Source: Streptomyces avicenniae
GTDB lineage: Bacteria > Actinomycetota > Actinomycetes > Streptomycetales > Streptomycetaceae
Direction: 5' to 3'
DNA length: 64,000 bases
Assembly (NCBI RefSeq): GCF_000719135.1
Contig: NZ_JOEK01000008.1
Coordinates: 124,001-188,000, forward strand
The position numbers and the translations under genes were made by a program. Numbering within the stretch: position 1 is the stretch's first letter; each line of letters starts with the position of its first letter. Below the pieces are notes generated by a model that worked only from the letters and a program-made list of their open reading frames with translations, was not told where the DNA came from and did not search any database. Shown here piece by piece: positions 1 through 64,000 of the stretch.

Positions 1-1
1 C

Positions 2-115
2 GGCCGCGTCCAGCCGGGCCGTGAGCTGCCGGAGGCGGACGCGGTGCCCGCCGTGCTGCGCGAGATGTGCGACGCGTGGGAGTACGCGGCGGCGCCCGGT
101 GGTGTCGCGCGGTGA
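2..115 (+). CDS. C-terminal end of an unidentified protein (partial)
   Basis: Only the last 37 residues are in the window, so no function can be assigned. The frame has G/C-rich third positions and ends in a TGA that overlaps the GTG start of the next gene (GTGA), which shows translational coupling with the two sugar-transfer-type genes behind it. The tail (LPEADAVPAVLREMCDAWEY) is mildly acidic and could be the end of a glycosyl- or glycerophosphotransferase, but that is a guess from position only. No start is visible. Confidence 0.6.
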   Translation, partial: GRVQPGRELPEADAVPAVLREMCDAWEYAAAPGGVAR

Positions 116-585
116 GCGGCCACGCGGAGATCGACGAGGTGTGGCCGCGCGACGGGCGGCTGCGGCTGGTGGGGCGCCTGCACGGTCCCCCGCCCGGCCA
201 CGCGGCGCGCGGCGCGCTCGGGCGGCTGCGGACGCGGACGGCGGAGGCGCGCGAGTGGTCGGTCCAGTTCGTGCTGCGGGAGGACCGGGGCCGTCCCTGG
301 CGGCTGCGGTACCCGGCGCGGCTGGACGGCGCGCGCTTCGACGTCACGCTGCCGGTGGCCGACCTCGCGCCGGAGGCCCTGCGGCTGCCCGCCCGCTGGG
401 ACGTGTGGCTGGCGGACGGCTCCGCGCGGCTGCGGGCCGGAAGGTTCCTGGACGGCGTCACCGGCAAGAAGGAGATCATGGTGTTTCCCGGCCAGTCCGT
501 CAGCAGGACGGACACGGCGGTCCTCGTGCGGCCGTACTACACCGTCAAGGACAACCTGTCGGTCGAGGTCCGGCCGAAGCGATGA
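112..585 (+). CDS. Beta-rich protein of a sugar/glycerophosphate transfer cluster
   Basis: A 157-residue protein with no signal peptide or membrane segment. It is rich in alternating hydrophobic strands (RLRLVGRL, WSVQFVLRE, FDVTLPV, WDVWLADG) and ends in a conserved-looking tail, PYYTVKDNLSVEVRP. I recall such small domains beside or fused to CDP-glycerol glycerophosphotransferases in actinobacteria, but no catalytic motif is visible. GTG at 112 is chosen because it overlaps the upstream stop (GTGA); a farther GTG at 67 would overlap the upstream gene by about 50 nt. Its own stop overlaps the next start (ATGA), so the three genes form one tight operon, probably for wall polymer or exopolysaccharide assembly (inference). 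Confidence 0.72.
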   Translation: MSGHAEIDEVWPRDGRLRLVGRLHGPPPGHAARGALGRLRTRTAEAREWSVQFVLREDRGRPWRLRYPARLDGARFDVTLPVADLAPEALRLPARWDVWLADGSARLRAGRFLDGVTGKKEIMVFPGQSVSRTDTAVLVRPYYTVKDNLSVEVRPKR

Positions 586-1775
586 AGATCCGCTACCTGC
601 TGTTGCACGCCTACGGCATGGGCGGGACGATCCGCACCGTCTTCACGCAGGCCAACGCCCTCGCCGCCGCGGGGCACGACGTCCGGGTCGTCAGCGTCGT
701 ACGGCGCGCCGACAAGCCGTACTTCACGCTCGACCCGCGGGTGCGGCTGACGGCGCTGGACGACCGGCGGGCCGGTGCGGGCCGGGTGCCGCCCCGGCCG
801 GGGCGCGGGGCGGGGCGGCTGCGCGCGCGGCGGGCCGCGCGGCTCGCGGCCAGGCCGCCGCGCTGGGTGCCGCCGGGCGAGAGCGGCTACGGGGCGTTCG
901 ACCGGGGTCTGGAGCGGAAGCTCGTCTCCTACCTCGCCCAGCTGACGGACGGGGTGCTCGTCACGACGCGTCCGGCGCTGAACCTGCTGTCCGCGCGGTT
1001 CGCGACGGGCGGTGTGGTGCGTGTGGCGCAGGAGCACATGAACCTGGGGGTGCACCAGGACGACGTGCGGGCGGCGATCGCGCGCTGGTACCCGCGGGTG
1101 GAGGCCATCAGTGTGCTGACCCACCGGGACCAGGACGACTACCGGGTCGCGGCGCCGGGGGCGCGGGTGGAGCGCATCCCGAACGCCGTGCACTCGCTGA
1201 AGCAGAAGCCGTCCACCTGTGCCGGGCGGATCGCGGTGGCGGCGGGGCGGCTGCGGCCCCAGAAAGGCTTCGACCTGCTGATCCCGGCCTTCGCCGAGGT
1301 GGCCGGGGAATTCCCCGACTGGCAGCTGCGGATCTACGGCGAGGGCGACCGCAGGAAACAGTTGCGGAAACTCATCGAGAAACACCATCTGTACAACCAG
1401 GTGTTCCTGATGGGGAAGACCGACCAGCTGGACGAGGAGTTGTCCAAGGCGTCCTTCTACGTGCTGAGTTCGCGGGCCGAGGGCCTGCCGATGGTGATGA
1501 TCGAGGCCATGGCGCACGCGGTGCCGGTCGTGAGCTTCGACTGTCCGACCGGGCCCGCCGACGTGCTGACCCACGGCACGGACGGGCTGCTGGTGCCGCC
1601 GGGTGACGTCGGCGGGCTCGCCGGGGCGATGCGGCGGCTGATGGCGGACGAGGCGCTGCGCGCGCGGATGGGGGACGCGGCGCTGGCGACCGTGCAGGGG
1701 TACGCGCCCGAGGTGATCGGGCGGCGCTGGTCGGAGCTGTTCGAGGAACTGCTGGCGGGGCGGCGCGGGCGCTGA
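582..1775 (+). CDS. GT4-family (GT-B fold) glycosyltransferase
   Basis: A 397-residue cytosolic glycosyltransferase. The N-terminal half has the acceptor-side Rossmann start (KIRYLLLHAYGMGGTIRTV) with a glycine-rich turn. The C-terminal half is a typical Glycos_transf_1 domain: AVAAGRLRPQKGFDLLIPAF, LRIYGEGDRR, SFYVLSSRAEGLPMVMIEAMA and VPVVSFDCPTGPADVL. The E(x)7E-type nucleotide-sugar motif sits in SRAEGLPMVMIEAM. Donor and acceptor cannot be read from sequence. ATG at 582 overlaps the upstream stop. It likely adds sugars to a wall polymer or exopolysaccharide; related proteins are found with CDP-glycerol transferases. Confidence 0.9.
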   Translation: MKIRYLLLHAYGMGGTIRTVFTQANALAAAGHDVRVVSVVRRADKPYFTLDPRVRLTALDDRRAGAGRVPPRPGRGAGRLRARRAARLAARPPRWVPPGESGYGAFDRGLERKLVSYLAQLTDGVLVTTRPALNLLSARFATGGVVRVAQEHMNLGVHQDDVRAAIARWYPRVEAISVLTHRDQDDYRVAAPGARVERIPNAVHSLKQKPSTCAGRIAVAAGRLRPQKGFDLLIPAFAEVAGEFPDWQLRIYGEGDRRKQLRKLIEKHHLYNQVFLMGKTDQLDEELSKASFYVLSSRAEGLPMVMIEAMAHAVPVVSFDCPTGPADVLTHGTDGLLVPPGDVGGLAGAMRRLMADEALRARMGDAALATVQGYAPEVIGRRWSELFEELLAGRRGR

Positions 1776-1931
1776 GGGGCCGTCCCGGCGGATGGGCCGG
1801 TCGGGTCGGGGCGCTGGGCCGCTGGGGTGGAGTGGCGCCCGGCCCGGAGCGGGCGCGGTGGCCGCCGGGCGGGCGCGGGGGGAGGCTTTCGCCACTGGCA
1901 ATCCTCCCCCTCCCTGCGGATGGAGCACGAC

Positions 1932-2333
1932 ATGTGGGGTTTCGGCACCGTCACCAACGACTCGCGGCTGCCCGTGGTGGTCGAGTACCCCGTCGCCGCC
2001 GGGACGCGCGTCCACGTCGGGACGGCGCACGCGACGCACGGGGTGGCGCGGGTGCGGATCGGGACGGTGGGGCTGATCCAGCTCGTGGACGGCGGCGGGG
2101 TGGACGGGCGGAGTCCTTCGGGCGAGAGCGGCACGGGGGTGCTGGAGATCCAGGCGGGCGAGAATCTGGCCGCCTGGCCCTACGCGGAGGACGACCCGCT
2201 GTCGGTCGAGGTGACGGTGCACCAGGACGGTTCGTTCACGCTGGTGGGGGGCGACCGGGAGCTGTCGGGGGCGTTCCGTGGACCGGCGGGTCCTGGGTCC
2301 GACGCGGCGGCCGGGGGGCCGGTGCTGGGGTGA
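1932..2333 (+). CDS. Small hypothetical protein
   Basis: A 133-residue protein I do not recognise. The first 95 residues alternate beta-strand-like hydrophobics with charged loops (FGTVTNDSRLPVVVEYPV, ARVRIGTVGLIQLVDGGG, SVEVTVHQDGSFTLVGGD), suggesting a beta-barrel or beta-sandwich. The last 25 residues are Gly/Pro/Ala rich and probably disordered. ATG at 1932 is preferred over ATG at 1920 because GGAG at 1922-1925 lies 6 nt upstream of it. No signal peptide. It sits alone between the glycosyltransferase and another small protein of the same orientation. Confidence 0.62.
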   Translation: MWGFGTVTNDSRLPVVVEYPVAAGTRVHVGTAHATHGVARVRIGTVGLIQLVDGGGVDGRSPSGESGTGVLEIQAGENLAAWPYAEDDPLSVEVTVHQDGSFTLVGGDRELSGAFRGPAGPGSDAAAGGPVLG

Positions 2334-2402
2334 CGGCCTGGTTTCACGGCGTAGAACGGGGTAACCGATGTATTCCGGATGACGGAAGATCGGAGAAAGG
2401 GT

Positions 2403-2759
2403 ATGACCACCGACGGAAAGTACGCGCGAGTGTTCGACGAGGTGCAGATCGGCAAGGGGATCCGGCCGGTCGCGCAGCACGGCTACGTCACGGTCGAGGA
2501 CGGCGTGCTGAACCTGCTGGGGTCCGACCGGCACCTGATCGCGAGCGCGCCGGTGAGCAACGTGAAGGCGGGGAAGGCCCGGTTCTCCGGCGGGATGACC
2601 GTGACGATGCGGGTGGACGGCTCGCGCTACAACGTGTCGCCCGGGTACGGCGACCGGGCGGGCAAGCTGGTGCGGCCGGGGCGTCCTGAACTGGTCGAGC
2701 ACGCGGCCGAGGAACTGCTCGACCTGATCGAGGCGGGCGGCGGCCGGGTCGCGGACTGA
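2403..2759 (+). CDS. PH-like small hypothetical protein
   Basis: A 118-residue soluble protein. The pattern GYVTVEDGVLNLLGSDRHLIASAPVSNVKAG followed by a C-terminal amphipathic helix (ELVEHAAEELLDLIEAGG) resembles bacterial PH-like domains, where seven strands are capped by a helix; this is a structural guess. ATG at 2403 has an AAAGGG stretch 1-6 nt upstream. The stop is 19 nt from the end of the convergent ABC permease gene. Function unknown. Confidence 0.65.
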   Translation: MTTDGKYARVFDEVQIGKGIRPVAQHGYVTVEDGVLNLLGSDRHLIASAPVSNVKAGKARFSGGMTVTMRVDGSRYNVSPGYGDRAGKLVRPGRPELVEHAAEELLDLIEAGGGRVAD

Positions 2760-2778
2760 CCCGGCCGACGGGCCGCGC

Positions 2779-3663
2779 TCAGGACACGATGTCCTTGCGG
2801 CGGAAGCCCCGGAAGGCCAGCGCGAGGAAGACGACGGCGCAGGCGACCGAGACGGACACGCCCCGCGTCATGGCCCCCCACTCCAGCTCCGGCTGGAAGG
2901 CGTCGGTCCAGGCGAACTGCCAGTGGGCGGGCAGGAACTCGCGCCAGTCGCCCAGCGCGGTGATGGCGTCGAGGATGGAGCCGACGATGGTGAGGCCCAG
3001 CGCCCCGCCGACCGCGCCGAGCGGCGCGTCCGTCGCCGTGGACAGCCAGAAGGCCAGCGCGGCGGTGACGAGTTGCGACAGGAAGAGGTAGGCGACCGTG
3101 ACGGCGATGCGGCCCAGGGCGTCACCGGCGGACAGGCTGCCGCCGGTGGGCAGGGACAGCGGGCCCCAGCCGTAGGCGGCGGTGCCGATCAGGAGCGCGG
3201 CGAGCGGCAGCAGGACCATGGCGGCGGCGCTGAACAGCAGGGCCACCCACAGCTTGACGAGCAGGAGCCGCGACCGGGGGACGGGCGCGGCCAGCAGGTA
3301 GCGCAGGGACGACCAGCCTGCCTCGGATGCCACGGTGTCGCCGCAGAAGAGCGCGACGGGGACCACCAGCAGGAATCCGGCGGACAGGAACAGACAGGTG
3401 GCGGCGAAGTTCACCCCGGACGTTGTGGCGGCGTCCACGAGGGTGGACTCGCCGCCACCGTCCGGTGCGCCGCCGACGGCGAAGGCGATCGCCACCACCG
3501 CGGGCAGCAGGGCGAGCAGCGCGCCGATGACGAGGGTCCTGCGGCGGCGCAGCTGGCGCACGGCCTCCACCCGCACCGGCAGGGTGCGCCGTGGCGTGAA
3601 GCCCGGCGCGGAGTCCAGCGCGGCGGTGGTGGGGGCGGTGCCGGGCCCGGCGGGCGGGGTCAT
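2779..3663 (-). CDS. ABC-2 type transporter permease
   Basis: A 294-residue membrane protein with about six hydrophobic segments (for example VIGALLALLPAVVAIAFAVG, ATCLFLSAGFLLVVPVALFCG, VAACAVVFLALAF-like end). The C-terminus GFRRKDIVS is typical of ABC-2 permeases whose last helix is followed by a short basic tail. Its ATG overlaps by 4 nt the stop of the upstream gene, which carries the ATPase domain, so the two form one exporter transcribed leftwards. The substrate is not predictable; drug, lipid or peptide export are the usual roles. Confidence 0.88.
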   Translation of the reverse strand: MTPPAGPGTAPTTAALDSAPGFTPRRTLPVRVEAVRQLRRRRTLVIGALLALLPAVVAIAFAVGGAPDGGGESTLVDAATTSGVNFAATCLFLSAGFLLVVPVALFCGDTVASEAGWSSLRYLLAAPVPRSRLLLVKLWVALLFSAAAMVLLPLAALLIGTAAYGWGPLSLPTGGSLSAGDALGRIAVTVAYLFLSQLVTAALAFWLSTATDAPLGAVGGALGLTIVGSILDAITALGDWREFLPAHWQFAWTDAFQPELEWGAMTRGVSVSVACAVVFLALAFRGFRRKDIVS

Positions 3664-6386
3664 CGGGCACCTCCGATGAGGGTCAGGAAGGCGTCCTCCA
3701 GGCGGCGGTACGGTCCCGCGCCGCTCACCGGGATGCCCAGGCGTACCAGGTCGCCGATCAGCCCGGCGGCGGAGAGGCCGTCGAGGCGCACCAGCAGGCC
3801 GTCCCCGCCGCGTTCCGCGGTGGCGACGCCCGGGAGCGCGGCGATCTCGGCGAGCTGCGCGTCGGTGACGGGCTCCCCCGTGGTGACCACGAGAGTGTCG
3901 CCCGAGCCGCTGATGGTCTCGACGGGCCCTGCCTGCACGAGCCGCCCGCCGTCCATCACCACGAGGTGGGTGCAGGTCTGTTCGACCTCGGCCAGCAGGT
4001 GGCTGGAGACGATGACGGTGCGGCCGTCCGCCGCGTAGCGCGTCATCACGTCGCGCATGGCGCGGATCTGGGGCGGGTCGAGCCCGTTCGTCGGCTCGTC
4101 CAGGATGAGGAGGTCGGGCAGGCCCAGCATGGCCTGGGCGATGGCGAGGCGCTGCCGCATGCCCTGCGAGTAGGTGCGGACGGCGCGCTCCAGGGCCGTG
4201 CCGAGTCCGGCGATCTCCAGGGCCTCGTCCAGGTGCGCGTCCGCCGCCGGGCGGCCGGTGGCACGCCAGTACAGCTCCAGGTTGGCCCGGCCGGTGAGGT
4301 GGGGCAGGAAGCCCGCGCCCTCCACGAAGGCGCCGACGCGGGACAGCACGGGCGTGCCGGGCCGTACGGCGTGGCCGAAGACGCGGATCTCGCCGCTGTC
4401 GGGCGTGATCAGGCCCATGAGCATGCGCAGCGTGGTCGTCTTGCCCGCGCCGTTGGGCCCGAGCAGGCCGAGGACCTGGCCGCGTTCGACCTGGAAGGAG
4501 AGGTCACGCACGGCGTACCGGTCGGCGGAGCGGGCGTACCGCTTGCTCAGGCCGGTGATGCGCAGCGGGACGTCGGCGAGCCGCGGGTCGGGGGCGGGCG
4601 CCGCGGTGGTGCGGCGGCCGGTGAGCAGCAGCGCGGCGGCGACGGCGAGGGCGGCGAGCGGCAGTCCCCAGGTCCACCAGGGCAGGCCGGTGCCCCCGGT
4701 GGAGATGCCGGGCGCGGTGGGCAGGAGGAGGCCGTCGCCCGTGGGTTCGGCGGTGATCGTGGCGGGCTCGGCCGGGGACGCGTACCCCATGTCGGTGGTG
4801 GACAGCACCAGCCGCATGCGGTGCCCGGAGGCGAACGGGTAGTCGATGGCGGGGAGGGTCAGTTCCGCCGTGCGGCCCTCGCCGGTGCCGTCCAGCCGTA
4901 CGGGGGCGACGAGTTGGGCGGGCAGGGACTGCTGCCCGCCGTCGGGCGAGACGTCGTAGAGCTTGGCGAACAGGACGACGGACGGGGTGTCGGACGTGAT
5001 CCGCACGCGCACGGTGGGGGTTCCCGTGACGTGCACGGCGTGGTCCAGCGGTTCCGAGTCGAACCGGGCGTACTGGCCGGGGAAGTCGAGCGCGAGGCCG
5101 AGGCCGATGCCCGCGAGGTTGCCCACGACGTTGCCGAGCCCCGGGACGGCCGAGACGGCGGGCGGGGCGCCGCCGGGCGGGTTGACGAAGGTCGTGGCGT
5201 CGCCGCCGAGGGGCACGGAGACGTCGCCCGTGCCGGTGAGGCCCGGGTAGTGGTCGCCCGACGCGCTGCTGAGGAGCGTGTCGCCGTTGGTGGAGTCGAA
5301 GCCGGTGACGCGGGTGACGCGGAAGGCCGGGCCGGTGTCGGCGCCGGGGTCCTCGCGCAGGTAGCGGTCGAACCAGTCGGTGATCCTGCCCTCGGTGCGC
5401 CCTGCCTCGGAGACGCCGCCGTCGTGTCCCGCCCAGACCCAGTCAACGGAGACGGGCGCGCCGTTGGCGGCGATGGCGGTGGCCATGGCGTCGGCCTGGT
5501 CGAGGGGGAAGAGCGAGTCGTGCTGGCCCTGGGTGATCAGGGTCGGCACGTCGATGCGGTCGGCGACGGCGGCGGGGCTGCGGTCGTGGAGCAGCGCGAG
5601 GGCGTCCTCGTCGGGGGTACCGGCGACGGCGACGCGTTCGTACAGGCCGCACAGTTCGGCGGTGAACCGGCCGCAGCCGGGCTCGGCGGCGTCCTCGCCG
5701 TCCGCGGCGCCGTCCGCGTCGGTGCCGTCCGTGCCCGCCTCGGTGGAGCCGGTGGTGAACAGGACGCCCGCCCACAGGCGTTTGAAGACGCCGCCGGGGA
5801 AGAGGGATTCGGCGAGGTCCCAGTAGGTGATGCGGGGGGCGATCGCGTCCACGCGGTCGTCGTGGCCCGCGCCGAGCAGCGCGGCGGCGCCGCCGTACGA
5901 GGAGCCGGTGATGCCGACGCGGGGGTCGCCCTCGGCGTCGAGGAGGACGTCGGGCCGGTCGGCGAGCCAGTCGATCAGGCGGCTGATGTCGGCGATCTCG
6001 GCGTCCGGGTCGTTGAGCCCGATGCGGCCGGTGGAGTCGCCGAAGCCGCGCGCCGACCAGGTCATGACGGCGTATCCGGCGCGGGCGAGGTCCTCCGCCT
6101 CGTCGCGCACGTCGTCCTTGCTGCCGCCGAAGCCGTGGGCGAGGAGGACGGCCGGGCGGCGGGCGCCGCCGCCGTCCGCCGAGGAGCCCGTCGTGAAGAA
6201 CGAGGTGTCGATGCGGACCGTCGCCGCCTCGCCGGGGGCGGTCGGCAGGTCGAGGACCTGGTCGGTGTGCCGGACGGTGGGCCCGTCACCGGCGAGCGCG
6301 GTCCAGGTACCGGCGCCTATCAGCACGACGAGCGCGGCTGCGGCGGCGAGCGGTCGGCCGCGGCGTTCCGGCCATCTGATCCTCAT
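3660..6386 (-). CDS. CocE/S15-like alpha/beta-hydrolase fused to an ABC ATPase
   Basis: A 908-residue fusion. Residues 12-32 are an N-terminal hydrophobic segment, so the hydrolase part probably lies outside the membrane. Residues about 75-350 are an alpha/beta hydrolase with the nucleophile elbow GSSYGG (Ser163) and oxyanion region HGFGGSKDD. Residues about 350-560 form the beta-jellyroll seen in CocE/X-Pro dipeptidyl peptidases. A transmembrane helix follows (WWTWGLPLAALAVAAALLLTG). The last 300 residues are a cytosolic ABC ATPase: Walker A GPNGAGKTT, signature YSQGMRQR, Walker B LLILDEPTNGLDP and a switch histidine in VSSHLL. The order and hydrophobic segments imply an outside hydrolase tethered to an inside ATPase that drives the overlapping permease gene. 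Such fusions exist in actinomycetes; their substrate is unknown to me. Confidence 0.9.
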   Translation of the reverse strand: MRIRWPERRGRPLAAAAALVVLIGAGTWTALAGDGPTVRHTDQVLDLPTAPGEAATVRIDTSFFTTGSSADGGGARRPAVLLAHGFGGSKDDVRDEAEDLARAGYAVMTWSARGFGDSTGRIGLNDPDAEIADISRLIDWLADRPDVLLDAEGDPRVGITGSSYGGAAALLGAGHDDRVDAIAPRITYWDLAESLFPGGVFKRLWAGVLFTTGSTEAGTDGTDADGAADGEDAAEPGCGRFTAELCGLYERVAVAGTPDEDALALLHDRSPAAVADRIDVPTLITQGQHDSLFPLDQADAMATAIAANGAPVSVDWVWAGHDGGVSEAGRTEGRITDWFDRYLREDPGADTGPAFRVTRVTGFDSTNGDTLLSSASGDHYPGLTGTGDVSVPLGGDATTFVNPPGGAPPAVSAVPGLGNVVGNLAGIGLGLALDFPGQYARFDSEPLDHAVHVTGTPTVRVRITSDTPSVVLFAKLYDVSPDGGQQSLPAQLVAPVRLDGTGEGRTAELTLPAIDYPFASGHRMRLVLSTTDMGYASPAEPATITAEPTGDGLLLPTAPGISTGGTGLPWWTWGLPLAALAVAAALLLTGRRTTAAPAPDPRLADVPLRITGLSKRYARSADRYAVRDLSFQVERGQVLGLLGPNGAGKTTTLRMLMGLITPDSGEIRVFGHAVRPGTPVLSRVGAFVEGAGFLPHLTGRANLELYWRATGRPAADAHLDEALEIAGLGTALERAVRTYSQGMRQRLAIAQAMLGLPDLLILDEPTNGLDPPQIRAMRDVMTRYAADGRTVIVSSHLLAEVEQTCTHLVVMDGGRLVQAGPVETISGSGDTLVVTTGEPVTDAQLAEIAALPGVATAERGGDGLLVRLDGLSAAGLIGDLVRLGIPVSGAGPYRRLEDAFLTLIGGAR

Positions 6387-6683
6387 GTGTCGCGCGCCCC
6401 TTCACTGCCTGCTGCCCAAGATCGTCCCACGGTACCCAATGGGTCGGACACTCTCCGTCGCGACGGGACGTGCGCCCGCCCTCACGCCCAGGGACGCACC
6501 GGGCGTCCCCCCGGTTGGCTGCGGCGCGGAACATCGACACGGCGACTTGTCTTCCGGGTTTCCCGGCACCAGGGGGCGAGAATCGGGAGGATCCGGAACA
6601 TCCACAACATTCGCCGCGTCGCACGCGTACGGGGGCGGCGCGCCGCCCCCGCGGGTGCGCCCGGCGGAACGTGAGGAGCCGTC
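6387..6683. promoter_or_regulatory. Divergent promoter region with short palindrome
   Basis: This 297-nt gap separates the leftward hydrolase-ABC operon from the rightward KhtT-like/antiporter operon, so it must hold both promoters. A perfect odd-centred palindrome, ACCCAATGGGT, lies at 6434-6444, about 50 nt upstream of the hydrolase start, a good place for a repressor. A purine-rich AT-containing patch lies at 6580-6620. I cannot assign -35/-10 boxes with confidence. Confidence 0.35.
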
Positions 6684-6911
6684 ATGGGCAAAGGTGTGCA
6701 CGTCACGGAGCTGCCGGGGGTGGGCAAGCGGTACGACATCGACCTGGGCCGCCCCGATCAGCGGATCTCGGTGGTCATCAGGTCGGGCGGGGTGCGTGAC
6801 CTCTACGTGTTCGCGTCCGCGTCGGCGGACCCGACGGCGGTGATCGAGCTGTCGGAGGAGCAGGCGCGCAAGGTGGCCGCGGTGCTGTCGGCCACCTTCT
6901 TCGAGGACTGA
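6684..6911 (+). CDS. KhtT-like antiporter regulatory subunit, N-terminal domain only
   Basis: A 75-residue protein beginning KGVHVTELPGVGKRYDID, the characteristic start of KhtT/YhaT-type regulatory subunits of K+/H+ antiporters, and continuing through ISVVIRSGGVRDLYVFASAS. Full-length relatives are about 160 residues and carry a C-terminal RCK_C/TrkA_C nucleotide-binding domain; here that half is absent and the frame simply ends in FFED. ATG at 6684 follows GAGGAG. It is 13 nt upstream of the antiporter gene, so the two are co-transcribed and probably bind each other. Whether it still senses a ligand is unclear. Confidence 0.85.
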   Translation: MGKGVHVTELPGVGKRYDIDLGRPDQRISVVIRSGGVRDLYVFASASADPTAVIELSEEQARKVAAVLSATFFED

Positions 6912-6924
6912 GGGGGCGGCCCCG

Positions 6925-8415
6925 GTGGCGGAGGCCGATCTGCTGGGCCTGGGCGTCGCGGTCCTGCTCGCGGGACTCCTGGCGCGCGGCGCGCGGCGTC
7001 TCGGGCTGCCCTCGGTGCCGTGCTACATGCTCGTCGGCATCGTCACGGGGCCCGGCACCCCGGGGCCGGTGCTGGTGGAGCATCCCGGCGAGCTGTCGCT
7101 GCTCGCGGCGCTCGGCCTGGTGCTGCTGCTGTTCCACCTGGGGGTGGAGTTCCCGGTGGACCAGGTGGTGGGCGGAGGGCGGCGCCTGTTCGCGACGGCG
7201 GGCTGCTACATCACGCTGAACATGTGCGCGGGGCTGCTGCTGGGCTTCGCGCTGGGCTGGGGGGTGCCCGAGGCGCTGGTGGTCGCGGGGGCGCTCGGCA
7301 TCTCGTCGTCGGCGATCGTCACGAAGTCGCTGATCGAGCTGCACCGGCTGACGAACGCGGAGACGCCGGTCCTGCTGGGCGTGATCGTGATCGAGGACCT
7401 GTTCCTGGCCTTCTACCTCGCGCTGCTCTCGCCCGTGCTGTCGGGCGGCGGGGGCGTCGCGACGCTGGTGGAGGACGTGGCGCGCAGCTTCGGTTTCCTG
7501 CTGCTGCTGTTCGCCGTGGCCAGGTTCGGGGCGCGGGCCGTGCAGGGGCTGATCGGCAGCCAGGAGGACGAGCTGCTGGCCGTGCTGACGATCGGGCTGG
7601 TCCTGATCTCGGCGGGCCTGTCCCAGGAGGTGGGGGTCTCGGATGCGATCGGGGCGCTGATGATCGGCCTGGTGGTGTCGCGCACGGCGGTGAACGAGCG
7701 GGTGGAGCGCCTGGTGCTGCCGCTGCGTGACGTGTTCGCGGCGGTGTTCTTCGTGACGTTCGGGCTGACGATCGACGTGGCCGACCTCGGGCCCGTGCTG
7801 GTACCGGTGCTGGCGGCCGTCGTGCTGACGGTGCTGGCGAACGTGTCGGCCGGTGTCGTGGCGGCGCGGCTGTTCGGCTTCAACCAGCGGGGCGCGGCGA
7901 ACATCGGGCTGACGGTGCTGGGGCGCGGGGAGTTCTCGCTGATCCTGGCGACGCTGGCGATGGGCGCGGGGCTCGACCACCGGATCGGGCCGTTCGTGGC
8001 GCTGTACGTGCTGGTACTGGCGATCCTGAGTCCGCTGCTGGCGTCCAAGTCGCAGTACCTGGCGCGCTTCATGCCCGACTGGCTGCTGCGTCCCGGCTGG
8101 CGGTACGTGCGGGAGGAGACCATCAGCACGTCGTGCACCCATCTCGACCAGATCCGGGTGACGGAGACGGACACCGACGTGTGCCCCGAGTGCGTGGAGG
8201 CGGGCAGCGAGTGGGTGGAGCTGCGGCTGTGCGTGACGTGCGGGCACGTGGGGTGCTGCGACGACTCGCCGTTGCGGCACGCCAGCGGCCATGCCCGCGC
8301 GACGGGGCATCCGATCATCCAGTCGCTCGAACCCGGCGAGGACTGGCGGTGGTGCTTCCCCGACGAGACGCTGGTCCGGGCGCCGATGGGCGCGCGGCGT
8401 GGCGAGGACGACTGA
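6925..8415 (+). CDS. CPA2-family cation:proton antiporter with UBP-type zinc finger
   Basis: A 496-residue integral membrane protein. Residues about 5-385 are a Na_H_Exchanger (CPA2, KefB/KhtU-like) domain with 11-13 helices; FHLGVEFPVDQV, LGISSSAIVTKSL and LGRGEFSLIL match the family's conserved core helices. The last 80 residues are a cytosolic zinc-finger UBP domain: CTHLDQIRV, CPEC, CVTCGHVGCC, HASGHARATGHP, with the expected Cys/His ladder. In eukaryotes this fold binds free ubiquitin C-termini; bacterial copies lack a known ligand. GTG at 6925 follows GAGGGGG. With the upstream small subunit it should exchange K+ or Na+ for protons and aid pH or turgor homeostasis. Confidence 0.92.
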   Translation: MAEADLLGLGVAVLLAGLLARGARRLGLPSVPCYMLVGIVTGPGTPGPVLVEHPGELSLLAALGLVLLLFHLGVEFPVDQVVGGGRRLFATAGCYITLNMCAGLLLGFALGWGVPEALVVAGALGISSSAIVTKSLIELHRLTNAETPVLLGVIVIEDLFLAFYLALLSPVLSGGGGVATLVEDVARSFGFLLLLFAVARFGARAVQGLIGSQEDELLAVLTIGLVLISAGLSQEVGVSDAIGALMIGLVVSRTAVNERVERLVLPLRDVFAAVFFVTFGLTIDVADLGPVLVPVLAAVVLTVLANVSAGVVAARLFGFNQRGAANIGLTVLGRGEFSLILATLAMGAGLDHRIGPFVALYVLVLAILSPLLASKSQYLARFMPDWLLRPGWRYVREETISTSCTHLDQIRVTETDTDVCPECVEAGSEWVELRLCVTCGHVGCCDDSPLRHASGHARATGHPIIQSLEPGEDWRWCFPDETLVRAPMGARRGEDD

Positions 8416-8454
8416 CCGGCGCCCGCGCGGAGGCTAAAGCTTTCCCCAACACCT

Positions 8455-8467
8455 TTACGTGTAGTAA
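8455..8467. promoter_or_regulatory. Inverted repeat TTAC-N5-GTAA upstream of MFS gene
   Basis: TTACGTGTAGTAA lies 48 nt before the GTG start of the MFS exporter in an AT-enriched patch. TetR-type repressors of efflux pumps often use such short dyads, but no TetR gene is adjacent. The match is short and could be chance. Confidence 0.3.
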
Positions 8468-8515
8468 GCATCTTGTCGTATCGTCGAGCGCGGAGTTGCT
8501 ACCGATGGGGAGAAT

Positions 8516-10081
8516 GTGACCACGCACAGTGAGGACGCGACGACGCAGACCGACATAGTCGAGGGGCCCCCGAGCGCCCCCGCCGCGATGACCCACCCGG
8601 AGATCATGCGCGCACTGTCCGGGCTGATGCTCGGCATGTTCACCGCCATCCTCTCCTCCACGATCGTCACCAACGCGCTGCCGCGGATCGTCTCCGACCT
8701 GGGCGGGGGCCAGTCGGCGTACACCTGGGTCGTGGCGGCCACGCTGCTGGCGATGACCGCGTCGATGCCGATCTGGGGCAAGCTCGCCGACCTGTTCAGC
8801 AAGAAGCTGCTGATCCAGATCTCGCTGGTCGTCTACGTCGCGGGCTCGGTCGTCGCGGGCCTGTCGCAGAGCCCGGCCATGCTGATCGCCGTCCGTGTCG
8901 TGCAGGGTCTCGGCGTCGGCGGGCTCGTCGGCCTCTCGCAGATCATCCTCGCGGCGATGATCCCGCCGCGTGAGCGGGGACGCTACAGCGGCTACCTCGG
9001 CGCGACGTTCGCCGTCGCGACGGTCAGCGGGCCGCTGATCGGCGGCGTCCTCACCGACACGCCGGGACTCGGCTGGCGCTGGTGCTTCTACATCGGCGTG
9101 CCGTTCGCGATCGCCTCCCTCTTCGTGCTGCACCACACGCTGCGGCTGCCCACCGTCCGGCGCGAGGTGCGCATCGACTGGGCAGGCGCGTTCCTGGTCA
9201 GCGCCGCCGTCTCCCTGCTGCTCATCTGGGTCACGCTGGCCGGCGACTCGTTCGCCTGGGCGTCCGGCGAGACCGCGCTGATGGTCGGCGGCTCGCTGGC
9301 GCTCGCCGCGCTCTTCCTCCTCGTGGAGAGCCGGGCGAGCGACCCGATCATCCCGCTGCGGCTCTTCCGCGTGCGGACGATCGCCCTCACCTCGGTGGCC
9401 TCGCTCTTCGTCGGCGTCGCGATGTTCGCGGGCACCGTCTACTTCGGTCAGTTCTTCCAGCTGGCGCGGGACCGCAGCGCGACGATGTCCGGCGTCATGA
9501 CCATCCCGATGATCGCGGGCCTGTTCGTGTCCTCGACGGTCTCGGGGCAGGTCATCACGCGCACGGGCCGCTGGAAGTACTGGCTGGTCACCGGCGGCGT
9601 GCTCGTGACGGCCGGCCTCGGCCTGCTCGGCACGATCCGCTACGACACCCCCTACTGGCGCGTCGCCGTCTTCATGGCGCTGATGGGCCTGGGCATCGGC
9701 ATGATGATGCAGAACCTGGTGCTCGCCACGCAGAACCAGGTGGAGCCGAAGGACCTCGGCGCGGCCAGCTCCGTCGTCGCGTTCTTCCGCTCCTTCGGCG
9801 GCGCGATCGGCGTCTCCGCCCTCGGCGCGCTGCTGGCGAACCGCGTCACCACCTACACGGCGGACGGGCTCGCCGACGCCGGGATCGACCCCGCCACGGC
9901 CGGGGGGACGGGCGGCGGCATCCCGGACATGGACGCGCTGCCCCTGCCGCTGCGCTCGGTGCTGGAGAGCGCGTACGGCCACGGCGTCGGCGACGTCTTC
10001 CTGTACGCGGCGCCCGCCGCGCTGGCGGCGCTCGTGCTGACCGTCTTCGTCAAGGAGGTGGCGCTGCGCAGCCACCACTGA
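8516..10081 (+). CDS. MFS multidrug exporter, DHA2/EmrB-QacA type (14 TM)
   Basis: A 521-residue drug:H+ antiporter-2 protein. After a 30-residue polar N-terminus it has 14 predicted helices; recognisable family motifs include IVTNALPRIVSDLGG in TM1, WVVAATLLAMTASMPIWGKLADLFSKK (motif A), RVVQGLGVGGLVGLSQII (motif B) and GPLIGGVLTDTPGLGWRWCFYIGVPF (motif C, antiporter signature). It should extrude hydrophobic or cationic compounds. GTG at 8516 follows GGGGAG. It is monocistronic, with a strong hairpin behind it. No regulator is adjacent. Confidence 0.92.
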   Translation: MTTHSEDATTQTDIVEGPPSAPAAMTHPEIMRALSGLMLGMFTAILSSTIVTNALPRIVSDLGGGQSAYTWVVAATLLAMTASMPIWGKLADLFSKKLLIQISLVVYVAGSVVAGLSQSPAMLIAVRVVQGLGVGGLVGLSQIILAAMIPPRERGRYSGYLGATFAVATVSGPLIGGVLTDTPGLGWRWCFYIGVPFAIASLFVLHHTLRLPTVRREVRIDWAGAFLVSAAVSLLLIWVTLAGDSFAWASGETALMVGGSLALAALFLLVESRASDPIIPLRLFRVRTIALTSVASLFVGVAMFAGTVYFGQFFQLARDRSATMSGVMTIPMIAGLFVSSTVSGQVITRTGRWKYWLVTGGVLVTAGLGLLGTIRYDTPYWRVAVFMALMGLGIGMMMQNLVLATQNQVEPKDLGAASSVVAFFRSFGGAIGVSALGALLANRVTTYTADGLADAGIDPATAGGTGGGIPDMDALPLPLRSVLESAYGHGVGDVFLYAAPAALAALVLTVFVKEVALRSHH

Positions 10082-10104
10082 GCCGCGCGGCCTCCCCCCG
10101 CGCA

Positions 10105-10144
10105 CGGCGGAACCCCCGGCCCCTGGGGACCGGGGGTTCCGCCG
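10105..10144. terminator. Bidirectional terminator hairpin
   Basis: A 15-bp perfect stem (arms at 10105-10119 and 10130-10144) with an internal CCCC-T-GGGG element lies between the converging MFS and DUF397 genes. There is no clear T-tract, as is usual in streptomycetes. Confidence 0.8.
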
Positions 10145-10159
10145 TCGCGCGCGCCGGGG

Positions 10160-10420
10160 TCAGGCGAGGAGGAAGTCCGCCTCGCCGCGCTTCGTGCCGC
10201 GGATGAACGTCTCGATCTCGTGGGGGGTGTAGATGAGGGCGGGGCCCTCCGGGTCGGTGGACTGCCGCAGCGCCACCCGGCCGTCGGCCAGCTTCATGAC
10301 CTCGACGCAGTTCCCGCCGTTGGTGCCGCTCCAGGGCTTCCGCCAGCCGTCGCTGCCCAGTTCCCCGGCGGGCATGCCGTTGTAGATGAAGTCCGTCTGA
10401 CGACGCTTCCCTTGACCCAT
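10160..10420 (-). CDS. DUF397 domain protein
   Basis: An 86-residue soluble protein with the DUF397 core: GWRKPWSGTNGGNCVEVMKLADGRVALRQSTDPEGPALIYTP, including the typical S..NGGNCVEV motif. These small proteins are encoded directly after DUF5753 HTH regulators in streptomycetes and are thought to act as partner or effector in the same switch; BldB is a distant relative. Its ATG is 5 nt from the stop of the upstream regulator, with AAGGAG inside that gene's end, so both share one transcript. Confidence 0.92.
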   Translation of the reverse strand: MGQGKRRQTDFIYNGMPAGELGSDGWRKPWSGTNGGNCVEVMKLADGRVALRQSTDPEGPALIYTPHEIETFIRGTKRGEADFLLA

Positions 10421-10425
10421 GGGTC

Positions 10426-11283
10426 TCAGAGCTCCTTGCGAATCTCACCGAGGATGACCCCGGTGTCCTGTACCGGCGCGGCCTGCGTACCCATGCGGTC
10501 GAGAACCTCCAGATAGGCCACGGTGTCGGGCCGTTCGTCGAGGTAGACCGCGCCTGTCAGGCTCTCGGTGTAGATGATGTCGGGCAGTTCCGGGATCTCG
10601 AACCGGAACAGTTGGAAGGGCCCGAACATGCCGGGGTGCGGACCGGCGCTGAACGGCATGATCTGGAGGGTGACGTTCGGCATCGCCGTCGCCTCGATCA
10701 GCCGGTCGATCTGCGCGCGCATGACGGACGGGGGTCCGACGTGGCGGCGCAGCACGTGTTCCTCCACGACCGCCCACAGCAGCGGGGCGCGTGGCCGGGT
10801 GAGCAGCCCCTGCCGCTCCATCCGCAGCGCCACGCGGCGCTCGATCTCCTCGCGCGGCGCGCCGGGGAAGCCGGTCCTGAACAGGACGCGCGCGTAGTCG
10901 GGGGTCTGGAGCAGGCCGGGGACGCAGTGGGGTTCGTAGGCCCGGATCAGGGCGGCCTCGCCCTCCAGGCTGACGTAGAGGCTGAACCAGTCGGGCAGCA
11001 CGTCGCGGAAGCGGTGCCACCAGCCGGGCCGGTGGGACTCCTCGACCAGGCGCAGGAAGGCCGCCGCCTCGTCGGGCGGCACGGCGTACCGTTCCAGCAG
11101 CGCCTTCACGTAGAGCGGCTTGAGGCCGACCTCGGCCTTCTCCATGCGGCGCACGGTCGTGCTGTTGACGCTGAGCGCGGCGGCGGCGTCCGCGAAGGAG
11201 CAGCCGGCGCCCTCCCGCAGGTCGCGCAGGCGCAGGCCGAGCACGATCTGACCCACGGTAGGCCCGGGCCGCGCCTCTGCCAC
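10426..11283 (-). CDS. XRE-family HTH regulator with DUF5753 domain
   Basis: A 285-residue DNA-binding protein. Residues about 10-65 are the helix-turn-helix (GLRLRDLREGAGCSFADAAAALSVNSTTVRRMEKAEVGL). Residues about 100-275 are DUF5753, with FSLYVSLEGEAALIRAYEPHCVPGLLQTPDYARVLF and VTLQIMPFSAGPHPGMFGPF as hallmarks. GTG at 11283 is chosen because AGGAGG lies 4 nt upstream and the length then matches the family; the frame stays open upstream to 11436 but that part is low-complexity. It forms a pair with the DUF397 gene and probably autoregulates through the palindrome at 11388-11402. Confidence 0.9.
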   Translation of the reverse strand: MAEARPGPTVGQIVLGLRLRDLREGAGCSFADAAAALSVNSTTVRRMEKAEVGLKPLYVKALLERYAVPPDEAAAFLRLVEESHRPGWWHRFRDVLPDWFSLYVSLEGEAALIRAYEPHCVPGLLQTPDYARVLFRTGFPGAPREEIERRVALRMERQGLLTRPRAPLLWAVVEEHVLRRHVGPPSVMRAQIDRLIEATAMPNVTLQIMPFSAGPHPGMFGPFQLFRFEIPELPDIIYTESLTGAVYLDERPDTVAYLEVLDRMGTQAAPVQDTGVILGEIRKEL

Positions 11284-11387
11284 ATCGCCTCCTGACGGCT
11301 TCCGCCGCGAGTCGGCGGCCCCAAGTACCGGTACCGGGAAGAAGTTTGCCACACGCGGTAGCGGGATCGACAGAGACGGTTTCGCGA

Positions 11388-11402
11388 TCTGCGAATCGCA
11401 GA
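11388..11402. promoter_or_regulatory. 15-bp perfect palindrome, candidate operator
   Basis: TCTGCGAATCGCAGA (7-bp arms, 1-nt centre) lies in the 162-nt gap between the leftward DUF5753 regulator and the rightward anti-sigma-like ATPase, about 105 nt from the former and 44 nt from the latter. Position and symmetry fit a homodimer operator controlling both directions. No other copy was noticed. Confidence 0.5.
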
Positions 11403-11445
11403 ACTCCCCTTGCGCTCTGCCCACAGCATTGCGCATAGTTAACAG

Positions 11446-11961
11446 GTGATCCGGCTCACCACCGCTCCGGCCCGTTCGGAGGTCCCCCGGAAGGCGCGTC
11501 CGCCCGTGTCCCCTTCATGCGGCGCCACGCCGCTCCCGCTCCCCCGTTCCCCCTGGCCGGGGGCCGACGGGCGCAGAGACCGCTTCGAGCTGCCCGCGGT
11601 ACCGGCCGCCGTCGCCACCGCGCGCCGCACGACCGGCGAGCGCATGCGCCGCTGGGGCGTCGCGGGGGACGCGCGTGACACCGCGCTGCTCGTCATGTCG
11701 GAGCTGGTCACCAACGCCGTGCTGCACTCGGGGGGCGAGCGCGTCGTCTGCCGCGTCGAGGCGCGGACCGAGCTGCTGTTCATCGAGGTCGCGGACGAGG
11801 GCAGGGGCCCCGGCCACGGCCGGACGGACCCGGTGCGGCCCGAGGACGAGTGCGGGCGCGGGCTGATCCTGCTGGACGCGCTGGCGAGCCGCTGGGGCGT
11901 GGTCGCGCCCGACGCCGCGGGGGGCTGCACGGTGTGGGCGGAGATCGCCAGGAAGGACTGA
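11446..11961 (+). CDS. RsbW-like ATP-binding protein (HATPase_c_2)
   Basis: A 171-residue soluble protein of the GHKL anti-sigma/serine kinase family. The N box is LLVMSELVTNAVLHSGG (Asn that chelates Mg-ATP), the G1 box is IEVADEGRGPG and the G2-like region CGRGLILLDALASRWGV. The first 45 residues are Pro/Arg rich and not part of the fold, so a later start is possible; GTG at 11446 has only a weak ACAGG before it. Orphan RsbW-like ATPases of this type commonly partner DUF397/DUF5753 pairs in streptomycetes and converge here on a SpoIIE phosphatase, which suggests a partner-switching or developmental role. Confidence 0.88.
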   Translation: MIRLTTAPARSEVPRKARPPVSPSCGATPLPLPRSPWPGADGRRDRFELPAVPAAVATARRTTGERMRRWGVAGDARDTALLVMSELVTNAVLHSGGERVVCRVEARTELLFIEVADEGRGPGHGRTDPVRPEDECGRGLILLDALASRWGVVAPDAAGGCTVWAEIARKD

Positions 11962-11981
11962 GGCGGGCGGGGCCGCCCGCC
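11962..11981. terminator. Hairpin between convergent genes
   Basis: GGCGGGCG and CGCCCGCC form an 8-bp perfect stem with a 4-nt loop, starting immediately after the stop of the RsbW-like gene and ending 4 nt from the stop of the phosphatase gene. Confidence 0.65.
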
Positions 11982-11985
11982 CTGG

Positions 11986-13644
11986 TCACAGCCTGCGGAG
12001 CATGACGAGGGCCATGTCGTCCTCCTCGGGGCCCTGGTGGATCTCCGACATGTGGTCGGCCAGCTCCTCCAGGTCGCCCGGGCCCGCGCGCAGCTCGGAC
12101 GTCAGGCGGCGCATGCCCTCGTCCAGGTCCCAGCCGGGCTGTTCGATCAGGCCGTCCGTGTACATGAGCAGCGTGTCACCGCGGGCGAGCAGGCTGTCGG
12201 TGACCGGGTACTCGGGCTCGCGGAAGCCCGTGTCCACCCCGAGCGGCACGGTGCCGGGCACGGGCAGGAGCGCGCAGTCGCCGTCCGCCGAGCGCAGCGC
12301 GGGCGCCAGGTGCCCGGCGCGCACGAGCCGCAGCCGTCCGGTCTTCGGGTTCAGCTCGGCGTACAGGCAGGTCGCGAAGCGGTCGGTGTCCAGGCCGCGC
12401 AGGAAGGCCGACGCCCGCGCCATGACGGTGCCCGCCGGGTGGCCCTCGGAGGCGTAGGCGCGCAGGACGATGCGGAGCTGGCCCATGACGGCGGTGGCGT
12501 GCGTGTCGTGGCCCTCGACGTCGCCGATCACGGTGGCGACGCGTCCGCCGGGCAGCGGGATCACGTCGTACCAGTCGCCGCCGATGTCCCGGCCGAGCCC
12601 GGCGGAGCGGTAGCGGACCGCGATACGGGCGCCGGGGACCTCGGGCACCTCGCGCGGGAGCATGGCGCGCTGGAGGTTCTCGGCGAGGTCGTGCTCCTGC
12701 TCGAAGAGCACCGCGCGCTGGAGGCTCTGGGCGATGGTGCTGCTCAGGGCGACCAGGAGGTTGCGCTCCTCGGCGGGGAACGCGTGGTTCTCGTGGAAGA
12801 AGACGCCGAGCGCGCCGAGCGCGACGCCCTGGGCGATGAGCGGCAGGTAGGCGGCGGCGTGCAGCCCGTACGCGCTCAGGCCCTCGCGCAGGTCGGGGAA
12901 GTGGGCGAGGAACTCCTCCCGCGAGGAGAGGAAGAGCGGCGTGCGGTCGCGGACCGCCCTGCTCATCGGCAGGTCGTCCTCCAGGCGCTGGAACTCCAGC
13001 TCGGGCGGCGCGGCGCGCGCGCCGAGGACCACGCGCAGGTGTCCCGACTCGACGAGGCCGAGGCGTACGGTGCCCGCGCCGATGAGCCGCAACCCCTCGG
13101 GGCCGGCGAGGACGTCCGTGACGTCCTCGACGGTGCGGGCGTTGGCGATGGCGCGGGTCGTCTCCTCGACGATGCCGGTCTGCTTGCGCCGCTCGATGGC
13201 GACGGCCTTGCGCTCGACCGCGTGCGACAGTTCGGCGGTGGCGTCGCGGACGATGCCGATGATGCGGCGGGCGTGCCCGTCGGTGTCGCGTTCGATGTGG
13301 GCCTGGGTGTGGGTCCACTGGGACTCGCCGTCGCGGCGCCTGATGCGGAAGTACGCGCCGTAGCCGTTGCTGCCGTCGCCGACGGCCCGCCGGAGCATGG
13401 CTTCGAGCCGGTCGCCCTCCGCCGGGGACACGCGGCTGGCAAGGGAGGCGGGGCGGGAGTCCCACTCGTCGGCGCGCAGGTCGAAGACGCCGAGCGCGGC
13501 CTCGTCCAGGTGCATCACGTCGTGGTCGAGGTCCCAGTCGAAGCTGCCCATGCGGTTCAGGGCGAGGGAGGTGTCCGGATGGACGGGCCAGTCCTCGGGG
13601 AGCGCCTCCGGCTCGTTCGGCCGGTTCCGCCGTTTCTCGCTCAT
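11986..13644 (-). CDS. PAS-GAF-SpoIIE (PP2C) serine phosphatase
   Basis: A 552-residue soluble signalling phosphatase. Residues about 35-145 are a PAS domain (LNRMGSFDWDLDHDVMHLDE, IRRRDGESQWTHTQAHIERD). Residues about 180-330 are a GAF domain (AAYLPLIAQGVALGALGVFF). Residues about 350-552 are SpoIIE/PP2C with metal-binding acidic residues in RDIGGDWYDVIPLPGGRV and VIGDVEGHD, and the end DDMALVMLRRL typical of the family. Such proteins dephosphorylate anti-sigma-factor antagonists. ATG at 13644 is chosen over upstream frames lacking a domain. It converges on the RsbW-like ATPase, a natural functional partner, though specificity is inferred. Confidence 0.92.
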   Translation of the reverse strand: MSEKRRNRPNEPEALPEDWPVHPDTSLALNRMGSFDWDLDHDVMHLDEAALGVFDLRADEWDSRPASLASRVSPAEGDRLEAMLRRAVGDGSNGYGAYFRIRRRDGESQWTHTQAHIERDTDGHARRIIGIVRDATAELSHAVERKAVAIERRKQTGIVEETTRAIANARTVEDVTDVLAGPEGLRLIGAGTVRLGLVESGHLRVVLGARAAPPELEFQRLEDDLPMSRAVRDRTPLFLSSREEFLAHFPDLREGLSAYGLHAAAYLPLIAQGVALGALGVFFHENHAFPAEERNLLVALSSTIAQSLQRAVLFEQEHDLAENLQRAMLPREVPEVPGARIAVRYRSAGLGRDIGGDWYDVIPLPGGRVATVIGDVEGHDTHATAVMGQLRIVLRAYASEGHPAGTVMARASAFLRGLDTDRFATCLYAELNPKTGRLRLVRAGHLAPALRSADGDCALLPVPGTVPLGVDTGFREPEYPVTDSLLARGDTLLMYTDGLIEQPGWDLDEGMRRLTSELRAGPGDLEELADHMSEIHQGPEEDDMALVMLRRL

Positions 13645-14016
13645 CTGGGGACCTCGGTACGTACGGTTACCCCCACTCTGGCATGGTTTGTTCGGTTTCA
13701 CGACTCCGGGCGGGGCGGCGCGGGACACGCGCCGGAGGCACACAAGGTGACCGCCGCGATACGACGCGGACACGACATGTCCCTGCCGTGTGCAAACCGT
13801 TGACAAACTCGTGACCTGCTTGAAAACTCTGACTACCCTCTCGCAAGAGATCGACTAAGTAGCTCAATTCTCTGCAAGATTCTTGCAAGTTCTCGGCAAG
13901 CGCACTGCCCTGTCTGTCGCGGTCCACCGTTCCGCCCCTGACCCGGTGCGTCGCCGGGGCCGGGCCGGTCCCTCGGCAGCCCCCTGCGTCGTTCCCACGG
14001 AACTGAGGACAACTCC
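13645..14016. promoter_or_regulatory. Divergent control region of phosphatase and glucanase
   Basis: This 372-nt stretch holds no gene. TTGACA at 13800-13805 is a good -35 candidate for the glucanase, but no matching -10 is obvious. The AT-richer part 13800-13905 carries repeated GCAAG/CTTGC words, including the perfect palindrome at 13873-13887 and TCTCGCAAGAGA at 13840-13851. The leader between 13905 and 14016 is GC-rich and has no clear Shine-Dalgarno other than GAGGA at 14005-14009. Confidence 0.5.
13873..13887. promoter_or_regulatory. TGCAAG-N3-CTTGCA operator, LacI-type glucan regulator site
   Basis: TGCAAGATTCTTGCA is a perfect 15-bp palindrome, followed by a further CTTGCAAG and a GGCAAG word. 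Very similar TGCAAG/CTTGCA elements are known upstream of maltose and amylase genes of Streptomyces controlled by LacI-family MalR/Reg1-type regulators. It sits 130 nt before an alpha-1,3-glucanase gene, which fits control by an alpha-glucan signal. No LacI gene is present in the window. Confidence 0.55.
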
Positions 14017-17000
14017 ATGAGATGGAAACAACTGGGCCGGCGGCTGATCAGCGGCCTGGTCCTGGCCGGCATGCTGGTCGTCGGGCTCCTGCCCCTCTCG
14101 GCCACCGCGTCGGCGGCCGACGGACCCAACCTGGCGCTCGGCAAGACGGCCACCGCCAGCGGCACCAACGGCGGCTTCCCCGCGTCGAGCGTCAACGACG
14201 GCAACCAGGCGTCGTACTGGGAGAGCCCGAACAACTCCTTCCCCCAGTGGGTGCAGATCGACCTGGGCGCGGCGACCGACGTCGATCAGGTCGTGCTGAA
14301 GCTCCCCACCACCTGGGAGTCGCGCACGCAGACGCTCAGCGTCCAGGGCAGCACCAACGGCAGCTCCTTCACCGCGCTCGCGGCCTCCGCGGGGCGGCAG
14401 TTCACCCCTGGCTCGGCCAACACCGTCACGATCGACTTCGCCGCGGCGGCGGTCAGGTACGTGCGGGTGCAGATCACCGCCAACACCGGCTGGCCCGCCG
14501 GGCAGGTCTCCGAGTTCGAGATCTACGGCGAGGACGGCGAGGACCCGGGCCCCGAGGAGCCCGAGGAGCCGGGTGAGCCGGGCGAGGGCAGCAACCTCGC
14601 CGCGGGCAAGCCGATCGAGGCGTCCTCGACGACGTTCAACTTCGTCGCCACCAACGCCAACGACGCCAGCGTCTCCACCTACTGGGAGTCGAACGGCTTC
14701 CCGTCCACGCTGACGGTCAAGCTCGGCTCCAACGCGGACGTCAACACGGTCGTGGTCCGGCTCAACCCGGACGCGGCCTGGGGCCCGCGCACGCAGAACA
14801 TCCAGATCCTCGGCCGTGAGCAGAACGCGAGCACCTTCACCTCGCTGCGCGCCGCCGCGACCTACTCGTTCAGCCCCTCGGCCAACCAGAACACCGTGAC
14901 CATCCCGGTCACCGGCCGCGTCGCCGACCTCCAGCTGCGCTTCACGAGCAACACCGGCGCGCCCGGCGGCCAGGTCGCGGACCTCCAGGTCATCGGCACC
15001 CCGGCCCCCAACCCCGACCTGACCGTCAGCGCCCTGTCGTGGACGCCCACGTCCCCGACCGAGACCGACGCGATCCGGCTGAGCGCCACCGTGCGCAACG
15101 CCGGTTCGGCCGCCTCGCCCGCGACGACGGTCAACCTCAGCCTCGAAGGCAGCGTCGTCGGCAGCGCCCCGGTGGGCGCCCTCGCCGCCGGTGCCCAGAC
15201 CACCGTCACGGTGGACGCGGGCCGCCGCGCCCAGGGCAGCTACAGCGTCTCGGCCGTGGTGGACCCGACCGACACCGTCGTCGAGCAGAACAACGACAAC
15301 AACAGCCGCACGTCCACGACCCCGCTGGTCGTCGCGCAGAGCCCCGGGCCCGACCTCCAGGTCCTCGGCATCACCCACACCCCGGCCAACCCGGCCGTGG
15401 GGGCCCCGGTCTCCTTCACCGTCAAGGTGAACAACCGCGGCACGACCGCCACCGGCGCCACCACCGTGACGCGTCTGCTGGCCGGTACCACCACCCTCAA
15501 CACGAGCACGCCGTCGATCGCCGCAGGGGCGACCGTGGACGTGGCCGTCAGCGGCACCTGGACCGCCACCAACGGCGGCGCCACCCTCACCGCCACGGCC
15601 GACGCGACGAACACCGTCACGGAGACCAACGAGAACAACAACGTGTTCTCCCGCTCGATCGTGGTCGGACGCGGCGCGGCCGTGCCGTACACCGAGTACG
15701 AGGCGGAGGACGGCAGGCACAACGGCACGCTGCTCCAGACCGACCCGGAGCGCACCTTCGGCCACACCAACTACGCCACCGAGTCCTCGGGCCGTGAGTC
15801 GGTGCGCCTGAACAGCACGGGCCAGTACGTCGAGTTCACCTCGACCGTCCCGGCGAACTCGATCGTCGTGCGCAACTCCATCCCCGACGCCCCCGGTGGC
15901 GGCGGCCAGGAGGCGACGATCAGCCTCTACGCGAACGGCACGTTCGTCCGCAAGATCAACCTGTCCTCGAAGTACAGCTGGCTGTACGGCAACACCGACA
16001 GCCCCGAGGGCCTGACCAACACCCCGGGCGGCGACGCCAGGCGCCTGTTCGACGAGTCGAACGCGCTGCTGACGCAGAGCTACCCGGCGGGCACCGTGTT
16101 CCGTCTCCAGCGGGACGCGAACGACACCGCGTCGTTCTACATCATCGACCTGATCGACCTGGAGCAGGTCGCTCCCCCGGCGGCCAAGCCCGCCGAGTGC
16201 ACCTCGATCACGGAGTACGGCGCGGTGCCGAACGACGGGATCGACGACACGGCGGCGATCCAGCGCGCCGTGACGGCCGACCAGAACGGCACCATCAACT
16301 GCGTCTGGATCCCGGCCGGTCAGTGGCGCCAGGAGCAGAAGATCCTGACGGACGACCCGCTGAACCGCGGGCAGTTCAACCAGGTCGGCATCAGCAACGT
16401 GACGATCCGCGGCGCGGGCATGTGGCACTCGCAGCTCTACACGCTGACCGCCCCGCACCTGGCGAACGGCATCAACCACCCGCACGAGGGCAACTTCGGC
16501 TTCGACATCGACGACAACACGCAGATCTCCGACATCGCCATCTTCGGCTCGGGCACCATCCGCGGCGGCGACGGCAACCACGAGGGCGGCGTCGGCCTCA
16601 ACGGCCGCTTCGGTGAGAACACGGCCATCCGCAACGTGTGGATCGAGCACGCCAACGTGGGTGTCTGGGTCGGCCGCGACTTCGACAACATCCCGGCGCT
16701 GTGGGGTCCGGGCGACGGCCTGGAGTTCAGCGGCCTGCGGGTGCGCAACACCTACGCCGACGGTGTCAACTTCACCAACGGCACGCGCAACTCCACGGTG
16801 TTCAACTCGTCGTTCCGCAACACCGGTGACGACTCCCTCGCCGTGTGGGCCAGCCGCTACGTGCGCGACACGTCCGTGGACGTCGGCCACGACAACGCGT
16901 TCCGCAACAACACGATCCAGCTGCCCTGGCGCGCCAACGGCATCGCGATCTACGGCGGTTACGACAACAGCATCGAGAACAACATCATCTCCGACACCAT

Positions 17001-17505
17001 GAACTACCCGGGGATCATGCTCGCGACCGACCACGACCCGCTGCCGTTCTCGGGTCAGACCCTGATCGCGAACAACGTGCTGCACCGCACGGGCGGCGCG
17101 TTCTGGGGCGAGGCGCAGGAGTTCGGCGCCATCACGATCTTCCCCGCCTCGCAGAACATCCCCGGCGTGGTGATCCGTGACACCGAGATCTACGACTCGA
17201 CGTACGACGGCATCCAGTTCAAGCAGGGCGGCGGCAGCGTGCCGGGCGCCCAGCTCACCAACGTCCGCATCGACGGCTCCAACAACGGTGCGGGCATCCT
17301 CGCCCAGGGTGGCGTGCGCGGCAGCGCGACGCTCACCAATGTGACGATCACGGACTCGGCGGACGGCGACATCGTCGTCCAGCCCGGCTCCCAGTTCGTC
17401 TTCACCGGTGGCAACACCGGGGCGGCGTCGGACCGGCAGGACACCGGGAGGGAACCGGCGACGGCGCCGGTGTCCGTCCCGGCGACCAGGCAGCGCCTGG
17501 CCTGA
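14017..17505 (+). CDS. Secreted GH87 alpha-1,3-glucanase (mutanase/mycodextranase)
   Basis: A 1162-residue exported enzyme. Residues 1-34 are a Sec signal peptide (RRLISGLVLAGMLVVGLLPL, cleavage after SASA). Then two F5/8-type discoidin domains (about 38-170 and 193-330) joined by a PGPEEPEEPGEPGEG linker, two CARDB/APHP Ig-like domains (about 333-435 and 447-548), a CBM35-like module (YEAEDGRHNG, about 553-720) and the C-terminal right-handed beta-helix GH87 domain (about 730-1135). The catalytic Asp trio is D915, D938 and D939; the 23/24 spacing is the same as in the characterised Paenibacillus GH87 enzymes. It should cleave alpha-1,3-glucan of fungal walls or dental-type mutan. Monocistronic, with an upstream LacI-type palindrome and a downstream terminator. 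The last 25 residues are a low-complexity tail. Confidence 0.93.
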   Translation: MRWKQLGRRLISGLVLAGMLVVGLLPLSATASAADGPNLALGKTATASGTNGGFPASSVNDGNQASYWESPNNSFPQWVQIDLGAATDVDQVVLKLPTTWESRTQTLSVQGSTNGSSFTALAASAGRQFTPGSANTVTIDFAAAAVRYVRVQITANTGWPAGQVSEFEIYGEDGEDPGPEEPEEPGEPGEGSNLAAGKPIEASSTTFNFVATNANDASVSTYWESNGFPSTLTVKLGSNADVNTVVVRLNPDAAWGPRTQNIQILGREQNASTFTSLRAAATYSFSPSANQNTVTIPVTGRVADLQLRFTSNTGAPGGQVADLQVIGTPAPNPDLTVSALSWTPTSPTETDAIRLSATVRNAGSAASPATTVNLSLEGSVVGSAPVGALAAGAQTTVTVDAGRRAQGSYSVSAVVDPTDTVVEQNNDNNSRTSTTPLVVAQSPGPDLQVLGITHTPANPAVGAPVSFTVKVNNRGTTATGATTVTRLLAGTTTLNTSTPSIAAGATVDVAVSGTWTATNGGATLTATADATNTVTETNENNNVFSRSIVVGRGAAVPYTEYEAEDGRHNGTLLQTDPERTFGHTNYATESSGRESVRLNSTGQYVEFTSTVPANSIVVRNSIPDAPGGGGQEATISLYANGTFVRKINLSSKYSWLYGNTDSPEGLTNTPGGDARRLFDESNALLTQSYPAGTVFRLQRDANDTASFYIIDLIDLEQVAPPAAKPAECTSITEYGAVPNDGIDDTAAIQRAVTADQNGTINCVWIPAGQWRQEQKILTDDPLNRGQFNQVGISNVTIRGAGMWHSQLYTLTAPHLANGINHPHEGNFGFDIDDNTQISDIAIFGSGTIRGGDGNHEGGVGLNGRFGENTAIRNVWIEHANVGVWVGRDFDNIPALWGPGDGLEFSGLRVRNTYADGVNFTNGTRNSTVFNSSFRNTGDDSLAVWASRYVRDTSVDVGHDNAFRNNTIQLPWRANGIAIYGGYDNSIENNIISDTMNYPGIMLATDHDPLPFSGQTLIANNVLHRTGGAFWGEAQEFGAITIFPASQNIPGVVIRDTEIYDSTYDGIQFKQGGGSVPGAQLTNVRIDGSNNGAGILAQGGVRGSATLTNVTITDSADGDIVVQPGSQFVFTGGNTGAASDRQDTGREPATAPVSVPATRQRLA

Positions 17506-17518
17506 TCCGCCATCGAGC

Positions 17519-17551
17519 GGGCTCGTGGTCCCCAGCCGGGGCCACGAGCCC
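17519..17551. terminator. Bidirectional terminator hairpin
   Basis: GGGCTCGTGG (17519-17528) pairs with CCACGAGCCC (17542-17551), extended by CCCC/GGGG with one bulged T. It lies between the converging glucanase and urtE genes. Confidence 0.8.
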
Positions 17552-17634
17552 CACGACCGCCCGGTCCGCGCCTCTCCCCAGGGGCACGGGCCGGGCGGTC
17601 CGGCGTGCGGGCCGGTCCCGGGGCCGGGGGCGGC

Positions 17635-18324
17635 TCACACGCTCAGCGCCTCCCTGACCGCGCGCTCCGCCCCCTCGCCCCGGCTGCCCGAGGAGGTGAC
17701 CCGGCCCGCCTCCAGCACGTAGTACCGCTCGGCGGCGCGCAGCGCGAACGCGACGTGCTGCTCGACCAGCAGCACCGAGAGACCCGACGCGCCGAGGCCG
17801 AGGACCGTCTCCTGGATCTCCGCGACGACGGACGGCTGGATGCCCTCGGTCGGCTCGTCGAGCAGCAGCAGCCGCGGCCGGGTGATCAGGGCGCGGGCGA
17901 TGGCGAGTTGCTGGCGCTGGCCGCCGGAGAGCAGCCCGGCGCGGCGGGCGGTGACGGCGCGCAGCGCGGGGAAGCGGTCCAGCGCCTCGTCCACGGCGGC
18001 GCGCGCGTCGCGCCGCCCGTCGGCGACGAGCCGCAGGTTCTCCAGCGCGGTGAGCTGCGGGAAGCTCTGCTGCCCCTGCGGCACGTACGCGAGGCCGCGC
18101 CGTACCCGCCGGTGCGCGGGCAGCCGCGTGATGTCCTCGCCCTGGAACAGGACGGTGCCCGCGCGGGGCCGCAGCAGGCCGAGGACGGCGCGCAGCAGCG
18201 TGGACTTGCCCGCGCCGTTGTGCCCGAGGACGGCCGCGACGCCGTCGCCCGGCACGGCGAGCGACACGTCGTGCAGGACGGTCGTGCGGCCGTATCCGGC
18301 GGTCAGGCCGGTGATCTCCAGCAT
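17635..18324 (-). CDS. urtE: Urea-type ABC transporter ATPase UrtE
   Basis: A 229-residue ABC ATPase of the LivF/UrtE class. Walker A is GHNGAGKST, signature LSGGQRQQ, Walker B LLLLDEPTEGIQPSV and the switch histidine is in VEQHVAFA. The phrase EPTEGIQPSVV is diagnostic for UrtE rather than LivF. Start ATG overlaps the urtD stop by 1 nt (TGATG). It is the last gene of the five-gene operon transcribed leftwards and energises the UrtBC channel together with UrtD. Confidence 0.93.
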   Translation of the reverse strand: MLEITGLTAGYGRTTVLHDVSLAVPGDGVAAVLGHNGAGKSTLLRAVLGLLRPRAGTVLFQGEDITRLPAHRRVRRGLAYVPQGQQSFPQLTALENLRLVADGRRDARAAVDEALDRFPALRAVTARRAGLLSGGQRQQLAIARALITRPRLLLLDEPTEGIQPSVVAEIQETVLGLGASGLSVLLVEQHVAFALRAAERYYVLEAGRVTSSGSRGEGAERAVREALSV

Positions 18325-19121
18325 CAGTCCTCTCCTCCCGCGCTTCCCCCGGCGGGTGCCGCGACGGGCTCGCCGGGGCTGTGGCCGAGATAGACCTCCT
18401 GGACGCGTGGGTCGGCCTGCACGTCGGCCACCGACCCCTCGCTGAGCACACGGCCCGCGTGCAGCACGGTGACGCTGCTGGCGAAGGTGCGCATGAAGTC
18501 CATGTCGTGCTCGATGACGACGACCGTGCGGTCCTCGGCGATGCGGCGCAACAGGCCTCCGGTCTCGGCCCGTTCGTCGTGACTCATGCCCGCGACCGGC
18601 TCGTCGAGCAGCAGGAGCTGCACGTCCTGGACGAGCAGCATGCCGATCTCCAGCCACTGGCGGCGGCCGTGCGCGAGCGTCCCGGCGAGGTCGCCCCGCC
18701 GGTCGGTGAGCCCGATCGTCTCCAGCGCGCGGGCGACGGCGTCCGGCACGCCCTTGCGGCGCCGCAGCAACGCCGCGGGGGACCGTCCGGCGCCCGCCGC
18801 GATGTCGAGGTTCTGGAGGACCGTGAGGTTCTCGAAGACGGTCGCGGTCTGGAAGGTGCGGCCGATCCCGAGGCGGACGATGCGGTGCACGGGGCGCCCG
18901 AGCAGTTCGGTGCCGCCGAACTCGACGGAGCCGGTCGCGGGCACGAGTCCTGTGACGGCGTCCACGAGCGTGGTCTTGCCCGCGCCGTTGGGTCCGATGA
19001 GGAAGCGCAGGTCGCCGGGGCCGACGGTGAGGCTGACGCCGTCCACGGCGGTGAAACCGTCGAAGGAGACACGCAGGTCGGTGATCCGCAGGCCCTTCAG
19101 CGGCTCGTCGGGGGTCGTCAT
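18324..19121 (-). CDS. urtD: Urea-type ABC transporter ATPase UrtD
   Basis: A 265-residue ABC ATPase of the LivG/UrtD class: Walker A GPNGAGKTT, LAHGRRQWLEIGMLL in place of the usual LSGGQ signature (typical for UrtD), Walker B LLLLDEPVAGMSHDE and switch IEHDMDFMR. IGRTFQTATVFENLTV is also family-specific. The C-terminus ends in a Gly/Ala-rich tail. It overlaps urtC by 4 nt and urtE by 1 nt. Confidence 0.93.
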   Translation of the reverse strand: MTTPDEPLKGLRITDLRVSFDGFTAVDGVSLTVGPGDLRFLIGPNGAGKTTLVDAVTGLVPATGSVEFGGTELLGRPVHRIVRLGIGRTFQTATVFENLTVLQNLDIAAGAGRSPAALLRRRKGVPDAVARALETIGLTDRRGDLAGTLAHGRRQWLEIGMLLVQDVQLLLLDEPVAGMSHDERAETGGLLRRIAEDRTVVVIEHDMDFMRTFASSVTVLHAGRVLSEGSVADVQADPRVQEVYLGHSPGEPVAAPAGGSAGGED

Positions 19122-20179
19122 GCGGGCACCTCCGCCACGCGCGGGCCGCGGCGGGCGAGCAGCCGCCGCAGCGAGACGAGTCCGCCGGGCAGGAACGCCA
19201 CGACGGCGATGAACAGTCCGGCCTGGAAGTACGTCCAGGCCGCCGGGAACTCCTCGGACAGCGTGGTCTGCGCCCAGGCGACCGCGACGGCCCCGATGAC
19301 GGCGCCCGCGACGCTGGCCCGGCCGCCGATGGCGGCGCCGATGACGAACTGGATGGACGGCACGATCCCGATGAGCGCCGGGGAGATGATCCCCACGGCC
19401 GGGACGAACAGGGCGCCCGCGATGCCCGCGGTCCCGGCGGACAGGACGTAGGCCACCAGTTTGACGAGCGCGGGGTCGTAGCCGAGGAAGCGGACCCGTT
19501 CCTCCGAGTCCCGCACGGCGACGAGTAGTTCGCCGTAGCGACTGAGGAAGAGCTGCCGGACGCCGATCATGAGGAGCAGCAGGACGGCGGCGATGAGGAA
19601 GTAGACGGTGCGCCGGTTCACCGGGTCGAGGAGGGAGAAGCCGAAGAAGCCCTGGAAGTTGGTCAGCCCGTTGGTGCCGCCGGTCGTGGCCTGCTGGCCG
19701 ACGAGGAGGATGGCGAACGCGGCGGCCAGCGCCTGGCTGAGGATGGCGAAGTACGCGCCGCGCACCCGGCGGCGGAAGACCGCGTACCCGATGAGCGCGG
19801 CCAGCCCCATCGGCAGGACGAGGACGGCGGCGAGCGCCACGGCCGGGGAGCGGAACGGCTCCCACCACCAGGGGAGTTCGCTCGTGTCGCCGTACAGCAG
19901 CATGAAGTCGGGGAGCTGTCCCGCGCCCGCGTCGGTGAGCTTGAGGTGCATGGCCATGGCGTAGCCGCCGAGGCCGAAGAACAGGCCCTGGCCCAGGGTC
20001 AGCATGCCGCCGCGGCCCCAGGCGAGCGCGATGCCGACCGCGACGATCGCGAAGCACAGGTAGCGGGCGAGCTGCCCGAGCCTGAAGTCGCTGAGCAGCG
20101 CCGGGGCGACGGCGAACAGGAGGAGGGCGCCGAGCGCGTAACCGGCGGGCGCGCGCCAGCGGGTGAGTGTGGAGGTCAT
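19118..20179 (-). CDS. urtC: Urea-type ABC transporter permease UrtC
   Basis: A 353-residue inner-membrane permease of the LivM/UrtC class with about ten helices. Hallmarks are GRGGMLTLGQGLFFGLGGYAMAMHL near the N-terminus and VGIISPALIGIVPSIQFVIGAAIGGRAS near the C-terminus; RYGELLVAVRDSEERVRFLGYD is the conserved cytoplasmic loop that docks to the ATPase. It pairs with UrtB. Start ATG at 20179 overlaps the urtB stop. Confidence 0.93.
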   Translation of the reverse strand: MTSTLTRWRAPAGYALGALLLFAVAPALLSDFRLGQLARYLCFAIVAVGIALAWGRGGMLTLGQGLFFGLGGYAMAMHLKLTDAGAGQLPDFMLLYGDTSELPWWWEPFRSPAVALAAVLVLPMGLAALIGYAVFRRRVRGAYFAILSQALAAAFAILLVGQQATTGGTNGLTNFQGFFGFSLLDPVNRRTVYFLIAAVLLLLMIGVRQLFLSRYGELLVAVRDSEERVRFLGYDPALVKLVAYVLSAGTAGIAGALFVPAVGIISPALIGIVPSIQFVIGAAIGGRASVAGAVIGAVAVAWAQTTLSEEFPAAWTYFQAGLFIAVVAFLPGGLVSLRRLLARRGPRVAEVPA

Positions 20180-21072
20180 GCCAGGCTCCGGGTCCGCAGG
20201 GTGTGGATGCCTTGGGGGCGCCACTGGAGGAAGGCCACGATGGCGATCAGGACGGTGACGCGCGCGACGCTGACCGTCGTCGAGTACTCCATCACCGCCT
20301 GGAGCACGCCGAGCGCGAACGCGGCGACGACCGCGCCCCGCAGCCGTCCGATGCCGCCGACGACGATCACGAGGAACGCGTCGATGATGATGTTCGTGCC
20401 CATGGTGGGGCCGATCGGCCCCACCAGCGTCAGGGCGACACCGGCGAGGCCCGCGAGGCCGGAGCCGAGGAAGAACGTGAGCCGGTCCACGCGGCCGGTC
20501 GCGATGCCCGACGCCTCGGCGAGGTCGCGGTGCTGGACGACGGCCCGCATGCGGCGGCCCAGCGGGGTGCGGCGCAGCGTCAGCGTGAGGGCCGCGACGG
20601 CGGCGACGGCGAGGCCGAGGATGAACAGCCTGCTGTACGCCAGCGTCAGCGGGTCCTCGCCGCCGATCAGGGTGAGCCGCCCTGACAGCCAGTCGGGCGA
20701 GGAGGTGTGGACGTTCGGCGCGCCGAAGACGTCCCTGGCCAGCTGCTGGAGCATCAGGGAGACGCCCCACGTGACCAGCAGCGTGTCCAGCGGGCGGGCG
20801 TACAGGCGGCGGATGAGCAGCCATTCGAGGAGCGCCCCCATGGCCCCGGCGACCAGGAAGGCCACCGGGAGCGCGAGGAGCAGCGAGACGCCCGCGTCGG
20901 AGATCGGGCCCTGGAGCATGTAGACCGTGTAGGCGCCCGCCATGATGAACTCGCCGTGCGCCATGTTGATCACGCCCATCTGCCCGAAGGTCAGGGACAG
21001 GCCGAGGGCGATGAGCAGCAGGACGGCGCCGATGCTGATCCCGGTGAACGACTGGCTGAGGTAGACCGTCAT
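20176..21072 (-). CDS. urtB: Urea-type ABC transporter permease UrtB
   Basis: A 298-residue permease of the LivH/UrtB class. It begins directly with membrane helices (GISIGAVLLLIALGLSLTFGQMGVINMAHGEFIMAGAY), and carries RRTPLGRRMRAVVQHRDLAEASGI, the conserved coupling loop, and IIIDAFLVIVVGGIGRLRGAVV near the end. Unlike many UrtB proteins it lacks the long periplasmic N-terminal extension. It follows urtA by 1 nt. Confidence 0.93.
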   Translation of the reverse strand: MTVYLSQSFTGISIGAVLLLIALGLSLTFGQMGVINMAHGEFIMAGAYTVYMLQGPISDAGVSLLLALPVAFLVAGAMGALLEWLLIRRLYARPLDTLLVTWGVSLMLQQLARDVFGAPNVHTSSPDWLSGRLTLIGGEDPLTLAYSRLFILGLAVAAVAALTLTLRRTPLGRRMRAVVQHRDLAEASGIATGRVDRLTFFLGSGLAGLAGVALTLVGPIGPTMGTNIIIDAFLVIVVGGIGRLRGAVVAAFALGVLQAVMEYSTTVSVARVTVLIAIVAFLQWRPQGIHTLRTRSLA

Positions 21073-21073
21073 G

Positions 21074-22333
21074 TCAGGACAGGCCCTCGGCCCAGGGGTA
21101 GGTCTCCAGGTAGGGGTCGGGGCGTATCGGCTCGCCCGAGGACCAGACCTCGGTGATCGCGCCGTCAGCGCCGATGCGGCCGATGCGGCTGGTCTTGAAC
21201 AGGTGCTGGGTGTCGCCGTCCACGGTGACGGTGCCCTCGGGGGCGTCGAAGGTGATGCCGTCGGCGGCGGCGCGTACGTCCTCCACCTCGAAGGAACCGG
21301 CCTCCTCGACCATCGCGGCCCACAGGTAGACCGACGTGTAGGCGGCCTCCATGGGGTCGGAGGTCGGGCGGTCCTCGCCGTAGCGGTCCTGGAACGCCTG
21401 GACGAAGCTCTCGTTGGCCGCGCCCTCGGTCGTCTGGTAGTAGTTCCAGGCGGTGAGCTGGCCCGCCAGGTACTCGGCGCCGATGCCCGCGACCTCCTCC
21501 TCGGCGATGGAGACGGACAGGACGGGCATCGTCTCGGCGGTCAGGCCGGTCGCGGCGTACTCGCGGAAGAAGGAGACGTTGCTGTCGCCGTTCAGGGTGT
21601 TGAAGACGGCGTCGGCGCCCGAGTCCTCGACCTTGGTGGCGATCGTCGCGAACTCGGTGGAGCCGAGCGGCGCGTAGTCCTCGCCGACGATCTCGATGCC
21701 GTGCTCCTCGGCGTACGCGGTGATGATGCGGTTCGCGGTGCGCGGGAAGACGTAGTCGCTGCCGACGAGGTAGAGCGACTCGACGTCCTCCTCCTCGCGC
21801 AGGTAGTCGAGGGCCGGGATGATCTGCTGGTTGGTCGTCGCGCCGGTGTAGAAGATGTTGGGCGACTGCTCCAGGCCCTCGTACTGGACCGGGTAGAAGA
21901 GGAGCGAGCCGTTCTGCTCGAACACCGGCAGCACGGCCTTGCGGCTGGCCGACGTCCAGCAGCCGAAGACGGCGGCGACGCCGTCCTGCTGGATCAGCTT
22001 CTCCGACTTCTCGGCGAACGTCGGCCAGTCGGAGGCGCCGTCCTCGCTGATCGGCTCGATCTGCCTGCCGAGGACGCCGCCGTCCGCGTTGATCTCCTCG
22101 ATGGCGAGGAGCAGCGCGTCGCGGACGGTGACCTCGCTGATGGCCATCGTGCCGGAGAGGGAGTTGAGCAGACCGACCTTGATCGTGTCGCCCGACGTGT
22201 CCACCTCGGCGGCCTGGCTGCCGGAGGCCGGTTCCTCGCCGGTGCGGGCGCCGCAGGCGGCGAGGGACATCACGGTGAGCGCCGTCACGGCGGCGGCGAA
22301 CAGGCGGTGGCGCTGTCCACGGATTCTGGGCAT
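21074..22333 (-). CDS. urtA: Urea ABC transporter substrate-binding lipoprotein UrtA
   Basis: A 419-residue lipoprotein. Signal peptide [19 protein letters not shown] has the lipobox LAAC. The mature part is a type-I periplasmic fold of the UrtA family: [73 protein letters not shown], and [12 protein letters not shown]. These match urea/short-amide binders rather than branched-chain amino acid binders. ATG at 22333 follows GGAGG. First gene of the urt operon, about 120 nt from a GlnR-like box, consistent with nitrogen control. Confidence 0.93.
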
Positions 22334-22429
22334 GTCCGTCCTCCATGTCCCGCCCTGGGGCGGGGTAAGGGGAAGGTGACACCGGGCCGCGTCGCCCGGC
22401 CTGAACATGCCACAGCCTCAACAGACATG

Positions 22430-22457
22430 ATTTCTCCGGGATTTCTCAACAGTTAAC
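22430..22457 (-). promoter_or_regulatory. Candidate GlnR-type nitrogen-control box upstream of urtA
   Basis: Read on the minus strand the sequence is GTTAAC-N6-GAAAT-N6-GAAAT. The GlnR consensus in actinomycetes is gTnAC-N6-GaAAc repeated with 6-nt spacing, so the first half matches well and the following GAAAT repeat keeps the 11-nt period. Urea transporters are known GlnR targets. The end of the box is about 97 nt before the urtA start. Confidence 0.45.
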
Positions 22458-22497
22458 ACTTCCGCCCGGAAGGACATGCCGGTCCGTGGACGCCCCG

Positions 22498-23598
22498 TCA
22501 GCCCGGCCGGACGCTCCACGCGTCGAGGTCGGCCGTCACATGGAAGTCGAGACCGTCGGCCTCGGCGAGGTAGATGCGCTGCCGCACGTGCCGCCCGCTC
22601 AGGCGCAGTACGCCGCGCGCGCCCTCGTAACTCACGCGCTGGGCGGCCCGTTCGATGGCCGGGACGTGCCAGGAACCGGCCTGGCCGACGAGCGCGGCGA
22701 GCAGGAGCACCCCCTCGTAGCACGACTCCCCCAGGGTGCTCGGGGCGGGCGAGCCGGGGCCGAAGCGGGCGGCGTAGCGGCCGTGGAAGTCGAGCGTGTC
22801 GGCGGTGGCGAGCGAGCCGAAGAAGCCCGCCGTCGCGGTGAGGCCCCGGGTGGCGTCGGGGCCGCTGGCGAGCAGCATGTTCTCGTCCATCAGGGTGCTC
22901 AGGCGCAGCGCGCGCCGGTCGAGCCCGGCGGCGGCGTAGGCCCGGTTGAAGCGGACGGCGTCGCTGCCGACGAGCAGCATGAGGACGGCGTCGCTGTCGT
23001 GCCGCTCGATGCGCCGCAGTGCGGGGGTGAAGTCGTGTGTGCCCAGGGGGAGATACGTCGTGCCGCAGATCCGGCCGCCGCTCTCGCGGGCGTAGACGTG
23101 GGCGGCGCGGGCCGTGTGGCGCGGCCAGACGTAGTCGTTGCCGACGATGTACCAGCGGCGCACGCGGTGCTCGGCCGCCAACAGCCGCATGGCGGGGCGC
23201 AGTTGCCCGTCCGGGGTCTCGCTGGTGAGGTAGACGCCCGGCGTGGTCTCACCGCCCTCGTACAGCGCCGTATACACATAGGGCACACGGCCCGCGAGGC
23301 GCGGCGCGACCGCGCGGCGCACCGACGAGATGTGCCAGCCGGTGACGGCCCGCACGATGCCCGCGTCCACCAGCGCGGCGACCTCCTCGGCCACGCGCTG
23401 CGGCGGGGCGCCGCCGTCCACCGTGACCAGCCGCATCTCCCGGCCCAGCACGCCGCCCGCCGCGTTCACCTCGTCGGCGGCGAGCCGGGCGCACAGCTCG
23501 CAGGCCGGCCCGAAGATCCCGGCCGGGCCCTGGCGCGGCACGACCAGCGCGACGCCGAACGTGTCGGCGTCGGCGGCGAGCCACTGTCCGTCGGACAT
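22498..23598 (-). CDS. AmiC-like cytosolic amide-binding sensor
   Basis: A 366-residue protein with the type-I periplasmic binding fold but no signal peptide; it begins MSDGQWLAADADTFGVALVVPRQGPAGIFGPACELCARLAADEVN. It resembles AmiC/FmdD and UrtA in VTVDGGAPPQRVAEEVAALVD, YTALYEGGETTPGVYLTSETPDGQLRPAMRLL and YIVGNDYVWPRHTARAAHVYARESGG. AmiC of Pseudomonas is a cytosolic amide sensor acting on an antiterminator; here no AmiR-like gene is adjacent, but a divergent MarR gene is 53 nt away. It probably senses an amide or urea analogue for the urt operon downstream. The stop is 165 nt from the urtA start. Confidence 0.88.
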   Translation of the reverse strand: MSDGQWLAADADTFGVALVVPRQGPAGIFGPACELCARLAADEVNAAGGVLGREMRLVTVDGGAPPQRVAEEVAALVDAGIVRAVTGWHISSVRRAVAPRLAGRVPYVYTALYEGGETTPGVYLTSETPDGQLRPAMRLLAAEHRVRRWYIVGNDYVWPRHTARAAHVYARESGGRICGTTYLPLGTHDFTPALRRIERHDSDAVLMLLVGSDAVRFNRAYAAAGLDRRALRLSTLMDENMLLASGPDATRGLTATAGFFGSLATADTLDFHGRYAARFGPGSPAPSTLGESCYEGVLLLAALVGQAGSWHVPAIERAAQRVSYEGARGVLRLSGRHVRQRIYLAEADGLDFHVTADLDAWSVRPG

Positions 23599-23651
23599 CG
23601 GCCCATCATCCCGGGTTTGTACGATGGTTGACCTGTCGCCCGAGGAGTGAG

Positions 23652-24116
23652 ATGGCCGTACCGAGCGAGGAACGACCCGTGGACCTGGCCGCCGCGCTGA
23701 CCCGGGCCGAGCGGCTGTCCGAGCGGCGGCTGCGCGCCGCCCTGGACGGCACCGGCTGCTCGACCGACGCGTGGCGCGTGCTGTCACTGCTCGCGGACGG
23801 GGACGGGCACGGCATGACGGCGATCGCCGCGTGCGTACTGCTGCCGCCGCCGACGCTGACCCGGCTGATGGACCAACTGGTGGACGACGGCCTGGTGCAC
23901 CGGCGCGTGGACCCGATGGACCGGCGTCGCATCCTGGCGTACCTCACGCCACGCGGCCTCGACCTGTGGGGCGCGCTCGACCGGCGGGTGGCGGAGAGCT
24001 GGGCCGGGCTGCCGGGGGGCGGGGACGACGAACTGCTCGCCGCGCTGCTGAACCGGCTCGTGGCGCGTCTCGAGGACTCGGCTCCGGCGGGTGGCCGCGC
24101 TGTGCCGCTGCGGTGA
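23652..24116 (+). CDS. MarR-family transcriptional regulator
   Basis: A 154-residue winged-helix regulator: LDGTGCSTDAWRVLSLLADGDGHGMTAIAACVLLPPPTLTRLMDQLVDDGLVHRRVDPMDRRRILAYLTPRG, with the recognition helix PPPTLTRLMDQLV and the wing DPMDRRRILAYLT. ATG at 23652 follows GAGGAG. It is divergent from the AmiC-like sensor gene over a 53-nt gap, so it likely controls that gene and perhaps the urt operon. Confidence 0.92.
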   Translation: MAVPSEERPVDLAAALTRAERLSERRLRAALDGTGCSTDAWRVLSLLADGDGHGMTAIAACVLLPPPTLTRLMDQLVDDGLVHRRVDPMDRRRILAYLTPRGLDLWGALDRRVAESWAGLPGGGDDELLAALLNRLVARLEDSAPAGGRAVPLR

Positions 24117-24176
24117 CGGTTACGATGTGCGCCGCACAGATGATCTGACGTCACACGAGCCCGGGGGGGCGTGAGG

Positions 24177-24635
24177 ATGACCGACTTCGACGCGGAATGG
24201 GCCGGGATGCAGGCCGCCGCGCGTGAGCAGGTTGCGCAGCAGCAGGCGGCGGGCGGGGCGCGTACACGGCTCAACACGACCGGCGGCGGGGGCGGTTCCG
24301 GAGGCGCGGGCGTCGATCACGATGAGGAGGGGCTGCAGGACGTCGAGACCCACGCGATCGAGCTGGGCGACACCCTGTCCACGCACGGGCAGATGGCGGA
24401 GAACTCGACCCACGTGGCCGGAGTCCTCCTGCGCACGCCGGGGTTGGAGACGGGTCCGGCGCTGATCGAGCTGGTGGAACGCTGGGGGACCCAGTCCGAG
24501 GCGCTGCGCGACGCGTGCCTGACGATCAGCGGCCACATGCGGGAGACCATCCAGCGGATGGCGGACGTGGAACTCGACATCATCGGCGGCCTGAACGCCG
24601 CCGGCATGTCGCCCCACCGTCCGCAGGCGCGGTGA
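24177..24635 (+). CDS. WXG100-like helical small protein
   Basis: A 152-residue protein without signal peptide. It starts MTDFDAEWAGMQAAAREQ and has a glycine-rich stretch (TGGGGGSGGAG) before a helical bundle (HAIELGDTLSTHGQMAENST, ALIELVERWGTQSEALRDACLTISGHM). The arrangement matches a streptomycete family of small helical proteins resembling ESX/type VII substrates, always paired with a large partner gene as here (23 nt downstream). ATG at 24177 is chosen over GTG at 24171; a G-run lies 8 nt upstream. Function in the cell is not established. Confidence 0.8.
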   Translation: MTDFDAEWAGMQAAAREQVAQQQAAGGARTRLNTTGGGGGSGGAGVDHDEEGLQDVETHAIELGDTLSTHGQMAENSTHVAGVLLRTPGLETGPALIELVERWGTQSEALRDACLTISGHMRETIQRMADVELDIIGGLNAAGMSPHRPQAR

Positions 24636-24657
24636 GCGCGGACGGGGGGCGCCACGG

Positions 24658-26964
24658 ATGGCACGCGCGGGACTGACCGTCGAGACACTGCTCAACCTGC
24701 AGTTGGGCCAGGTGACGGGGGCTGTGACCGATTGGGAGTCGCAGGTCGCCAAGCTGGAGGAACTCGGCGAATGCGCCGCGAACATGGTCGGTGCGGCGCG
24801 GGCGGCGCGGTGGAGGGGCGAGAACGAGCGGGCGTCCGTCGCGTACATCGGGGAGACGTCCGGCCAGCTCGACGCGGCGCTCACCCAGGCCCGTACGATC
24901 GCCGCGCTCCTGCGGGACGGGCACGGCCGCCTCACGTCCTGCCGGGACGCGCTGCTCACCGTCATGGAGTCGGACGCGCCCGCCGCGCGGGTGCACGTGA
25001 GCACCTCGGGGGAGGTGACGGCCGACTACGACGGCCTCGACGGCGAGGACAGGCGGGCCCGACAGGATGCCGTGATGGAGATCGCCGCCCGTATCCAGGA
25101 CGTCCTGCGGCGGACCGTGGAGGAGGACGCGCTGATCGCCCAGGCCGTGCGCGAGGCGATGGGCACCGACCCGTACCGCTTCAGCCCGGTCGCCTACGGC
25201 TCGATCGACGAGGTGAACACGGCGATCGAGGACGCGCGGACGGTGCTGGACCTCGCCGACCGGGGGCAGGAGCTGACGGACGCGGAACTGGCCGAACTGT
25301 CGCGCCTGCTCGCCGACCACGCCGACGACCCCGCCTTCGCCGAACGCATCGCGACCGGCCTCGGCCCCGAGGGCACGGTGACACTCTGGACGGACATCAC
25401 GGGCTCCCGTTCCGTCGAAAGGGGCTCCGAGCTGTGGGACACGATGGCCACGCTCCAGACGAATCTGGGCAACACGCTGGGCCTGGCGACGCAGTCGGAC
25501 TCCGATGCCATGGACGCTTGGGAGGAGTCCATGATCGCCCTGGGCCCCGAGCGTGTGGCAGGGGACGTGTACGAGCAGAGTGCCCACAACTTCCTGGTGA
25601 TGAGCGCGCTCATGAACTCGGGGACGTACGACTCCGACTTCCTCCTCGCCTACGGTGACGCGCTGCTGGACTTCGAGCAGGCGGGCGACGGTACGGCCTA
25701 CGACGTCTGGGACGCATACCCCGAGCCGGTGTTCAACTTTCCGGTCACCGAGGCGGACGCCGGGGATCTCGGCCGCGATCCGATGACCGGATTCCTGACC
25801 GCGCTCGGCAACAACCCCGACGCATCGACCCGGTTCTTCTCGCCACCGAGCGACTTCGTCCCGACGGACGCCCTGACCGAAGGCGCCGTCGATGCCGACA
25901 CCGAGGGCGCGCAGGTGAACGAACGGCTGCATTACCTCACGACGGAGAGGGAATGGTGGCTCACCTCGGAAGACACGCTCATCGACATGAACGGTCTGAC
26001 CGCGCACCCGGCCCTGGGTGAAGCTCTCCTCGCCGCCACGACGGGCCATCCGGCATCCGTGTACGCGAGCGGTGATCCCGAGGCGCTCGCCTCGCTGCCC
26101 GACAACCGGTCGCAGGAGACCGCGCAGATTACGTCCCAGGTGATGCATCTCTACGGCACGTTGGAACCCGGCCGTCTGGCGGAGCAACCAGCCCTCGCAC
26201 CCGCCCTGGGGCAGATGACCGCCGCGTACATCAACGACGTGAACTACTGGCTCTCGGACCCTGCCGAACCCAATCGTGAGGTGAACGGCATCCTGTTCGA
26301 GGCTCCGTACGGTGAACGACTGTCGAACGGCTTCTTCGGCACCACCCGCTTCCTGAGTGAGGTCGCGCAAGTACCTGAATCTCACGAGATCGTGTCGCAG
26401 GCCGAATACCTTTACACGCTCGGCGTCATGAGCTCGCTGGACCTCGACAGCCTTGATGCGTTCGGGCAGGGAGTCACTGCGGTGGAGACGGCCACTACGG
26501 TCCGCGGACTACTGGATCAGTCCCTTGTGGATCGTCTTGCTGCTGAGCATGGAGCCGATTCGGAGGCGGCGCAACAAGGGCTGGCCGGAACTGCCGGGTG
26601 GACGAAGGCGGGGCTGGGAGCACTGGTCGGCGCTGGTACGGCGGCCTTGGCCATCAGCCTGACGGGTGGGGCAGCCGCAGTGGCCGTGCCACTGGCGGTA
26701 GGTGCCACCGTGCCTCTCATCAGTGAGTTCATGAACCAGGAAGTCGATGGGGCGCACCACTTCGAGGCTGACTCCCGTGCAAGACAACTGGATGAGCAGC
26801 AGTTCTTCGGAGCCGGAACGCAAGAAACCTCGAATTTGGTGAACCTTTTGACAGATGAAGGTGCCCAGCGAGGTCTCGCCATGGAGGACATGACCTTGCG
26901 AACCGGTGAGGCAGCAGACGCATACGTACGTGGCCAGGCGTTCGCGACAAACCATGGCAATTAG
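24658..26964 (+). CDS. Large WXG-like/DUF6571-type protein (768 aa)
   Basis: A 768-residue protein with no signal peptide. Residues about 5-110 are a helical hairpin region like WXG100 proteins (VTDWESQVAKLEELGECAANMVGAARAARWRGENERASVAYIG). The middle (about 160-560) is an alpha-helical block with TDAELAELSRLLADHADDPAFAERIATGLGPEGTVTLWTDI, typical of DUF6571-like streptomycete proteins. Residues about 645-685 are a glycine/alanine hydrophobic stretch (LGALVGAGTAALAISLTGGAAAVAVPLAVGATVPLI) that could span or insert into a membrane. It may be a type VII-exported effector or a structural partner of the small protein upstream; no catalytic motif is visible. The 3' part has clearly lower GC than the 5' part. 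Confidence 0.85.
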   Translation: MARAGLTVETLLNLQLGQVTGAVTDWESQVAKLEELGECAANMVGAARAARWRGENERASVAYIGETSGQLDAALTQARTIAALLRDGHGRLTSCRDALLTVMESDAPAARVHVSTSGEVTADYDGLDGEDRRARQDAVMEIAARIQDVLRRTVEEDALIAQAVREAMGTDPYRFSPVAYGSIDEVNTAIEDARTVLDLADRGQELTDAELAELSRLLADHADDPAFAERIATGLGPEGTVTLWTDITGSRSVERGSELWDTMATLQTNLGNTLGLATQSDSDAMDAWEESMIALGPERVAGDVYEQSAHNFLVMSALMNSGTYDSDFLLAYGDALLDFEQAGDGTAYDVWDAYPEPVFNFPVTEADAGDLGRDPMTGFLTALGNNPDASTRFFSPPSDFVPTDALTEGAVDADTEGAQVNERLHYLTTEREWWLTSEDTLIDMNGLTAHPALGEALLAATTGHPASVYASGDPEALASLPDNRSQETAQITSQVMHLYGTLEPGRLAEQPALAPALGQMTAAYINDVNYWLSDPAEPNREVNGILFEAPYGERLSNGFFGTTRFLSEVAQVPESHEIVSQAEYLYTLGVMSSLDLDSLDAFGQGVTAVETATTVRGLLDQSLVDRLAAEHGADSEAAQQGLAGTAGWTKAGLGALVGAGTAALAISLTGGAAAVAVPLAVGATVPLISEFMNQEVDGAHHFEADSRARQLDEQQFFGAGTQETSNLVNLLTDEGAQRGLAMEDMTLRTGEAADAYVRGQAFATNHGN

Positions 26965-26973
26965 GAGATCTAC

Positions 26974-27618
26974 ATGAGTAGGACCTCTCAGTCCCTCGGC
27001 GCCGCGCTCGCGACAATCACTCTTCTCGGCGCGTGTTCCTCGTCCGAAGAACCGGAAGAGGGCCCGACTCCGTTGGAGCATCCACTTTCCGCCGAGGAGG
27101 TCTGTGGCGGCACGCTGGCTGCGTTCGGCGCCGAAGCCCTGGAATCGCTCAGCCATGGGGTCGAGTTCAGCGAGATGGTGAACGAACCGCGCGCGGAAGT
27201 GGGCGCATTCGCAGATGAGCTGCGCCGTCCACACGAAGGCACCTTCACGTTCTGCACGATCTACACCCCGGATTATGAAAGCTCGGGATTGGCGACGGTA
27301 CGGTTTTCGTGGAGCCCCACCTCTGCGCCCACCTCCTCGCCCTCTCCGGTTTCCGGTGCGACCGCGAACTTCGCAGCAGGAAGAAGCGCTTGGACCGGCG
27401 AATCCTCAGCCTTCATGCTCTTCAGCTGCCCCGTTGCTGCCGATGAGGAACGCAGCGAACTTCTCAGCAGGTTGGATTTCATTCAGCCGGGTGCGTCGTA
27501 CGAGCCTGACCTCATGATGGAGGTCCTCAACGCGATGACCGGTGCCGTCGCGGAAGAGCTGGGGTGCGCGGAAGAGGCGGGACTGCCGAGCGGTGCACCC
27601 CAGCGGATCGAGGGATGA
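26974..27618 (+). CDS. Paralogous lipoprotein 1 of 4
   Basis: A 214-residue lipoprotein: signal peptide GAALATITLLGACSSSEE with lipobox LLGAC. The mature part shares with its three neighbours the order EVCGGTL, FCTIYTP, FSCP and EELGCAEEAGLPSGAPQRI; the four conserved Cys suggest two disulfides outside the cell. It starts 10 nt after the WXG-like large gene with AGGAG before the ATG, so it belongs to that operon. Its stop overlaps the next start (ATGA). Function unknown; immunity or surface partner for the upstream protein is a reasonable guess. Confidence 0.85.
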   Translation: MSRTSQSLGAALATITLLGACSSSEEPEEGPTPLEHPLSAEEVCGGTLAAFGAEALESLSHGVEFSEMVNEPRAEVGAFADELRRPHEGTFTFCTIYTPDYESSGLATVRFSWSPTSAPTSSPSPVSGATANFAAGRSAWTGESSAFMLFSCPVAADEERSELLSRLDFIQPGASYEPDLMMEVLNAMTGAVAEELGCAEEAGLPSGAPQRIEG

Positions 27619-27728
27619 CCCCGCACGCACCGCGTTCCGTCGCGAGCGGCGGGTGGCGTCGTCTCGTTGTCGGCGTCGCCTCGTCGCTGTCCCTCCTGGC
27701 AACCGGATGCTCGTCCGGCGGCGAGGCG
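27544..27728 (+). repeat. Direct repeat copy 1 across a lipoprotein gene junction
   Basis: 185 nt that recur at 28233-28417 with about 8 mismatches and no gap. The repeat covers the 3' end of one lipoprotein gene and the signal-peptide region of the next. The 689-nt offset equals one gene, which marks a tandem duplication or gene conversion event. Confidence 0.9.
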
Positions 27729-28307
27729 CCGGAGGAACTGACGGAGCGAGGTACACCTGCTCCACGACTTGAGCATCCGGTTCCCGCCGTCGAAGTCTGC
27801 GATGGGGCACTGTCCGATCAGGGTGCCGCAGCCTTGGAAAGCTTGAGTGGAGAGACTCAGTTCACCGACATGGAAGGCGAAGTGCCTCCAGAGATGACGG
27901 GCTTCACCGAGGAACTACGGCCGACCGGTGCCAACGCGGTCACTTTCTGCACGATCCGCACCCCCAGCGACATGGCCTTCCCGTTCGCGGTAGTACGTTT
28001 CTTGTGGATACCGACCTCCGAGGAACCCTCTGCGCCGATTCCCGATGCCACCGCCATCTACGCGGCGGGCTCCGAGGCATGGATCGTCGGGGACTCCGGG
28101 TTCATCGGATTTCCCTGCTCTGCTGGCGAGGTGGAGGAGTACGACCAGCTCGTCGGCTACCTGACCATCCGCCGGTCGGGCGGGATCACGGAGCCCGACC
28201 TCGTGATGGAAGTTCTCAATGCCATGGCGAGCGCCGTCGCGGAAGAGCTGGGGTGCGCGGAAGAGGCGGAACTGCCGAGCGGCGCACCCCAGCGGATCGA
28301 GGGATGA
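27615..28307 (+). CDS. Paralogous lipoprotein 2 of 4
   Basis: A 230-residue lipoprotein. Signal peptide RRLVVGVASSLSLLATGCSSGG with lipobox LATGC. Mature part carries EVCDGALSDQGAAALESLSGETQFTDM, FCTIRTPSDMAF, GFPCSAGE and EELGCAEEAELPSGAPQRI. ATG at 27615 overlaps the stop of copy 1 and its own stop overlaps the start of copy 3, so translation is coupled. Its ends are nearly identical in DNA to those of its neighbours, while the middle diverges. Confidence 0.86.
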   Translation: MTPHAPRSVASGGWRRLVVGVASSLSLLATGCSSGGEAPEELTERGTPAPRLEHPVPAVEVCDGALSDQGAAALESLSGETQFTDMEGEVPPEMTGFTEELRPTGANAVTFCTIRTPSDMAFPFAVVRFLWIPTSEEPSAPIPDATAIYAAGSEAWIVGDSGFIGFPCSAGEVEEYDQLVGYLTIRRSGGITEPDLVMEVLNAMASAVAEELGCAEEAELPSGAPQRIEG

Positions 28308-28417
28308 CCCCGCACGCACCGCGTTCCGTCGCGAGAGGCGGGTGGCGTCGTCTCGTTCTCGGCGTCACCACGTCGCTGTCCCTCCTGGCAACCGCCTGCT
28401 CGTCCGGCGGCGAGGCG
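28233..28417 (+). repeat. Direct repeat copy 2 across a lipoprotein gene junction
   Basis: Second copy of the 185-nt junction repeat (first at 27544-27728). Eight mismatches, two of them at the residue just before the lipid-anchored Cys, where copy 2 has Ala (LATAC) instead of Gly (LATGC). Confidence 0.9.
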
Positions 28418-28942
28418 ACCGAGGAACCGGCCGAGGAGTACGCGCGGGCGTCCGAACTCTGCGACGGAACCATCTCCCCGGAAGCCGGAGCAGCTCTCGA
28501 AGAGATCATGGGCACAAGCCAGTTCAGCGAGCCCGATCAATCCGACCTCGCCCGCACCCTTCGCGAGGCCGCCACAGCAGAGACGCAGTACACCGATTTC
28601 TGCGACCTCTACACACCGGGTGGCGAATCCTCTGATACACATCTGCAGCTCGGCATGAGCGACACTCCGATTACCAATACGCAGGACGACCCGCTCAGAG
28701 TCTTCTACGACGCCGGGCAACTCGCTTACGCAGCCCAGGCATCAGGAATTATCTCTTTCCCTTGCTCGAACGCTTCAGGCGGCTATGTGGTCGTCAATCT
28801 GTACACGTACGGGGACACCATGGCGACACGTGACGATCAGATACTCGTCGCCAACTCCGTCGCGCGGGCCGTGGCCGGGGAGTTGGGGTGTCTGGAGGAG
28901 GCGGGGCTGCCCGAGGGGATGCCGCGGCGGGTCGGCGGGTGA
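28304..28942 (+). CDS. Paralogous lipoprotein 3 of 4
   Basis: A 212-residue lipoprotein with signal peptide RRLVLGVTTSLSLLATACSSGG (lipobox LATAC), nearly the same as copy 2. The mature part diverges: ELCDGTISPEAGAALEEIMGTSQFSEPDQ, FCDLYTPGGESSD, ISFPCSN and GELGCLEEAGLPEGMPRRV. The body is closer to copy 4 than to copy 2, so the gene looks mosaic, with a 5' end shared with copy 2 and a body like copy 4. Start overlaps the stop of copy 2. GC of the middle part is low for the window. Confidence 0.86.
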   Translation: MTPHAPRSVARGGWRRLVLGVTTSLSLLATACSSGGEATEEPAEEYARASELCDGTISPEAGAALEEIMGTSQFSEPDQSDLARTLREAATAETQYTDFCDLYTPGGESSDTHLQLGMSDTPITNTQDDPLRVFYDAGQLAYAAQASGIISFPCSNASGGYVVVNLYTYGDTMATRDDQILVANSVARAVAGELGCLEEAGLPEGMPRRVGG

Positions 28943-29032
28943 GGGGGGTGGGGCGCGATCTTCCGTCCGTGGGGGGTGGCCGCTAGGCTCCACGGTCAGG
29001 CTCCCCCGCCCCGTGGAGACTGAGGAGACGTC

Positions 29033-29728
29033 ATGCCGAGCGTCATCGCCCGACCCGCGCGGATCGTCGCCTCGTTGGTCGTCCCCCTGCTCGTCGTCGC
29101 CGCGAGCGCCTGCTCGTCGGGCTCGGACTCCGGGGCGGACGCGGAAGCCGAGGAGACGCGGGAGAGCGTGGTCGCACCGTCGGAGACGGGGACGCCGCGT
29201 CCCCCGGGGGATCCGGTCTCGGCCTCCGAGATCTGTGACGGGACGCTCTCGCCCGAGGCGGGCGAGGCACTGCAACTGCTCACCGGGGCGACGGAGTTCA
29301 ACGAACCGGCCGACGCCCCCGCCGCCGATCTGGCCGCCTACGCGGAGCGCCTCCCCACCTCCGAGGCGTACTACGACGACTTCTGCCACATCGGCGTGCC
29401 GGGCGGCGAGGAGCCGTTCGCCCGGATCGCCTTCGGCCTGCGGGAGACCGCGAACGCGCCGGAGGTGCCAGGCCCCATGGAGATCCGCTACACGGCCGGT
29501 GACTACGCGTACGCCACCAACGCCTCGGCGATCGTCGTCTTCCCCTGCGCGACGGCGGGCCCCGGCTGGGTCGAGGCGAACCTGTACACGAGCGAGGACT
29601 CCCCGGAGACCCGCGACGCGCAGATCACCCTCGCCACGTCCCTTTCCCGCGCCCTCGCCGACCACCTGGGCTGCCTGGACGACGCCGGGCTGCCCGAGGG
29701 TGTGCCCGAGCGAAGCCCCGAGAGCTGA
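29033..29728 (+). CDS. Paralogous lipoprotein 4 of 4
   Basis: A 231-residue lipoprotein: RIVASLVVPLLVVAASACSSGS (lipobox AASAC), then an acidic/Thr-Pro linker and the shared core EICDGTLSPEAGEALQLLTGATEFNEP, FCHIGVPGGEEP, VVFPCATA and DHLGCLDDAGLPEGVPERS. Unlike the other copies it is 90 nt from its neighbour, has its own GAGGAG site and has the high GC usual for the genome. It may be the ancestral copy of the array (inference). Confidence 0.87.
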   Translation: MPSVIARPARIVASLVVPLLVVAASACSSGSDSGADAEAEETRESVVAPSETGTPRPPGDPVSASEICDGTLSPEAGEALQLLTGATEFNEPADAPAADLAAYAERLPTSEAYYDDFCHIGVPGGEEPFARIAFGLRETANAPEVPGPMEIRYTAGDYAYATNASAIVVFPCATAGPGWVEANLYTSEDSPETRDAQITLATSLSRALADHLGCLDDAGLPEGVPERSPES

Positions 29729-29994
29729 CCTCCCCCGGCGCCGACCGTCCCGGCGCCGCGCGCAGCGCCCTCCTCCCCACCCGTCCGGACGCCACGACTC
29801 CCCCGTCCGCGGCGCGGCCCGCCGTCACCCGGAGCTGCACAGTCCCTACGCTGTGCGATATCCGGAGGGAGGCGCGGGACGGAAGAGGCGGAAACTTGTT
29901 CGCATGCCTGGAGTGATCCGGGGTAGCCGCTGCGCATTAGTTCGTTTCCTTGTACAGCTATCCGGCTGACCTGGACAGAGAGAGAGGCACCAGC

Positions 29995-31716
29995 GTGCCA
30001 GGCGACAAGCAGATCCGGGGCCCCGCGCGACGGTCGTGGCGCCCGTCGTTCGCGGACGGGAAGACCGACCCGGTGGTCTTCGGGGTGACGGCGGCGGTCA
30101 CGCTGGGATTCGTCCTGTGGGGCGCCGTCGGCACGGACTCCCTGGCGGACGCGTCCTCCAGCGCGCTGAACAGCGTGATCCACAACGCCGGGTGGGGCTT
30201 CGTCCTCGCCGCCTCCGCGTTCGTCGTGTTCGCCCTGTGGCTGGCGATCAGCCGGTACGGCCGAATCACGCTCGGCGCCGAGGGCGAGAAGCCGGAGTTC
30301 AGGACGGTGTCCTGGGTCGCGATGATGTTCAGCGCGGGCATGGGCATCGGCCTGATGTTCTACGGCGTGAACGAGCCGCTGAGCCACTTCACCACTCCCC
30401 CGCCCGGCACGTCGCCGCACGACGCGGGCGAGCGCATGTCCACGGCCATGGCGACGACGCTGTTCCACTGGACGCTCCACCCCTGGGCGATCTACGCCGT
30501 GGTCGGCATGGCGATCGCCTACAGCACCTACCGCCGCAACCGGCGGCAGACCATAAGCGCGGTCTTCACCCCGCTGATCGGCGAGCGGCACGCGAACGGC
30601 GCGGTCGGCCGCGTCATCGACATCCTGGCGATCTTCGCGACCCTCTTCGGCTCGGCGGCCTCGCTGGGCCTGGGCGCCCTCCAGATCGGCAGCGGCATCG
30701 AGGAGGTCGGCTGGCTGGACAACGTCGGCACGGGGCTGCTCGTCCTGCTGATCGCCGCGCTGACGACGGCGTTCATCGCCTCGGCGGTGTCCGGCGTCGC
30801 CAAGGGCATCCAGTGGCTGTCGAACATCAACATGGTGCTGGCCGGGGTGCTGGCCGTGTTCGTGTTCGTCGTCGGGCCGACCGTGCTGATGCTCGACCTG
30901 CTGCCGACGTCGATCGGCTCGTTCATCGACAGCCTGCCGGGGATGGCCGCGCGCAGCGAGGCCAGTGGGGGCGAGGACGTCGCCGGGTGGTTGTCGGGCT
31001 GGACGGTCTTCTACTGGGCGTGGTGGATCTCCTGGACGCCGTTCGTGGGCCTGTTCATCGCGCGGATCAGCCGGGGCCGGACGATCCGGCAGTTCGTCGG
31101 CGGCGTGATCCTGGTGCCGAGCGCGGTCAGCCTCGTCTGGTTCGTGATCTTCGGCGGGACGGCGATGCGGCTGGAGGAGCACGGCGCGGACCTGACCAGT
31201 CAGGCGACGCCGGAGGGGCAGCTGTTCGCGGTGCTGCGCGAGTACCCGATCGCGGGGGTGACGTCGGTCCTGGTGATGATCCTGGTCGGCATCTTCTTCG
31301 TCTCGGGCGCGGACGCGGCCTCGATCGTCATGGGCACGCTGTCGCAGCGCGGGACGCTGGAGCCGAGCCGGATGGTCGTCGTGTTCTGGGGTGTCCTGAC
31401 CGGCGCGGTGGGCGCGGTGATGCTGCTGGTCGGCGGCGGGGAGTCCTCGGCGCTCGACGGGTTGCAGAACCTGACGATCCTGGCGGCCGTGCCGTTCGCG
31501 CTGGTGATGATCGGACTGTGTGTCGCGCTGATGCGTGACCTGCGGCGCGATCCGCTGATCGTGCGCGGGCAGCGTGGCGAGGAGGCCGTCGAGATGGCGG
31601 TCATCGCCGGGAACGACAAGTACGACGGGGACTTCGAGATCCGGATCGGTCCCGGCAACGGCGAGGGACCGGTCGCGGCGGCCGAGCCGCGGCCCGCACG
31701 GCCCGCGGGCGGCTGA
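29995..31716 (+). CDS. BCCT-family betaine/choline/carnitine transporter
   Basis: A 573-residue, 12-TM secondary transporter. Family landmarks: MMFSAGMGIGLMFYGVNEPLSHF (glycine-rich TM3 that lines the Na+/substrate path), LFHWTLHPWAIYAVVGMAIAY, and YWAWWISWTPFVGLFIARISRGRTIR (TM8 Trp cage and the following loop). It should import quaternary amines such as glycine betaine, choline or carnitine with Na+ or H+. GTG at 29995 follows AGAGAGG at 29980-29988; an in-frame TTG at 29950 has no good ribosome site. It converges on a SolA-like oxidase that could use N-methylated amines. Confidence 0.92.
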   Translation: MPGDKQIRGPARRSWRPSFADGKTDPVVFGVTAAVTLGFVLWGAVGTDSLADASSSALNSVIHNAGWGFVLAASAFVVFALWLAISRYGRITLGAEGEKPEFRTVSWVAMMFSAGMGIGLMFYGVNEPLSHFTTPPPGTSPHDAGERMSTAMATTLFHWTLHPWAIYAVVGMAIAYSTYRRNRRQTISAVFTPLIGERHANGAVGRVIDILAIFATLFGSAASLGLGALQIGSGIEEVGWLDNVGTGLLVLLIAALTTAFIASAVSGVAKGIQWLSNINMVLAGVLAVFVFVVGPTVLMLDLLPTSIGSFIDSLPGMAARSEASGGEDVAGWLSGWTVFYWAWWISWTPFVGLFIARISRGRTIRQFVGGVILVPSAVSLVWFVIFGGTAMRLEEHGADLTSQATPEGQLFAVLREYPIAGVTSVLVMILVGIFFVSGADAASIVMGTLSQRGTLEPSRMVVVFWGVLTGAVGAVMLLVGGGESSALDGLQNLTILAAVPFALVMIGLCVALMRDLRRDPLIVRGQRGEEAVEMAVIAGNDKYDGDFEIRIGPGNGEGPVAAAEPRPARPAGG

Positions 31717-31734
31717 GGCAGGGGCCCGGCGCGG

Positions 31735-31774
31735 GACCGCCGGTGCGTGCCGGGAGCGGCGCGCACCGGCGGTC
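31735..31774. terminator. Bidirectional terminator hairpin
   Basis: A 13-bp perfect stem: GACCGCCGGTGCG at 31735-31747 pairs with CGCACCGGCGGTC at 31762-31774. Lies between the converging BCCT and oxidase genes. Confidence 0.85.
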
Positions 31775-31800
31775 GTGCGTGCGGGCGGCGCGCGGCGGGG

Positions 31801-32961
31801 TCAGGCGGGCCCGGGGGCGAAGCGGTCGGGGCGGAAGAGGTCGATCGGGTGCGCAGTGGCGCCGGTAAGGGCGAGGTCGGCCAGGATCTCCCCGACGACG
31901 GGCACGAACTTGAAGCCGTGGCCGGAGAAGCCGCAGGCCACGGTGACGGCCTGGTGCGCGGGGTGGGGGGCGATGACGAAGTGCTCGTCCGGCGTCGTCG
32001 TGTACATGCAGGTGACGGCGCGCAGGGCGCGGCCCGGGAGGGTGGGCAGGCGGGTGGACGCGTACGCGGCGAGGTGGGCGATCTCGTCGGGGCGCACCGT
32101 GCGGTCGATGGTCTCCGGGGTGCACTCCTCGCCCTTGCGGAAGGCGGCGATCTTGACGCCGCCCTCCGGGCCGTCGAGGGCGGGGAAGCCGTAGATCTGG
32201 GAGCCCTCCGGGTCCTCCCAGATGTAGACGGGGTGGCGCTCCGGCTCGTAGGGGCGCGTGCCGCCGGTGGGCGAGAACCAGTGCATGACCTGCCGCTCCA
32301 CGGTGAACGGCACGCCGAGGTCCGGCAGTTGGCGCGGCGCCCAGGCGCCGGGGCAGAGCACGAGGTGCCCGGCGGTGTACGTGCCGCGCGCGGTGGTGAC
32401 GCGGACGCCGCGGTCGCCGGGCAGGGCCTCCCAGGAGGTGGCGGGCTCGTGGAACCGCAGGTCGGCCCCGGCGGCGGTGGCCAGTTCGATCTGGGCGGCG
32501 ACGGTCTGCTCGGGGCGCAGCAGCCCGGCGCGGGTCTCGTACAGGGCGATGTCGTCGTCGTGCGGGGCGAAGGTGGGGAAGCGGCGGCGGATCTCGGGGG
32601 CGTCGAGGATCTCGTGCGGGAGGTCCCAGGTCTCGGCCGAGTGGCGGCTGCCGGCGACGGTGCGGCTGTCGGGGCGGCCGATCATGAGGCCGCCGCAGAG
32701 GGTGGCGACCGTGCGGCCGGTGGCGCGCTCCAGGCGTTCGTACAGCTCGTAGCTGCGCAGGAGGAGCGGCACGTACGCGGCGCCCTCGAAGTAGGACTGC
32801 CGGGTGATGCGGGAGTCGCCGTGGCTCGATCCCTGGTCGTGGACCGGCCCGAACTTCTCCAGGCCGAGGACGCGGGCGCCGCGCGCCGCAAGGTGGTCGG
32901 CGGCGGCGCTGCCCATGCCTCCGACGCCGAGCACGATGACGTCGTACGGGGTGGCGGGCAT
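31801..32961 (-). CDS. solA: SolA/MSOX-type N-methyl amino acid oxidase
   Basis: A 386-residue flavoenzyme of the monomeric sarcosine/N-methyltryptophan oxidase family. The N-terminal ADP-binding fold is [30 protein letters not shown], followed by [16 protein letters not shown] as in SolA/MSOX. The C-terminal motif [17 protein letters not shown] contains the Cys that binds FAD covalently in the family. It oxidises N-methyl amino acids to an amino acid, formaldehyde and H2O2; the exact substrate is not predictable. ATG at 32961 follows GGAGG. It is the last gene of a leftward group with a FAD dehydrogenase and 5-oxoprolinase genes. Confidence 0.9.
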
Positions 32962-33031
32962 GGCGGGGTTCCTCCGTGGATCAGGGCGGGTCGGGGTGGG
33001 TCGGGGTAGGTCGGGGGCTGTGCGGGACTTG

Positions 33032-34684
33032 TCAGCCGACGGCTTCCGCGGCGGCGCGGCCCGCGGCCCGGCCGGAGAAGAGACAGCCGCCGAGGAACGT
33101 GCCTTCGAGCGAGCGGTAGCCGTGCATGCCGCCACCGCCGAAGCCCGCGGCCTCGCCGGCCGCGTAGACGCCGGGGAGCGGGTCGCCCGTGTCGGTGAGG
33201 ACGCGCGCGGACAGGTCGGTCTCCAGGCCGCCGAGCGACTTGCGCGTGAGGATGCCGAGGCGGACGGCGATGAGCGGCCCTGCGGCGGGATCGAGGAAGC
33301 GGTGCGGCGGGGCGACGCGGATCAGGCGGTCGCCGCGGTAGCGGCGGGCGGCGCGGACGGCGGCGAGCTGGAGGTCCTTGGCGAAGGGGTTGCGTATCTC
33401 GCGGTCGTGGTCCTCCAGGCGGCGGCGGAGCGCGGCCTCGTCGATGAGCGGCTTGCCGGTGAGGGCGTTCATGCCGCGGACGAGCGCGGACAGGTCGTGC
33501 TCGACGACGAAGTCGGGGCCGCGGTCCATGAACGCCTGGACGGGCGCGGGGGCGCCGGAGCGGGCGCGGCGCAGGACGTCGCGGACGCTCTTGCCCGTCA
33601 GGTCGGGGTTCTGCTCGGAGCCGGAGAGCGCGAACTCCTTCTCGATGATGCGGCGGGTGAGGACGAACCAGGTGTGGTCGTGTCCTGTGCGGGTGATGTG
33701 GGCGAGCGTGCCGAGGGTGTCGAAGCCGGGGAAGTAGGGGGCGGGCAGCCGTTCGCCGGTCGCGTCGAGCCACAGCGACGAGGGCCCGGGGAGGATGCGG
33801 ATGCCGTGCCCGGCCCAGACGGGGTCCCAGTTGGTGATGCCCTCGGTGTAGTGCCACATGCGGTCGCGGTTGACGGCGCGGGCGCCCGCCGCCTCCGCGA
33901 CGCCGATCATGCGGCCGTCCACGTGGGCGGGGACGCCGGACAGGAGGCGCGCGGGCGGGCGGCCGAGGCGCTCGGGCCAGTGGGCGCGGACGAGGTCCTG
34001 GTCGCCGCCGATGCCGCCCGAGGTGACGACGACCGCCTGGGCGCGCAGGCTGAACGCGCCGCTGACGTTCCGGTTGCTGGCGGCGCCCCGCCCGGCGGAG
34101 CTGGGGGCGAGGAGGTCGCCCGTGACGGTGTCCACGGCCCCTGCGGTGCGGGCGAGTCCGGTGACGCGGTGGCGGAAGCGGAGCTGGACGAGGCCGCGTT
34201 CGGCGGCGTCGCGGACGCGGCGTTCGAACGGCGCGAGGACGCCGGGGCCCGTGCCCCAGGTGATGTGGAAGCGCGGCACGGAGTTGCCGGGGCCCGTGGC
34301 GTCGCCGCCGCGCTCGGCCCAGCCGACGACGGGGAAGAACCGTACGCCCTGGCCGCGCAGCCAGGAACGTTTCTCCCCGGCCGCGAAATCGACGTAGCTC
34401 TCGGCCCAGCGGCGCGGCCAGTGGTCCTCCGCGCGGTCGAACCCTGCGGTGCCGAGCCAGTCCTGCCAGGCGAGGGCGTGGCTGTCGCGGACGCCGAGGC
34501 GGCGTTGTTCCGGGGAGCCGACGAGGAAGAGGCCGCCGAACGACCAGTGGGCCTGGCCGCCGAGCGACGCCTCGGGCTCCTGGTCGAGGAGGATGACGCG
34601 GCGGCCCGCGTCGGCGAGTTCGGCGGTGGCGACGAGACCGGCGAGCCCCGCGCCGATCACGATCACGTCGGCGTCGTACCCCAT
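33032..34684 (-). CDS. FAD-binding dehydrogenase (flavoprotein of fumarate-reductase/ketosteroid dehydrogenase type)
   Basis: A 550-residue soluble flavoprotein. FAD Rossmann motif [30 protein letters not shown] at the N-terminus; [25 protein letters not shown] is specific to a group of putative FAD-binding dehydrogenases of actinobacteria and proteobacteria. The C-terminal [40 protein letters not shown] closes the FAD site. Substrate unknown. ATG at 34684 follows GGGAGG. It lies 70 nt upstream of the SolA gene and downstream of pxpC, all leftwards, perhaps one transcript. Confidence 0.88.
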
Positions 34685-34751
34685 ACCCGTCGTGCCTCCC
34701 GTGCCGCGCCGCAGATGTCGTGACCGATCCTCGGTGGCGCCGGGCGTGGCG

Positions 34752-35636
34752 TCAACGGCCGGGGTGTGTGGGGACGAAGCGGAGCGGGGTGCCGGGGGTG
34801 GCCTGCGCGGCGGCGGCGAGGGCGCGTTCCGGCACGACGCCGACGACGGGGTAGCCGCCGGTGGTGGGGTGGTCGGCGAGGAAGACGACGGGCAGGCCGT
34901 CGGGTGGGACCTGGACGGCGCCGGTGACCATCGGCTCGCTGGGCAGTTCGCCGTCACGGGCGCGGGTGAGGGCGGGGCCCTGCGTGCGCAGGCCCACGCG
35001 GTTGCTGTCGGCGGAGACGCGGTAGTGGCCGGTGGCGAGGGTGTGGGGGGCGTCGGGGGTGAGCCAGTCGTCGCGCGGCCCGAGGTGCAGGGGCAGGACG
35101 AGTTCGGCGGGCGGTGCGGGCTGGGGCACGGCGTCGGCGGGGGCGGGCGGCGCGGTGGGAGCGCCGAGGGGCAGGACGTCGCCGGGGGCGAGCGGAGCGG
35201 GGCCGAGGCCGGACAGCAGGTCGGTGGAGCGGCTGCCGAGGACGGGCGGGCGGGCGATGCCGCCGGAGAGGGCGACGTAGGCGCGGACGCCGCGCAGGGC
35301 GGGGCCCGCGTCGAGGACGGCTCCGGCGGGGACGGTGAACGGCGCGCCCCAGGGGGCGGGGCGTCCGTCGAGGGTGACGGGGCAGTGCGCGCCGGTGATC
35401 ACGGCCGTGAGCGGTGCGTGGGCGCGCAGGGCGCAGCCGGTGAGGGTGGTCTCCAGGGTGGCGGCGTCGGGCGGGTTGCCGACGAGGCGGTTGGCGAGGA
35501 GGTGGGCGGGGGTGTCGAGGGCGCCGGAGCGGGGGACGCCGAGGTGGGCGAGCCCGGGGCGGCCGAGGTCCTGGACGGTGGTGAGGGCGCCGGGGCGTAC
35601 GACGGTGCAGGCGCGGTCGGTCGTGCGGTCGGTCAT
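34752..35636 (-). CDS. pxpC: 5-oxoprolinase subunit PxpC
   Basis: A 294-residue protein of the biotin-dependent carboxyltransferase/KipA family: VVRPGALTTVQDLGRPGLAHLGVPRSGALD, NRLVGNPPDAATLETTLTG, YVALSGGIARPPVLGSRSTDLLSGLG and SEPMVTGAVQVPPDGLPVVFLADHPTTGGYPVVGVV. With PxpA and PxpB it forms the prokaryotic ATP-dependent 5-oxoprolinase that opens 5-oxoproline (pyroglutamate) to glutamate. Start overlaps pxpB stop by 4 nt. Confidence 0.93.
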   Translation of the reverse strand: MTDRTTDRACTVVRPGALTTVQDLGRPGLAHLGVPRSGALDTPAHLLANRLVGNPPDAATLETTLTGCALRAHAPLTAVITGAHCPVTLDGRPAPWGAPFTVPAGAVLDAGPALRGVRAYVALSGGIARPPVLGSRSTDLLSGLGPAPLAPGDVLPLGAPTAPPAPADAVPQPAPPAELVLPLHLGPRDDWLTPDAPHTLATGHYRVSADSNRVGLRTQGPALTRARDGELPSEPMVTGAVQVPPDGLPVVFLADHPTTGGYPVVGVVPERALAAAAQATPGTPLRFVPTHPGR

Positions 35637-36256
35637 GCGGCGGGCCCCACGGGGGTGAAGCGGACGCGGGTGCCGGGCGTCAGCAGGGCGGCGGGGTCGC
35701 GGTCGGGGTCCCACAGGACGGTGTCGGTGGTGCCGATGAGCTGCCAGCCGCCGGGCGACGCGCCGGGGTAGACGCCGGTGTAAGGGCCCGCGAGCGCGAC
35801 GGACCCGGCGGGTACGGCGGTCCTGGGGGTCGCGCGGCGGGGCACGGCGCGGTCCTCGGGCAGGCCCGTGAGGTACGCGAAGCCGGGGGCGAAGCCGCAG
35901 AACGCGACGGTGAACTCGGTCGTGGCGTGGAGGTGGACGGCCTCGGCTGGCGGCACGCCCCACAGCGCGGCGACGTCGGCGAGGTCGGGCCCGTCGTAGC
36001 GGACGGGGATCTCGACGGCGCCGCTGGCCCCGGGCGTGAAGGGCGGGACGTCCCAGGTGGGCAGGGCGCGGGCGAGGGCCTGCGGGTCGGCGAGACCGTC
36101 GAGCAGGACGGTGCGCGCGGCGGGGACGATGTCGGTGACGGGCGGCAGCGTCCCGGCGGCGCGGCGGCGCAGGAGTTCGGCGTGGAGCGCGCGGGTGTGG
36201 GCGCCGGTGGGCAGTTCCACGAGGAGGGCGCGCTCGCCGAAGGGCAGGACGTTCAC
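35633..36256 (-). CDS. pxpB: 5-oxoprolinase subunit PxpB
   Basis: A 207-residue protein of the KipI/allophanate-hydrolase-subunit-1 family. Landmarks: FGERALLVEL near the N-terminus, VEIPVRYDGPDLADVA, FCGFAPGFAYLTGLPE and GPYTGVYPGASPGGWQLIGTTD. GTG start overlaps the pxpA stop (GTGA) and its stop overlaps pxpC, so A, B and C are made together, as expected for a complex. Confidence 0.93.
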   Translation of the reverse strand: MNVLPFGERALLVELPTGAHTRALHAELLRRRAAGTLPPVTDIVPAARTVLLDGLADPQALARALPTWDVPPFTPGASGAVEIPVRYDGPDLADVAALWGVPPAEAVHLHATTEFTVAFCGFAPGFAYLTGLPEDRAVPRRATPRTAVPAGSVALAGPYTGVYPGASPGGWQLIGTTDTVLWDPDRDPAALLTPGTRVRFTPVGPAA

Positions 36257-37032
36257 GCGAAGCGCTCCAGGGTGAGACCGGCGGCGGTGAGGGCGTCGCG
36301 GACGCGCCGGGCGAGGTGCTGGGCGTCGTCCGTGTCGCCGTGGAGGCAGAGGGAACGCGCGCGGACCTCCACCCGTTGTCCGTCACGGGAGGTGATCGCG
36401 TGGTCACGCGCGAGGGAGAGCGAGCGGAGGACGACCGTGTCGGGGTCGGTGACGACGGCGCCCCGCTCGCCGCGGGGGACGAGGGTGCCCTCGGCCGTGT
36501 AGGCGCGGTCGGCGAACGCCTCGGCGACGGTGGGGAGCCCGGCGGCGCGGGCCGCGTCGTGGATGCGGGAGCCCGGCAGGCCGAGGACGGGCAGGGGCGA
36601 TCCGGCCAGCGTGATGCCCTCGACGACGGCCGCGGCCTGCCGCGCGTCGTGGACGACGCGGTTGTAGAGCGCGCCGTGCGGCTTGACGTAGGAGACGCGG
36701 GAACCGGCGGCGCGGGCGAAGAGGTCGAGGGCGCCGATCTGGTAGGCGACCTCGGCGGCCAGTTCCGCGTGCGGGACGTCCATGGCGCGGCGGCCGAACC
36801 CGGCGAGGTCGCGGTAGCCGACCTGCGCGCCGATGGCGACGCCGCGGGCGGCGGCGAGGTCGCAGACGCGGCGCATGGTGGCGGGGTCGCCCGCGTGGAA
36901 GCCGCAGGCGACGTTGGCGCTGGTGACGACGGTGAGCAGCGCGTCGTCGTCGGTGAGGTGCCAGCGGCCGAAGCCCTCGCCGAGGTCGGCGTTGAGGTCG
37001 ATCGTCGGTCCTGTGCTGTCGTGCCGGGTCAT
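36253..37032 (-). CDS. pxpA: 5-oxoprolinase subunit PxpA (LamB/YcsF family)
   Basis: A 259-residue protein with the LamB/YcsF signature IDLNADLGEGFGRWHLTDDDALL, VTSANVACGFHAGDP and VSYVKPHGALYNRV; all hallmark residues are present. ATG at 37032 is used with GTGAGG just upstream; a GTG at 37041 in the same frame would add three residues and cannot be excluded. First gene of pxpABC, transcribed leftwards. Confidence 0.92.
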   Translation of the reverse strand: MTRHDSTGPTIDLNADLGEGFGRWHLTDDDALLTVVTSANVACGFHAGDPATMRRVCDLAAARGVAIGAQVGYRDLAGFGRRAMDVPHAELAAEVAYQIGALDLFARAAGSRVSYVKPHGALYNRVVHDARQAAAVVEGITLAGSPLPVLGLPGSRIHDAARAAGLPTVAEAFADRAYTAEGTLVPRGERGAVVTDPDTVVLRSLSLARDHAITSRDGQRVEVRARSLCLHGDTDDAQHLARRVRDALTAAGLTLERFA

Positions 37033-37101
37033 GTCCCTCACCGTTCGCCGTGCCGGGGTCCGCCTGCGTCCATCATCGCGGGCCGGTCGGGCGGCGTGCC
37101 G

Positions 37102-38310
37102 TCAGGTGCCGATGAGGCGCAGCGAGATCCACAGCGCCAGGACGGCGAGCGCGAGGGAGGCGGGGACGGTGAGGAGGCCGAGGCGGGTGAACGTGCCGAG
37201 GCGGGCGTCCGTCCCGTGGCTCTGGAGGGTGCGGCGCCACAGGAGGGTGGCGAGCGATCCGGCGTAGGTGAGGTTGGGGCCGATGTTCACGCCGATGAGG
37301 ACGGCGAGGACGGCGCCCGGGCCGACGGGGGCGGCGAGGGGGAGGAGGACGAGGACGGCGGGGAGGTTGTTGACGAGGTTGGCCAGCAGGGCGGCGAGCG
37401 CGGCGACGCCGAGGAGCGCGGGCAGGGACGTGCCGTGCGGGACGAGGTGGCCGAGCGCGTCGGCGAGCCCGTTGTCCATCACGGCGCGGACGACGACGCC
37501 GAGCGCCAGCACGAAGGCCAGGAACGGCACCCCCGCCGCGCGGTACAGCTCGCCGGGGGTCGTGCGACGGCGGGCGAGGGCGCGGACGGCGAGGACGGCG
37601 GCCCCCGCGGCGGCGGCCCAGACCGGTTCGAGCCCGAGGGCGGAGACGACGACGAAACCGGCGAGCGTGAGGACGACGGTGAGCAGCGCGAACAGCGGCA
37701 TGCGGACCGGTTCCCGGTCGCCTGACGGGGCGGCGCGGACGGCGAGTTCTGTGGCGAAGAACCGGCGGGTGACGGCGTACTCGACGGCGATGGCGGCCAG
37801 CCAGGGCAGCGTCATCAGGGCGGCGAACCGGGCGAAGCCGAGGCCGCTGGCCGTGAAGGCGAGCAGGTTCGTCAGGTTGGAGACCGGCAGGAGGAGGGAC
37901 GCGGTGTTGGAGAGGTGGGCGGTGGCGTAGACGTGCGGCTCGGGCCGTGTGCCGAGGCGTGCGGCGGTGGCGAGGACGACGGGGGTGAGCAGCACGACGG
38001 TGGCGTCCAGGCTGAGGACGGCCGTGACGAGGGACGCGGTGACGAAGACGTGCCCCAGCAGCCGGTGGGGGCGGCCCGCCGCCGTCCTCGCCATCCAGGC
38101 GCCGCAGGCCCGGAACAGGCCCTCGCCGTCGCAGAGCCTGGCGAGGACCAGCACGGCGGCGAGGAACCCGGCGACGGGCGCGAGGCGTTCCAGCTCCTCC
38201 CCCGCGTGCCCGGGGCTGACGGCGCCGGTGAGCACGACGAGCGCGGCGGCGGGCACGGCGACGACCGCCTCGGTCCAGCCGCGCGGCCGGAAGACCGCGC
38301 TCAGGAGCAC
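37102..38310 (-). CDS. ArsB/NhaD-type SLC13-like permease
   Basis: A membrane protein of about 402-418 residues with 11-12 helices. LAHLSNTASLLLPVSNLTNLLAF-type and NLVNNLPAVLVLLPLAAP/NIGPNLTYAGSLATLLW motifs are the paired re-entrant hairpins of the ArsB/NhaD (IT) superfamily. Arsenite efflux or Na+/H+ or anion transport are possible. The first methionine-like codon is GTG at 38310 without a ribosome site, and it cuts into the first helix; the open frame extends upstream through LNTALAETLSIALLAAV from a CTG at 38358, so translation may start there. No arsR or arsC gene is nearby. Confidence 0.8.
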   Translation of the reverse strand: MLLSAVFRPRGWTEAVVAVPAAALVVLTGAVSPGHAGEELERLAPVAGFLAAVLVLARLCDGEGLFRACGAWMARTAAGRPHRLLGHVFVTASLVTAVLSLDATVVLLTPVVLATAARLGTRPEPHVYATAHLSNTASLLLPVSNLTNLLAFTASGLGFARFAALMTLPWLAAIAVEYAVTRRFFATELAVRAAPSGDREPVRMPLFALLTVVLTLAGFVVVSALGLEPVWAAAAGAAVLAVRALARRRTTPGELYRAAGVPFLAFVLALGVVVRAVMDNGLADALGHLVPHGTSLPALLGVAALAALLANLVNNLPAVLVLLPLAAPVGPGAVLAVLIGVNIGPNLTYAGSLATLLWRRTLQSHGTDARLGTFTRLGLLTVPASLALAVLALWISLRLIGT

Positions 38311-38494
38311 GGCGGCGAGGAGGGCGATCGACAGGGTCTCGGCGAGTGCGGTGTTCAGCGGAGGGGTGGCCTTCGTGCGACGGTCGGGGCGGGCGCCCCG
38401 GAGACCGGCCGGGCACGTCGTCGGACGGGGGGCCGGTCATGGCGGCAGTCTGCCAGGCCGGGCGGCACCACGCCGATGCCGCCCGGCCCCCGGG

Positions 38495-39394
38495 TCAGGA
38501 GAGGGAGCCGGTCCAGCTCGGGGGGCCCGCCGTCTCGGTCCCGTACCAGACCTGGACCGTCAGCTCCGTGCCGTACTCGGCGGTGTCGATGCTGAACGCG
38601 GGGCTGAACTCCTTCGTCTCTCCGGGGGCGAGACGGCCGCCGAAGGGCTCGTACCCCTCGGCGAGGTGCAGGCCGTCGGCCTCACCGCCGGTGGTCGCAC
38701 CGACCACGAACGGCTGGAAGAGGTCCAGCTCGATCGGCACCTCGGAGTCGTTCACGACGGTCACCTCGGCCCGGAACGGGGTGTGCCCCTCGGTGACCTC
38801 GACCAGGTCGCCGAGGCTCTCGGCCGTGACCTCCGTGAGGGACGCGACGGTCATGGAGATGCCGTCGTCCCAGGTGTGGGTCTCCCCCACCGCGAGTTCG
38901 GACGAGGCGGGGACCGACCCCACCCCTTCGTCCAGCTCCCCCTCGCAGGAGTTGTCGTGCCATGCACCCTCCTCCCACACCCAGTCGAGGGTGTCGATCA
39001 CCGGGGTCCCGGCGAGCGAGGTGTCGGTCGTGATGGCGCGCACCCGGGCGCTCGTGCCGTCGAACTCCTCGATCTCGACCTCCTGGAGGGTCGGCGGCTC
39101 GTCGAAGTCCTCCATGAGCACCAGGAAAGCCTCGACCTCCTCGACCGATGTCAGCTCACGGCAGGCGGCGGACTGGGCCGCGTGGACGGACGCGGCGTCG
39201 GCTGACGTCATCGCGGCGAAGCTGTCCTCGACGGCCTGCCGCAGTTGTTCCTCGGTGCCGGAGGAGGCCGTCGGCTGCTCGGAGGCAGCGGCGGCGTCAC
39301 CGTCGTCGCCGTCCGATCCGCACGCGGTGGCGGACAGGGCGAGAAGAGTGGCGACGGCGGTCAGTGCGCCCCGGCGGGCACGGGTCGTTGTCAT
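38495..39394 (-). CDS. Lipoprotein with C-terminal DUF4352-like Ig domain
   Basis: A 299-residue exported lipoprotein: ALTAVATLLALSATACGSDG, lipobox SATAC. Residues about 45-165 look like a small NTF2/SnoaL-like or Cys-paired domain (FAAMTSADAASVHAAQSAACREL, DNSCEGEL). Residues about 180-295 form a beta-sandwich like DUF4352 telokin-like domains (FRAEVTVVNDSEVPIELDLFQPFVVG, LAPGETKEFSPAFSID). Role unknown. A GTG two codons upstream (39400) is an alternative start. Confidence 0.82.
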   Translation of the reverse strand: MTTTRARRGALTAVATLLALSATACGSDGDDGDAAAASEQPTASSGTEEQLRQAVEDSFAAMTSADAASVHAAQSAACRELTSVEEVEAFLVLMEDFDEPPTLQEVEIEEFDGTSARVRAITTDTSLAGTPVIDTLDWVWEEGAWHDNSCEGELDEGVGSVPASSELAVGETHTWDDGISMTVASLTEVTAESLGDLVEVTEGHTPFRAEVTVVNDSEVPIELDLFQPFVVGATTGGEADGLHLAEGYEPFGGRLAPGETKEFSPAFSIDTAEYGTELTVQVWYGTETAGPPSWTGSLS

Positions 39395-39600
39395 GATCAC
39401 AAGCCTGGGGCACCGCCGGATGCCGTAATGACCATGTGCCTTTTCCGTGATGACGACAGGGCGAGAGTTCGATGGGTGTTCTCCGGAGATTCCCGTGCTC
39501 TTGCGGTGCGCGGGGTGGACGGGGGCGGGAGGCGCGTGATGGGCGCCCTCGCGGAGCACGCCGGTGGGCCGGTCGGGCGCCCCCGACATAGGCTCGTCGC

Positions 39601-39990
39601 ATGATCAGACAGGCCAGGGACGCGGTGCGGCTGTGGTTCTCGCCGCACCGCGTGCGGGCCGAGGGCACCGTGCCCGACTACCGGTTCAGCCTGGCGAACG
39701 AACGTACGATGCTCGCCTGGCTGCGCACCGGGCTCGCGCTGCTCGCGGGCGGGATCGCCGTGGACCAGTTCCTCACCGACCTGCCCGGCCCGTTCCGCGC
39801 CGCCGTCGCCGTCGTGCTGCTCGCGGCGGGCGGGCTGTGCGCGATCCGCGCCGTCAACCACTGGGTCCGCGTCGAGCAGGCCATGCGCCGCGGCGAGGAC
39901 CTGCCAGCCGGGCGGTTCCCCGCGCTCCTGGCGGTGACGACGGCGCTGGCCGCGGTCGCCGTGATCGTGGCCGTGCTGGTCGGCGGATGA
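39601..39990 (+). CDS. YidH-type DUF202 membrane protein
   Basis: A 129-residue protein with three membrane helices and the DUF202 motif RFSLANERTMLAWLRTGLALLAGGIA. Stop overlaps the next start (ATGA). The E. coli relatives YidH and YidG occur as the same kind of pair; function unknown. Confidence 0.9.
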   Translation: MIRQARDAVRLWFSPHRVRAEGTVPDYRFSLANERTMLAWLRTGLALLAGGIAVDQFLTDLPGPFRAAVAVVLLAAGGLCAIRAVNHWVRVEQAMRRGEDLPAGRFPALLAVTTALAAVAVIVAVLVGG

Positions 39991-40292
39991 CGGCCACCGC
40001 GCCGCACGGGGCGCAGCCGGAGCGCACCGGGCTCGCGTGGCGGCGTACGACGCTGGCGTTCGCCGTGGTCGTCGTGCTGGCGGTGCGGGAGGGCGCGCGG
40101 ACGGGCCGGGGCTGGGCGGCGGTGGCCGTGGGCGCGGCGTTGTGGGTGGGCTTCCTCGTGCTGGCGCACCGTCGGCTGCTGGTCCTGGCGGGGCGGCGAC
40201 CGCCCGCGCCGTCCGCCGCGACGGTCGCCGGGGCCGCGTGCGCGATGCTCGGGACGGCGGTGTGCGCCGTCGTCCTGGTGACCGGCGGCTGA
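39987..40292 (+). CDS. YidG-type DUF202 membrane protein
   Basis: A 101-residue protein with the short DUF202 motif QPERTGLAWRRTTLAFAVVVVLAVREG and three hydrophobic segments. Translationally coupled to the preceding DUF202 gene, which suggests a hetero-oligomer. Confidence 0.9.
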   Translation: MTATAPHGAQPERTGLAWRRTTLAFAVVVVLAVREGARTGRGWAAVAVGAALWVGFLVLAHRRLLVLAGRRPPAPSAATVAGAACAMLGTAVCAVVLVTGG

Positions 40293-40350
40293 GCGGACGG
40301 CGTACGGCCCGCGCCTGTTCCCCTGCCCTGCGCGGCGGTAGCGTGGCGGG

Positions 40351-40812
40351 ATGGCGGAGCCCCGGATCTTCGCGTCGCCCGCCGACCTGCGGGCGGCGGT
40401 CGGCGAGCGTCTCGGCACCAGCGACTGGCTCGACGTCGGCCAGGACAGGATCGACCGCTTCGCGGCGGCGACAGGTGACCACCAGTGGCTGCACGTGGAC
40501 CCGGTCCGCGCCGCCGCCGGTCCTTTCGGCACGACCATCGCGCACGGCTACCTGACGCTGGCGCTGCTGCCCGCGCTCGTCCCCGGCCTGCTGCACGTCG
40601 CGGGCGCGCGGATGGCCGTCAACTACGGCGTGAACAGGGTGCGTTTCCCCGCGCCGCTGCCCGCGGGGTCCCGCGTGCGGGCCACCGGGCGGATCGCGGA
40701 GGTGGGCGACGTGCCCGGCGGCGTGCAGCTCACGCTGGCGGTGACGGTGGAGCGCGACGGCGGCGAGCGGCCCGTCTGCGCCGCCGAGACCGTCACCCGC
40801 TACTACCTCTGA
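40351..40812 (+). CDS. MaoC-family enoyl-CoA hydratase
   Basis: A 153-residue hot-dog-fold hydratase. The active-site stretch is FAAATGDHQWLHVDPVRAAAGPFGTTIAHGYLTLALLP, with the catalytic Asp and His of R-specific enoyl-CoA hydratases in GDHQWLH. It would hydrate trans-2-enoyl-CoA to 3-hydroxyacyl-CoA in the cytosol. Not in an obvious operon. Confidence 0.9.
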   Translation: MAEPRIFASPADLRAAVGERLGTSDWLDVGQDRIDRFAAATGDHQWLHVDPVRAAAGPFGTTIAHGYLTLALLPALVPGLLHVAGARMAVNYGVNRVRFPAPLPAGSRVRATGRIAEVGDVPGGVQLTLAVTVERDGGERPVCAAETVTRYYL

Positions 40813-41151
40813 GCCGCCCCCCTCACCGGCACGGCGCGCGCGGGCGGGACGGACGGCCGGACGGTGACGGGCGTGCCGGGCGGGACGGCCGCGGCGCGCC
40901 CGTCCGTCAGGACGCGCGCACGGGACGGCGCGTGCGCCGTGTGCGCCGGGATGTGCGGGGGAAAAACAACTGCCGCGTACGCGGAGGGATCATTCATGTA
41001 CTCACCGTCAACGAACCGGCTACTTCATGCCACTTGACATGACGAAATACCGAAAAAGCAACCCGATGGTGTGATGTCGGGGCGGGGTCGGCGGCCGGAA
41101 CGCACCCGTGCGCCCTGTCGGCCGGGCCGCGGGCATGAGACGACAGGACAC
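40813..41151. promoter_or_regulatory. 339-nt upstream region of HTH-TPR regulator
   Basis: No gene is supported. The first 110 nt are very GC-rich; 40980-41070 is AT-richer and holds TTGACA at 41034-41039, a plausible -35, with no convincing -10 at 16-18 nt. The promoter of the downstream regulator is most likely here. Confidence 0.4.
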
Positions 41152-42465
41152 ATGACGAACCGGCGCGGCCCGAACCACCAGTTGCGGACGCTGCTCATCG
41201 AGGCCGGCTGGACCCAGGAGGCCCTGGCCCGCGCGGTGAACAGCCTCGGCGGCGAGATAGGCGCCGCCCTGCGGTACGACCGCACCGCCGTCGCGCACTG
41301 GCTCTCCGGCACGCAGCCCCGGCATCCCGTGCCCCAACTCGCCGCCGAGGCGCTGTCACGGCGCCTGGGCAGGTCCGTCACGCCCGAGGCCGCGGGCTTC
41401 CCCGGGGCGGCCCGCGAGCCCGTCCCCACGGACGCCGTGAGCGGCTTCGCCGCGCTCGCCCGCGCCGACGCGGACACCACGCGCCGCGCGCCGCTGCACC
41501 AGCGCCCCTACCGCGTCGCGGACGCGACCGTGCCCGCCCCGCCCGAGGCCCAGGAGCCCGCCAGGCCGCTCGGCTCGCGCACGGACGAGACGACGGCCCT
41601 GCACGACGCCGTGACGTTCTTCGCCGCCTCCATCGACACGCACGGCGGACGGCACGCCCGCAGCGCCCTGGCCGCCTACCTGGCCGACGACGTCGCCCCG
41701 CTCCTCGCCGCCGCACCGCAGGGCCGCCACCGGGCCGAACTCCTCGTCCTGGCCTCCCGCCTGGCGTTCCTGCTGGCGCGGATGTACGAGGACGGGCTGC
41801 TGCACGGCGTCGCGCAGCGCTACTACACGTACGCCCACCGCCTGGCGGGCGAGTCGGGCGACCGCACCGCATGGAGCGTCGTGCTGCGCGCCATGAGCGC
41901 CCAGGCCCAGCGCCTCGGGCACCTCCCGGCGGCGCTCCAGCTGGCCGAGGCGGCGCACGAGGGGGCCAGGCACGCGCCCCAGGCGCACCAGGCGTACGTC
42001 CAGGCCCAACTGGCCGTCGTGCTGGCGCAGAACGGCGACCGGCGCGGCGCCCTGGCCGTCATGGGGCGGGCGGAGCGGGCGGCGGAGCGGTCGCACAACG
42101 GCGCCTCGCCGTTCGACAGCTACCCGGTGGCGGCGCTGCACTTCCAGACGTCGGCGATGCTGGAGGCGCTGGGGGAACTGCCTGGCGCCCTCGCGGCGTT
42201 GCGCAGGGCCGCGGGTGAGCGCTCGCCCGCCGACCTGCGCGGCCGGGCGCTGAGCCAGGCGCGGTTCGGTCAACTGCTGCTGCGCACGGGGCATCTGGAG
42301 GAGGCGTGCGCGGCGTGGGAGGGGTTCCTGCTCACGCAGGAACGATTGCGCTCGGGCGACGCGGAACGCGCGCTGCGCGACATGCGGCAGGCCCTGCGTC
42401 CTTACCGGAACAGGAAGCGCGCCGCGGAGCTGCTGACGCGGACCGTGCCCGCCGGGGGCCGCTGA
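41152..42465 (+). CDS. HTH-TPR transcriptional regulator
   Basis: A 437-residue protein. Residues 1-65 are a helix-turn-helix (LRTLLIEAGWTQEALARAVNSLGGEIGAALRYDRTAVAHWLSGTQPRHPVPQL), of the type found in large streptomycete regulators of the NsdA-like class. The rest, from about residue 140, is a chain of helical TPR-like repeats (RHRAELLVLASRLAFLLARMYED, VLRAMSAQAQRLGHLPAALQLAEAAHEG, AYVQAQLAVVLAQNGDRRGALAVMGRAE). No sensor or kinase domain. ATG at 41152 follows AGGACAC. Such proteins influence development and antibiotic production in streptomycetes; the target here is unknown. Confidence 0.87.
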   Translation: MTNRRGPNHQLRTLLIEAGWTQEALARAVNSLGGEIGAALRYDRTAVAHWLSGTQPRHPVPQLAAEALSRRLGRSVTPEAAGFPGAAREPVPTDAVSGFAALARADADTTRRAPLHQRPYRVADATVPAPPEAQEPARPLGSRTDETTALHDAVTFFAASIDTHGGRHARSALAAYLADDVAPLLAAAPQGRHRAELLVLASRLAFLLARMYEDGLLHGVAQRYYTYAHRLAGESGDRTAWSVVLRAMSAQAQRLGHLPAALQLAEAAHEGARHAPQAHQAYVQAQLAVVLAQNGDRRGALAVMGRAERAAERSHNGASPFDSYPVAALHFQTSAMLEALGELPGALAALRRAAGERSPADLRGRALSQARFGQLLLRTGHLEEACAAWEGFLLTQERLRSGDAERALRDMRQALRPYRNRKRAAELLTRTVPAGGR

Positions 42466-42642
42466 GCGTGCGTGGGCGTCACACAACAGGTGTCAGGGAA
42501 CGGGAACGGCCACCGCATCGACCCGGGTGTCGTCGCGCGGTGGCCGGAACGGGAAGGTCGGTGGGTGGGCGGCGGAGAGGCGGGCGGCGACGCCGCGCGG
42601 ACACCGCCGCCCCTCAACAGGTCGGCGGCGTCCGCCGGTCGG

Positions 42643-42909
42643 TCAGCCCCGTCCGCCGAAGAGCGTGCGGCGCAGTCGCCGCAGCGGCGCGAACAGCAGG
42701 ACGCGCGCGCCACGGCTGGTGTGCGCCGCGTGCTTGTCACGGCGGGTCAGCTCCAGCATCAGCGTGGTGGCCTCCTCCGCGTCGCGCTGCGGCACGGGGG
42801 GCCCGGAGAGCACACTCAGGTGACGGTCGAGCCGCGCACTGTTGGCGCTGCTCCCGCAGTTGATGGCAGGCACGCGGGGCGGCCTGCTGCGCGCTGTTAT
42901 CTGCTCCAT
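42643..42909 (-). CDS. Small basic conserved-looking protein
   Basis: An 88-residue Arg-rich protein: it starts MEQITARSRPPRVPAINCG, continues ARLDRHLSVLSG and AEEATTLMLELTRRDKHAAH, and ends PLRRLRRTLFGGRG. A good ribosome site GGGAGAG lies 2-8 nt before the ATG and the helix-forming middle suggests a real protein; related small proteins occur in streptomycetes as I recall. Function unknown. Confidence 0.62.
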   Translation of the reverse strand: MEQITARSRPPRVPAINCGSSANSARLDRHLSVLSGPPVPQRDAEEATTLMLELTRRDKHAAHTSRGARVLLFAPLRRLRRTLFGGRG

Positions 42910-43258
42910 GACTCTCCCACCCGTACAACGACACCCGGTCCGGGCAGAGTAACCCTAACGCCCCACCTGAGCGCCTGGGTATCCCGGGCCCACGATTCAC
43001 CTTTCCCCGCAACGGGGTTGACGAACACCGCTCGACGCCTCCTCGGCACGGAACCCCTCGAAAAGCCCAGTGCGCCCGGCTTGTCCCGCCCGTCCCGCCC
43101 TGCCCGCCACGCCGCGCCGCCATCCACCCACACGGAGGAATCGTCTGCCCGGCGGGACACGCGCTCCGGCGCGCGCTCCCCGTACGGCGGACGGCCCGCG
43201 CACGGCAGGTGGCGCCCCCGTACGGCCGCCGGGTGTGACGTACGCCATGCCGCCGCGG
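42910..43258. other. 349-nt intergenic stretch
   Basis: No gene is supported. The end next to 42910 must hold the promoter of the small basic protein (leftward); it is less GC-rich around 42945-43025. The part 43050-43258 is very GC-rich and lies behind the stop of the pentapeptide gene; no clear hairpin or promoter is seen. Confidence 0.4.
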
Positions 43259-45166
43259 TCAGCGTTTGATGCGGCCACGGACCGCGAGGACGGCGAGCCC
43301 GAGGAGGAGCGGTTCGGTCAGGCGCGAGGCCATCTCGGTGTAGGTCCCGGCCGTGGTGAGGTTCTGGCCCGACGAGCGGAAGACCGTGGAGTTGATGACG
43401 ACGCGCAGGGCCTTCTCGAAGCGCGCGGTGGTGAGGCGGTCGGCGAGCGGCCCGGTGGGGTTGACGGGCGGCGGGGTGTCGGTGGTCAGCGACAGGTCAC
43501 GCCCGGCCTCGACCTGGCGTCCGGCCGTGACCGGTTTCGGGTCCTCCCCCGGCAGGCCCCACAGCATCATCGCGAGGACGGTCACCGTCATCAGGAGCAG
43601 CAGCCAGCACATCGCGCGCGACGCGCGCAACCCGTAGCCGGACAGCGCCCAGTAGGCGGCGAGGAGGCCGCGTTCCGCGGGGGTCGTGCCGGTGCGGTCG
43701 TGGCGGCGCATCTCGCACTCGCCGTAGTAGAAGTCGGCGGCGCCCGGCTCGTCCTTGGCGTCCTCGAACGCCTTGCGCAGCTGCCGGTACGTCGCCGCGA
43801 GCGCCTCGGGGCCCGGCGTACGGCCCGGGTCGGGGTGGTGGGGGCCCGGGCGCCAGGCGCGGCTGGGCAGCTTGCGTCCCGGCACGTGGAAGGGCTGACG
43901 GCCCGCCGCCGCGCGCCAGTGGTGCTCCTCGGCGAGCGTGCGGCGGCGCGCCCAGCGCAGCGGCAGGAGGCGCCGGTGGTGCTGGCCCCTGGGCGGCGGG
44001 TCGAACCGGGTGCGGCCCTCCATGCGGATCTGGTCGAGGTGGAAGGCCCCGGCGAACAGGCAGTTCGACAGGTCGGTGCCGTTCAGCACGAGCAGCGCCG
44101 CGTCCACGCCGCGTACGGACGCGACCCGCACCGCGTCGTCCCGGCCCGCCAGGGCCGCCTCCCCGACCTCGACGGGCGAGCCTGGCGTCCACTCCCGGGT
44201 GAAGGGCGCGGGGTGGGCGGTCACGGCGATGGGCGCGGCGAGCACCGCGTCGGTGAGGTCCACGGTCGCGTGGCGCAGCCGGAGGGTGGCGGTCGATTCC
44301 CAGCGCGTCCGCACGCAGGAGACCTCGGCTGCCGCCAGCTCCAGCGTGACGGGCGCCCCGAAGAGCGCGCCGTCCAGCACGACACGGCCCGCGCCCACCA
44401 GCGGCCCGAGCCGCTGCGTGGCCTCGAAGCGCGCGCCGCCGAACACGGCGTCCCCGGCGAAGGAGGCCGCGTCGAGCGTGACGTCGGCGCGGAACGCGGC
44501 CCGCTCGAACGCGGCCCACTCGGCGAAGGACGCCGCCACGAAGACCGCGTCCCCGCCGAACTCGGCGCCGAGGAACAGCGCGTCCCCGCGGAAGTCCGCC
44601 TCCCAGAACCTGGCGCGCGTCAGGGACGCCTGGGCGAACACCGCGTCGCCCTGGAAGGTGGCCTTCCCGAACAGGGCGTGCCCCGCGAAGGACGCCGCCC
44701 GGAACACCGCGTCGCCGCCGAACGTCACGCCGCCGAACGCGGCGTCGCGCGCGAACACCGCCCCGTCGAACCCGGCGTCGCGCGCGAACGTGGCCCCGGA
44801 GAAGAGGGCTTCGCCCTGGAACACCGCACGGCCGAACCTGGCGTCGCCGCCGAACGTGACGTGTCCGAACGCGGCGTCCCCGGCGAACGTCGCCTCCTCG
44901 AAGCGGCAGTTGCCCAGGAGCCCCTGCGGATTCTCCATTGTCCGCGAGGCGTTGACGAGGCCGCGCAGCAGGCTGGGGGTGAAGGTGGTGCCGCGGTGGT
45001 CGAGGTCGGCGCCGGGGGCGAGCGCGGCGAGATGGGCGGTGCGGTCGGCGTCGGCGAGGTGGACGAGGCAGGCGGTGTGGCCGCCGACGCAAATGCCGCG
45101 GCAGCCCACGGGGTCGTCGGGACCGGCGCCGCGCCCGCAGTGCGGCCAGGGGGGCGGAGTGGTCAT
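43259..45166 (-). CDS. Pentapeptide-repeat membrane protein
   Basis: A 635-residue protein. The N-terminus (HCGRGAGPDDPVGCRGICVGGHTACLVHL) has four Cys that could bind metal. Residues about 85-260 are some 30 pentapeptide repeats of A(F/D)F-x-x type (CRFEEATFAGDAAFGHVTF and so on), which fold into a right-handed quadrilateral beta-helix. Residues about 270-420 are less regular repeats. The C-terminal quarter has a Tyr-rich helix (AATYRQLRKAFEDAKDEPGAADFYYGECEMRRH) and two to three membrane segments (MCWLLLLMTVTVLAMMLWGLPG, EPLLLGLAVLAV). The YRQLRKAxEDxxDxxxAADFYYxExE motif is recurrent in membrane-bound pentapeptide proteins and hints at an ion-channel-like C-terminal part. Role unknown. Confidence 0.88.
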   Translation of the reverse strand: MTTPPPWPHCGRGAGPDDPVGCRGICVGGHTACLVHLADADRTAHLAALAPGADLDHRGTTFTPSLLRGLVNASRTMENPQGLLGNCRFEEATFAGDAAFGHVTFGGDARFGRAVFQGEALFSGATFARDAGFDGAVFARDAAFGGVTFGGDAVFRAASFAGHALFGKATFQGDAVFAQASLTRARFWEADFRGDALFLGAEFGGDAVFVAASFAEWAAFERAAFRADVTLDAASFAGDAVFGGARFEATQRLGPLVGAGRVVLDGALFGAPVTLELAAAEVSCVRTRWESTATLRLRHATVDLTDAVLAAPIAVTAHPAPFTREWTPGSPVEVGEAALAGRDDAVRVASVRGVDAALLVLNGTDLSNCLFAGAFHLDQIRMEGRTRFDPPPRGQHHRRLLPLRWARRRTLAEEHHWRAAAGRQPFHVPGRKLPSRAWRPGPHHPDPGRTPGPEALAATYRQLRKAFEDAKDEPGAADFYYGECEMRRHDRTGTTPAERGLLAAYWALSGYGLRASRAMCWLLLLMTVTVLAMMLWGLPGEDPKPVTAGRQVEAGRDLSLTTDTPPPVNPTGPLADRLTTARFEKALRVVINSTVFRSSGQNLTTAGTYTEMASRLTEPLLLGLAVLAVRGRIKR

Positions 45167-45231
45167 ACGAGGGAGGACGAGCCCCGCCCGCCCGCCGGTT
45201 GCCGGTGAACGGCCGTGGTGGACAGGGCCGT

Positions 45232-47328
45232 TCAGCGGGCGTCGCCGTTGCGCCCCGGGTCGGCGCGGGTGCCGTCGCGTCCCGGGTCGGGGACCGGGCC
45301 CGGCACCAGGCTGCTGTCCGGGACGAGCGACAGCGGGACGGAGACGGGCGAGCTGCGGCCGGTCACGTCGAACTCCTTGGCGAGCCCGGTGGTGTGCAGT
45401 CGGCCGACGTCGCTGTCGTTCATGGTGGTCGGGCCGATCTCGATGCTCTTGCCGCTGTCCCAGTTGTAGCGGTCCCAGATGTTGACCTGGTACTCCAGGC
45501 GGGCCTGCGGCCTGCCGTCCGCGCCCGGCTCCACGGTCACCACGCCGGAGACACCGCGATCGAGGCCGCCCACCGCGAGGTTCCAGTTGTCGTCCTCGAA
45601 GGATCTGAACCCCCGGGCCCGGCCGTGCACCGGGATCGAGACGGGCTGACCGCCCGACTTCTCGAACGCCTCACCGGCCTTCTCGACCCACTTCGGGCGG
45701 CCCTCCGCGATCGCCGCGTCAACGGAGAACCGCAGCCCGGCGGAGTCCCTGAGCATCCGATCGACGTCCGCCTCCAGCGGGGTGCCGCGGCCGCTCAGGT
45801 AGTGGTCCATGAACCGGGACGCGTCCGGCATACCGGCGATGTCCAGGAGGGCGGAGCCGCCCCGCAGCTCGGCCCACAGGGCGTAGTCGCCGCGCCGGGC
45901 GTCCTGCGAGTCGTAAGGGCCGGCGCCGGGGTCGTGGTGGTTGTCCGGCGGGGCGGAGAGCAGCCCGGCGTCGAGCAGGTCGTCCCGGTGGGCCCGCCAG
46001 AACTCCGCCCGCGCCACCGGGTCCATCGCCGCGAAGGCCGTCCGCAGGGCCGCCTCACGGCCGGGCCGCGTGTCGTCCCCGGCGTCCTCGCGCGCCCACA
46101 GGGCCACGACCGTGCGCTGGACGTCCAGTTCGCGGGCCAGCTCGCCCCCGGGTGTGGCGGTGGCGGTGGACATCAGGTCGGCGAAGTCCTCGAACTGTTC
46201 CCTGCCCAGCTCCCCGGTGTCCCGGGGCGGCAGGTCGGCGTCGTCGTTCACGCCGAGGTAGGCGGCGACGGCGAGGGGGAGGCGGTCGATCGACCCGCCC
46301 ACGGCGGGGTCGGTCAGCGTCACGACGCCGTCGGCGACGCGGCCGAGCGCGTCGGCGAGCGAGTCGCGGGCCGCGGGGCTCAGGACGTGGGGGCCGCCGC
46401 CGGACAGCGCGCCGAGAGCGGCCAGTTCACGGGCGTCGAGCGCGGCGTAGAACCGCTGGAGGTAGGCGATCTCCCCCGCGGTCAGCGTCACGCCTGGCAG
46501 GGGGCGGCCGGTGAGCGGGTCGTACAGCCGCGAGCCGATGGCCGCCAGGGTCGTCGTCCAGCGCTGCAACTCCTCCACGTCGGGCACGTCGCCGCGCAGC
46601 GCGTCCGTCAGCCGGTCGGCGGCGAAGGCGGCCATGCCGGTGGTGGTCCACAGGTCGAGGGGGCCGCCGGTGATGTCGTAGCCCAGGCCGTCGAGTTCGG
46701 TGCCGTACTCGGCCAGCTTCCGCCGGTAGGCGGCGAGGGCGTCGCCCATCTCGCGGTCGGTAAGGCTCGCACGGTCGGCGACCACGCCGAGGTGGCGGAG
46801 CCTGATCATGGCCGCGCGTGACAGCTCGCCGCCCGCCACGGCGCCGGGGGTGAGCAGGTCACCGCCCTCGTAGGTGCCGCCGGTCAACAGCAGCGGGGGC
46901 GCGGCGAGTTCGGCCCGCGCCGCCTCCAGTTGCGTCCGGTGGCAGACGTCGAGCCCGCACGGCCCCTCGACGAGGACGTCGATCTCCTCCACGGCCTCCA
47001 GGGCCCGGTTCATGGCCCGCACCAACAGGCCGGTCACGGCGTCGAGTTCCGCGCCGTTGCCGTGCAGCCCGCGTGCGGTGGAGTCGATCCGCTCGCGGTC
47101 GTCGATGAGGGAGCCGCCGTCCAGGTGCCCCGAGGTCTCCGCCGCCCGGGTCGCCGCCCTGGCCAGGTCCCCGGCGTCATCGGCCTCGGCCGCCGCCCGC
47201 GCGTACTGCGCGGCGGTCTCCGCCATGCCGTCGGGGTCGATCTCGTCGAGGAACGCGTGGCGGCGGCTCCACGGCCGCGCGTCGGCCGCCGTCTCGACGT
47301 CCTCGCGCGTGAAGTCGGTCTCTGCCAC
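45232..47328 (-). CDS. Second large WXG-like protein with conserved beta C-terminal module
   Basis: A 698-residue protein with no signal peptide. Residues about 30-140 are helical and WXG-like (AETAAQYARAAAEADDAGDLARAATRAAETSG). The middle (about 200-470) is of the same general kind as the 768-residue protein at 24.7 kb (TAGEIAYLQRFYAALDARELAALGALSGGG, DALGRVADGVVTLTDPAVGG). Residues about 575-680 are a beta-rich module with the motif YQVNIWDRYNWDSGKSIEIG and LHTTGLAKEFDVTGRS, which I have seen at the end of other streptomycete proteins; its job is unknown. Stop is 65 nt from the pentapeptide gene start. GTG start has a weak ribosome site. Confidence 0.82.
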   Translation of the reverse strand: MAETDFTREDVETAADARPWSRRHAFLDEIDPDGMAETAAQYARAAAEADDAGDLARAATRAAETSGHLDGGSLIDDRERIDSTARGLHGNGAELDAVTGLLVRAMNRALEAVEEIDVLVEGPCGLDVCHRTQLEAARAELAAPPLLLTGGTYEGGDLLTPGAVAGGELSRAAMIRLRHLGVVADRASLTDREMGDALAAYRRKLAEYGTELDGLGYDITGGPLDLWTTTGMAAFAADRLTDALRGDVPDVEELQRWTTTLAAIGSRLYDPLTGRPLPGVTLTAGEIAYLQRFYAALDARELAALGALSGGGPHVLSPAARDSLADALGRVADGVVTLTDPAVGGSIDRLPLAVAAYLGVNDDADLPPRDTGELGREQFEDFADLMSTATATPGGELARELDVQRTVVALWAREDAGDDTRPGREAALRTAFAAMDPVARAEFWRAHRDDLLDAGLLSAPPDNHHDPGAGPYDSQDARRGDYALWAELRGGSALLDIAGMPDASRFMDHYLSGRGTPLEADVDRMLRDSAGLRFSVDAAIAEGRPKWVEKAGEAFEKSGGQPVSIPVHGRARGFRSFEDDNWNLAVGGLDRGVSGVVTVEPGADGRPQARLEYQVNIWDRYNWDSGKSIEIGPTTMNDSDVGRLHTTGLAKEFDVTGRSSPVSVPLSLVPDSSLVPGPVPDPGRDGTRADPGRNGDAR

Positions 47329-47514
47329 GGCTGGTCACCCCCGTTGCGCTGCGGTACGTCGGCCATCGTACGGACGCCATCCTGTCAGCAGCCGTGCGCC
47401 CGGCGGGAGGCACGGATCGGCGGAGCGGGTGTGGACGGGACGGGCGTGATGCAGCAGAGTGACGAATGTTGCCTTGTACACGTCATTACTCTGTCTCGAA
47501 GTGAGGACGCACCC

Positions 47515-48255
47515 ATGATGCGGTCACGGCTCATCCCCGCTTCCTCCGCGGCCGTCACTGCCCTGCTGGCCGCCGGTCTCGGCGCGACACCCGCCGCGGC
47601 GCGCGACGCCACGACCGTCGGCGCCGACTGGTCCGGCCTCGTGCGGACCGTCACGTTCGAGGGCGGCCCCGAGGCCAACGACCTGCACGTCTTCCCGATG
47701 GACACCGGCGCCGAGGTGCGGCGCGTCGGGTTCCGCGACGTGGTGCCGATCGTGCCGGGCCCGCACTGCGCCCATGTCACGCCGGGGGACGCGACGTTCG
47801 TCGCCTGCGAGCTGCCGGTGGGCGGCGGCCTGGCGGAGAGCGTACGCGTCCGGCTCGGGGCGGGTGACGACGCGGCCGTGACGAGCGAGGACGCCGTCAC
47901 CCTGGTCCAGGGCGGCGAGGGCGACGACGAACTGCACGCCCACACGGCCGAGTTGGTGCTCGGCGAGGGCGGCGACGACATGCTGATGGGCAACGGCGTC
48001 CTGTTCGGCGGCGACGGCGACGACCACCTGATGGGCCAGCCCATCGACGAGGTGTTCCACGGCGGTCCCGGCGACGACATGATCGAGGGCTGGGACGGCA
48101 GGGACCTCGCCTACGGCGACGCGGGCGACGACCACATCTCGGGCGGCGAGGGCGACGACGTCCTCGTCGGCGGCCCCGGGGACGACATGATCAGCGGCGA
48201 CGGCGGACGGGACATCGTCATCGGTCGGCCGGGCAACGACCACGTCATGCCGTGA
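47515..48255 (+). CDS. Secreted RTX-type calcium-binding repeat protein
   Basis: A 246-residue exported protein. Signal peptide RLIPASSAAVTALLAAGLGATPAAA, cleavage about residue 28. Residues about 135-246 carry at least seven nonapeptide-type repeats GGxGxDxxx: GGEGDDELH, GEGGDDMLM, GGDGDDHLM, GGPGDDMIE, GDAGDDHIS, GGEGDDVLV, GGPGDDMIS. Such repeats fold as a Ca2+-binding beta-roll. It uses a Sec signal rather than a type I C-terminal signal, and no HlyBD-like genes are near. Role probably extracellular surface binding; unproven. ATG at 47515 follows GAGG. Confidence 0.88.
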   Translation: MMRSRLIPASSAAVTALLAAGLGATPAAARDATTVGADWSGLVRTVTFEGGPEANDLHVFPMDTGAEVRRVGFRDVVPIVPGPHCAHVTPGDATFVACELPVGGGLAESVRVRLGAGDDAAVTSEDAVTLVQGGEGDDELHAHTAELVLGEGGDDMLMGNGVLFGGDGDDHLMGQPIDEVFHGGPGDDMIEGWDGRDLAYGDAGDDHISGGEGDDVLVGGPGDDMISGDGGRDIVIGRPGNDHVMP

Positions 48256-48282
48256 CGGGCAGCGCCCGGCCACGTCGGCGCG

Positions 48283-48816
48283 CTACAACTGATCGCCGCG
48301 GCGCGCCGGTTCGGGAGGATGCGTCCCGCCACCGTCCTTGACGTCCTGCGCACAGGTGCGCCCCTGGTAGGACTGGTCGTCGGGGATCAACAGCACCCCG
48401 GCGACCCGGTCGGGGTGCTCGACGTGGAGCCAGTCGTCGCCCGTGCGGGAACCGTCCGGCTCGGGCCAGGCGCCGGACGCATGGACCGTCAGGCACATCA
48501 GCGCCACGCGCCTCCCATCGACCGCGCAGGCGTCCACCGCGGGGCCGCCGTCCGTCCCGGCGACGCCGTCGAAGCGGTAGGTGAAGTGGACCCTGTCCCC
48601 CTCGGTGGGCGTCTGCGGGTGCGGCTCCAGACGCCACCCGACGACCTCGGCGGTGACACCGAGAGCCTGCCCCGACGTGTCCACGATCCGCACGCTGGCG
48701 GTGGCCTCGCCGCGCTCCGCCCACGTGTCCGTGCAGCCCCAGGGGAAGGAGCAGCCGGGCAGCGCGAGGATCGCCAGGGCCGAGGCGGCGCCGACGAGTA
48801 TCCGTGCGGGTGACAC
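48283..48816 (-). CDS. Small lipoprotein
   Basis: A 177-residue lipoprotein: ASALAILALPGCSFPWGC, lipobox ALPGC. The mature part is beta-rich with several Cys (VDACAVDG, MCLTVHA, RTCAQDV) and reads like a small Ig-like fold. GTG at 48816 follows GGAGG at 8 nt. Converges on the RTX gene. Function unknown. Confidence 0.82.
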   Translation of the reverse strand: MSPARILVGAASALAILALPGCSFPWGCTDTWAERGEATASVRIVDTSGQALGVTAEVVGWRLEPHPQTPTEGDRVHFTYRFDGVAGTDGGPAVDACAVDGRRVALMCLTVHASGAWPEPDGSRTGDDWLHVEHPDRVAGVLLIPDDQSYQGRTCAQDVKDGGGTHPPEPARRGDQL

Positions 48817-48882
48817 CGGGACGACCTCCGGTCGGGGAGAGGGGGCCTGGCGGCGTGTCCGGGGGCCGCCCGGCAGCCGCGG

Positions 48883-49242
48883 CTACGCCTCGGGCTCCTC
48901 CTGCGTGCGCGCCTGTGCGGCCAGGTTCCACACCTGACCGAGCGCCATCCCGGCGCCGGGGCCCGCCGGGTGACCGTCCGTCGTCTCGAAGTGGTCCACG
49001 TAGGCGCCGATGAACTCCTGCCACCTGTGGTTCACCGGGTCGTCGTCCAGCGCGGCCATCGCCGCGGCGAAGTCGTCGGTCTCCACGAGGTGGAACAGGT
49101 GGTCGCCGCTGCGCCAGATCGTCCAGTCGGAGATCCCGGCCGCGCGCAGCGAGGCCAGCAGGTCGGACGGCACCGTCGCGTGCACCGCCTCGTAACCGGC
49201 CTCCTGGCCCTGCCTGATGACGGAGTGGAGCGCGATCCGCAT
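48883..49242 (-). CDS. L-rhamnose/L-fucose mutarotase (RhaM family)
   Basis: A 119-residue protein of the RhaM/DUF718 family: MRIALHSVIRQGQEAGYEAVHATVPSDLLASLRAAGISDWTIWRSGDHLFHLVETDDF; catalytic-looking His in MRIALHS and the LFHLVE strand match family members. It interconverts the alpha and beta anomers of a 6-deoxy sugar. In L-fucose pathways a mutarotase of this family precedes the dehydrogenase. It lies 4 nt after the GntR gene in the same leftward transcript, at the edge of the fucose locus. Confidence 0.88.
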   Translation of the reverse strand: MRIALHSVIRQGQEAGYEAVHATVPSDLLASLRAAGISDWTIWRSGDHLFHLVETDDFAAAMAALDDDPVNHRWQEFIGAYVDHFETTDGHPAGPGAGMALGQVWNLAAQARTQEEPEA

Positions 49243-49246
49243 GTGC

Positions 49247-50020
49247 TCAGCCCTCCCGGGCGGTGGTGTCGTGGGGGACCGCGAGGGAGGCGGCCGGGCG
49301 CGGGAGCGCGGTCAGACGGTGGCGGGCCACCGTCGTCATCCGGTCCTCCGCCACGCGCGGGAGCGGGTCGGCGGCGCCGACCAGGCGGGCGCGGGCGCGG
49401 CGCAGGTGCGTGCCCATGCGGGCGGCGGCCGTCTCGGTGTCCTTCTCGCGCAGGGCCTCCAGGATCCGCTCGTGCTCCAGGCGGGTCTCCTCGGCCATGC
49501 CCTCCTCGAAGTGCAGGCGGTACTGGTGGGCGTGCGCGTGGAGGCGGGCGAGGGTGATGCGCAGCAGGCCGTTGCCGCTGAGCGCGGCGATCTGGTCGTG
49601 GAACAGCGCGTCGTGGTGCAGGTAGCGGATCAGGGTGGTGCGACTGCCGTCGTCACGGACCCGGCGCATCTCGGCGAGCTGCTCGGCGAGTTGGCCGAGG
49701 TCCTCGTGGCGTGAGCGCTCCGCCGCGTGGGCGGCGACGGCCGGTTCCAGGAGCATCCGGACCTCGAACAGCTCGTCCAGGTCACGGGCGTTGAGCAGGG
49801 GCGCGGCGGTGTAGCCCGCCAACGACCGCTTCACCACGAGACCTTCGGCCTCCAGGCGGGCGAGTGCCTCGCGGAGCGGGGTCGGGGAGACCCGCAGCTC
49901 CTGCGCCAGGGTGTTGATGTTCATCTTCGAGCCGGGCTCGATCTCGTGGTCCACCAGTCGCCGACGGATCGAGTCGTACACCATCTCCGCGAGCATCTGT
50001 CGCTGCGGTGCGGCCGTCAT
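49247..50020 (-). CDS. GntR-family regulator with FCD domain
   Basis: A 257-residue regulator. Winged helix: VYDSIRRRLVDHEIEPGSKMNINTLAQELRVSPTPLREALARLEAEGLVVKRSLAGYTAAP. C-terminal FCD domain with six helices and the usual metal-binding His/Asp layout: EPAVAAHAAERSRHEDLGQLAEQL, HHDALFHDQIAALSGNGLL, HAHQYRLHFEEG and EHERILEALREKD. FCD regulators bind sugar acids or other carboxylates. ATG at 50020 follows AGGGA. Divergent from the enolase-superfamily dehydratase gene; likely repressor of the fucose genes, lifted by an acid intermediate. Confidence 0.92.
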   Translation of the reverse strand: MTAAPQRQMLAEMVYDSIRRRLVDHEIEPGSKMNINTLAQELRVSPTPLREALARLEAEGLVVKRSLAGYTAAPLLNARDLDELFEVRMLLEPAVAAHAAERSRHEDLGQLAEQLAEMRRVRDDGSRTTLIRYLHHDALFHDQIAALSGNGLLRITLARLHAHAHQYRLHFEEGMAEETRLEHERILEALREKDTETAAARMGTHLRRARARLVGAADPLPRVAEDRMTTVARHRLTALPRPAASLAVPHDTTAREG

Positions 50021-50426
50021 CGTGTTCCCTCCCGCTGCCCGTCTCCCATGACCGTCTTCACACAAGACCGTCATCGCGTCGCCATGCTTCGGCTGAATGT
50101 AGCGCACACCCAGGATCGTATTTTCTTGGCGCGATGTCGATGCCGATCACCCGGCCGCTGCCACGCCGGAGCCAAACTGCCGTCCGCGGCACGCCAGATC
50201 GGACATTCCGGGTGCGCACACGCTCTGAACTGTGGTTTCGCGCGCCCTGATCACAAGATGACTGCCCGGTTCGTCTCGATTGAGTAAACGGAGGGGAAGC
50301 CCTTGACACGCGTTCGAACAAAGCTAATCTCGTCAAACGTATATTATCCGGCGCAGCACAGCGAGGTCGCGGCATGGCCTCGACCGACGTCCCCGCCGGG
50401 CGGAAACACCAGGCGAGAGGGCACAG
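50021..50426. promoter_or_regulatory. Divergent regulatory region of fucose locus
   Basis: 406 nt without gene. For the rightward operon there is a clear sigma70-type promoter at 50303-50330: TTGACA, 16-nt spacer, TAATCT. The palindrome GTTCGAAC (50312-50319) lies inside the spacer, so a repressor there would block transcription. AT-rich word CGTATATTATCC follows at 50338-50349. The leftward GntR promoter must lie between 50040 and 50120, where CGTATTTTCTTGG (50115-50127) resembles the AT-rich word. Confidence 0.65.
50303..50330 (+). promoter_or_regulatory. Sigma70-type promoter with internal palindrome
   Basis: -35 TTGACA at 50303-50308, spacer 16 nt, -10 TAATCT at 50325-50330. The spacer contains the perfect palindrome GTTCGAAC (50312-50319), a likely operator half-site pair. 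It lies 97 nt before the dehydratase start. Confidence 0.65.
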
Positions 50427-51515
50427 ATGACACGGATTGTCCATGCGTGCGCCTACATGGCCGACCTTGAGGTGGAAAAGGTCAGGACCGACGCGGTGCA
50501 GGCGTTCCTGAAGCAGGAGACGATCTTTGTCGAACTGGGGACGAGCGACGGCCTGACCGGCGTCGGATACACGTACACCATCGGCACCGGCGGCAGTTCC
50601 GTCCTCGCCCTGCTGCGGGACCACCTGCTCCCCCGGCTCGCGGGCCGGGACGCCCGGTCGGTCGAGGCGCTGTGGCACGACCTGTTCGCGGCGACGCGGG
50701 CGACCACCGTGGGCGCGATCACGTCGCTCGCGCTGGCCGCCGTCGATACCGCCCTGTGGGACCTGCGGTGCCTGCGGGCCGGTGAGCCGCTGTGGCGGCT
50801 GGCCGGGGGGTTCCGCGACCGGGTGCCGCTCTACGACACGGAGGGCGGCTGGCTCCACCTCACGACCGACGAGCTGGTCGCCGGTGCCCTCGCCGCGCAG
50901 GCCGCCGGCTGGCCCGGCGTCAAGCTGAAGGTCGGGAAGCCCCGGCTGGCGGAGGACGTCGAACGGCTGGACGCGGTGCGCTCGGCGGTCGGCCCCGGCA
51001 TGGACCTCATGGTCGATGCCAACCAGTCGATGACCCGCGCCGAGGCCCGCAGGCGTGCCGCCGCCTTCGAGCCGTTCGGCCTGGCCTGGCTGGAGGAGCC
51101 GCTGCCCGCCGACGACCCGCAGGGCCACGCGTTCCTCGCCCGCTCCACCTCCGTACCCGTGGCGGTCGGGGAGTCGCTCTACTCCCTGGGCCAGTTCCGC
51201 GCGTACCTGACGCAGGACGCGGCGTCCGTCGTCCAGGCCGACGCCGCCCGTGTCGGGGGCATCACGCCCTGGCTGAAGGTGGCGCACCTCGCGGACGCCT
51301 TCGGCAGCGACGTCTGCCCGCACTTCCTGATGGAACTCCACGTCAGCCTGGCCGCCGCGATCCCGAACGGCCGCTACGTGGAGCACATCCCCCAGCTGCG
51401 CGCCATCACCCGTGGCGAGCTGGAGATCGTCGAAGGCCACGCCGTGCCCCCGGAGACCCCCGGGCTCGGCATCGACTGGGACCGGGACGCCATCGACGAC
51501 CGAAGAGTCGCCTGA
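50427..51515 (+). CDS. Enolase-superfamily acid-sugar dehydratase (MR/MLE family)
   Basis: A 362-residue enzyme of the mandelate racemase subgroup. All active-site residues are visible: Lys166-x-Lys168 (KLK), metal ligands Asp197 (MVDANQ), Glu223 (LEEPL) and Glu249 (VGES), and the Asp272/His299 dyad (QADAARVGG, CPHFLMELH). Dehydratases of this group abstract the alpha-proton of sugar acids. It is distinct from the L-fuconate dehydratase at the window's end, so a second acid such as L-galactonate or L-talarate is possible, or an epimerase. First gene of the rightward operon and divergent from the GntR gene. ATG at 50427 follows GAGAGGG. Confidence 0.9.
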   Translation: MTRIVHACAYMADLEVEKVRTDAVQAFLKQETIFVELGTSDGLTGVGYTYTIGTGGSSVLALLRDHLLPRLAGRDARSVEALWHDLFAATRATTVGAITSLALAAVDTALWDLRCLRAGEPLWRLAGGFRDRVPLYDTEGGWLHLTTDELVAGALAAQAAGWPGVKLKVGKPRLAEDVERLDAVRSAVGPGMDLMVDANQSMTRAEARRRAAAFEPFGLAWLEEPLPADDPQGHAFLARSTSVPVAVGESLYSLGQFRAYLTQDAASVVQADAARVGGITPWLKVAHLADAFGSDVCPHFLMELHVSLAAAIPNGRYVEHIPQLRAITRGELEIVEGHAVPPETPGLGIDWDRDAIDDRRVA

Positions 51516-51650
51516 GCGCCGACCGGCCGCGCCCCCCGTTCACCGAGGACCCCCCACCGTTCACCCGTCCACGCACGGCGCGTGGACCGCTACGACAACC
51601 GCGACCCGCCCGGCGGGCGCGCGTTCGACCAGATCATCAAGGAGGATGGC

Positions 51651-52940
51651 ATGAAGCGCAGACGTTCCACGTTTGCCATGGTCACGGGGCTGATGACCGC
51701 ACTGGCCCTGACGGGGTGCTCGACCAGCGAGTCCGGAGGCTCCGGGGGCGGTTCCGGCGGTTCCGACCTCACGTTCATGACGTTCGAGACCCCCGCGCTG
51801 ACCGCCGACTTCTGGGACTCCTCCATAGCCGAGGCCGAGGAGGTGGCGGGCGTCCAGGTCAGCAAGATCGTCACCCCGAACGCCGACCGCACGGCCTATG
51901 CCAAGCAGCTCCAGGCGTCGGGGCAGTTCCCCGACATCCTGTCGTCGATCAACCCGAAGGACTTCACCGGCGCCGACCTGCTGGAGCCGTTCGACCAGGC
52001 GTGGCTTGAGGAGAACTTCACCGACCCCGACGGCAACGCGATCGACGGCGCGACGTACATCCCGCCGTCCAACTCGCAGATCATCCCGCTGGTCTTCTAC
52101 AACAAGACGATCTTCGCCGAGCACGACCTCGAAGTGCCGACCACCTGGGACGAGTTCGTCAACGTGGTCACCACCCTGCGTGAGGCCGACGTGACGCCCG
52201 TCCAGCTGGCCGGCGGCGAGCCGTGGTCCGCGTCCCTCCCGCTGGCGGGCATCATCACCGCCGACGTGCTGGGGGCGAACCCGGACTGGATCCAGCAGCG
52301 GTACGCGGGCGACGTCTCCTTCACCGACCCCGAGATGGTCTCGGCCGTCGGCAAGTACCGCCAGCTCATCGAGGCCGGTGCGTTCGACGACAACGCCCTG
52401 GGCGTGAACTACGCCGACGCCAACGCCGACTTCCTGGCCGGTGGCGCCGCGATGTACCCGATGGGCAGCTGGTTCATCGGCCAGATCCCCGCCGAGGACG
52501 CCGCCGACTTCGGCACCTTCCTGCTGCCGAGCGAGACCGGCGAGGCCGTCGTGCCGTTCAACACCGGTGGCACCACGTCCGTCAGCTCAGGATCCTCGGA
52601 CGTCGAGGGCGCGGTCGAGTTCGCCCAGGCGTGGTCCCTGTCCACGGACAACATGCGCACCCTCATCGAGACCGACGGCGCCTTCCCCATGCTGAGCAAC
52701 GTTCCCTTCGAGGACTTCGGCGCCGAGGTCACCGAGGTCTACACGGACGCCTACCGGTTCGTGACCGACGAGCCCCTGCAGGTCAGCGCGTTCGGCCAGG
52801 TCAACAACGACGACGCCCTGCCGCCCGGCCTCGTGGACCAGTTCAACGCCCTGTCGCAGGCCCTGTTCACCGACGGCGACGTGGAAGGCCAGCTCGCCAC
52901 GTTCGACGGCGCGTGGGACCAGGCGGCCTCCGCGCAGTAA
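51651..52940 (+). CDS. Sugar ABC transporter substrate-binding lipoprotein
   Basis: A 429-residue lipoprotein of the MalE-like (SBP_bac_1) family. Signal peptide VTGLMTALALTGCSTSESGG with lipobox ALTGC. The mature protein shows DLTFMTFETPALTADFW, KQLQASGQFPDILSSI, NSQIIPLVFYNKTIFAEHDLEVPTTWDEF and FLAGGAAMYPMGSWFIGQI, all SBP_bac_1 hallmarks. It should capture a mono- or oligosaccharide for the two permeases behind it. ATG at 51651 follows AAGGAGG. A strong hairpin follows the gene. Confidence 0.93.
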   Translation: MKRRRSTFAMVTGLMTALALTGCSTSESGGSGGGSGGSDLTFMTFETPALTADFWDSSIAEAEEVAGVQVSKIVTPNADRTAYAKQLQASGQFPDILSSINPKDFTGADLLEPFDQAWLEENFTDPDGNAIDGATYIPPSNSQIIPLVFYNKTIFAEHDLEVPTTWDEFVNVVTTLREADVTPVQLAGGEPWSASLPLAGIITADVLGANPDWIQQRYAGDVSFTDPEMVSAVGKYRQLIEAGAFDDNALGVNYADANADFLAGGAAMYPMGSWFIGQIPAEDAADFGTFLLPSETGEAVVPFNTGGTTSVSSGSSDVEGAVEFAQAWSLSTDNMRTLIETDGAFPMLSNVPFEDFGAEVTEVYTDAYRFVTDEPLQVSAFGQVNNDDALPPGLVDQFNALSQALFTDGDVEGQLATFDGAWDQAASAQ

Positions 52941-52951
52941 CCGCGGCCACC

Positions 52952-52999
52952 GGTCGGCGGGCGCGTGCCGGGGCACCGGCCCCGCGGCGCCCGCCGACC
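52952..52999. terminator. Intercistronic stem-loop after binding-protein gene
   Basis: GGTCGGCGGGCGC (52952-52964) pairs perfectly with GCGCCCGCCGACC (52987-52999), and the loop holds a second stem CGGGGC/GCCCCG. Such a structure between a binding protein and its permeases usually stops part of transcription or protects the upstream mRNA, giving excess binding protein. Confidence 0.8.
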
Positions 53000-53106
53000 C
53001 CCCGCACCACACCGCACCGCACGCCTCACCGGCACGACACAGACCACCATCCCTGACGCCACGCCTGCTCCGCCCCGCCCGTCGCGGAGCAGGAAAGGAC
53101 CTCGCC

Positions 53107-53997
53107 GTGCGCAGACGAACACCACTCTCCAGCCGAAGGCTCGGACTGGCCCCGGTCGCGTGGATCGCGTTCATCCTCTACGGGATGTTCCTGCTCTACC
53201 CGCTGGTGCGCAGCTTCCTCTTCAGCTTCACCGACCGGAGCCCGCTCCAGACCGACAGCGACTTCGTCGGGCTCGACAACTACCGGGAGCTGCTCTCCGA
53301 CGACCGGCTCATGGACAGCCTGATGTTCACGGGAATCGTGGTCGTCTCCGTCACCGTGGTCGCCAACGCGGCCGGGCTGCTGCTGGCCATGATCCTCAAC
53401 CGCTCCACCGCGAACTACCGCGTCATGCGGACGCTCATCTTCATCCCACAGGTGCTCTCGGGGGTCGTCGTCGGCTTCATCTGGCGCAGCCTCCTCACCC
53501 AGAACGGCCTGCTGAACCAGCTCCTGGAGCAGATCGGCGTCATCGACGAGCCCGTCGCCTGGCTCGGCAGCTCGGGGCTGGCGACGTTCTCCATCTGCGC
53601 CGTCGTGAGCTGGGTGACGATCGCCTTCGCCACCGTCGTCTACACGGCGTCCCTCCAGTCCGTGCCGCGCGAGCTGTACGAGGCGGCGCGCATGGACGGC
53701 ACCGGCGCGTTCGGCCGCTTCCGCCACGTCACCCTCCCGATGGTGGCGCCCGGCATGACGATCAGCGTCGTCCTGTGCCTGATCACGACGCTGAAGCTCT
53801 ACGACGTGATCGCCGTCCTGACCGGTGGCGGCCCCGCCAACTCGACCGAGTCCACGGCGCTCTACCTGGTCAACGTCGCGTTCACCGGCAACCGTTTCGG
53901 CTACGCCTCGGCCATCGCCATGCTGCTGCTCGCGCTGACCGCCGTCGTCTCCTACGTCGTCACGTCCCTCCTGCGCAGAAGGGAGGTCAGCCTGTGA
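53107..53997 (+). CDS. Sugar ABC transporter permease (MalF-like)
   Basis: A 296-residue, six-TM permease: PVAWIAFILYGMFLLYPLVRSFLFSFTD at the N-terminus and the EAA loop YEAARMDGTGAFGRFRHVTLPMVAPG for ATPase docking. GTG at 53107 follows AGGAAAGGAC. Stop overlaps the next permease (GTGA). No ATPase gene is in the locus; a shared MsiK-type ATPase is usual in streptomycetes. Confidence 0.93.
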   Translation: MRRRTPLSSRRLGLAPVAWIAFILYGMFLLYPLVRSFLFSFTDRSPLQTDSDFVGLDNYRELLSDDRLMDSLMFTGIVVVSVTVVANAAGLLLAMILNRSTANYRVMRTLIFIPQVLSGVVVGFIWRSLLTQNGLLNQLLEQIGVIDEPVAWLGSSGLATFSICAVVSWVTIAFATVVYTASLQSVPRELYEAARMDGTGAFGRFRHVTLPMVAPGMTISVVLCLITTLKLYDVIAVLTGGGPANSTESTALYLVNVAFTGNRFGYASAIAMLLLALTAVVSYVVTSLLRRREVSL

Positions 53998-54860
53998 GCA
54001 GGTCTGCCTCGATCCACCGGCCCTCGGCACAGCGGCCGTCCCTGCGCGGCGGCGCGCGGCTGACGGGCGCGTGGGCGGTCACGCTCGTCTTCGTCCTGCC
54101 CGTCTACGTCGCGTTCGTCAGCGCGTTCAAGACGCAGGAGCAGATCCTCTCCAACCCGGCCGCGCCGCCCGCGCCGTTCACCTTCGACAACATCACCGAG
54201 GCGCTGCAACGGCCCGACAACCTGGTGCAGGCCGGGCTGCTCAACTCGATCCTGGTGACGGTCGCCACGCTCGTCATCGTCATCCCGCTCAGCTCCGCCC
54301 TGGCCTTCTACGTCTCGGAGCGCTCCCCCAGGATCAGGGGCGCCCTCCTCGCGCTCTTCGCGCTGGGCCTGATGGTTCCGCCGCAGGTGGTGCTGCTGCC
54401 GATCGTGCTCCAGCTCCAGGACCTCGGCCTGTCCAACAGCTATACGGGGCTGATCCTGTCGAACGTCGGCGGCGGCTACCTGTCGTTCGCCGTCTTCGTC
54501 TACGTCGGCTTCCTGCGCAGCGTGCCGCGCGAGGTGATCGAGGCGGCCCGCGTGGACGGCGCCGGTGACCTGCGCGTGTGGTGGCGGATCATCTTCCCCG
54601 TCGTGCGCCCGGCCACCGCGACCGTGGGGATCTTCCTCGGCCTGTGGGTGTGGAACGACTTCCTGAACCCGCAGTTCATCCTCGGCCCGCTCCAGGGCCA
54701 GACGATCACGACGGGCATCTACGTGTCCCTCGGCGCCTACTCGACGGACTACAGCCACCTCTTCGCGATCATGTTCCTCGCGGCGGTCATCCCGGTGGTC
54801 GGCTACCTCGTCAGCCAGCGCGAATTCATCCACGGCCTGATGTCCGGAGCGTCCCGATGA
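53994..54860 (+). CDS. Sugar ABC transporter permease (MalG-like)
   Basis: A 288-residue permease: VTLVFVLPVYVAFVSAFKTQEQIL, EAA loop IEAARVDGAGDLRVWWRIIFPVVRPA and the C-terminal helix with FIHGLMSGASR, which is typical of MalG-like proteins. GTG at 53994 and the stop at 54858-54860 overlap both neighbours by 4 nt, so the permeases and the cytosolic hydrolase are coupled. Confidence 0.93.
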   Translation: MSRSASIHRPSAQRPSLRGGARLTGAWAVTLVFVLPVYVAFVSAFKTQEQILSNPAAPPAPFTFDNITEALQRPDNLVQAGLLNSILVTVATLVIVIPLSSALAFYVSERSPRIRGALLALFALGLMVPPQVVLLPIVLQLQDLGLSNSYTGLILSNVGGGYLSFAVFVYVGFLRSVPREVIEAARVDGAGDLRVWWRIIFPVVRPATATVGIFLGLWVWNDFLNPQFILGPLQGQTITTGIYVSLGAYSTDYSHLFAIMFLAAVIPVVGYLVSQREFIHGLMSGASR

Positions 54861-57538
54861 CCGAGCCCACGCCTTCCCTGCCGACCCTGTCCCTGCCGAC
54901 CCTGTCCCTGCCCGCCCTGGACGAGCTGGCCGGTGCCTGGACCGACCGCTCCGCCCTCGCCCACCTCCCGTCGCTGCGCAACCAGTGGGGCCAGGGCCAC
55001 GTCAACAACGACCTGACGTCCCTGTCCTGGGTCGCGTTCCCGCCCTACAGCGGCGGCTACCACACCGGCGCCCTGCGCATCGACGGCCAGTTGCCCGCCG
55101 CCACGCGCCTGCGCTGGTCCCCGTGGGGCGTCGAGCGCGCCGCCCGCGTGGGCGGGCTGAGCGTCACGACCGACACGCGCATGGGGTACGAGCGCAGCCG
55201 TCTGCTGTGGCGACTGACGCTGCGCAACGACTCGGCCGCGCCGGTCACCGCCGCCGTCGAGCAGGAACTGCTCGCGATGTTCGCCCACTCGGAGGTGGAC
55301 TGGGGCTGGCTGTACGGCACCCCCTGGACCGCCGGGCACCACCACGACTACTACACGACCGAGCGCCTGCGCGCCGAGACCACGGCGCAGCGGCCCCGCC
55401 AGGTGCAGCTGGCGCCGCTCGGCCCGCGCTTCGTGCGGCTCGGCAGCCCCCGCATCCCCGGCATCCAGCGGGACGAGGACTCCGCGCCGATGCTGCTCGA
55501 ATTCGAGCTGCCGGACCACTCCACGCCCGACTCGGGTCGCGTCCGCGCCCCCGGCGCGAGCTGCACGGTGCGCGGCATCGCCGTGGTGCGCGCCGACGGC
55601 GGCACGGAGCACGTCGGGGACGCCGCCGCGGAGCACGCCGTGCGGCCCGACACCGACCGGCGGCTCGACGCCGTCGAGCTGCGCACCGGCGACACGTTCC
55701 GCTTCGACGTGCTGGTCGGGCAGGCGGGCGGGTCGGGCGTCGTCCTGACCCACGGCAACCACCCCGACTCCCTCCAGGTCGCCCTGGAGGACGGGCGGCT
55801 GTCGCTGCGGATCGCGGGCGAGCACGAGACGGCGGCCGAGCCGCTGCCGACCGGCGTCTGGCACACCGTCACGGTGCGGCTGGACGACGAGGCCGCCGAG
55901 CTGTCCGTGGACGGCGCCGCGGCGCTGCGCACCACGCCCTGGTGGTCGGGCCGCCGCTGGAACGCGCGCGTGGACGGCGCGTCCGTCGTCGTCGAGGACG
56001 CCCGCAGCGCCGCCCGTTCCGCCTACTCCTTCGACACGGCGCCGACCTCCCTGGCCGCCGAGGGCGCCCGCGGCACGGCCCGCTGGGACGTGACGCTGGC
56101 GCCGGGGCAGGAGGTCGCCATCGGCTTCGTCCTCGACATCGCCGACTCCACGGGCGAGGCGCTCGCCGGCTCCCGCGCCACGGCCGACGGCTTCACCGCG
56201 GCGTTCGACGCCGTGGCCGACCGCTGGCGGGAGACGTGGCAGGCCGCGTTCACCCCGGGCAACGCCGAGTTCTCGGGCCACCTGCCGACGTTCCACACGC
56301 AGGACGCCGACCTCTCGCGCACCTACTACCTCGGCGCGCTCCTCGCCGTCTACATGCGCAACACCCAGGTCAGCCCGATCGGCCCGGTGTTCCTCACCGG
56401 CGGCCCGCGCCTCGGCCCCACGACCACGTTCTTCTGGGACCAGTCGGAATGGGCCCGCACCGCCGCGCTGCTCGACCCGGCGGGGGTACGCGCCTGGCTC
56501 GTCGCCTCGATGACCGTGCCGTACGACCACTGCCACTCGTTCGACACGCGCAACGTCCTGCCGGTCGGCAACCACTACGCGGCGAACGACCACGCCATCT
56601 TCCGCAGCGTCAAGGCCTACCTCGGCGTCACCGGCGACCTGTCGCTGCTGGACGAGACGGCGGGCGATCGCAGCGTCCTCGACCACCTGCGCGCGATGGC
56701 CTACCGGCCGCGTGAGCGCCGCGCCGCGTTCGGGGACGGGGTGCTCATGGACTTCGGCCGCGACGCGTGGGAGCTCCTGGAGTGCGTCCCCAACTACCGG
56801 GACGGCGTGGTCTCCCTGAACGCGGGCCACGTCGGGATGCTGCGCTCCCTCGCCGCCCTCCTGCGCGTCCTCGACCCCGACGGCGGGAACGAGCTGGAGG
56901 CCAAGGCGGCGCAGGCCGACGCCGACGAGCTGGCCCACGCCGTGCTCGGCCAGTACGCGGGCGGCGGGCGCTGGAACATCGCGCACCCCGAGGGCGACGA
57001 GGTCATCGGCCACTGCCTGGACTTCGAACTGGTCGTCGCCGACATGGGCGAGGACCTGCCCGAGCGGCACCGCGCCGAGATGGCCGACTTCGTCACCGGC
57101 CACCTCATCGACGGCGACTGGATGCGGGCCCTCGACCCCGAGGACCCGATCGCGCCGCTGTCCGACCGGCCCGACCACGGCGCGGGCGGCGCCTTCGCCG
57201 CCTGGCCGGGCGCCACCGCCTTCGGCCTGTGCCGCCTCGGCCGCCACGAGGACGCGGCCGGGCTGCTGCGCCGCGCGCACCGCGCCACCTCGGGCGCGCT
57301 GTGGGGGCAGGCGATGGAGGTCACCGCGGACGGCGGGTACCGGGTCGCGGAGCGCGGCGTGGCCAACCGCGACAGCAACGCCGCCGTCGCCGTGACGGAG
57401 ACCGTCCTCGCCGGTCTCTTCGGCATCGAGGCCGGGATCGAGAGCCTGGGCCGCCGGGTCGGCCGGGTCGAGACCCCCTTCGGCCGCCTCACGAACGTCC
57501 GTGCCGTCGGCTTCTCCCTCCCCGTACGGGAGTCGTGA
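54857..57538 (+). CDS. Cytosolic (alpha/alpha)6-type glycoside hydrolase with LamG-like insert
   Basis: An 893-residue protein without signal peptide. Residues 1-60 contain a repeated LPTLSLP stretch, then a beta-sandwich domain (about 40-270). Residues about 290-380 look like a LamG/concanavalin insert (GVWHTVTVRLDDEAAELSVDG). The C-terminal half is an (alpha/alpha)6 barrel: PTTTFFWDQSEWARTAALLDP, NHYAANDHAIFRSVKAYLGVTGD and FAAWPGATAFGLCRLGRHEDAAGLLRRA. WDQSEW with its acidic residues is the best catalytic candidate; the layout resembles GH63/GH15-type barrels, but I cannot name a family. Coupled to the ABC permeases, so it probably cleaves imported oligosaccharides inside the cell. Confidence 0.85.
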   Translation: MTEPTPSLPTLSLPTLSLPALDELAGAWTDRSALAHLPSLRNQWGQGHVNNDLTSLSWVAFPPYSGGYHTGALRIDGQLPAATRLRWSPWGVERAARVGGLSVTTDTRMGYERSRLLWRLTLRNDSAAPVTAAVEQELLAMFAHSEVDWGWLYGTPWTAGHHHDYYTTERLRAETTAQRPRQVQLAPLGPRFVRLGSPRIPGIQRDEDSAPMLLEFELPDHSTPDSGRVRAPGASCTVRGIAVVRADGGTEHVGDAAAEHAVRPDTDRRLDAVELRTGDTFRFDVLVGQAGGSGVVLTHGNHPDSLQVALEDGRLSLRIAGEHETAAEPLPTGVWHTVTVRLDDEAAELSVDGAAALRTTPWWSGRRWNARVDGASVVVEDARSAARSAYSFDTAPTSLAAEGARGTARWDVTLAPGQEVAIGFVLDIADSTGEALAGSRATADGFTAAFDAVADRWRETWQAAFTPGNAEFSGHLPTFHTQDADLSRTYYLGALLAVYMRNTQVSPIGPVFLTGGPRLGPTTTFFWDQSEWARTAALLDPAGVRAWLVASMTVPYDHCHSFDTRNVLPVGNHYAANDHAIFRSVKAYLGVTGDLSLLDETAGDRSVLDHLRAMAYRPRERRAAFGDGVLMDFGRDAWELLECVPNYRDGVVSLNAGHVGMLRSLAALLRVLDPDGGNELEAKAAQADADELAHAVLGQYAGGGRWNIAHPEGDEVIGHCLDFELVVADMGEDLPERHRAEMADFVTGHLIDGDWMRALDPEDPIAPLSDRPDHGAGGAFAAWPGATAFGLCRLGRHEDAAGLLRRAHRATSGALWGQAMEVTADGGYRVAERGVANRDSNAAVAVTETVLAGLFGIEAGIESLGRRVGRVETPFGRLTNVRAVGFSLPVRES

Positions 57539-57579
57539 GCCGCCCGGCACGGCACAGATCCACCTCGCACTCCCCACCA

Positions 57580-57621
57580 GACCCCACTCGAAGGAGAGAC
57601 ATCATGGGGCAGGAGAGAACA
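57580..57621 (+). repeat. Shared leader/start sequence, copy 1
   Basis: 42 nt covering the ribosome site (GAAGGAGAGAC), the ATG and six codons; the same 42 nt occur at 60562-60603 with one mismatch. Shows recent common origin of the two GH95-type genes or of their translation signal. Confidence 0.85.
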
Positions 57622-60435
57622 CCGCGCGAGACTCCGGGTTTCCGGAGGCGCGCGATGCTGGCCGCACCCTTGGCACTCGCGGCGGCCAGCCAGCTCGGGG
57701 CACCAGGATCGGCGTTCGCACAGACCACCGCCGTCCGGGCTGCGGCAGCCGCCCGGCCGACGGACGCCCAGCGCTGGGACGCGCTGCGGGCCAAGCTCGC
57801 CGGGATCGAGGGCGTGTGGACGAACCAGGCGTACGCCGGTGGCGTCAACAACGCGATGCCGGACACGGCGCTCCTCGGCAACGGTGACGTCGGCGTCACC
57901 TCGGGCGGCAGCGAGGGCGTCAAGACGTTCCGCATCTCCAAGGGCGACTTCTGGAACGGCAACCCGCGCCCGATACCGGCGGCGATCGGCGGCACCACCC
58001 TGGGCCCGGCGACCGCGCAGCCCGGCGGCAACCTGGCGCTCGGCGCCGCCGCGACGGCGAGCAGCAGCGACGGCGCGTTCCCGCCGGCCCGTGCCGTGAA
58101 CGGCGAGTGGGGCAGCGGCTACGAGGGCTGGGTGTCGCAGGTCGGCAAGCCCCAGTGGATCAGGCTGGACCTGCGCGCCGAGCAGACGATCGCCCGCTGG
58201 GTGGTCCGCAACGACGAGGCGGCCCGCCCCGGCAACGGCGCGCACAACACGCGGAACGTGACGCTCCAGGTCAGCTCGGACGGCACCACCTGGCGCACCA
58301 TCGACACGGTGACGGGCAACACCGCCGCCGTCATCCAGCGCGACGTCACGGCGACGCGGGCGCGTTACGTCCGGCTGAACATCACCGAGCCGACCCAGTC
58401 GAGCACGCCCGACACGACGCAGAACCCCCGCGCGCGGATCGGGCAGATCGAGCTGTACGCCCAGCCGGGCGGCAACCAGCCGCCGAGCCGCCCGTTCCGC
58501 GAGACGCAGCAGATCGTGGACGGCGACATCAACACCGAGATGTACATCGGCGACACGCAGCTGTCGCTGGTGACCCGGCTGGCCGCGAACAGCAACATCC
58601 TCATCACCTCGGTCACCTCGCGCGGCTCCCAGGCCGTGCGGCTCCAGTCCTCGACGTGGGCAGGCGCGGCCACGGCCAGGCCCGAGTACACCAACACCTC
58701 GGGCGTGGACGGCGCGACGATGTGGGCGCAGCGCACCACGGCGCCCGGCAGCAACTGGGTGTCCCGGGCGGCCCTGGCGACGCGCATCCTGGGCGGCGCG
58801 TCCGTGGAGACCCCGCGGGCCTCCGGGGCGACGGCCAGCGTGTACTTCACGCTCCAGCCCGGCGCGACGGCCCACATCATCACCGCGATCGCGGGCGGCG
58901 GGCGCAACCCGGCGAACCCGGCGGCGGACGCGAGGGCCCTGGTGGCCGCGCAGGCCGTCGGCACCATCGCGACCCTCGACACCGAGCGCGTCGCCTGGTG
59001 GCGTGACTACTGGATGCGGTCCGACGTCCACCTCGGGGACGCCGCCCTGGAGCGCTTCTACTACCCGGCGCAGTACTTCATCGGGTCCTCCGCGCGCGCG
59101 GGGAAGGTGGCGCCGGGGCTGTACGGCCTGTGGACGACGACGGACTACCCGCAGTTCAGCGGCGACTACCACCTCAACTACAACGCGCAGGCGCCGTTCT
59201 ACGGCGTCTACTCCAGCAACAGGCCCGAGCTGTCGCGCCCGTTCCACCAGGTGATCATGGACTACGTGCCCGAGGCGCGGCGCCGTGCCCGGGAGGACCT
59301 GCGGCGGGTGAAGTCCGACTACGTGGGCGGGCGTTTCCCCTCGGGCGGCGTGCCCGGCGGTGTGCTGTTCCCCGTGGGCATCGGCCCCTGGGGCTCGACC
59401 ACCGACGACCAGTACCACCAGCAGGTGTCGAACGCCCTGTTCTCCGCCTCGCAGTTCGTCGAGTACTACGAGTACACGCAGGACCGCACGTTCCTGCGGG
59501 ACCAGGCGTACCCGTTCCTGGTGGACGTCGCCACGTTCTTCGAGCACTACCTGGAGTACGACGCGGCGGCCGGGCGCTACCGCCTGTGGAGCGGCCCGCA
59601 CGAGGGCACGTGGGGCCAGGACTCGTCGGCCGACATCGGCCTGCTGAAGCAGGTGTACGGCGCGGTCATCAGCGGCAGCCAGACGCTGGGCGTGGACTCG
59701 GGACGCCGCGCGACCTGGCAGAACATCCTGAACCGGCTCCCCGAGCAGGCGACGATCGTCCGGAACGGGACCACCGTGTACTCGCTGGTGCGCGGCGGCA
59801 CCATGCAGGGCGACGACACGCGGGACTTCCGGCCGGGCGACAACACCATCAACCTGGAGTTCGTCCACCCGGGCGACGTGCTGGGCATCACCTCGGCCCA
59901 GGCGCAGCGGCAGATCGGCATCAGCACGCTGGACGCCATGAACTCCTGGGGGCAGAACAACAGTTTCCCGAAGGTGTTCACGCAGGCGGCCAGGGTCGGC
60001 TACCCCGCCCAGTCGCTGATCGACCGGTTCAAGACCGTCATCTCCACCCGCACGGCCGCGAACCTCCGCATCACCGACCCGTACCACGGGATCGAGAAGT
60101 CGGGCACGACCGAGGCCATCAACAACATGCTGGTGCAGGGCCACGGCGGCGTGATCACGCTGTTCCCCGTGTGGCCGTCCGCGCGTGACGCGAGCTTCAA
60201 CCGGCTGCGTATGCCGGGGGCGTTCGTCGTGTCCAGCGCGCGGCAGGGCGGCGCCGTGCTGTACGCCGACGTCGTCAGCCAGGTCGGCGGCACGCTGCGG
60301 CTGACCAACGCCTGGCCGGGCCGGACGATCGCCGTCACCAACGCGGCGGGCCAGCCCGTGTCCTTCACCACCACCGGCGGTGTCATCACCGTCCAGACCG
60401 CCGCGGGACAGACGTACCGCGTGGACCCGGTCTGA
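57604..60435 (+). CDS. Tat-exported GH95-type glycosidase (alpha-L-fucosidase/galactosidase), copy 1
   Basis: A 943-residue exported enzyme. Twin-arginine signal FRRRAMLAAPLALAAASQLG. The GH95 N-terminal beta-domain starts with LGNGDVGVTSGGSEGVKTFRISKGDFWNG, is interrupted by a discoidin (F5/8C) domain at about 138-290 (NLALGAAATASSSDGAFPPARAVNG, WIRLDLRAEQTIARWVVRNDE), and resumes at FRETQQIVDGDINTEMYIG. The (alpha/alpha)6 barrel contains DYHLNYNAQ (Asn525, Asn527) and SGPHEG (Glu667), corresponding to the asparagine pair and acid of characterised GH95 alpha-L-fucosidases. It removes terminal 6-deoxy or related L-sugars. ATG at 57604 follows GAAGGAGAG. Followed by a hairpin and a second copy. 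Confidence 0.88.
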   Translation: MGQERTPRETPGFRRRAMLAAPLALAAASQLGAPGSAFAQTTAVRAAAAARPTDAQRWDALRAKLAGIEGVWTNQAYAGGVNNAMPDTALLGNGDVGVTSGGSEGVKTFRISKGDFWNGNPRPIPAAIGGTTLGPATAQPGGNLALGAAATASSSDGAFPPARAVNGEWGSGYEGWVSQVGKPQWIRLDLRAEQTIARWVVRNDEAARPGNGAHNTRNVTLQVSSDGTTWRTIDTVTGNTAAVIQRDVTATRARYVRLNITEPTQSSTPDTTQNPRARIGQIELYAQPGGNQPPSRPFRETQQIVDGDINTEMYIGDTQLSLVTRLAANSNILITSVTSRGSQAVRLQSSTWAGAATARPEYTNTSGVDGATMWAQRTTAPGSNWVSRAALATRILGGASVETPRASGATASVYFTLQPGATAHIITAIAGGGRNPANPAADARALVAAQAVGTIATLDTERVAWWRDYWMRSDVHLGDAALERFYYPAQYFIGSSARAGKVAPGLYGLWTTTDYPQFSGDYHLNYNAQAPFYGVYSSNRPELSRPFHQVIMDYVPEARRRAREDLRRVKSDYVGGRFPSGGVPGGVLFPVGIGPWGSTTDDQYHQQVSNALFSASQFVEYYEYTQDRTFLRDQAYPFLVDVATFFEHYLEYDAAAGRYRLWSGPHEGTWGQDSSADIGLLKQVYGAVISGSQTLGVDSGRRATWQNILNRLPEQATIVRNGTTVYSLVRGGTMQGDDTRDFRPGDNTINLEFVHPGDVLGITSAQAQRQIGISTLDAMNSWGQNNSFPKVFTQAARVGYPAQSLIDRFKTVISTRTAANLRITDPYHGIEKSGTTEAINNMLVQGHGGVITLFPVWPSARDASFNRLRMPGAFVVSSARQGGAVLYADVVSQVGGTLRLTNAWPGRTIAVTNAAGQPVSFTTTGGVITVQTAAGQTYRVDPV

Positions 60436-60442
60436 TCCGAAC

Positions 60443-60479
60443 GTGGCCCGTGGCGCGCGCACCACGCGTCACGGGCCAC
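60443..60479. terminator. Hairpin between the two GH95-type genes
   Basis: GTGGCCCGTG (60443-60452) pairs with CACGGGCCAC (60470-60479). The 106-nt stretch after it may hold a promoter, so the second copy may be expressed separately. Confidence 0.75.
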
Positions 60480-60561
60480 CCCCCACGCCACCCCCCATCC
60501 GTCACCTCACACAGTCCCCCTTCCTCACGCGTGCGCTCACGCACGCGCAGTTCACCGCACA

Positions 60562-60603
60562 GACCCCGCTCGAAGGAGAGACATCATGGGGCAGGAGAGA
60601 ACA
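60562..60603 (+). repeat. Shared leader/start sequence, copy 2
   Basis: Second copy of the 42-nt leader seen at 57580-57621, one mismatch. Flanking DNA does not match, so the block is limited to the translation start. Confidence 0.85.
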
Positions 60604-63429
60604 GCGCGCGAAACACCCGGGTTCCGTAGGCGCTCGGTCCTGGCGACCTCGGTGGCGCTCGGCGTCGCCGCGCCGCTCGCAGGTCAGGGGCAGGCGCTCG
60701 CCCAGTCGTCGGCCGGTGGCCGGCACGGGTCGGGCGGCTCGCGCCCGTCGGAGCGGGAGCGCTGGGACACGCTGCACGCGAAGCTGGCGGCGATCACCGG
60801 CGTCTGGACCGACGAGAACTACGTCGGCGGCGTCAACAACACGATGCCGGACACGGCGCTGCTGGGGAACGGCGACGTCGGCGTCACCTCGGGCGGCAGC
60901 CCAGGCGTGAAGACGTTCCGCATCGCCAAGGGCGACTTCTGGAACGGCAACCCTGGCCCGGTCCCGGCAGCGGTCGGCGGCGTGAGCATCGGCTCGGCCG
61001 TGCCGCAGGACTTCGGCAACCTGGCGCGCGGCGCCACGGCGACCGCGAGCGCAAGCCACGACGCGTTCACGCCCGACCGCGCGGTGAGCGGGCAGTGGAC
61101 CGGCGGGTACGAGGGCTGGGTGTCCCCGGTCGGCAAGCCGCAGTGGATCGCCCTCGACCTGGGCAGCGAGCAGACGATCGCCCGCTGGGTGGTCCGCAAC
61201 GACGAGGCGGCCCGCCCCGGCAACCGGTCGAACAACACGAAGGACCTGGTCTTCCAGACGAGCGCCGACGGCGCCTCCTGGCAGGACGTGGACGCGGTGA
61301 CCGGCAACAGCGCCCCGGTCATCGACCGCGACATCGCGCGCGTCACCGCCCGCCACGTGCGGTTCTTCATCACCGAGCCCACCCAGGCCGACACCGAGGA
61401 CTCCACCGCGAACCCGCGCGCCCGCGTCGGCCAGATCGAGCTGTACGCGGAGACGAGCGCCGAGAACCCGAACACCCCGCCGGAGGGCGCGCCGTTCCGC
61501 GAGGAGCAGCACATCCTGGACGGCAGGATCACGACGAAGCTGACGATCGACGGCACCCCCCTGGAGCTGACGACCCGCCTGGCCGCCGAGCGGAACGTGC
61601 TGGTCACGACGCTCACGTCCCGGGGCGACGCGCCGCTGCGGCTCCAGCTGTCCACCTGGGCGGGCACCCCGATCGCGCGCGCCCAGTACACCAACGCCTC
61701 CGGTGCCGACGGCAGCACCCTGTGGGCCGAGCGCACGACCGCCCCCGGCGACAACTGGGTGTCCAAGGCCGTCCTCGCCACCCGCGTCCTCGGCGCGTCC
61801 GTCGAGACGCCCGAGGTCTCGGGCGCGACGGTGAAGACGTACGTCACCGTCAGGCCGGGCCGCACCATCGACATCGTGACGGCGATCGCCGGTGGCGGAC
61901 GCGCGCCGCGCGACCCGAAGCGGGAAGCCCTCGCCCTGGCGGGCGCGCAGAACAGCCGCTCGCTGCGCGACCTCGACAGCAGGCGCGTCGCGTGGTGGAA
62001 GGAGTACTGGCTGCGCTCGGACGTCCACCTGGGCAAGGCGACGCTGGAGCGTTTCTACTACGCGGCGCAGTACTTCCTCGGCGCCTCAAGCCGCCCGGGC
62101 AAGGTGTCCCCCGGGCTCTACGGCCTGTGGACGACGACGGACTTCCCCCAGTTCAGCGGCGACCTGCACCTCAACTACAACGCGCAGGCGCCGTTCTACG
62201 GCGTCTACTCCAGCAACAGGCCCGAGCTGGTCCGCCCGTTCCACCAGGCGATCCTGGAGTACGTGCCGGAGGCCAAGCGCCGCGCGCGGGAGGACCTGCG
62301 GCGGCTGAAGGAGGACTACATCGACGCGCGCTTCCCCTCGGGGGGCCTGCCCGGCGGTGTCTTCTTCCCGGTCGGCATCGGCCCCTGGGGCTCCACGACC
62401 GACAACAGCTACTGGCAGCAGGTCTCCAACTCCCTCTTCTCCGCCTCGCAGTTCGTGGAGTACTACGAGTACACGCTGGACCGTGACTTCCTGCGCGAGG
62501 AGCTGTACCCCTTCCTCTCCGAGGTCGCCGAGTTCTTCGAGCACTACCTGGAGTACGACGCGTCGGCCCGCCGTTACGTCCTGTGGAGCGGGCCGCACGA
62601 GGGCTCCTGGGGCAAGGACTCGACCGCCGACATCGGGCTGCTGCGGCAGACGCTCGGCGCGCTGATCAAGGCGTCCGAGGAGCTGCGCCGCGACGCGGGG
62701 CGCCGCCGTACCTGGCAGCACATCCTGGACCGCCTCGCGGAGCCCGCCACGGGCGAGTACGACGGCCGGACGGTCTACACGCTCGCCGAGGCGGGCAGCA
62801 TGGTCGGCGACACCCGCGACATCCGTCCTGGCGACAACACGGTCAACCTGGAGTTCATCCACCCGGCCGACTACCTCGGCGTCACCTCGGACGAGGAGCG
62901 GCGGCAGATCGCCATCGACACCCTCGACGTCATGAACTCCTGGGGCAACGACAACAGTTTCCCGAAGGTGTTCACGCAGGCGGCCAGGATCGGCTACCCG
63001 GCCCAGTCGCTCATCGACCGCTTCGTCGGCGTCGTCGAGGGCGAGTTGGCGGCCAACCTGCGCATCCGTGACCCGCACCACGGCATCGAGAAGTCGGGCG
63101 CGACCGAGGCGGTCAACAGCATGCTGGTGCAGAGCCACGACGGGGTCGTGTCCCTGTTCCCCGTGTGGCCGTCCGACGCCGACGCGCACTTCAACGACCT
63201 GCGGCTGCCGGGGGCGTTCCTCGTCTCCAGCGCGTTGAAGGGCGGCACGGTGCGCTACGCCGAGTTCACGAGCGAGGCGGGCGGCACGCTGAAGCTGGCC
63301 AACCCCTGGCGGAGCGACCGCGTCTCGGTGACCGACTCGCGCGGCCACCGCGTGGACGCCTCCGTGCGGCACGGGGTCATCACGGTGCGGACCGGCAAGG
63401 GCCGGACGTACCGCGTCACCCCGCGCTGA
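60586..63429 (+). CDS. Tat-exported GH95-type glycosidase (alpha-L-fucosidase/galactosidase), copy 2
   Basis: A 947-residue paralogue of the preceding enzyme with the same layout: Tat signal FRRRSVLATSVALGVAAPLAG, split beta-domain (LLGNGDVGVTSGGSPGVKTFRIAKGDFWNG ... FREEQHILDGRITTKLTIDG), inserted discoidin domain (WIALDLGSEQTIARWVVRNDE) and the catalytic barrel with DLHLNYNAQ (Asn530, Asn532) and SGPHEG (Glu672). The largest differences lie in the discoidin insert and surface loops, so the two enzymes may act on different linkages of one glycan. It is followed by a strong hairpin. Confidence 0.88.
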   Translation: MGQERTARETPGFRRRSVLATSVALGVAAPLAGQGQALAQSSAGGRHGSGGSRPSERERWDTLHAKLAAITGVWTDENYVGGVNNTMPDTALLGNGDVGVTSGGSPGVKTFRIAKGDFWNGNPGPVPAAVGGVSIGSAVPQDFGNLARGATATASASHDAFTPDRAVSGQWTGGYEGWVSPVGKPQWIALDLGSEQTIARWVVRNDEAARPGNRSNNTKDLVFQTSADGASWQDVDAVTGNSAPVIDRDIARVTARHVRFFITEPTQADTEDSTANPRARVGQIELYAETSAENPNTPPEGAPFREEQHILDGRITTKLTIDGTPLELTTRLAAERNVLVTTLTSRGDAPLRLQLSTWAGTPIARAQYTNASGADGSTLWAERTTAPGDNWVSKAVLATRVLGASVETPEVSGATVKTYVTVRPGRTIDIVTAIAGGGRAPRDPKREALALAGAQNSRSLRDLDSRRVAWWKEYWLRSDVHLGKATLERFYYAAQYFLGASSRPGKVSPGLYGLWTTTDFPQFSGDLHLNYNAQAPFYGVYSSNRPELVRPFHQAILEYVPEAKRRAREDLRRLKEDYIDARFPSGGLPGGVFFPVGIGPWGSTTDNSYWQQVSNSLFSASQFVEYYEYTLDRDFLREELYPFLSEVAEFFEHYLEYDASARRYVLWSGPHEGSWGKDSTADIGLLRQTLGALIKASEELRRDAGRRRTWQHILDRLAEPATGEYDGRTVYTLAEAGSMVGDTRDIRPGDNTVNLEFIHPADYLGVTSDEERRQIAIDTLDVMNSWGNDNSFPKVFTQAARIGYPAQSLIDRFVGVVEGELAANLRIRDPHHGIEKSGATEAVNSMLVQSHDGVVSLFPVWPSDADAHFNDLRLPGAFLVSSALKGGTVRYAEFTSEAGGTLKLANPWRSDRVSVTDSRGHRVDASVRHGVITVRTGKGRTYRVTPR

Positions 63430-63449
63430 CCGGCGGCGCCTGAGAACGG

Positions 63450-63487
63450 CCGGGCCCGGTGGTGCCCTCCCGTAGCACCGGGCCCGG
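63450..63487. terminator. Terminator hairpin
   Basis: CCGGGCCCGGTG (63450-63461) and CACCGGGCCCGG (63476-63487) form a 12-bp perfect stem 20 nt after the stop of the second GH95-type gene. Confidence 0.85.
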
Positions 63488-63564
63488 TCCTCCCCCGCCG
63501 CCTCCGCGCGGCAATTGACCCGACCTCTTCGCCCCTTTGAACCAGACATCCAGGGGTGAAGCGG

Positions 63565-63595
63565 CACATTACAAGATATTGGTCCGATGAATGTG
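63565..63595. promoter_or_regulatory. Inverted repeat upstream of L-fuconate dehydratase
   Basis: CACATT (63565-63570) and AATGTG (63590-63595) are inverted repeats around an AT-rich core (ACAAGATATTGG), about 100 nt before the dehydratase start. The AT-richness in a GC-rich genome suggests a promoter and regulator site. Arms are short. Confidence 0.4.
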
Positions 63596-63695
63596 TCCTA
63601 CCATGGGTGACGCGGCTGCCACGGATCTCCCCCGGGAGACCGCGCGACGAGACCGCCCCACCCCGACACCTTCACGCGAGCCTGAAAGGCAAACC

Positions 63696-64000
63696 GTGCC
63701 CCCAGCCCTGTCGCGCGTCACCGCGCTGGACACGTTCGACATCAGGTTCCCCACCTCCCGGTACCTGGACGGCTCGGACGCCATGAACCCCGACCCCGAC
63801 TACTCCGCCGCCTACCTGGTGCTGCGCACCGACGCGGGCGACGGGGCCGAGGGACACGGATTCGTCTTCACCATCGGCCGCGGCAACGACGTGCAGGTCG
63901 CCGCGATCGAGGCCCTGCGCGCCCACGTCGTCGGCCTGCCGGTCGATGCCCTGTGCGCGGACCCCGCCTCGCTCAGCCGCGCGCTGGTCGGCGACAGCCA
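63696..64000 (+). CDS. fucD: L-fuconate dehydratase (N-terminal part, cut by window end)
   Basis: The first 101 residues of an enolase-superfamily enzyme. The start [33 protein letters not shown] and [29 protein letters not shown] match L-fuconate dehydratases, such as the characterised Xanthomonas enzyme and human ENOSF1; the [19 protein letters not shown] block is diagnostic. It converts L-fuconate to 2-keto-3-deoxy-L-fuconate. GTG at 63696 follows GAAAGG at 6 nt. The catalytic half is outside the window. Its presence ties the whole locus to L-fucose catabolism. Confidence 0.9.

Follow-up and report, generated by a model that had tools for sequence, protein, structure and literature searches.

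A conserved Streptomyces gene module resembling a type VII-exported effector with tandem lipoprotein immunity genes

In the TslA-TlaA1-TlaA2-TilA system of Staphylococcus aureus, an effector of the type VII secretion system (T7SS) has small helical proteins as partners, and immunity is provided by an extracellular lipoprotein, TilA, described as having tandem homologs in variable number (PMC10730906). Tandem, non-identical immunity genes recombining via conserved blocks are reported for tipC in streptococci (TelC-TipC) and for esaG in S. aureus (EsaD-EsaG); in tipC, these blocks lie near both gene ends and flank a variable middle, while three conserved blocks are described in esaG; a lipoprotein signal is probable in TipC (PMC9484751). 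EsxX (PMC12744356) and TelE (PMC10434224) are, for their part, described as glycine-zipper T7SS toxins.

We report here a gene train of the soil bacterium Streptomyces avicenniae, composed of W, B and L1 to L4, which was read in a 64,000-nucleotide stretch of DNA (hereafter, the window). As described for the TslA system, it seems to combine a T7SS effector, a small helical partner and an immunity lipoprotein with tandem homologs. The two systems also differ: TslA is described as a phospholipase with a C-terminal targeting domain, whereas B has its WxG domain at the N-terminus and no lipase domain was seen in it; TilA belongs to DUF576, whereas 44 L proteins had no convincing Pfam family match, and DUF576 was not among the families that they matched at E up to 1. 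Moreover, S. aureus and Streptomyces belong to different phyla and their T7SS to different classes. To our knowledge, little has been established about what the ESX machine exports in Streptomyces and for which purpose. We consider it fairly likely that W-B-L encodes an antibacterial effector of polymorphic type, exported by the T7SS, together with immunity lipoproteins displayed on the outside of the membrane: the large protein B is probably type VII-exported and a weapon against other bacteria, and the four L lipoproteins look like antidotes to it.

All these genes are on the forward strand, and both the layout announced by an earlier reading made from the letters alone (the sequence-only reading), i.e., a WXG-like pair followed by four tandem lipoprotein genes, and its coordinates hold. 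W (24177..24635), the upstream partner of B, codes for a small helical protein of 152 aa, EspC/WXG100-like by its relatives; its start is ATG 24177 and its stop ends at 24635, GTG 24171 being also in frame. B (24658..26964) codes for a 768-aa DUF6571 protein matching PF20211, the proposed type VII-exported effector. Residues 1-115 (24658..25002) form a WXG100-like N-terminal domain with an invariant W52-x-G54; residues 561-768 (26338..26961) a fast-evolving C-terminal region of low GC3 (0.66), the proposed effector tip; and residues 663-681 (26644..26700) an Ala/Gly-rich hydrophobic segment, the most hydrophobic 19-mer of B. The lipoprotein genes follow: L1 (26974..27618; lipobox Cys 27034-27036; GC3 0.72), 9 nt after B; L2 (27615..28307; lipobox Cys 27708-27710; GC3 0.75) and L3 (28304..28942; lipobox Cys 28397-28399; GC3 0.76), whose starts each overlap the preceding stop by 4 nt (ATGA); and L4 (29033..29728; lipobox Cys 29111-29113; GC3 0.935), 90 nt after L3. 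The 3' end of L1 with the 5' end of L2 (27502..27746) recurs, at a spacing of 689 nt, as the 3' end of L2 with the 5' end of L3 (28191..28435), both junctions being 91% identical over 245 nt. A scan for promoters and terminators found 0 and 0, not above shuffles, using a sigma-70 pattern that may not suit this organism. The six window proteins had no PADLOC match; a phage or defense origin of the module was rejected, no such match being found in Pfam, NCBIfam or PADLOC.

W-B-L is a conserved module in Streptomyces. Among 91 B genes in the fetched neighborhoods, W is found upstream of 85 and an L relative downstream of 76. The sequence-only reading had raised the question of whether L homologs follow the W-B pair and vary in copy number. 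They mostly do follow it, after 44 of the 47 B genes of a set gathered mainly by L matches and after 32 of the 44 B genes of a set gathered by B (the best 40 of 95 B matches not already in the L-gathered set); conversely, a B gene is present in 37/42 L-gathered neighborhoods. Copy number does vary, from 1 to 4 per module (counted as frames, short pieces included), with exactly one L for 67/91 B genes. For 15 of the 91, no L is detected by profile: a lipobox frame is present in only three of these (two cut by the locus end), with a pattern that recovers only 56 of the 76 L genes known by profile, and two more end at the locus edge. One B relative (locus L064, 398-2779) had a second half that aligned only as noise; it was kept in the 91-gene counts and taken out of the B alignment. 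When contigs were scanned with ten closely related B proteins, only 5 loci were recovered.

The sequence-only reading had also suspected a secretion system, and genes for EccC, EccD, WXG100 and mycosin do stand beside the module in some genomes; W-B-L lies in or near the EccC-linked ESX locus of Streptomyces in some genomes. With a profile built from L1-L4, relatives were detected in at least 54 of 199 Streptomyces genomes, that of the window included, 15 candidates at most being scored in each genome, and the type VII secretion ATPase EccC is present in 54/54 of these L-bearing genomes, to which the EccC search was applied. The genome of the window has two EccC genes over the cut-off. In 14/54 genomes, an EccC gene (768-816 bits, cut-off 346.55) is found no more than 12 kb away from an L or B place, for a chance of about 0.5% per place; in 40/54, including that of the window, no compared L/B place is at 12 kb or less from EccC, and draft contigs may hide links. 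This count used 63 of 73 L matches (10 same-contig neighbors being left out), 45 B entries from L-bearing genomes, the pieces of a split match being counted once, and 92 EccC entries scoring above the cut-off. L046, L048 and L064 each bring together, as neighbors, EccC, W, B, L and a gene of the WXG100 cluster, and the EccC of L048 was confirmed.

The small protein had been called WXG100-like in the sequence-only reading; the clear W-x-G is found in the large protein B, and the resemblance of W stands through some of its relatives. The W of the window has no T7SS family match in Pfam, and among 24 aligned rows of relatives, five match EspC (PF10824, best 5.5e-6) and two match WXG100 (PF06013) with E allowed up to 1, one of the 24 rows (L140:3242-3380) being the start of a B gene. 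On the side of B, W52 and G54 are invariant in 29 aligned proteins, and the N-terminus aligns with a profile of 29 Streptomyces WXG100 relatives, WxG with WxG, at a moderate hhalign probability (68%); a thirtieth relative, L202, contributed no sequence to this profile, its translation being empty. Homology between W and the N-terminus of B was rejected (hhalign probability 0.3%). The divergence of W follows that of B residues 1-96 (rho 0.88). The export motif of actinobacterial T7SS, Y-x-x-x-D/E, stands near the C-terminus of one partner. Within the last 45 residues, its frequency is below the shuffled expectation in both proteins, i.e., 6/70 in W (11.7 expected) and 6/70 in B (17.5 expected). 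W would pair with the WxG N-terminus of B, and both would be exported together by the EccC system encoded elsewhere in the same genome.

The B of the window scores 37.6 bits against PF20211 (DUF6571; curated cut-off 27), a family to which Pfam gives no function and of which we found no mention by name in the literature searched. Pfam recognizes no toxin domain in this protein or in the 29 B proteins searched, in line with the sequence-only reading, which saw no toxin motif. The LXG domain (PF04740) is not among the families matched by the 29 B proteins (Pfam, E up to 0.1), and a PDB sequence search with B gave nothing useful (best E 0.5). Between modules, residues 601-768 have a median identity of 0.19. 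The most hydrophobic 19-mer of B falls in its last quarter in 64/70 modules, with a mean hydropathy of 1.6 being reached in only 36/70. A glycine-zipper pattern is present in 64/70 modules versus 45.9 expected. B is similar to EsxX and TelE, as these are described, by its putative N-terminal T7SS targeting domain and its hydrophobic, Gly-rich C-terminal segment; it differs from them in that their N-terminus is of LXG type and their immunity proteins come from other families (ExiAB and ExiCD, TipE), and the enrichment of the glycine zipper in B is modest. The C-terminal part of B may be a variable, possibly membrane-acting, antibacterial tip.

That L1-L4 form one family, as the sequence-only reading had it, is far beyond chance, given the junctions that they share and the relatives found by their profile. 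All four have five Cys in common, that of the lipobox and four others; among 44 aligned members, these four others are invariant and the lipobox Cys nearly so. The motifs listed in that reading are as described, except that L2 has A-E-L-P and not A-G-L-P, and L1 F-S-C versus F-P-C in the others. A PDB sequence search with L returned nothing useful, the best match (E 0.023) covering the signal-peptide stretch only. DUF3558 has no Pfam match among the 44 L, and hhalign gave only local matches, one over 36 columns (probability 38%) and one over 45 (77%). One L relative is named DUF3558 in its source record. Tandem L genes, both those of the window and those of S. radicis, have near-identical 5' or 3' ends and divergent middles, and L3 could combine a 5' end resembling that of L2 with a body resembling that of L4. 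This resembles tipC as described, in its tandem copies, near-identical ends, divergent middles and lipoprotein nature; the likeness is one of description, and TelC-TipC and EsaD-EsaG are firmicute systems, unlike W-B-L. As for diversifying selection between L copies, pN is not clearly above pS in the middles, where synonymous changes are near saturation, and it is slightly higher than pS in a few conserved blocks (e.g., 0.12 versus 0.07).

The divergence of L was compared to that of successive segments of B, using the first L of each module only. Co-variation of neighboring regions can also come from linkage and intragenic recombination. L co-varies with B from residue 433 on (0.53-0.59). The partial correlation of L with the C-terminal part of B, given the N-terminal part, is 0.55 (0/2000 permutations), and that with the N-terminal part, given the C-terminal part, 0.03; with 26 non-redundant modules, the former drops to 0.30, still with 0/2000 permutations. 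Two modules (L072 and L062) have similar N-termini but unrelated C-termini and L. The co-variation and such swaps might come solely from the physical linkage of these genes and from recombination within the operon, with no direct functional match between L and B. Indeed, W tracks the adjoining end of B and L its adjoining half, and the correlation weakens, as just seen, once similar modules are removed. However, it is nearly flat over residues 433-768 (0.585 at 481-576, 0.543 at 673-768) with no peak at the segment nearest to L, and the fact that modules which have diverged strongly still keep the same gene order speaks for a functional unit, so that we hold this explanation to be most improbable. 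With the conserved, putatively trafficking N-terminus of B, its variable C-terminus and a co-varying downstream gene, the module has the layout of a polymorphic toxin system, in which L would be the immunity gene.

Fast-evolving L ectodomains varying with the C-terminal half of B would also fit ligand-receptor specificity, L being receptors or decoys in kin recognition or signaling and B an exported ligand rather than a toxin. We find this very doubtful: such a lipoprotein has no cytoplasmic part with which to signal, and no gene family was seen always accompanying the module, the most widespread neighbor cluster being present in 15/44 neighborhoods. The sequence-only reading had left the choice between effector-immunity and receptor arrays; we favor the former, because L co-varies with the C-terminal half of B, because the block formed by this C-terminus and L is low in GC3, because tandem L copies recombine, and because two loci (L045 and L061) have B deleted while their L genes are still open. 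Compared with the first half of B, GC3 is low in the B C-terminus in 59/70 modules and in L in 65/70.

These last features also bear on another alternative, in which B would be a non-toxic, type VII-exported surface protein involved in adhesion, envelope or development, L would tether or assemble it, and the co-variation would be that of a structural complex. The strict gene order and the single L of most B genes agree with it, as does the link of Streptomyces EsxA/EsxB to sporulation, which the title of a reference in PMC8401907 conveys. On the other hand, non-identical tandem copies that share their ends and diverge in the middle, a C-terminus and L that are both low in GC3, and the maintenance of L after B loss are all unusual for an assembly partner, which makes this alternative unlikely. 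Under the effector-immunity reading, the L lipoproteins would be held by a lipid anchor on the outside of the membrane of the producing cell, where they would bind the tip of B and so protect this cell and its kin. Several non-identical copies in tandem, recombined via their conserved 5' and 3' blocks, would widen this protection, and the low-GC blocks carrying the C-terminus and L may have been exchanged between modules.

The module suggests a testable role for Streptomyces T7SS and supplies, all at once, candidates for the cargo, for its partner and for self-protection, so that whether actinobacterial T7SS kill rival bacteria becomes directly testable. The T7SS effector-immunity repertoire would gain DUF6571 and a lipoprotein family without Pfam match, and the module points to a possible origin, independent of that in firmicutes, for lipoprotein immunity based on recombining tandem copies.

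More broadly, we lean toward a genus-wide, polymorphic, ESX-type T7SS antibacterial arsenal in Streptomyces, with DUF6571 toxins and with immunity provided from the outer face by a new four-Cys lipoprotein family; the window operon would be a recently re-armed locus, a low-GC tip and L1-L3 having been inserted before an older L4. The view of L4 as a displaced older immunity gene comes from GC3 and nearest relatives: its GC3 of 0.935 resembles that of the first part of B and of the gene downstream of L4.

The window (G000:C8:124001-188000, in a genome of 6.48 Mb) carries six same-direction genes on the forward strand (24177-29728), whose coordinates were checked on its sequence: W, encoding a small helical protein of 152 aa; B, encoding a 768-aa DUF6571 protein with a WxG N-terminus; and L1 to L4, encoding tandem lipoproteins. 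We read this set as a putative type VII secretion system (T7SS) effector-immunity module of Streptomyces, W-B-L, of a known general type but with families of its own for partner, effector and lipoprotein. The sequence-only reading had described this train of six genes ending in four tandem lipoproteins, rightly. There are gaps of 22 nt between W and B, 9 nt between B and L1, and 90 nt between L3 and L4, and 4-nt overlaps at L1-L2 and L2-L3. One flank (18324-23787) holds what we take to be an ABC transporter operon of the branched-chain amino acid or urea type, the other (29950-31716) presumably a BCCT-type transporter.

It had also been asked whether lipoprotein homologues follow the WXG-like pair and vary in copy number; they mostly do follow it, and their copy number varies. 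We gathered 40 neighbourhoods of L matches, three loci of the window's own genome and 40 neighbourhoods of PF20211 matches outside the loci already gathered, built profiles by iteration, and counted the B genes that encode 600 aa or more. W lies directly upstream of 85 of the 91 B genes (46/47 in the L-gathered and own-genome set, 39/44 in the B-gathered set) and L downstream of 76 (44/47 and 32/44, respectively). Copy number ranges from zero to four, with one L at 67 B genes, two at 7, four at 2 (the window and L062) and zero at 15; the Streptomyces radicis locus L086 has four copies as well. Among the 15 B genes lacking a profile L, three are followed just downstream by a lipobox frame, two of these frames being clipped by the locus end, and two further genes stop at the locus edge; this lipobox pattern found a frame after 56 of the 76 B genes with a profile L, whereas of 223 other genes 12 were followed by one. 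The window's genome has two more B paralogues (L013:6388-8517 and L014:7191-9296), each with W upstream and a lipoprotein downstream, recognized by profile in L014 and by the lipobox pattern only in L013. A B relative at L064:398-2779 looks disrupted, its second half lying in another frame (piece 469-1308), and its downstream lipoprotein frame is clipped by the locus end.

Conversely, B is present in 37 of the 42 L-gathered neighbourhoods (window and L012 counted), the five lacking it being L012, L045, L049, L057 and L061. At L049, a W-B-L-L set lies farther along the same contig (L107). At L045 (9390-10224), W is kept, B is cut to about its first 36 residues, and two open L genes follow. At L061 (8890-9690), where no B was found at the locus, the first W residues run directly into an L signal peptide, and a second L comes after. 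No W or B was seen at the L loci of L012 and L057. Keeping L without B would be expected of an immunity gene and less so of an assembly partner. The L012 gene (7779-8456, contig 18 of the window's genome) is an orphan family member, no W or B having been detected in its 16-kb locus.

Concerning the protein families, the window's B matches DUF6571 (PF20211) in Pfam at 37.6 bits (cut-off 27), and W and the four L gave no convincing family in Pfam or NCBIfam. Relatives of L1-L4 occur by profile in at least 54 of 199 Streptomyces genomes and PF20211 matches in 76 of the 199, own genome counted both times. At class level, the B profile matches in 40/296 genomes and 6/114 genera, and among the matches listed all near-full-length ones are in Streptomyces, as are the named proteins and records closest to the window's B (S. 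hainanensis, S. radicis, S. marincola and others). A B relative covering 26-82% of its length is found on 17 Streptomyces plasmid records; in the one inspected, from S. caniferus, B is preceded by a gene annotated "type VII secretion target" and followed by one for a hypothetical protein. The lipobox cysteine is nearly invariant and four mature cysteines are invariant across 44 L proteins, which suggests two disulphides.

The link with type VII secretion comes from the neighbouring genes. A gene of about 1322 aa, the five copies forming one cluster, adjoins the module or its L gene in L046, L048, L049, L056 and L064, and is the secretion ATPase EccC in the three loci scanned (L048, L049 and L056; EccCa 949-960 bits, cut-off 509; EccCb 890-907 bits, cut-off 346.55). 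EccD and mycosin-type subtilase matches occur in L056, WXG100 matches in L056 and L064, and a subtilase just upstream of W in L065. All 54 L-bearing genomes have an EccC above cut-off, and in 14 of them it is no more than 12 kb from an L or B place (10/63 L places and 9/45 B places; about 0.5% expected). In the window's genome, neither of the two above-cut-off EccC genes shares the module's contig; they are on C16 and C12. The N-terminus of B aligns with WXG100 (probability 68%), and W does so with its second half alone (52%); neither W nor B shows enrichment of the Y-x-x-x-D/E motif. A different small and WXG-like pair (160 and 499 aa; L102:4089-6099), with no Pfam match at E up to 0.001, is found some 2 kb away from the EccC gene on C16. 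Six weak WXG100 matches, all to model positions 5-76, come from frames between 321 and 1558 aa long on contigs C1, C2, C3, C18 and C19 of the window's genome and may represent a further family of large WXG proteins.

We then compared divergence across 70 complete modules, whose median pairwise identity is 0.365 for W, 0.279 for B and 0.166 for L, identity along B dropping from 0.35 (residues 1-110) to 0.19 (601-768). W divergence tracks residues 1-96 of B (rho 0.88) and fades farther along, while L divergence follows B weakly (0.17-0.31) in windows starting before residue 433 and steps up to 0.53-0.59 from there on. With N and C for the two parts of B, the partial correlations are 0.55 for L~C given N, 0.03 for L~N given C, 0.70 for W~N given C and 0.06 for W~C given N. 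None of 2000 permutations reached the L-C value. Thinning out similar modules lowers it to 0.44 (44 modules) and then 0.30 (26 modules, every pair of B at 50% identity or less), still with 0/2000 in the smallest set; it is unchanged after dropping the two most swapped modules. Between L072 and L062, B residues 1-384 are 65-85% identical, the last three windows 37, 31 and 17%, and L 18%; L083 and L074 present the reverse (28-44%, 53-66% and 28%). This supports a matching of L to the C-terminal half of B; contact between them goes beyond what co-variation proves, because linkage plus recombination could yield the same pattern.

Polymorphic toxins exchange blocks made of a C-terminus plus immunity. 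Along the window's B, GC3 falls from 0.88-0.98 to 0.58-0.73; L1-L3 have values of 0.72-0.76 and L4 one of 0.935. Relative to the first half of B, GC3 is lower in the B C-terminus in 59/70 modules and in L in 65/70, and this low GC3 fits repeated exchange of a C-terminus-plus-L block between modules. L1 is 51, 31 and 30% identical to L2, L3 and L4, respectively, and a 245-nt repeat (91% identity) makes up both the L1/L2 and L2/L3 junctions. In 30-codon blocks, L2 and L3 share 96 and 88% in the first two, drop to 36-50% over the following five and reach 60% in the last full block; L1 and L2 begin at 35%, stay at 48-63% in later blocks and rise to 87% in the last full block. Across S. radicis copies 2-4, identity is 99-100% for the first block, 79-100% for the second, 62-76% for most remaining blocks and 93-98% for the last full one. 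The firmicute T7SS immunity genes behave likewise according to PMC9484751: tipC recombines through conserved blocks that lie close to either end and flank a variable middle, and esaG has three such blocks.

Taken together, module conservation, EccC linkage, co-variation, tandem copies and loss of B with L kept suggest that the reading first made from the sequence, of a possible secreted system resembling effector-immunity or receptor arrays, points the right way. No paper naming DUF6571 was found in the literature searched, and the titles and abstract openings on Streptomyces type VII secretion and on polymorphic toxins and immunity hold no description of the module. Antibacterial T7SS effectors in this phylum have been proposed earlier: PMC12691689 reports exported alarmone synthetases, of which some Streptomyces ones are encoded beside genes for T7SS and putative immunity, and an Amycolatopsis one carries an LXG domain.

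As for activity, domain searches of the window's B and its relatives detected no enzymatic domain. A membrane target for B is possible but, in our view, less likely than not; it would suit immunity by a lipoprotein on the outer face, a role proposed for L that resembles TslA/TilA (in part of PMC10730906). Two T7SS toxins, EsxX and TelE, have a glycine zipper (portions of PMC12744356 and PMC10434224, respectively). The most hydrophobic stretch of B, Ala/Gly-rich in the window, falls in the last quarter in 64/70 modules and attains a mean hydropathy of 1.6 in 36/70, and a glycine-zipper-like pattern is present in 64/70 modules vs. 45.9 expected after shuffling.
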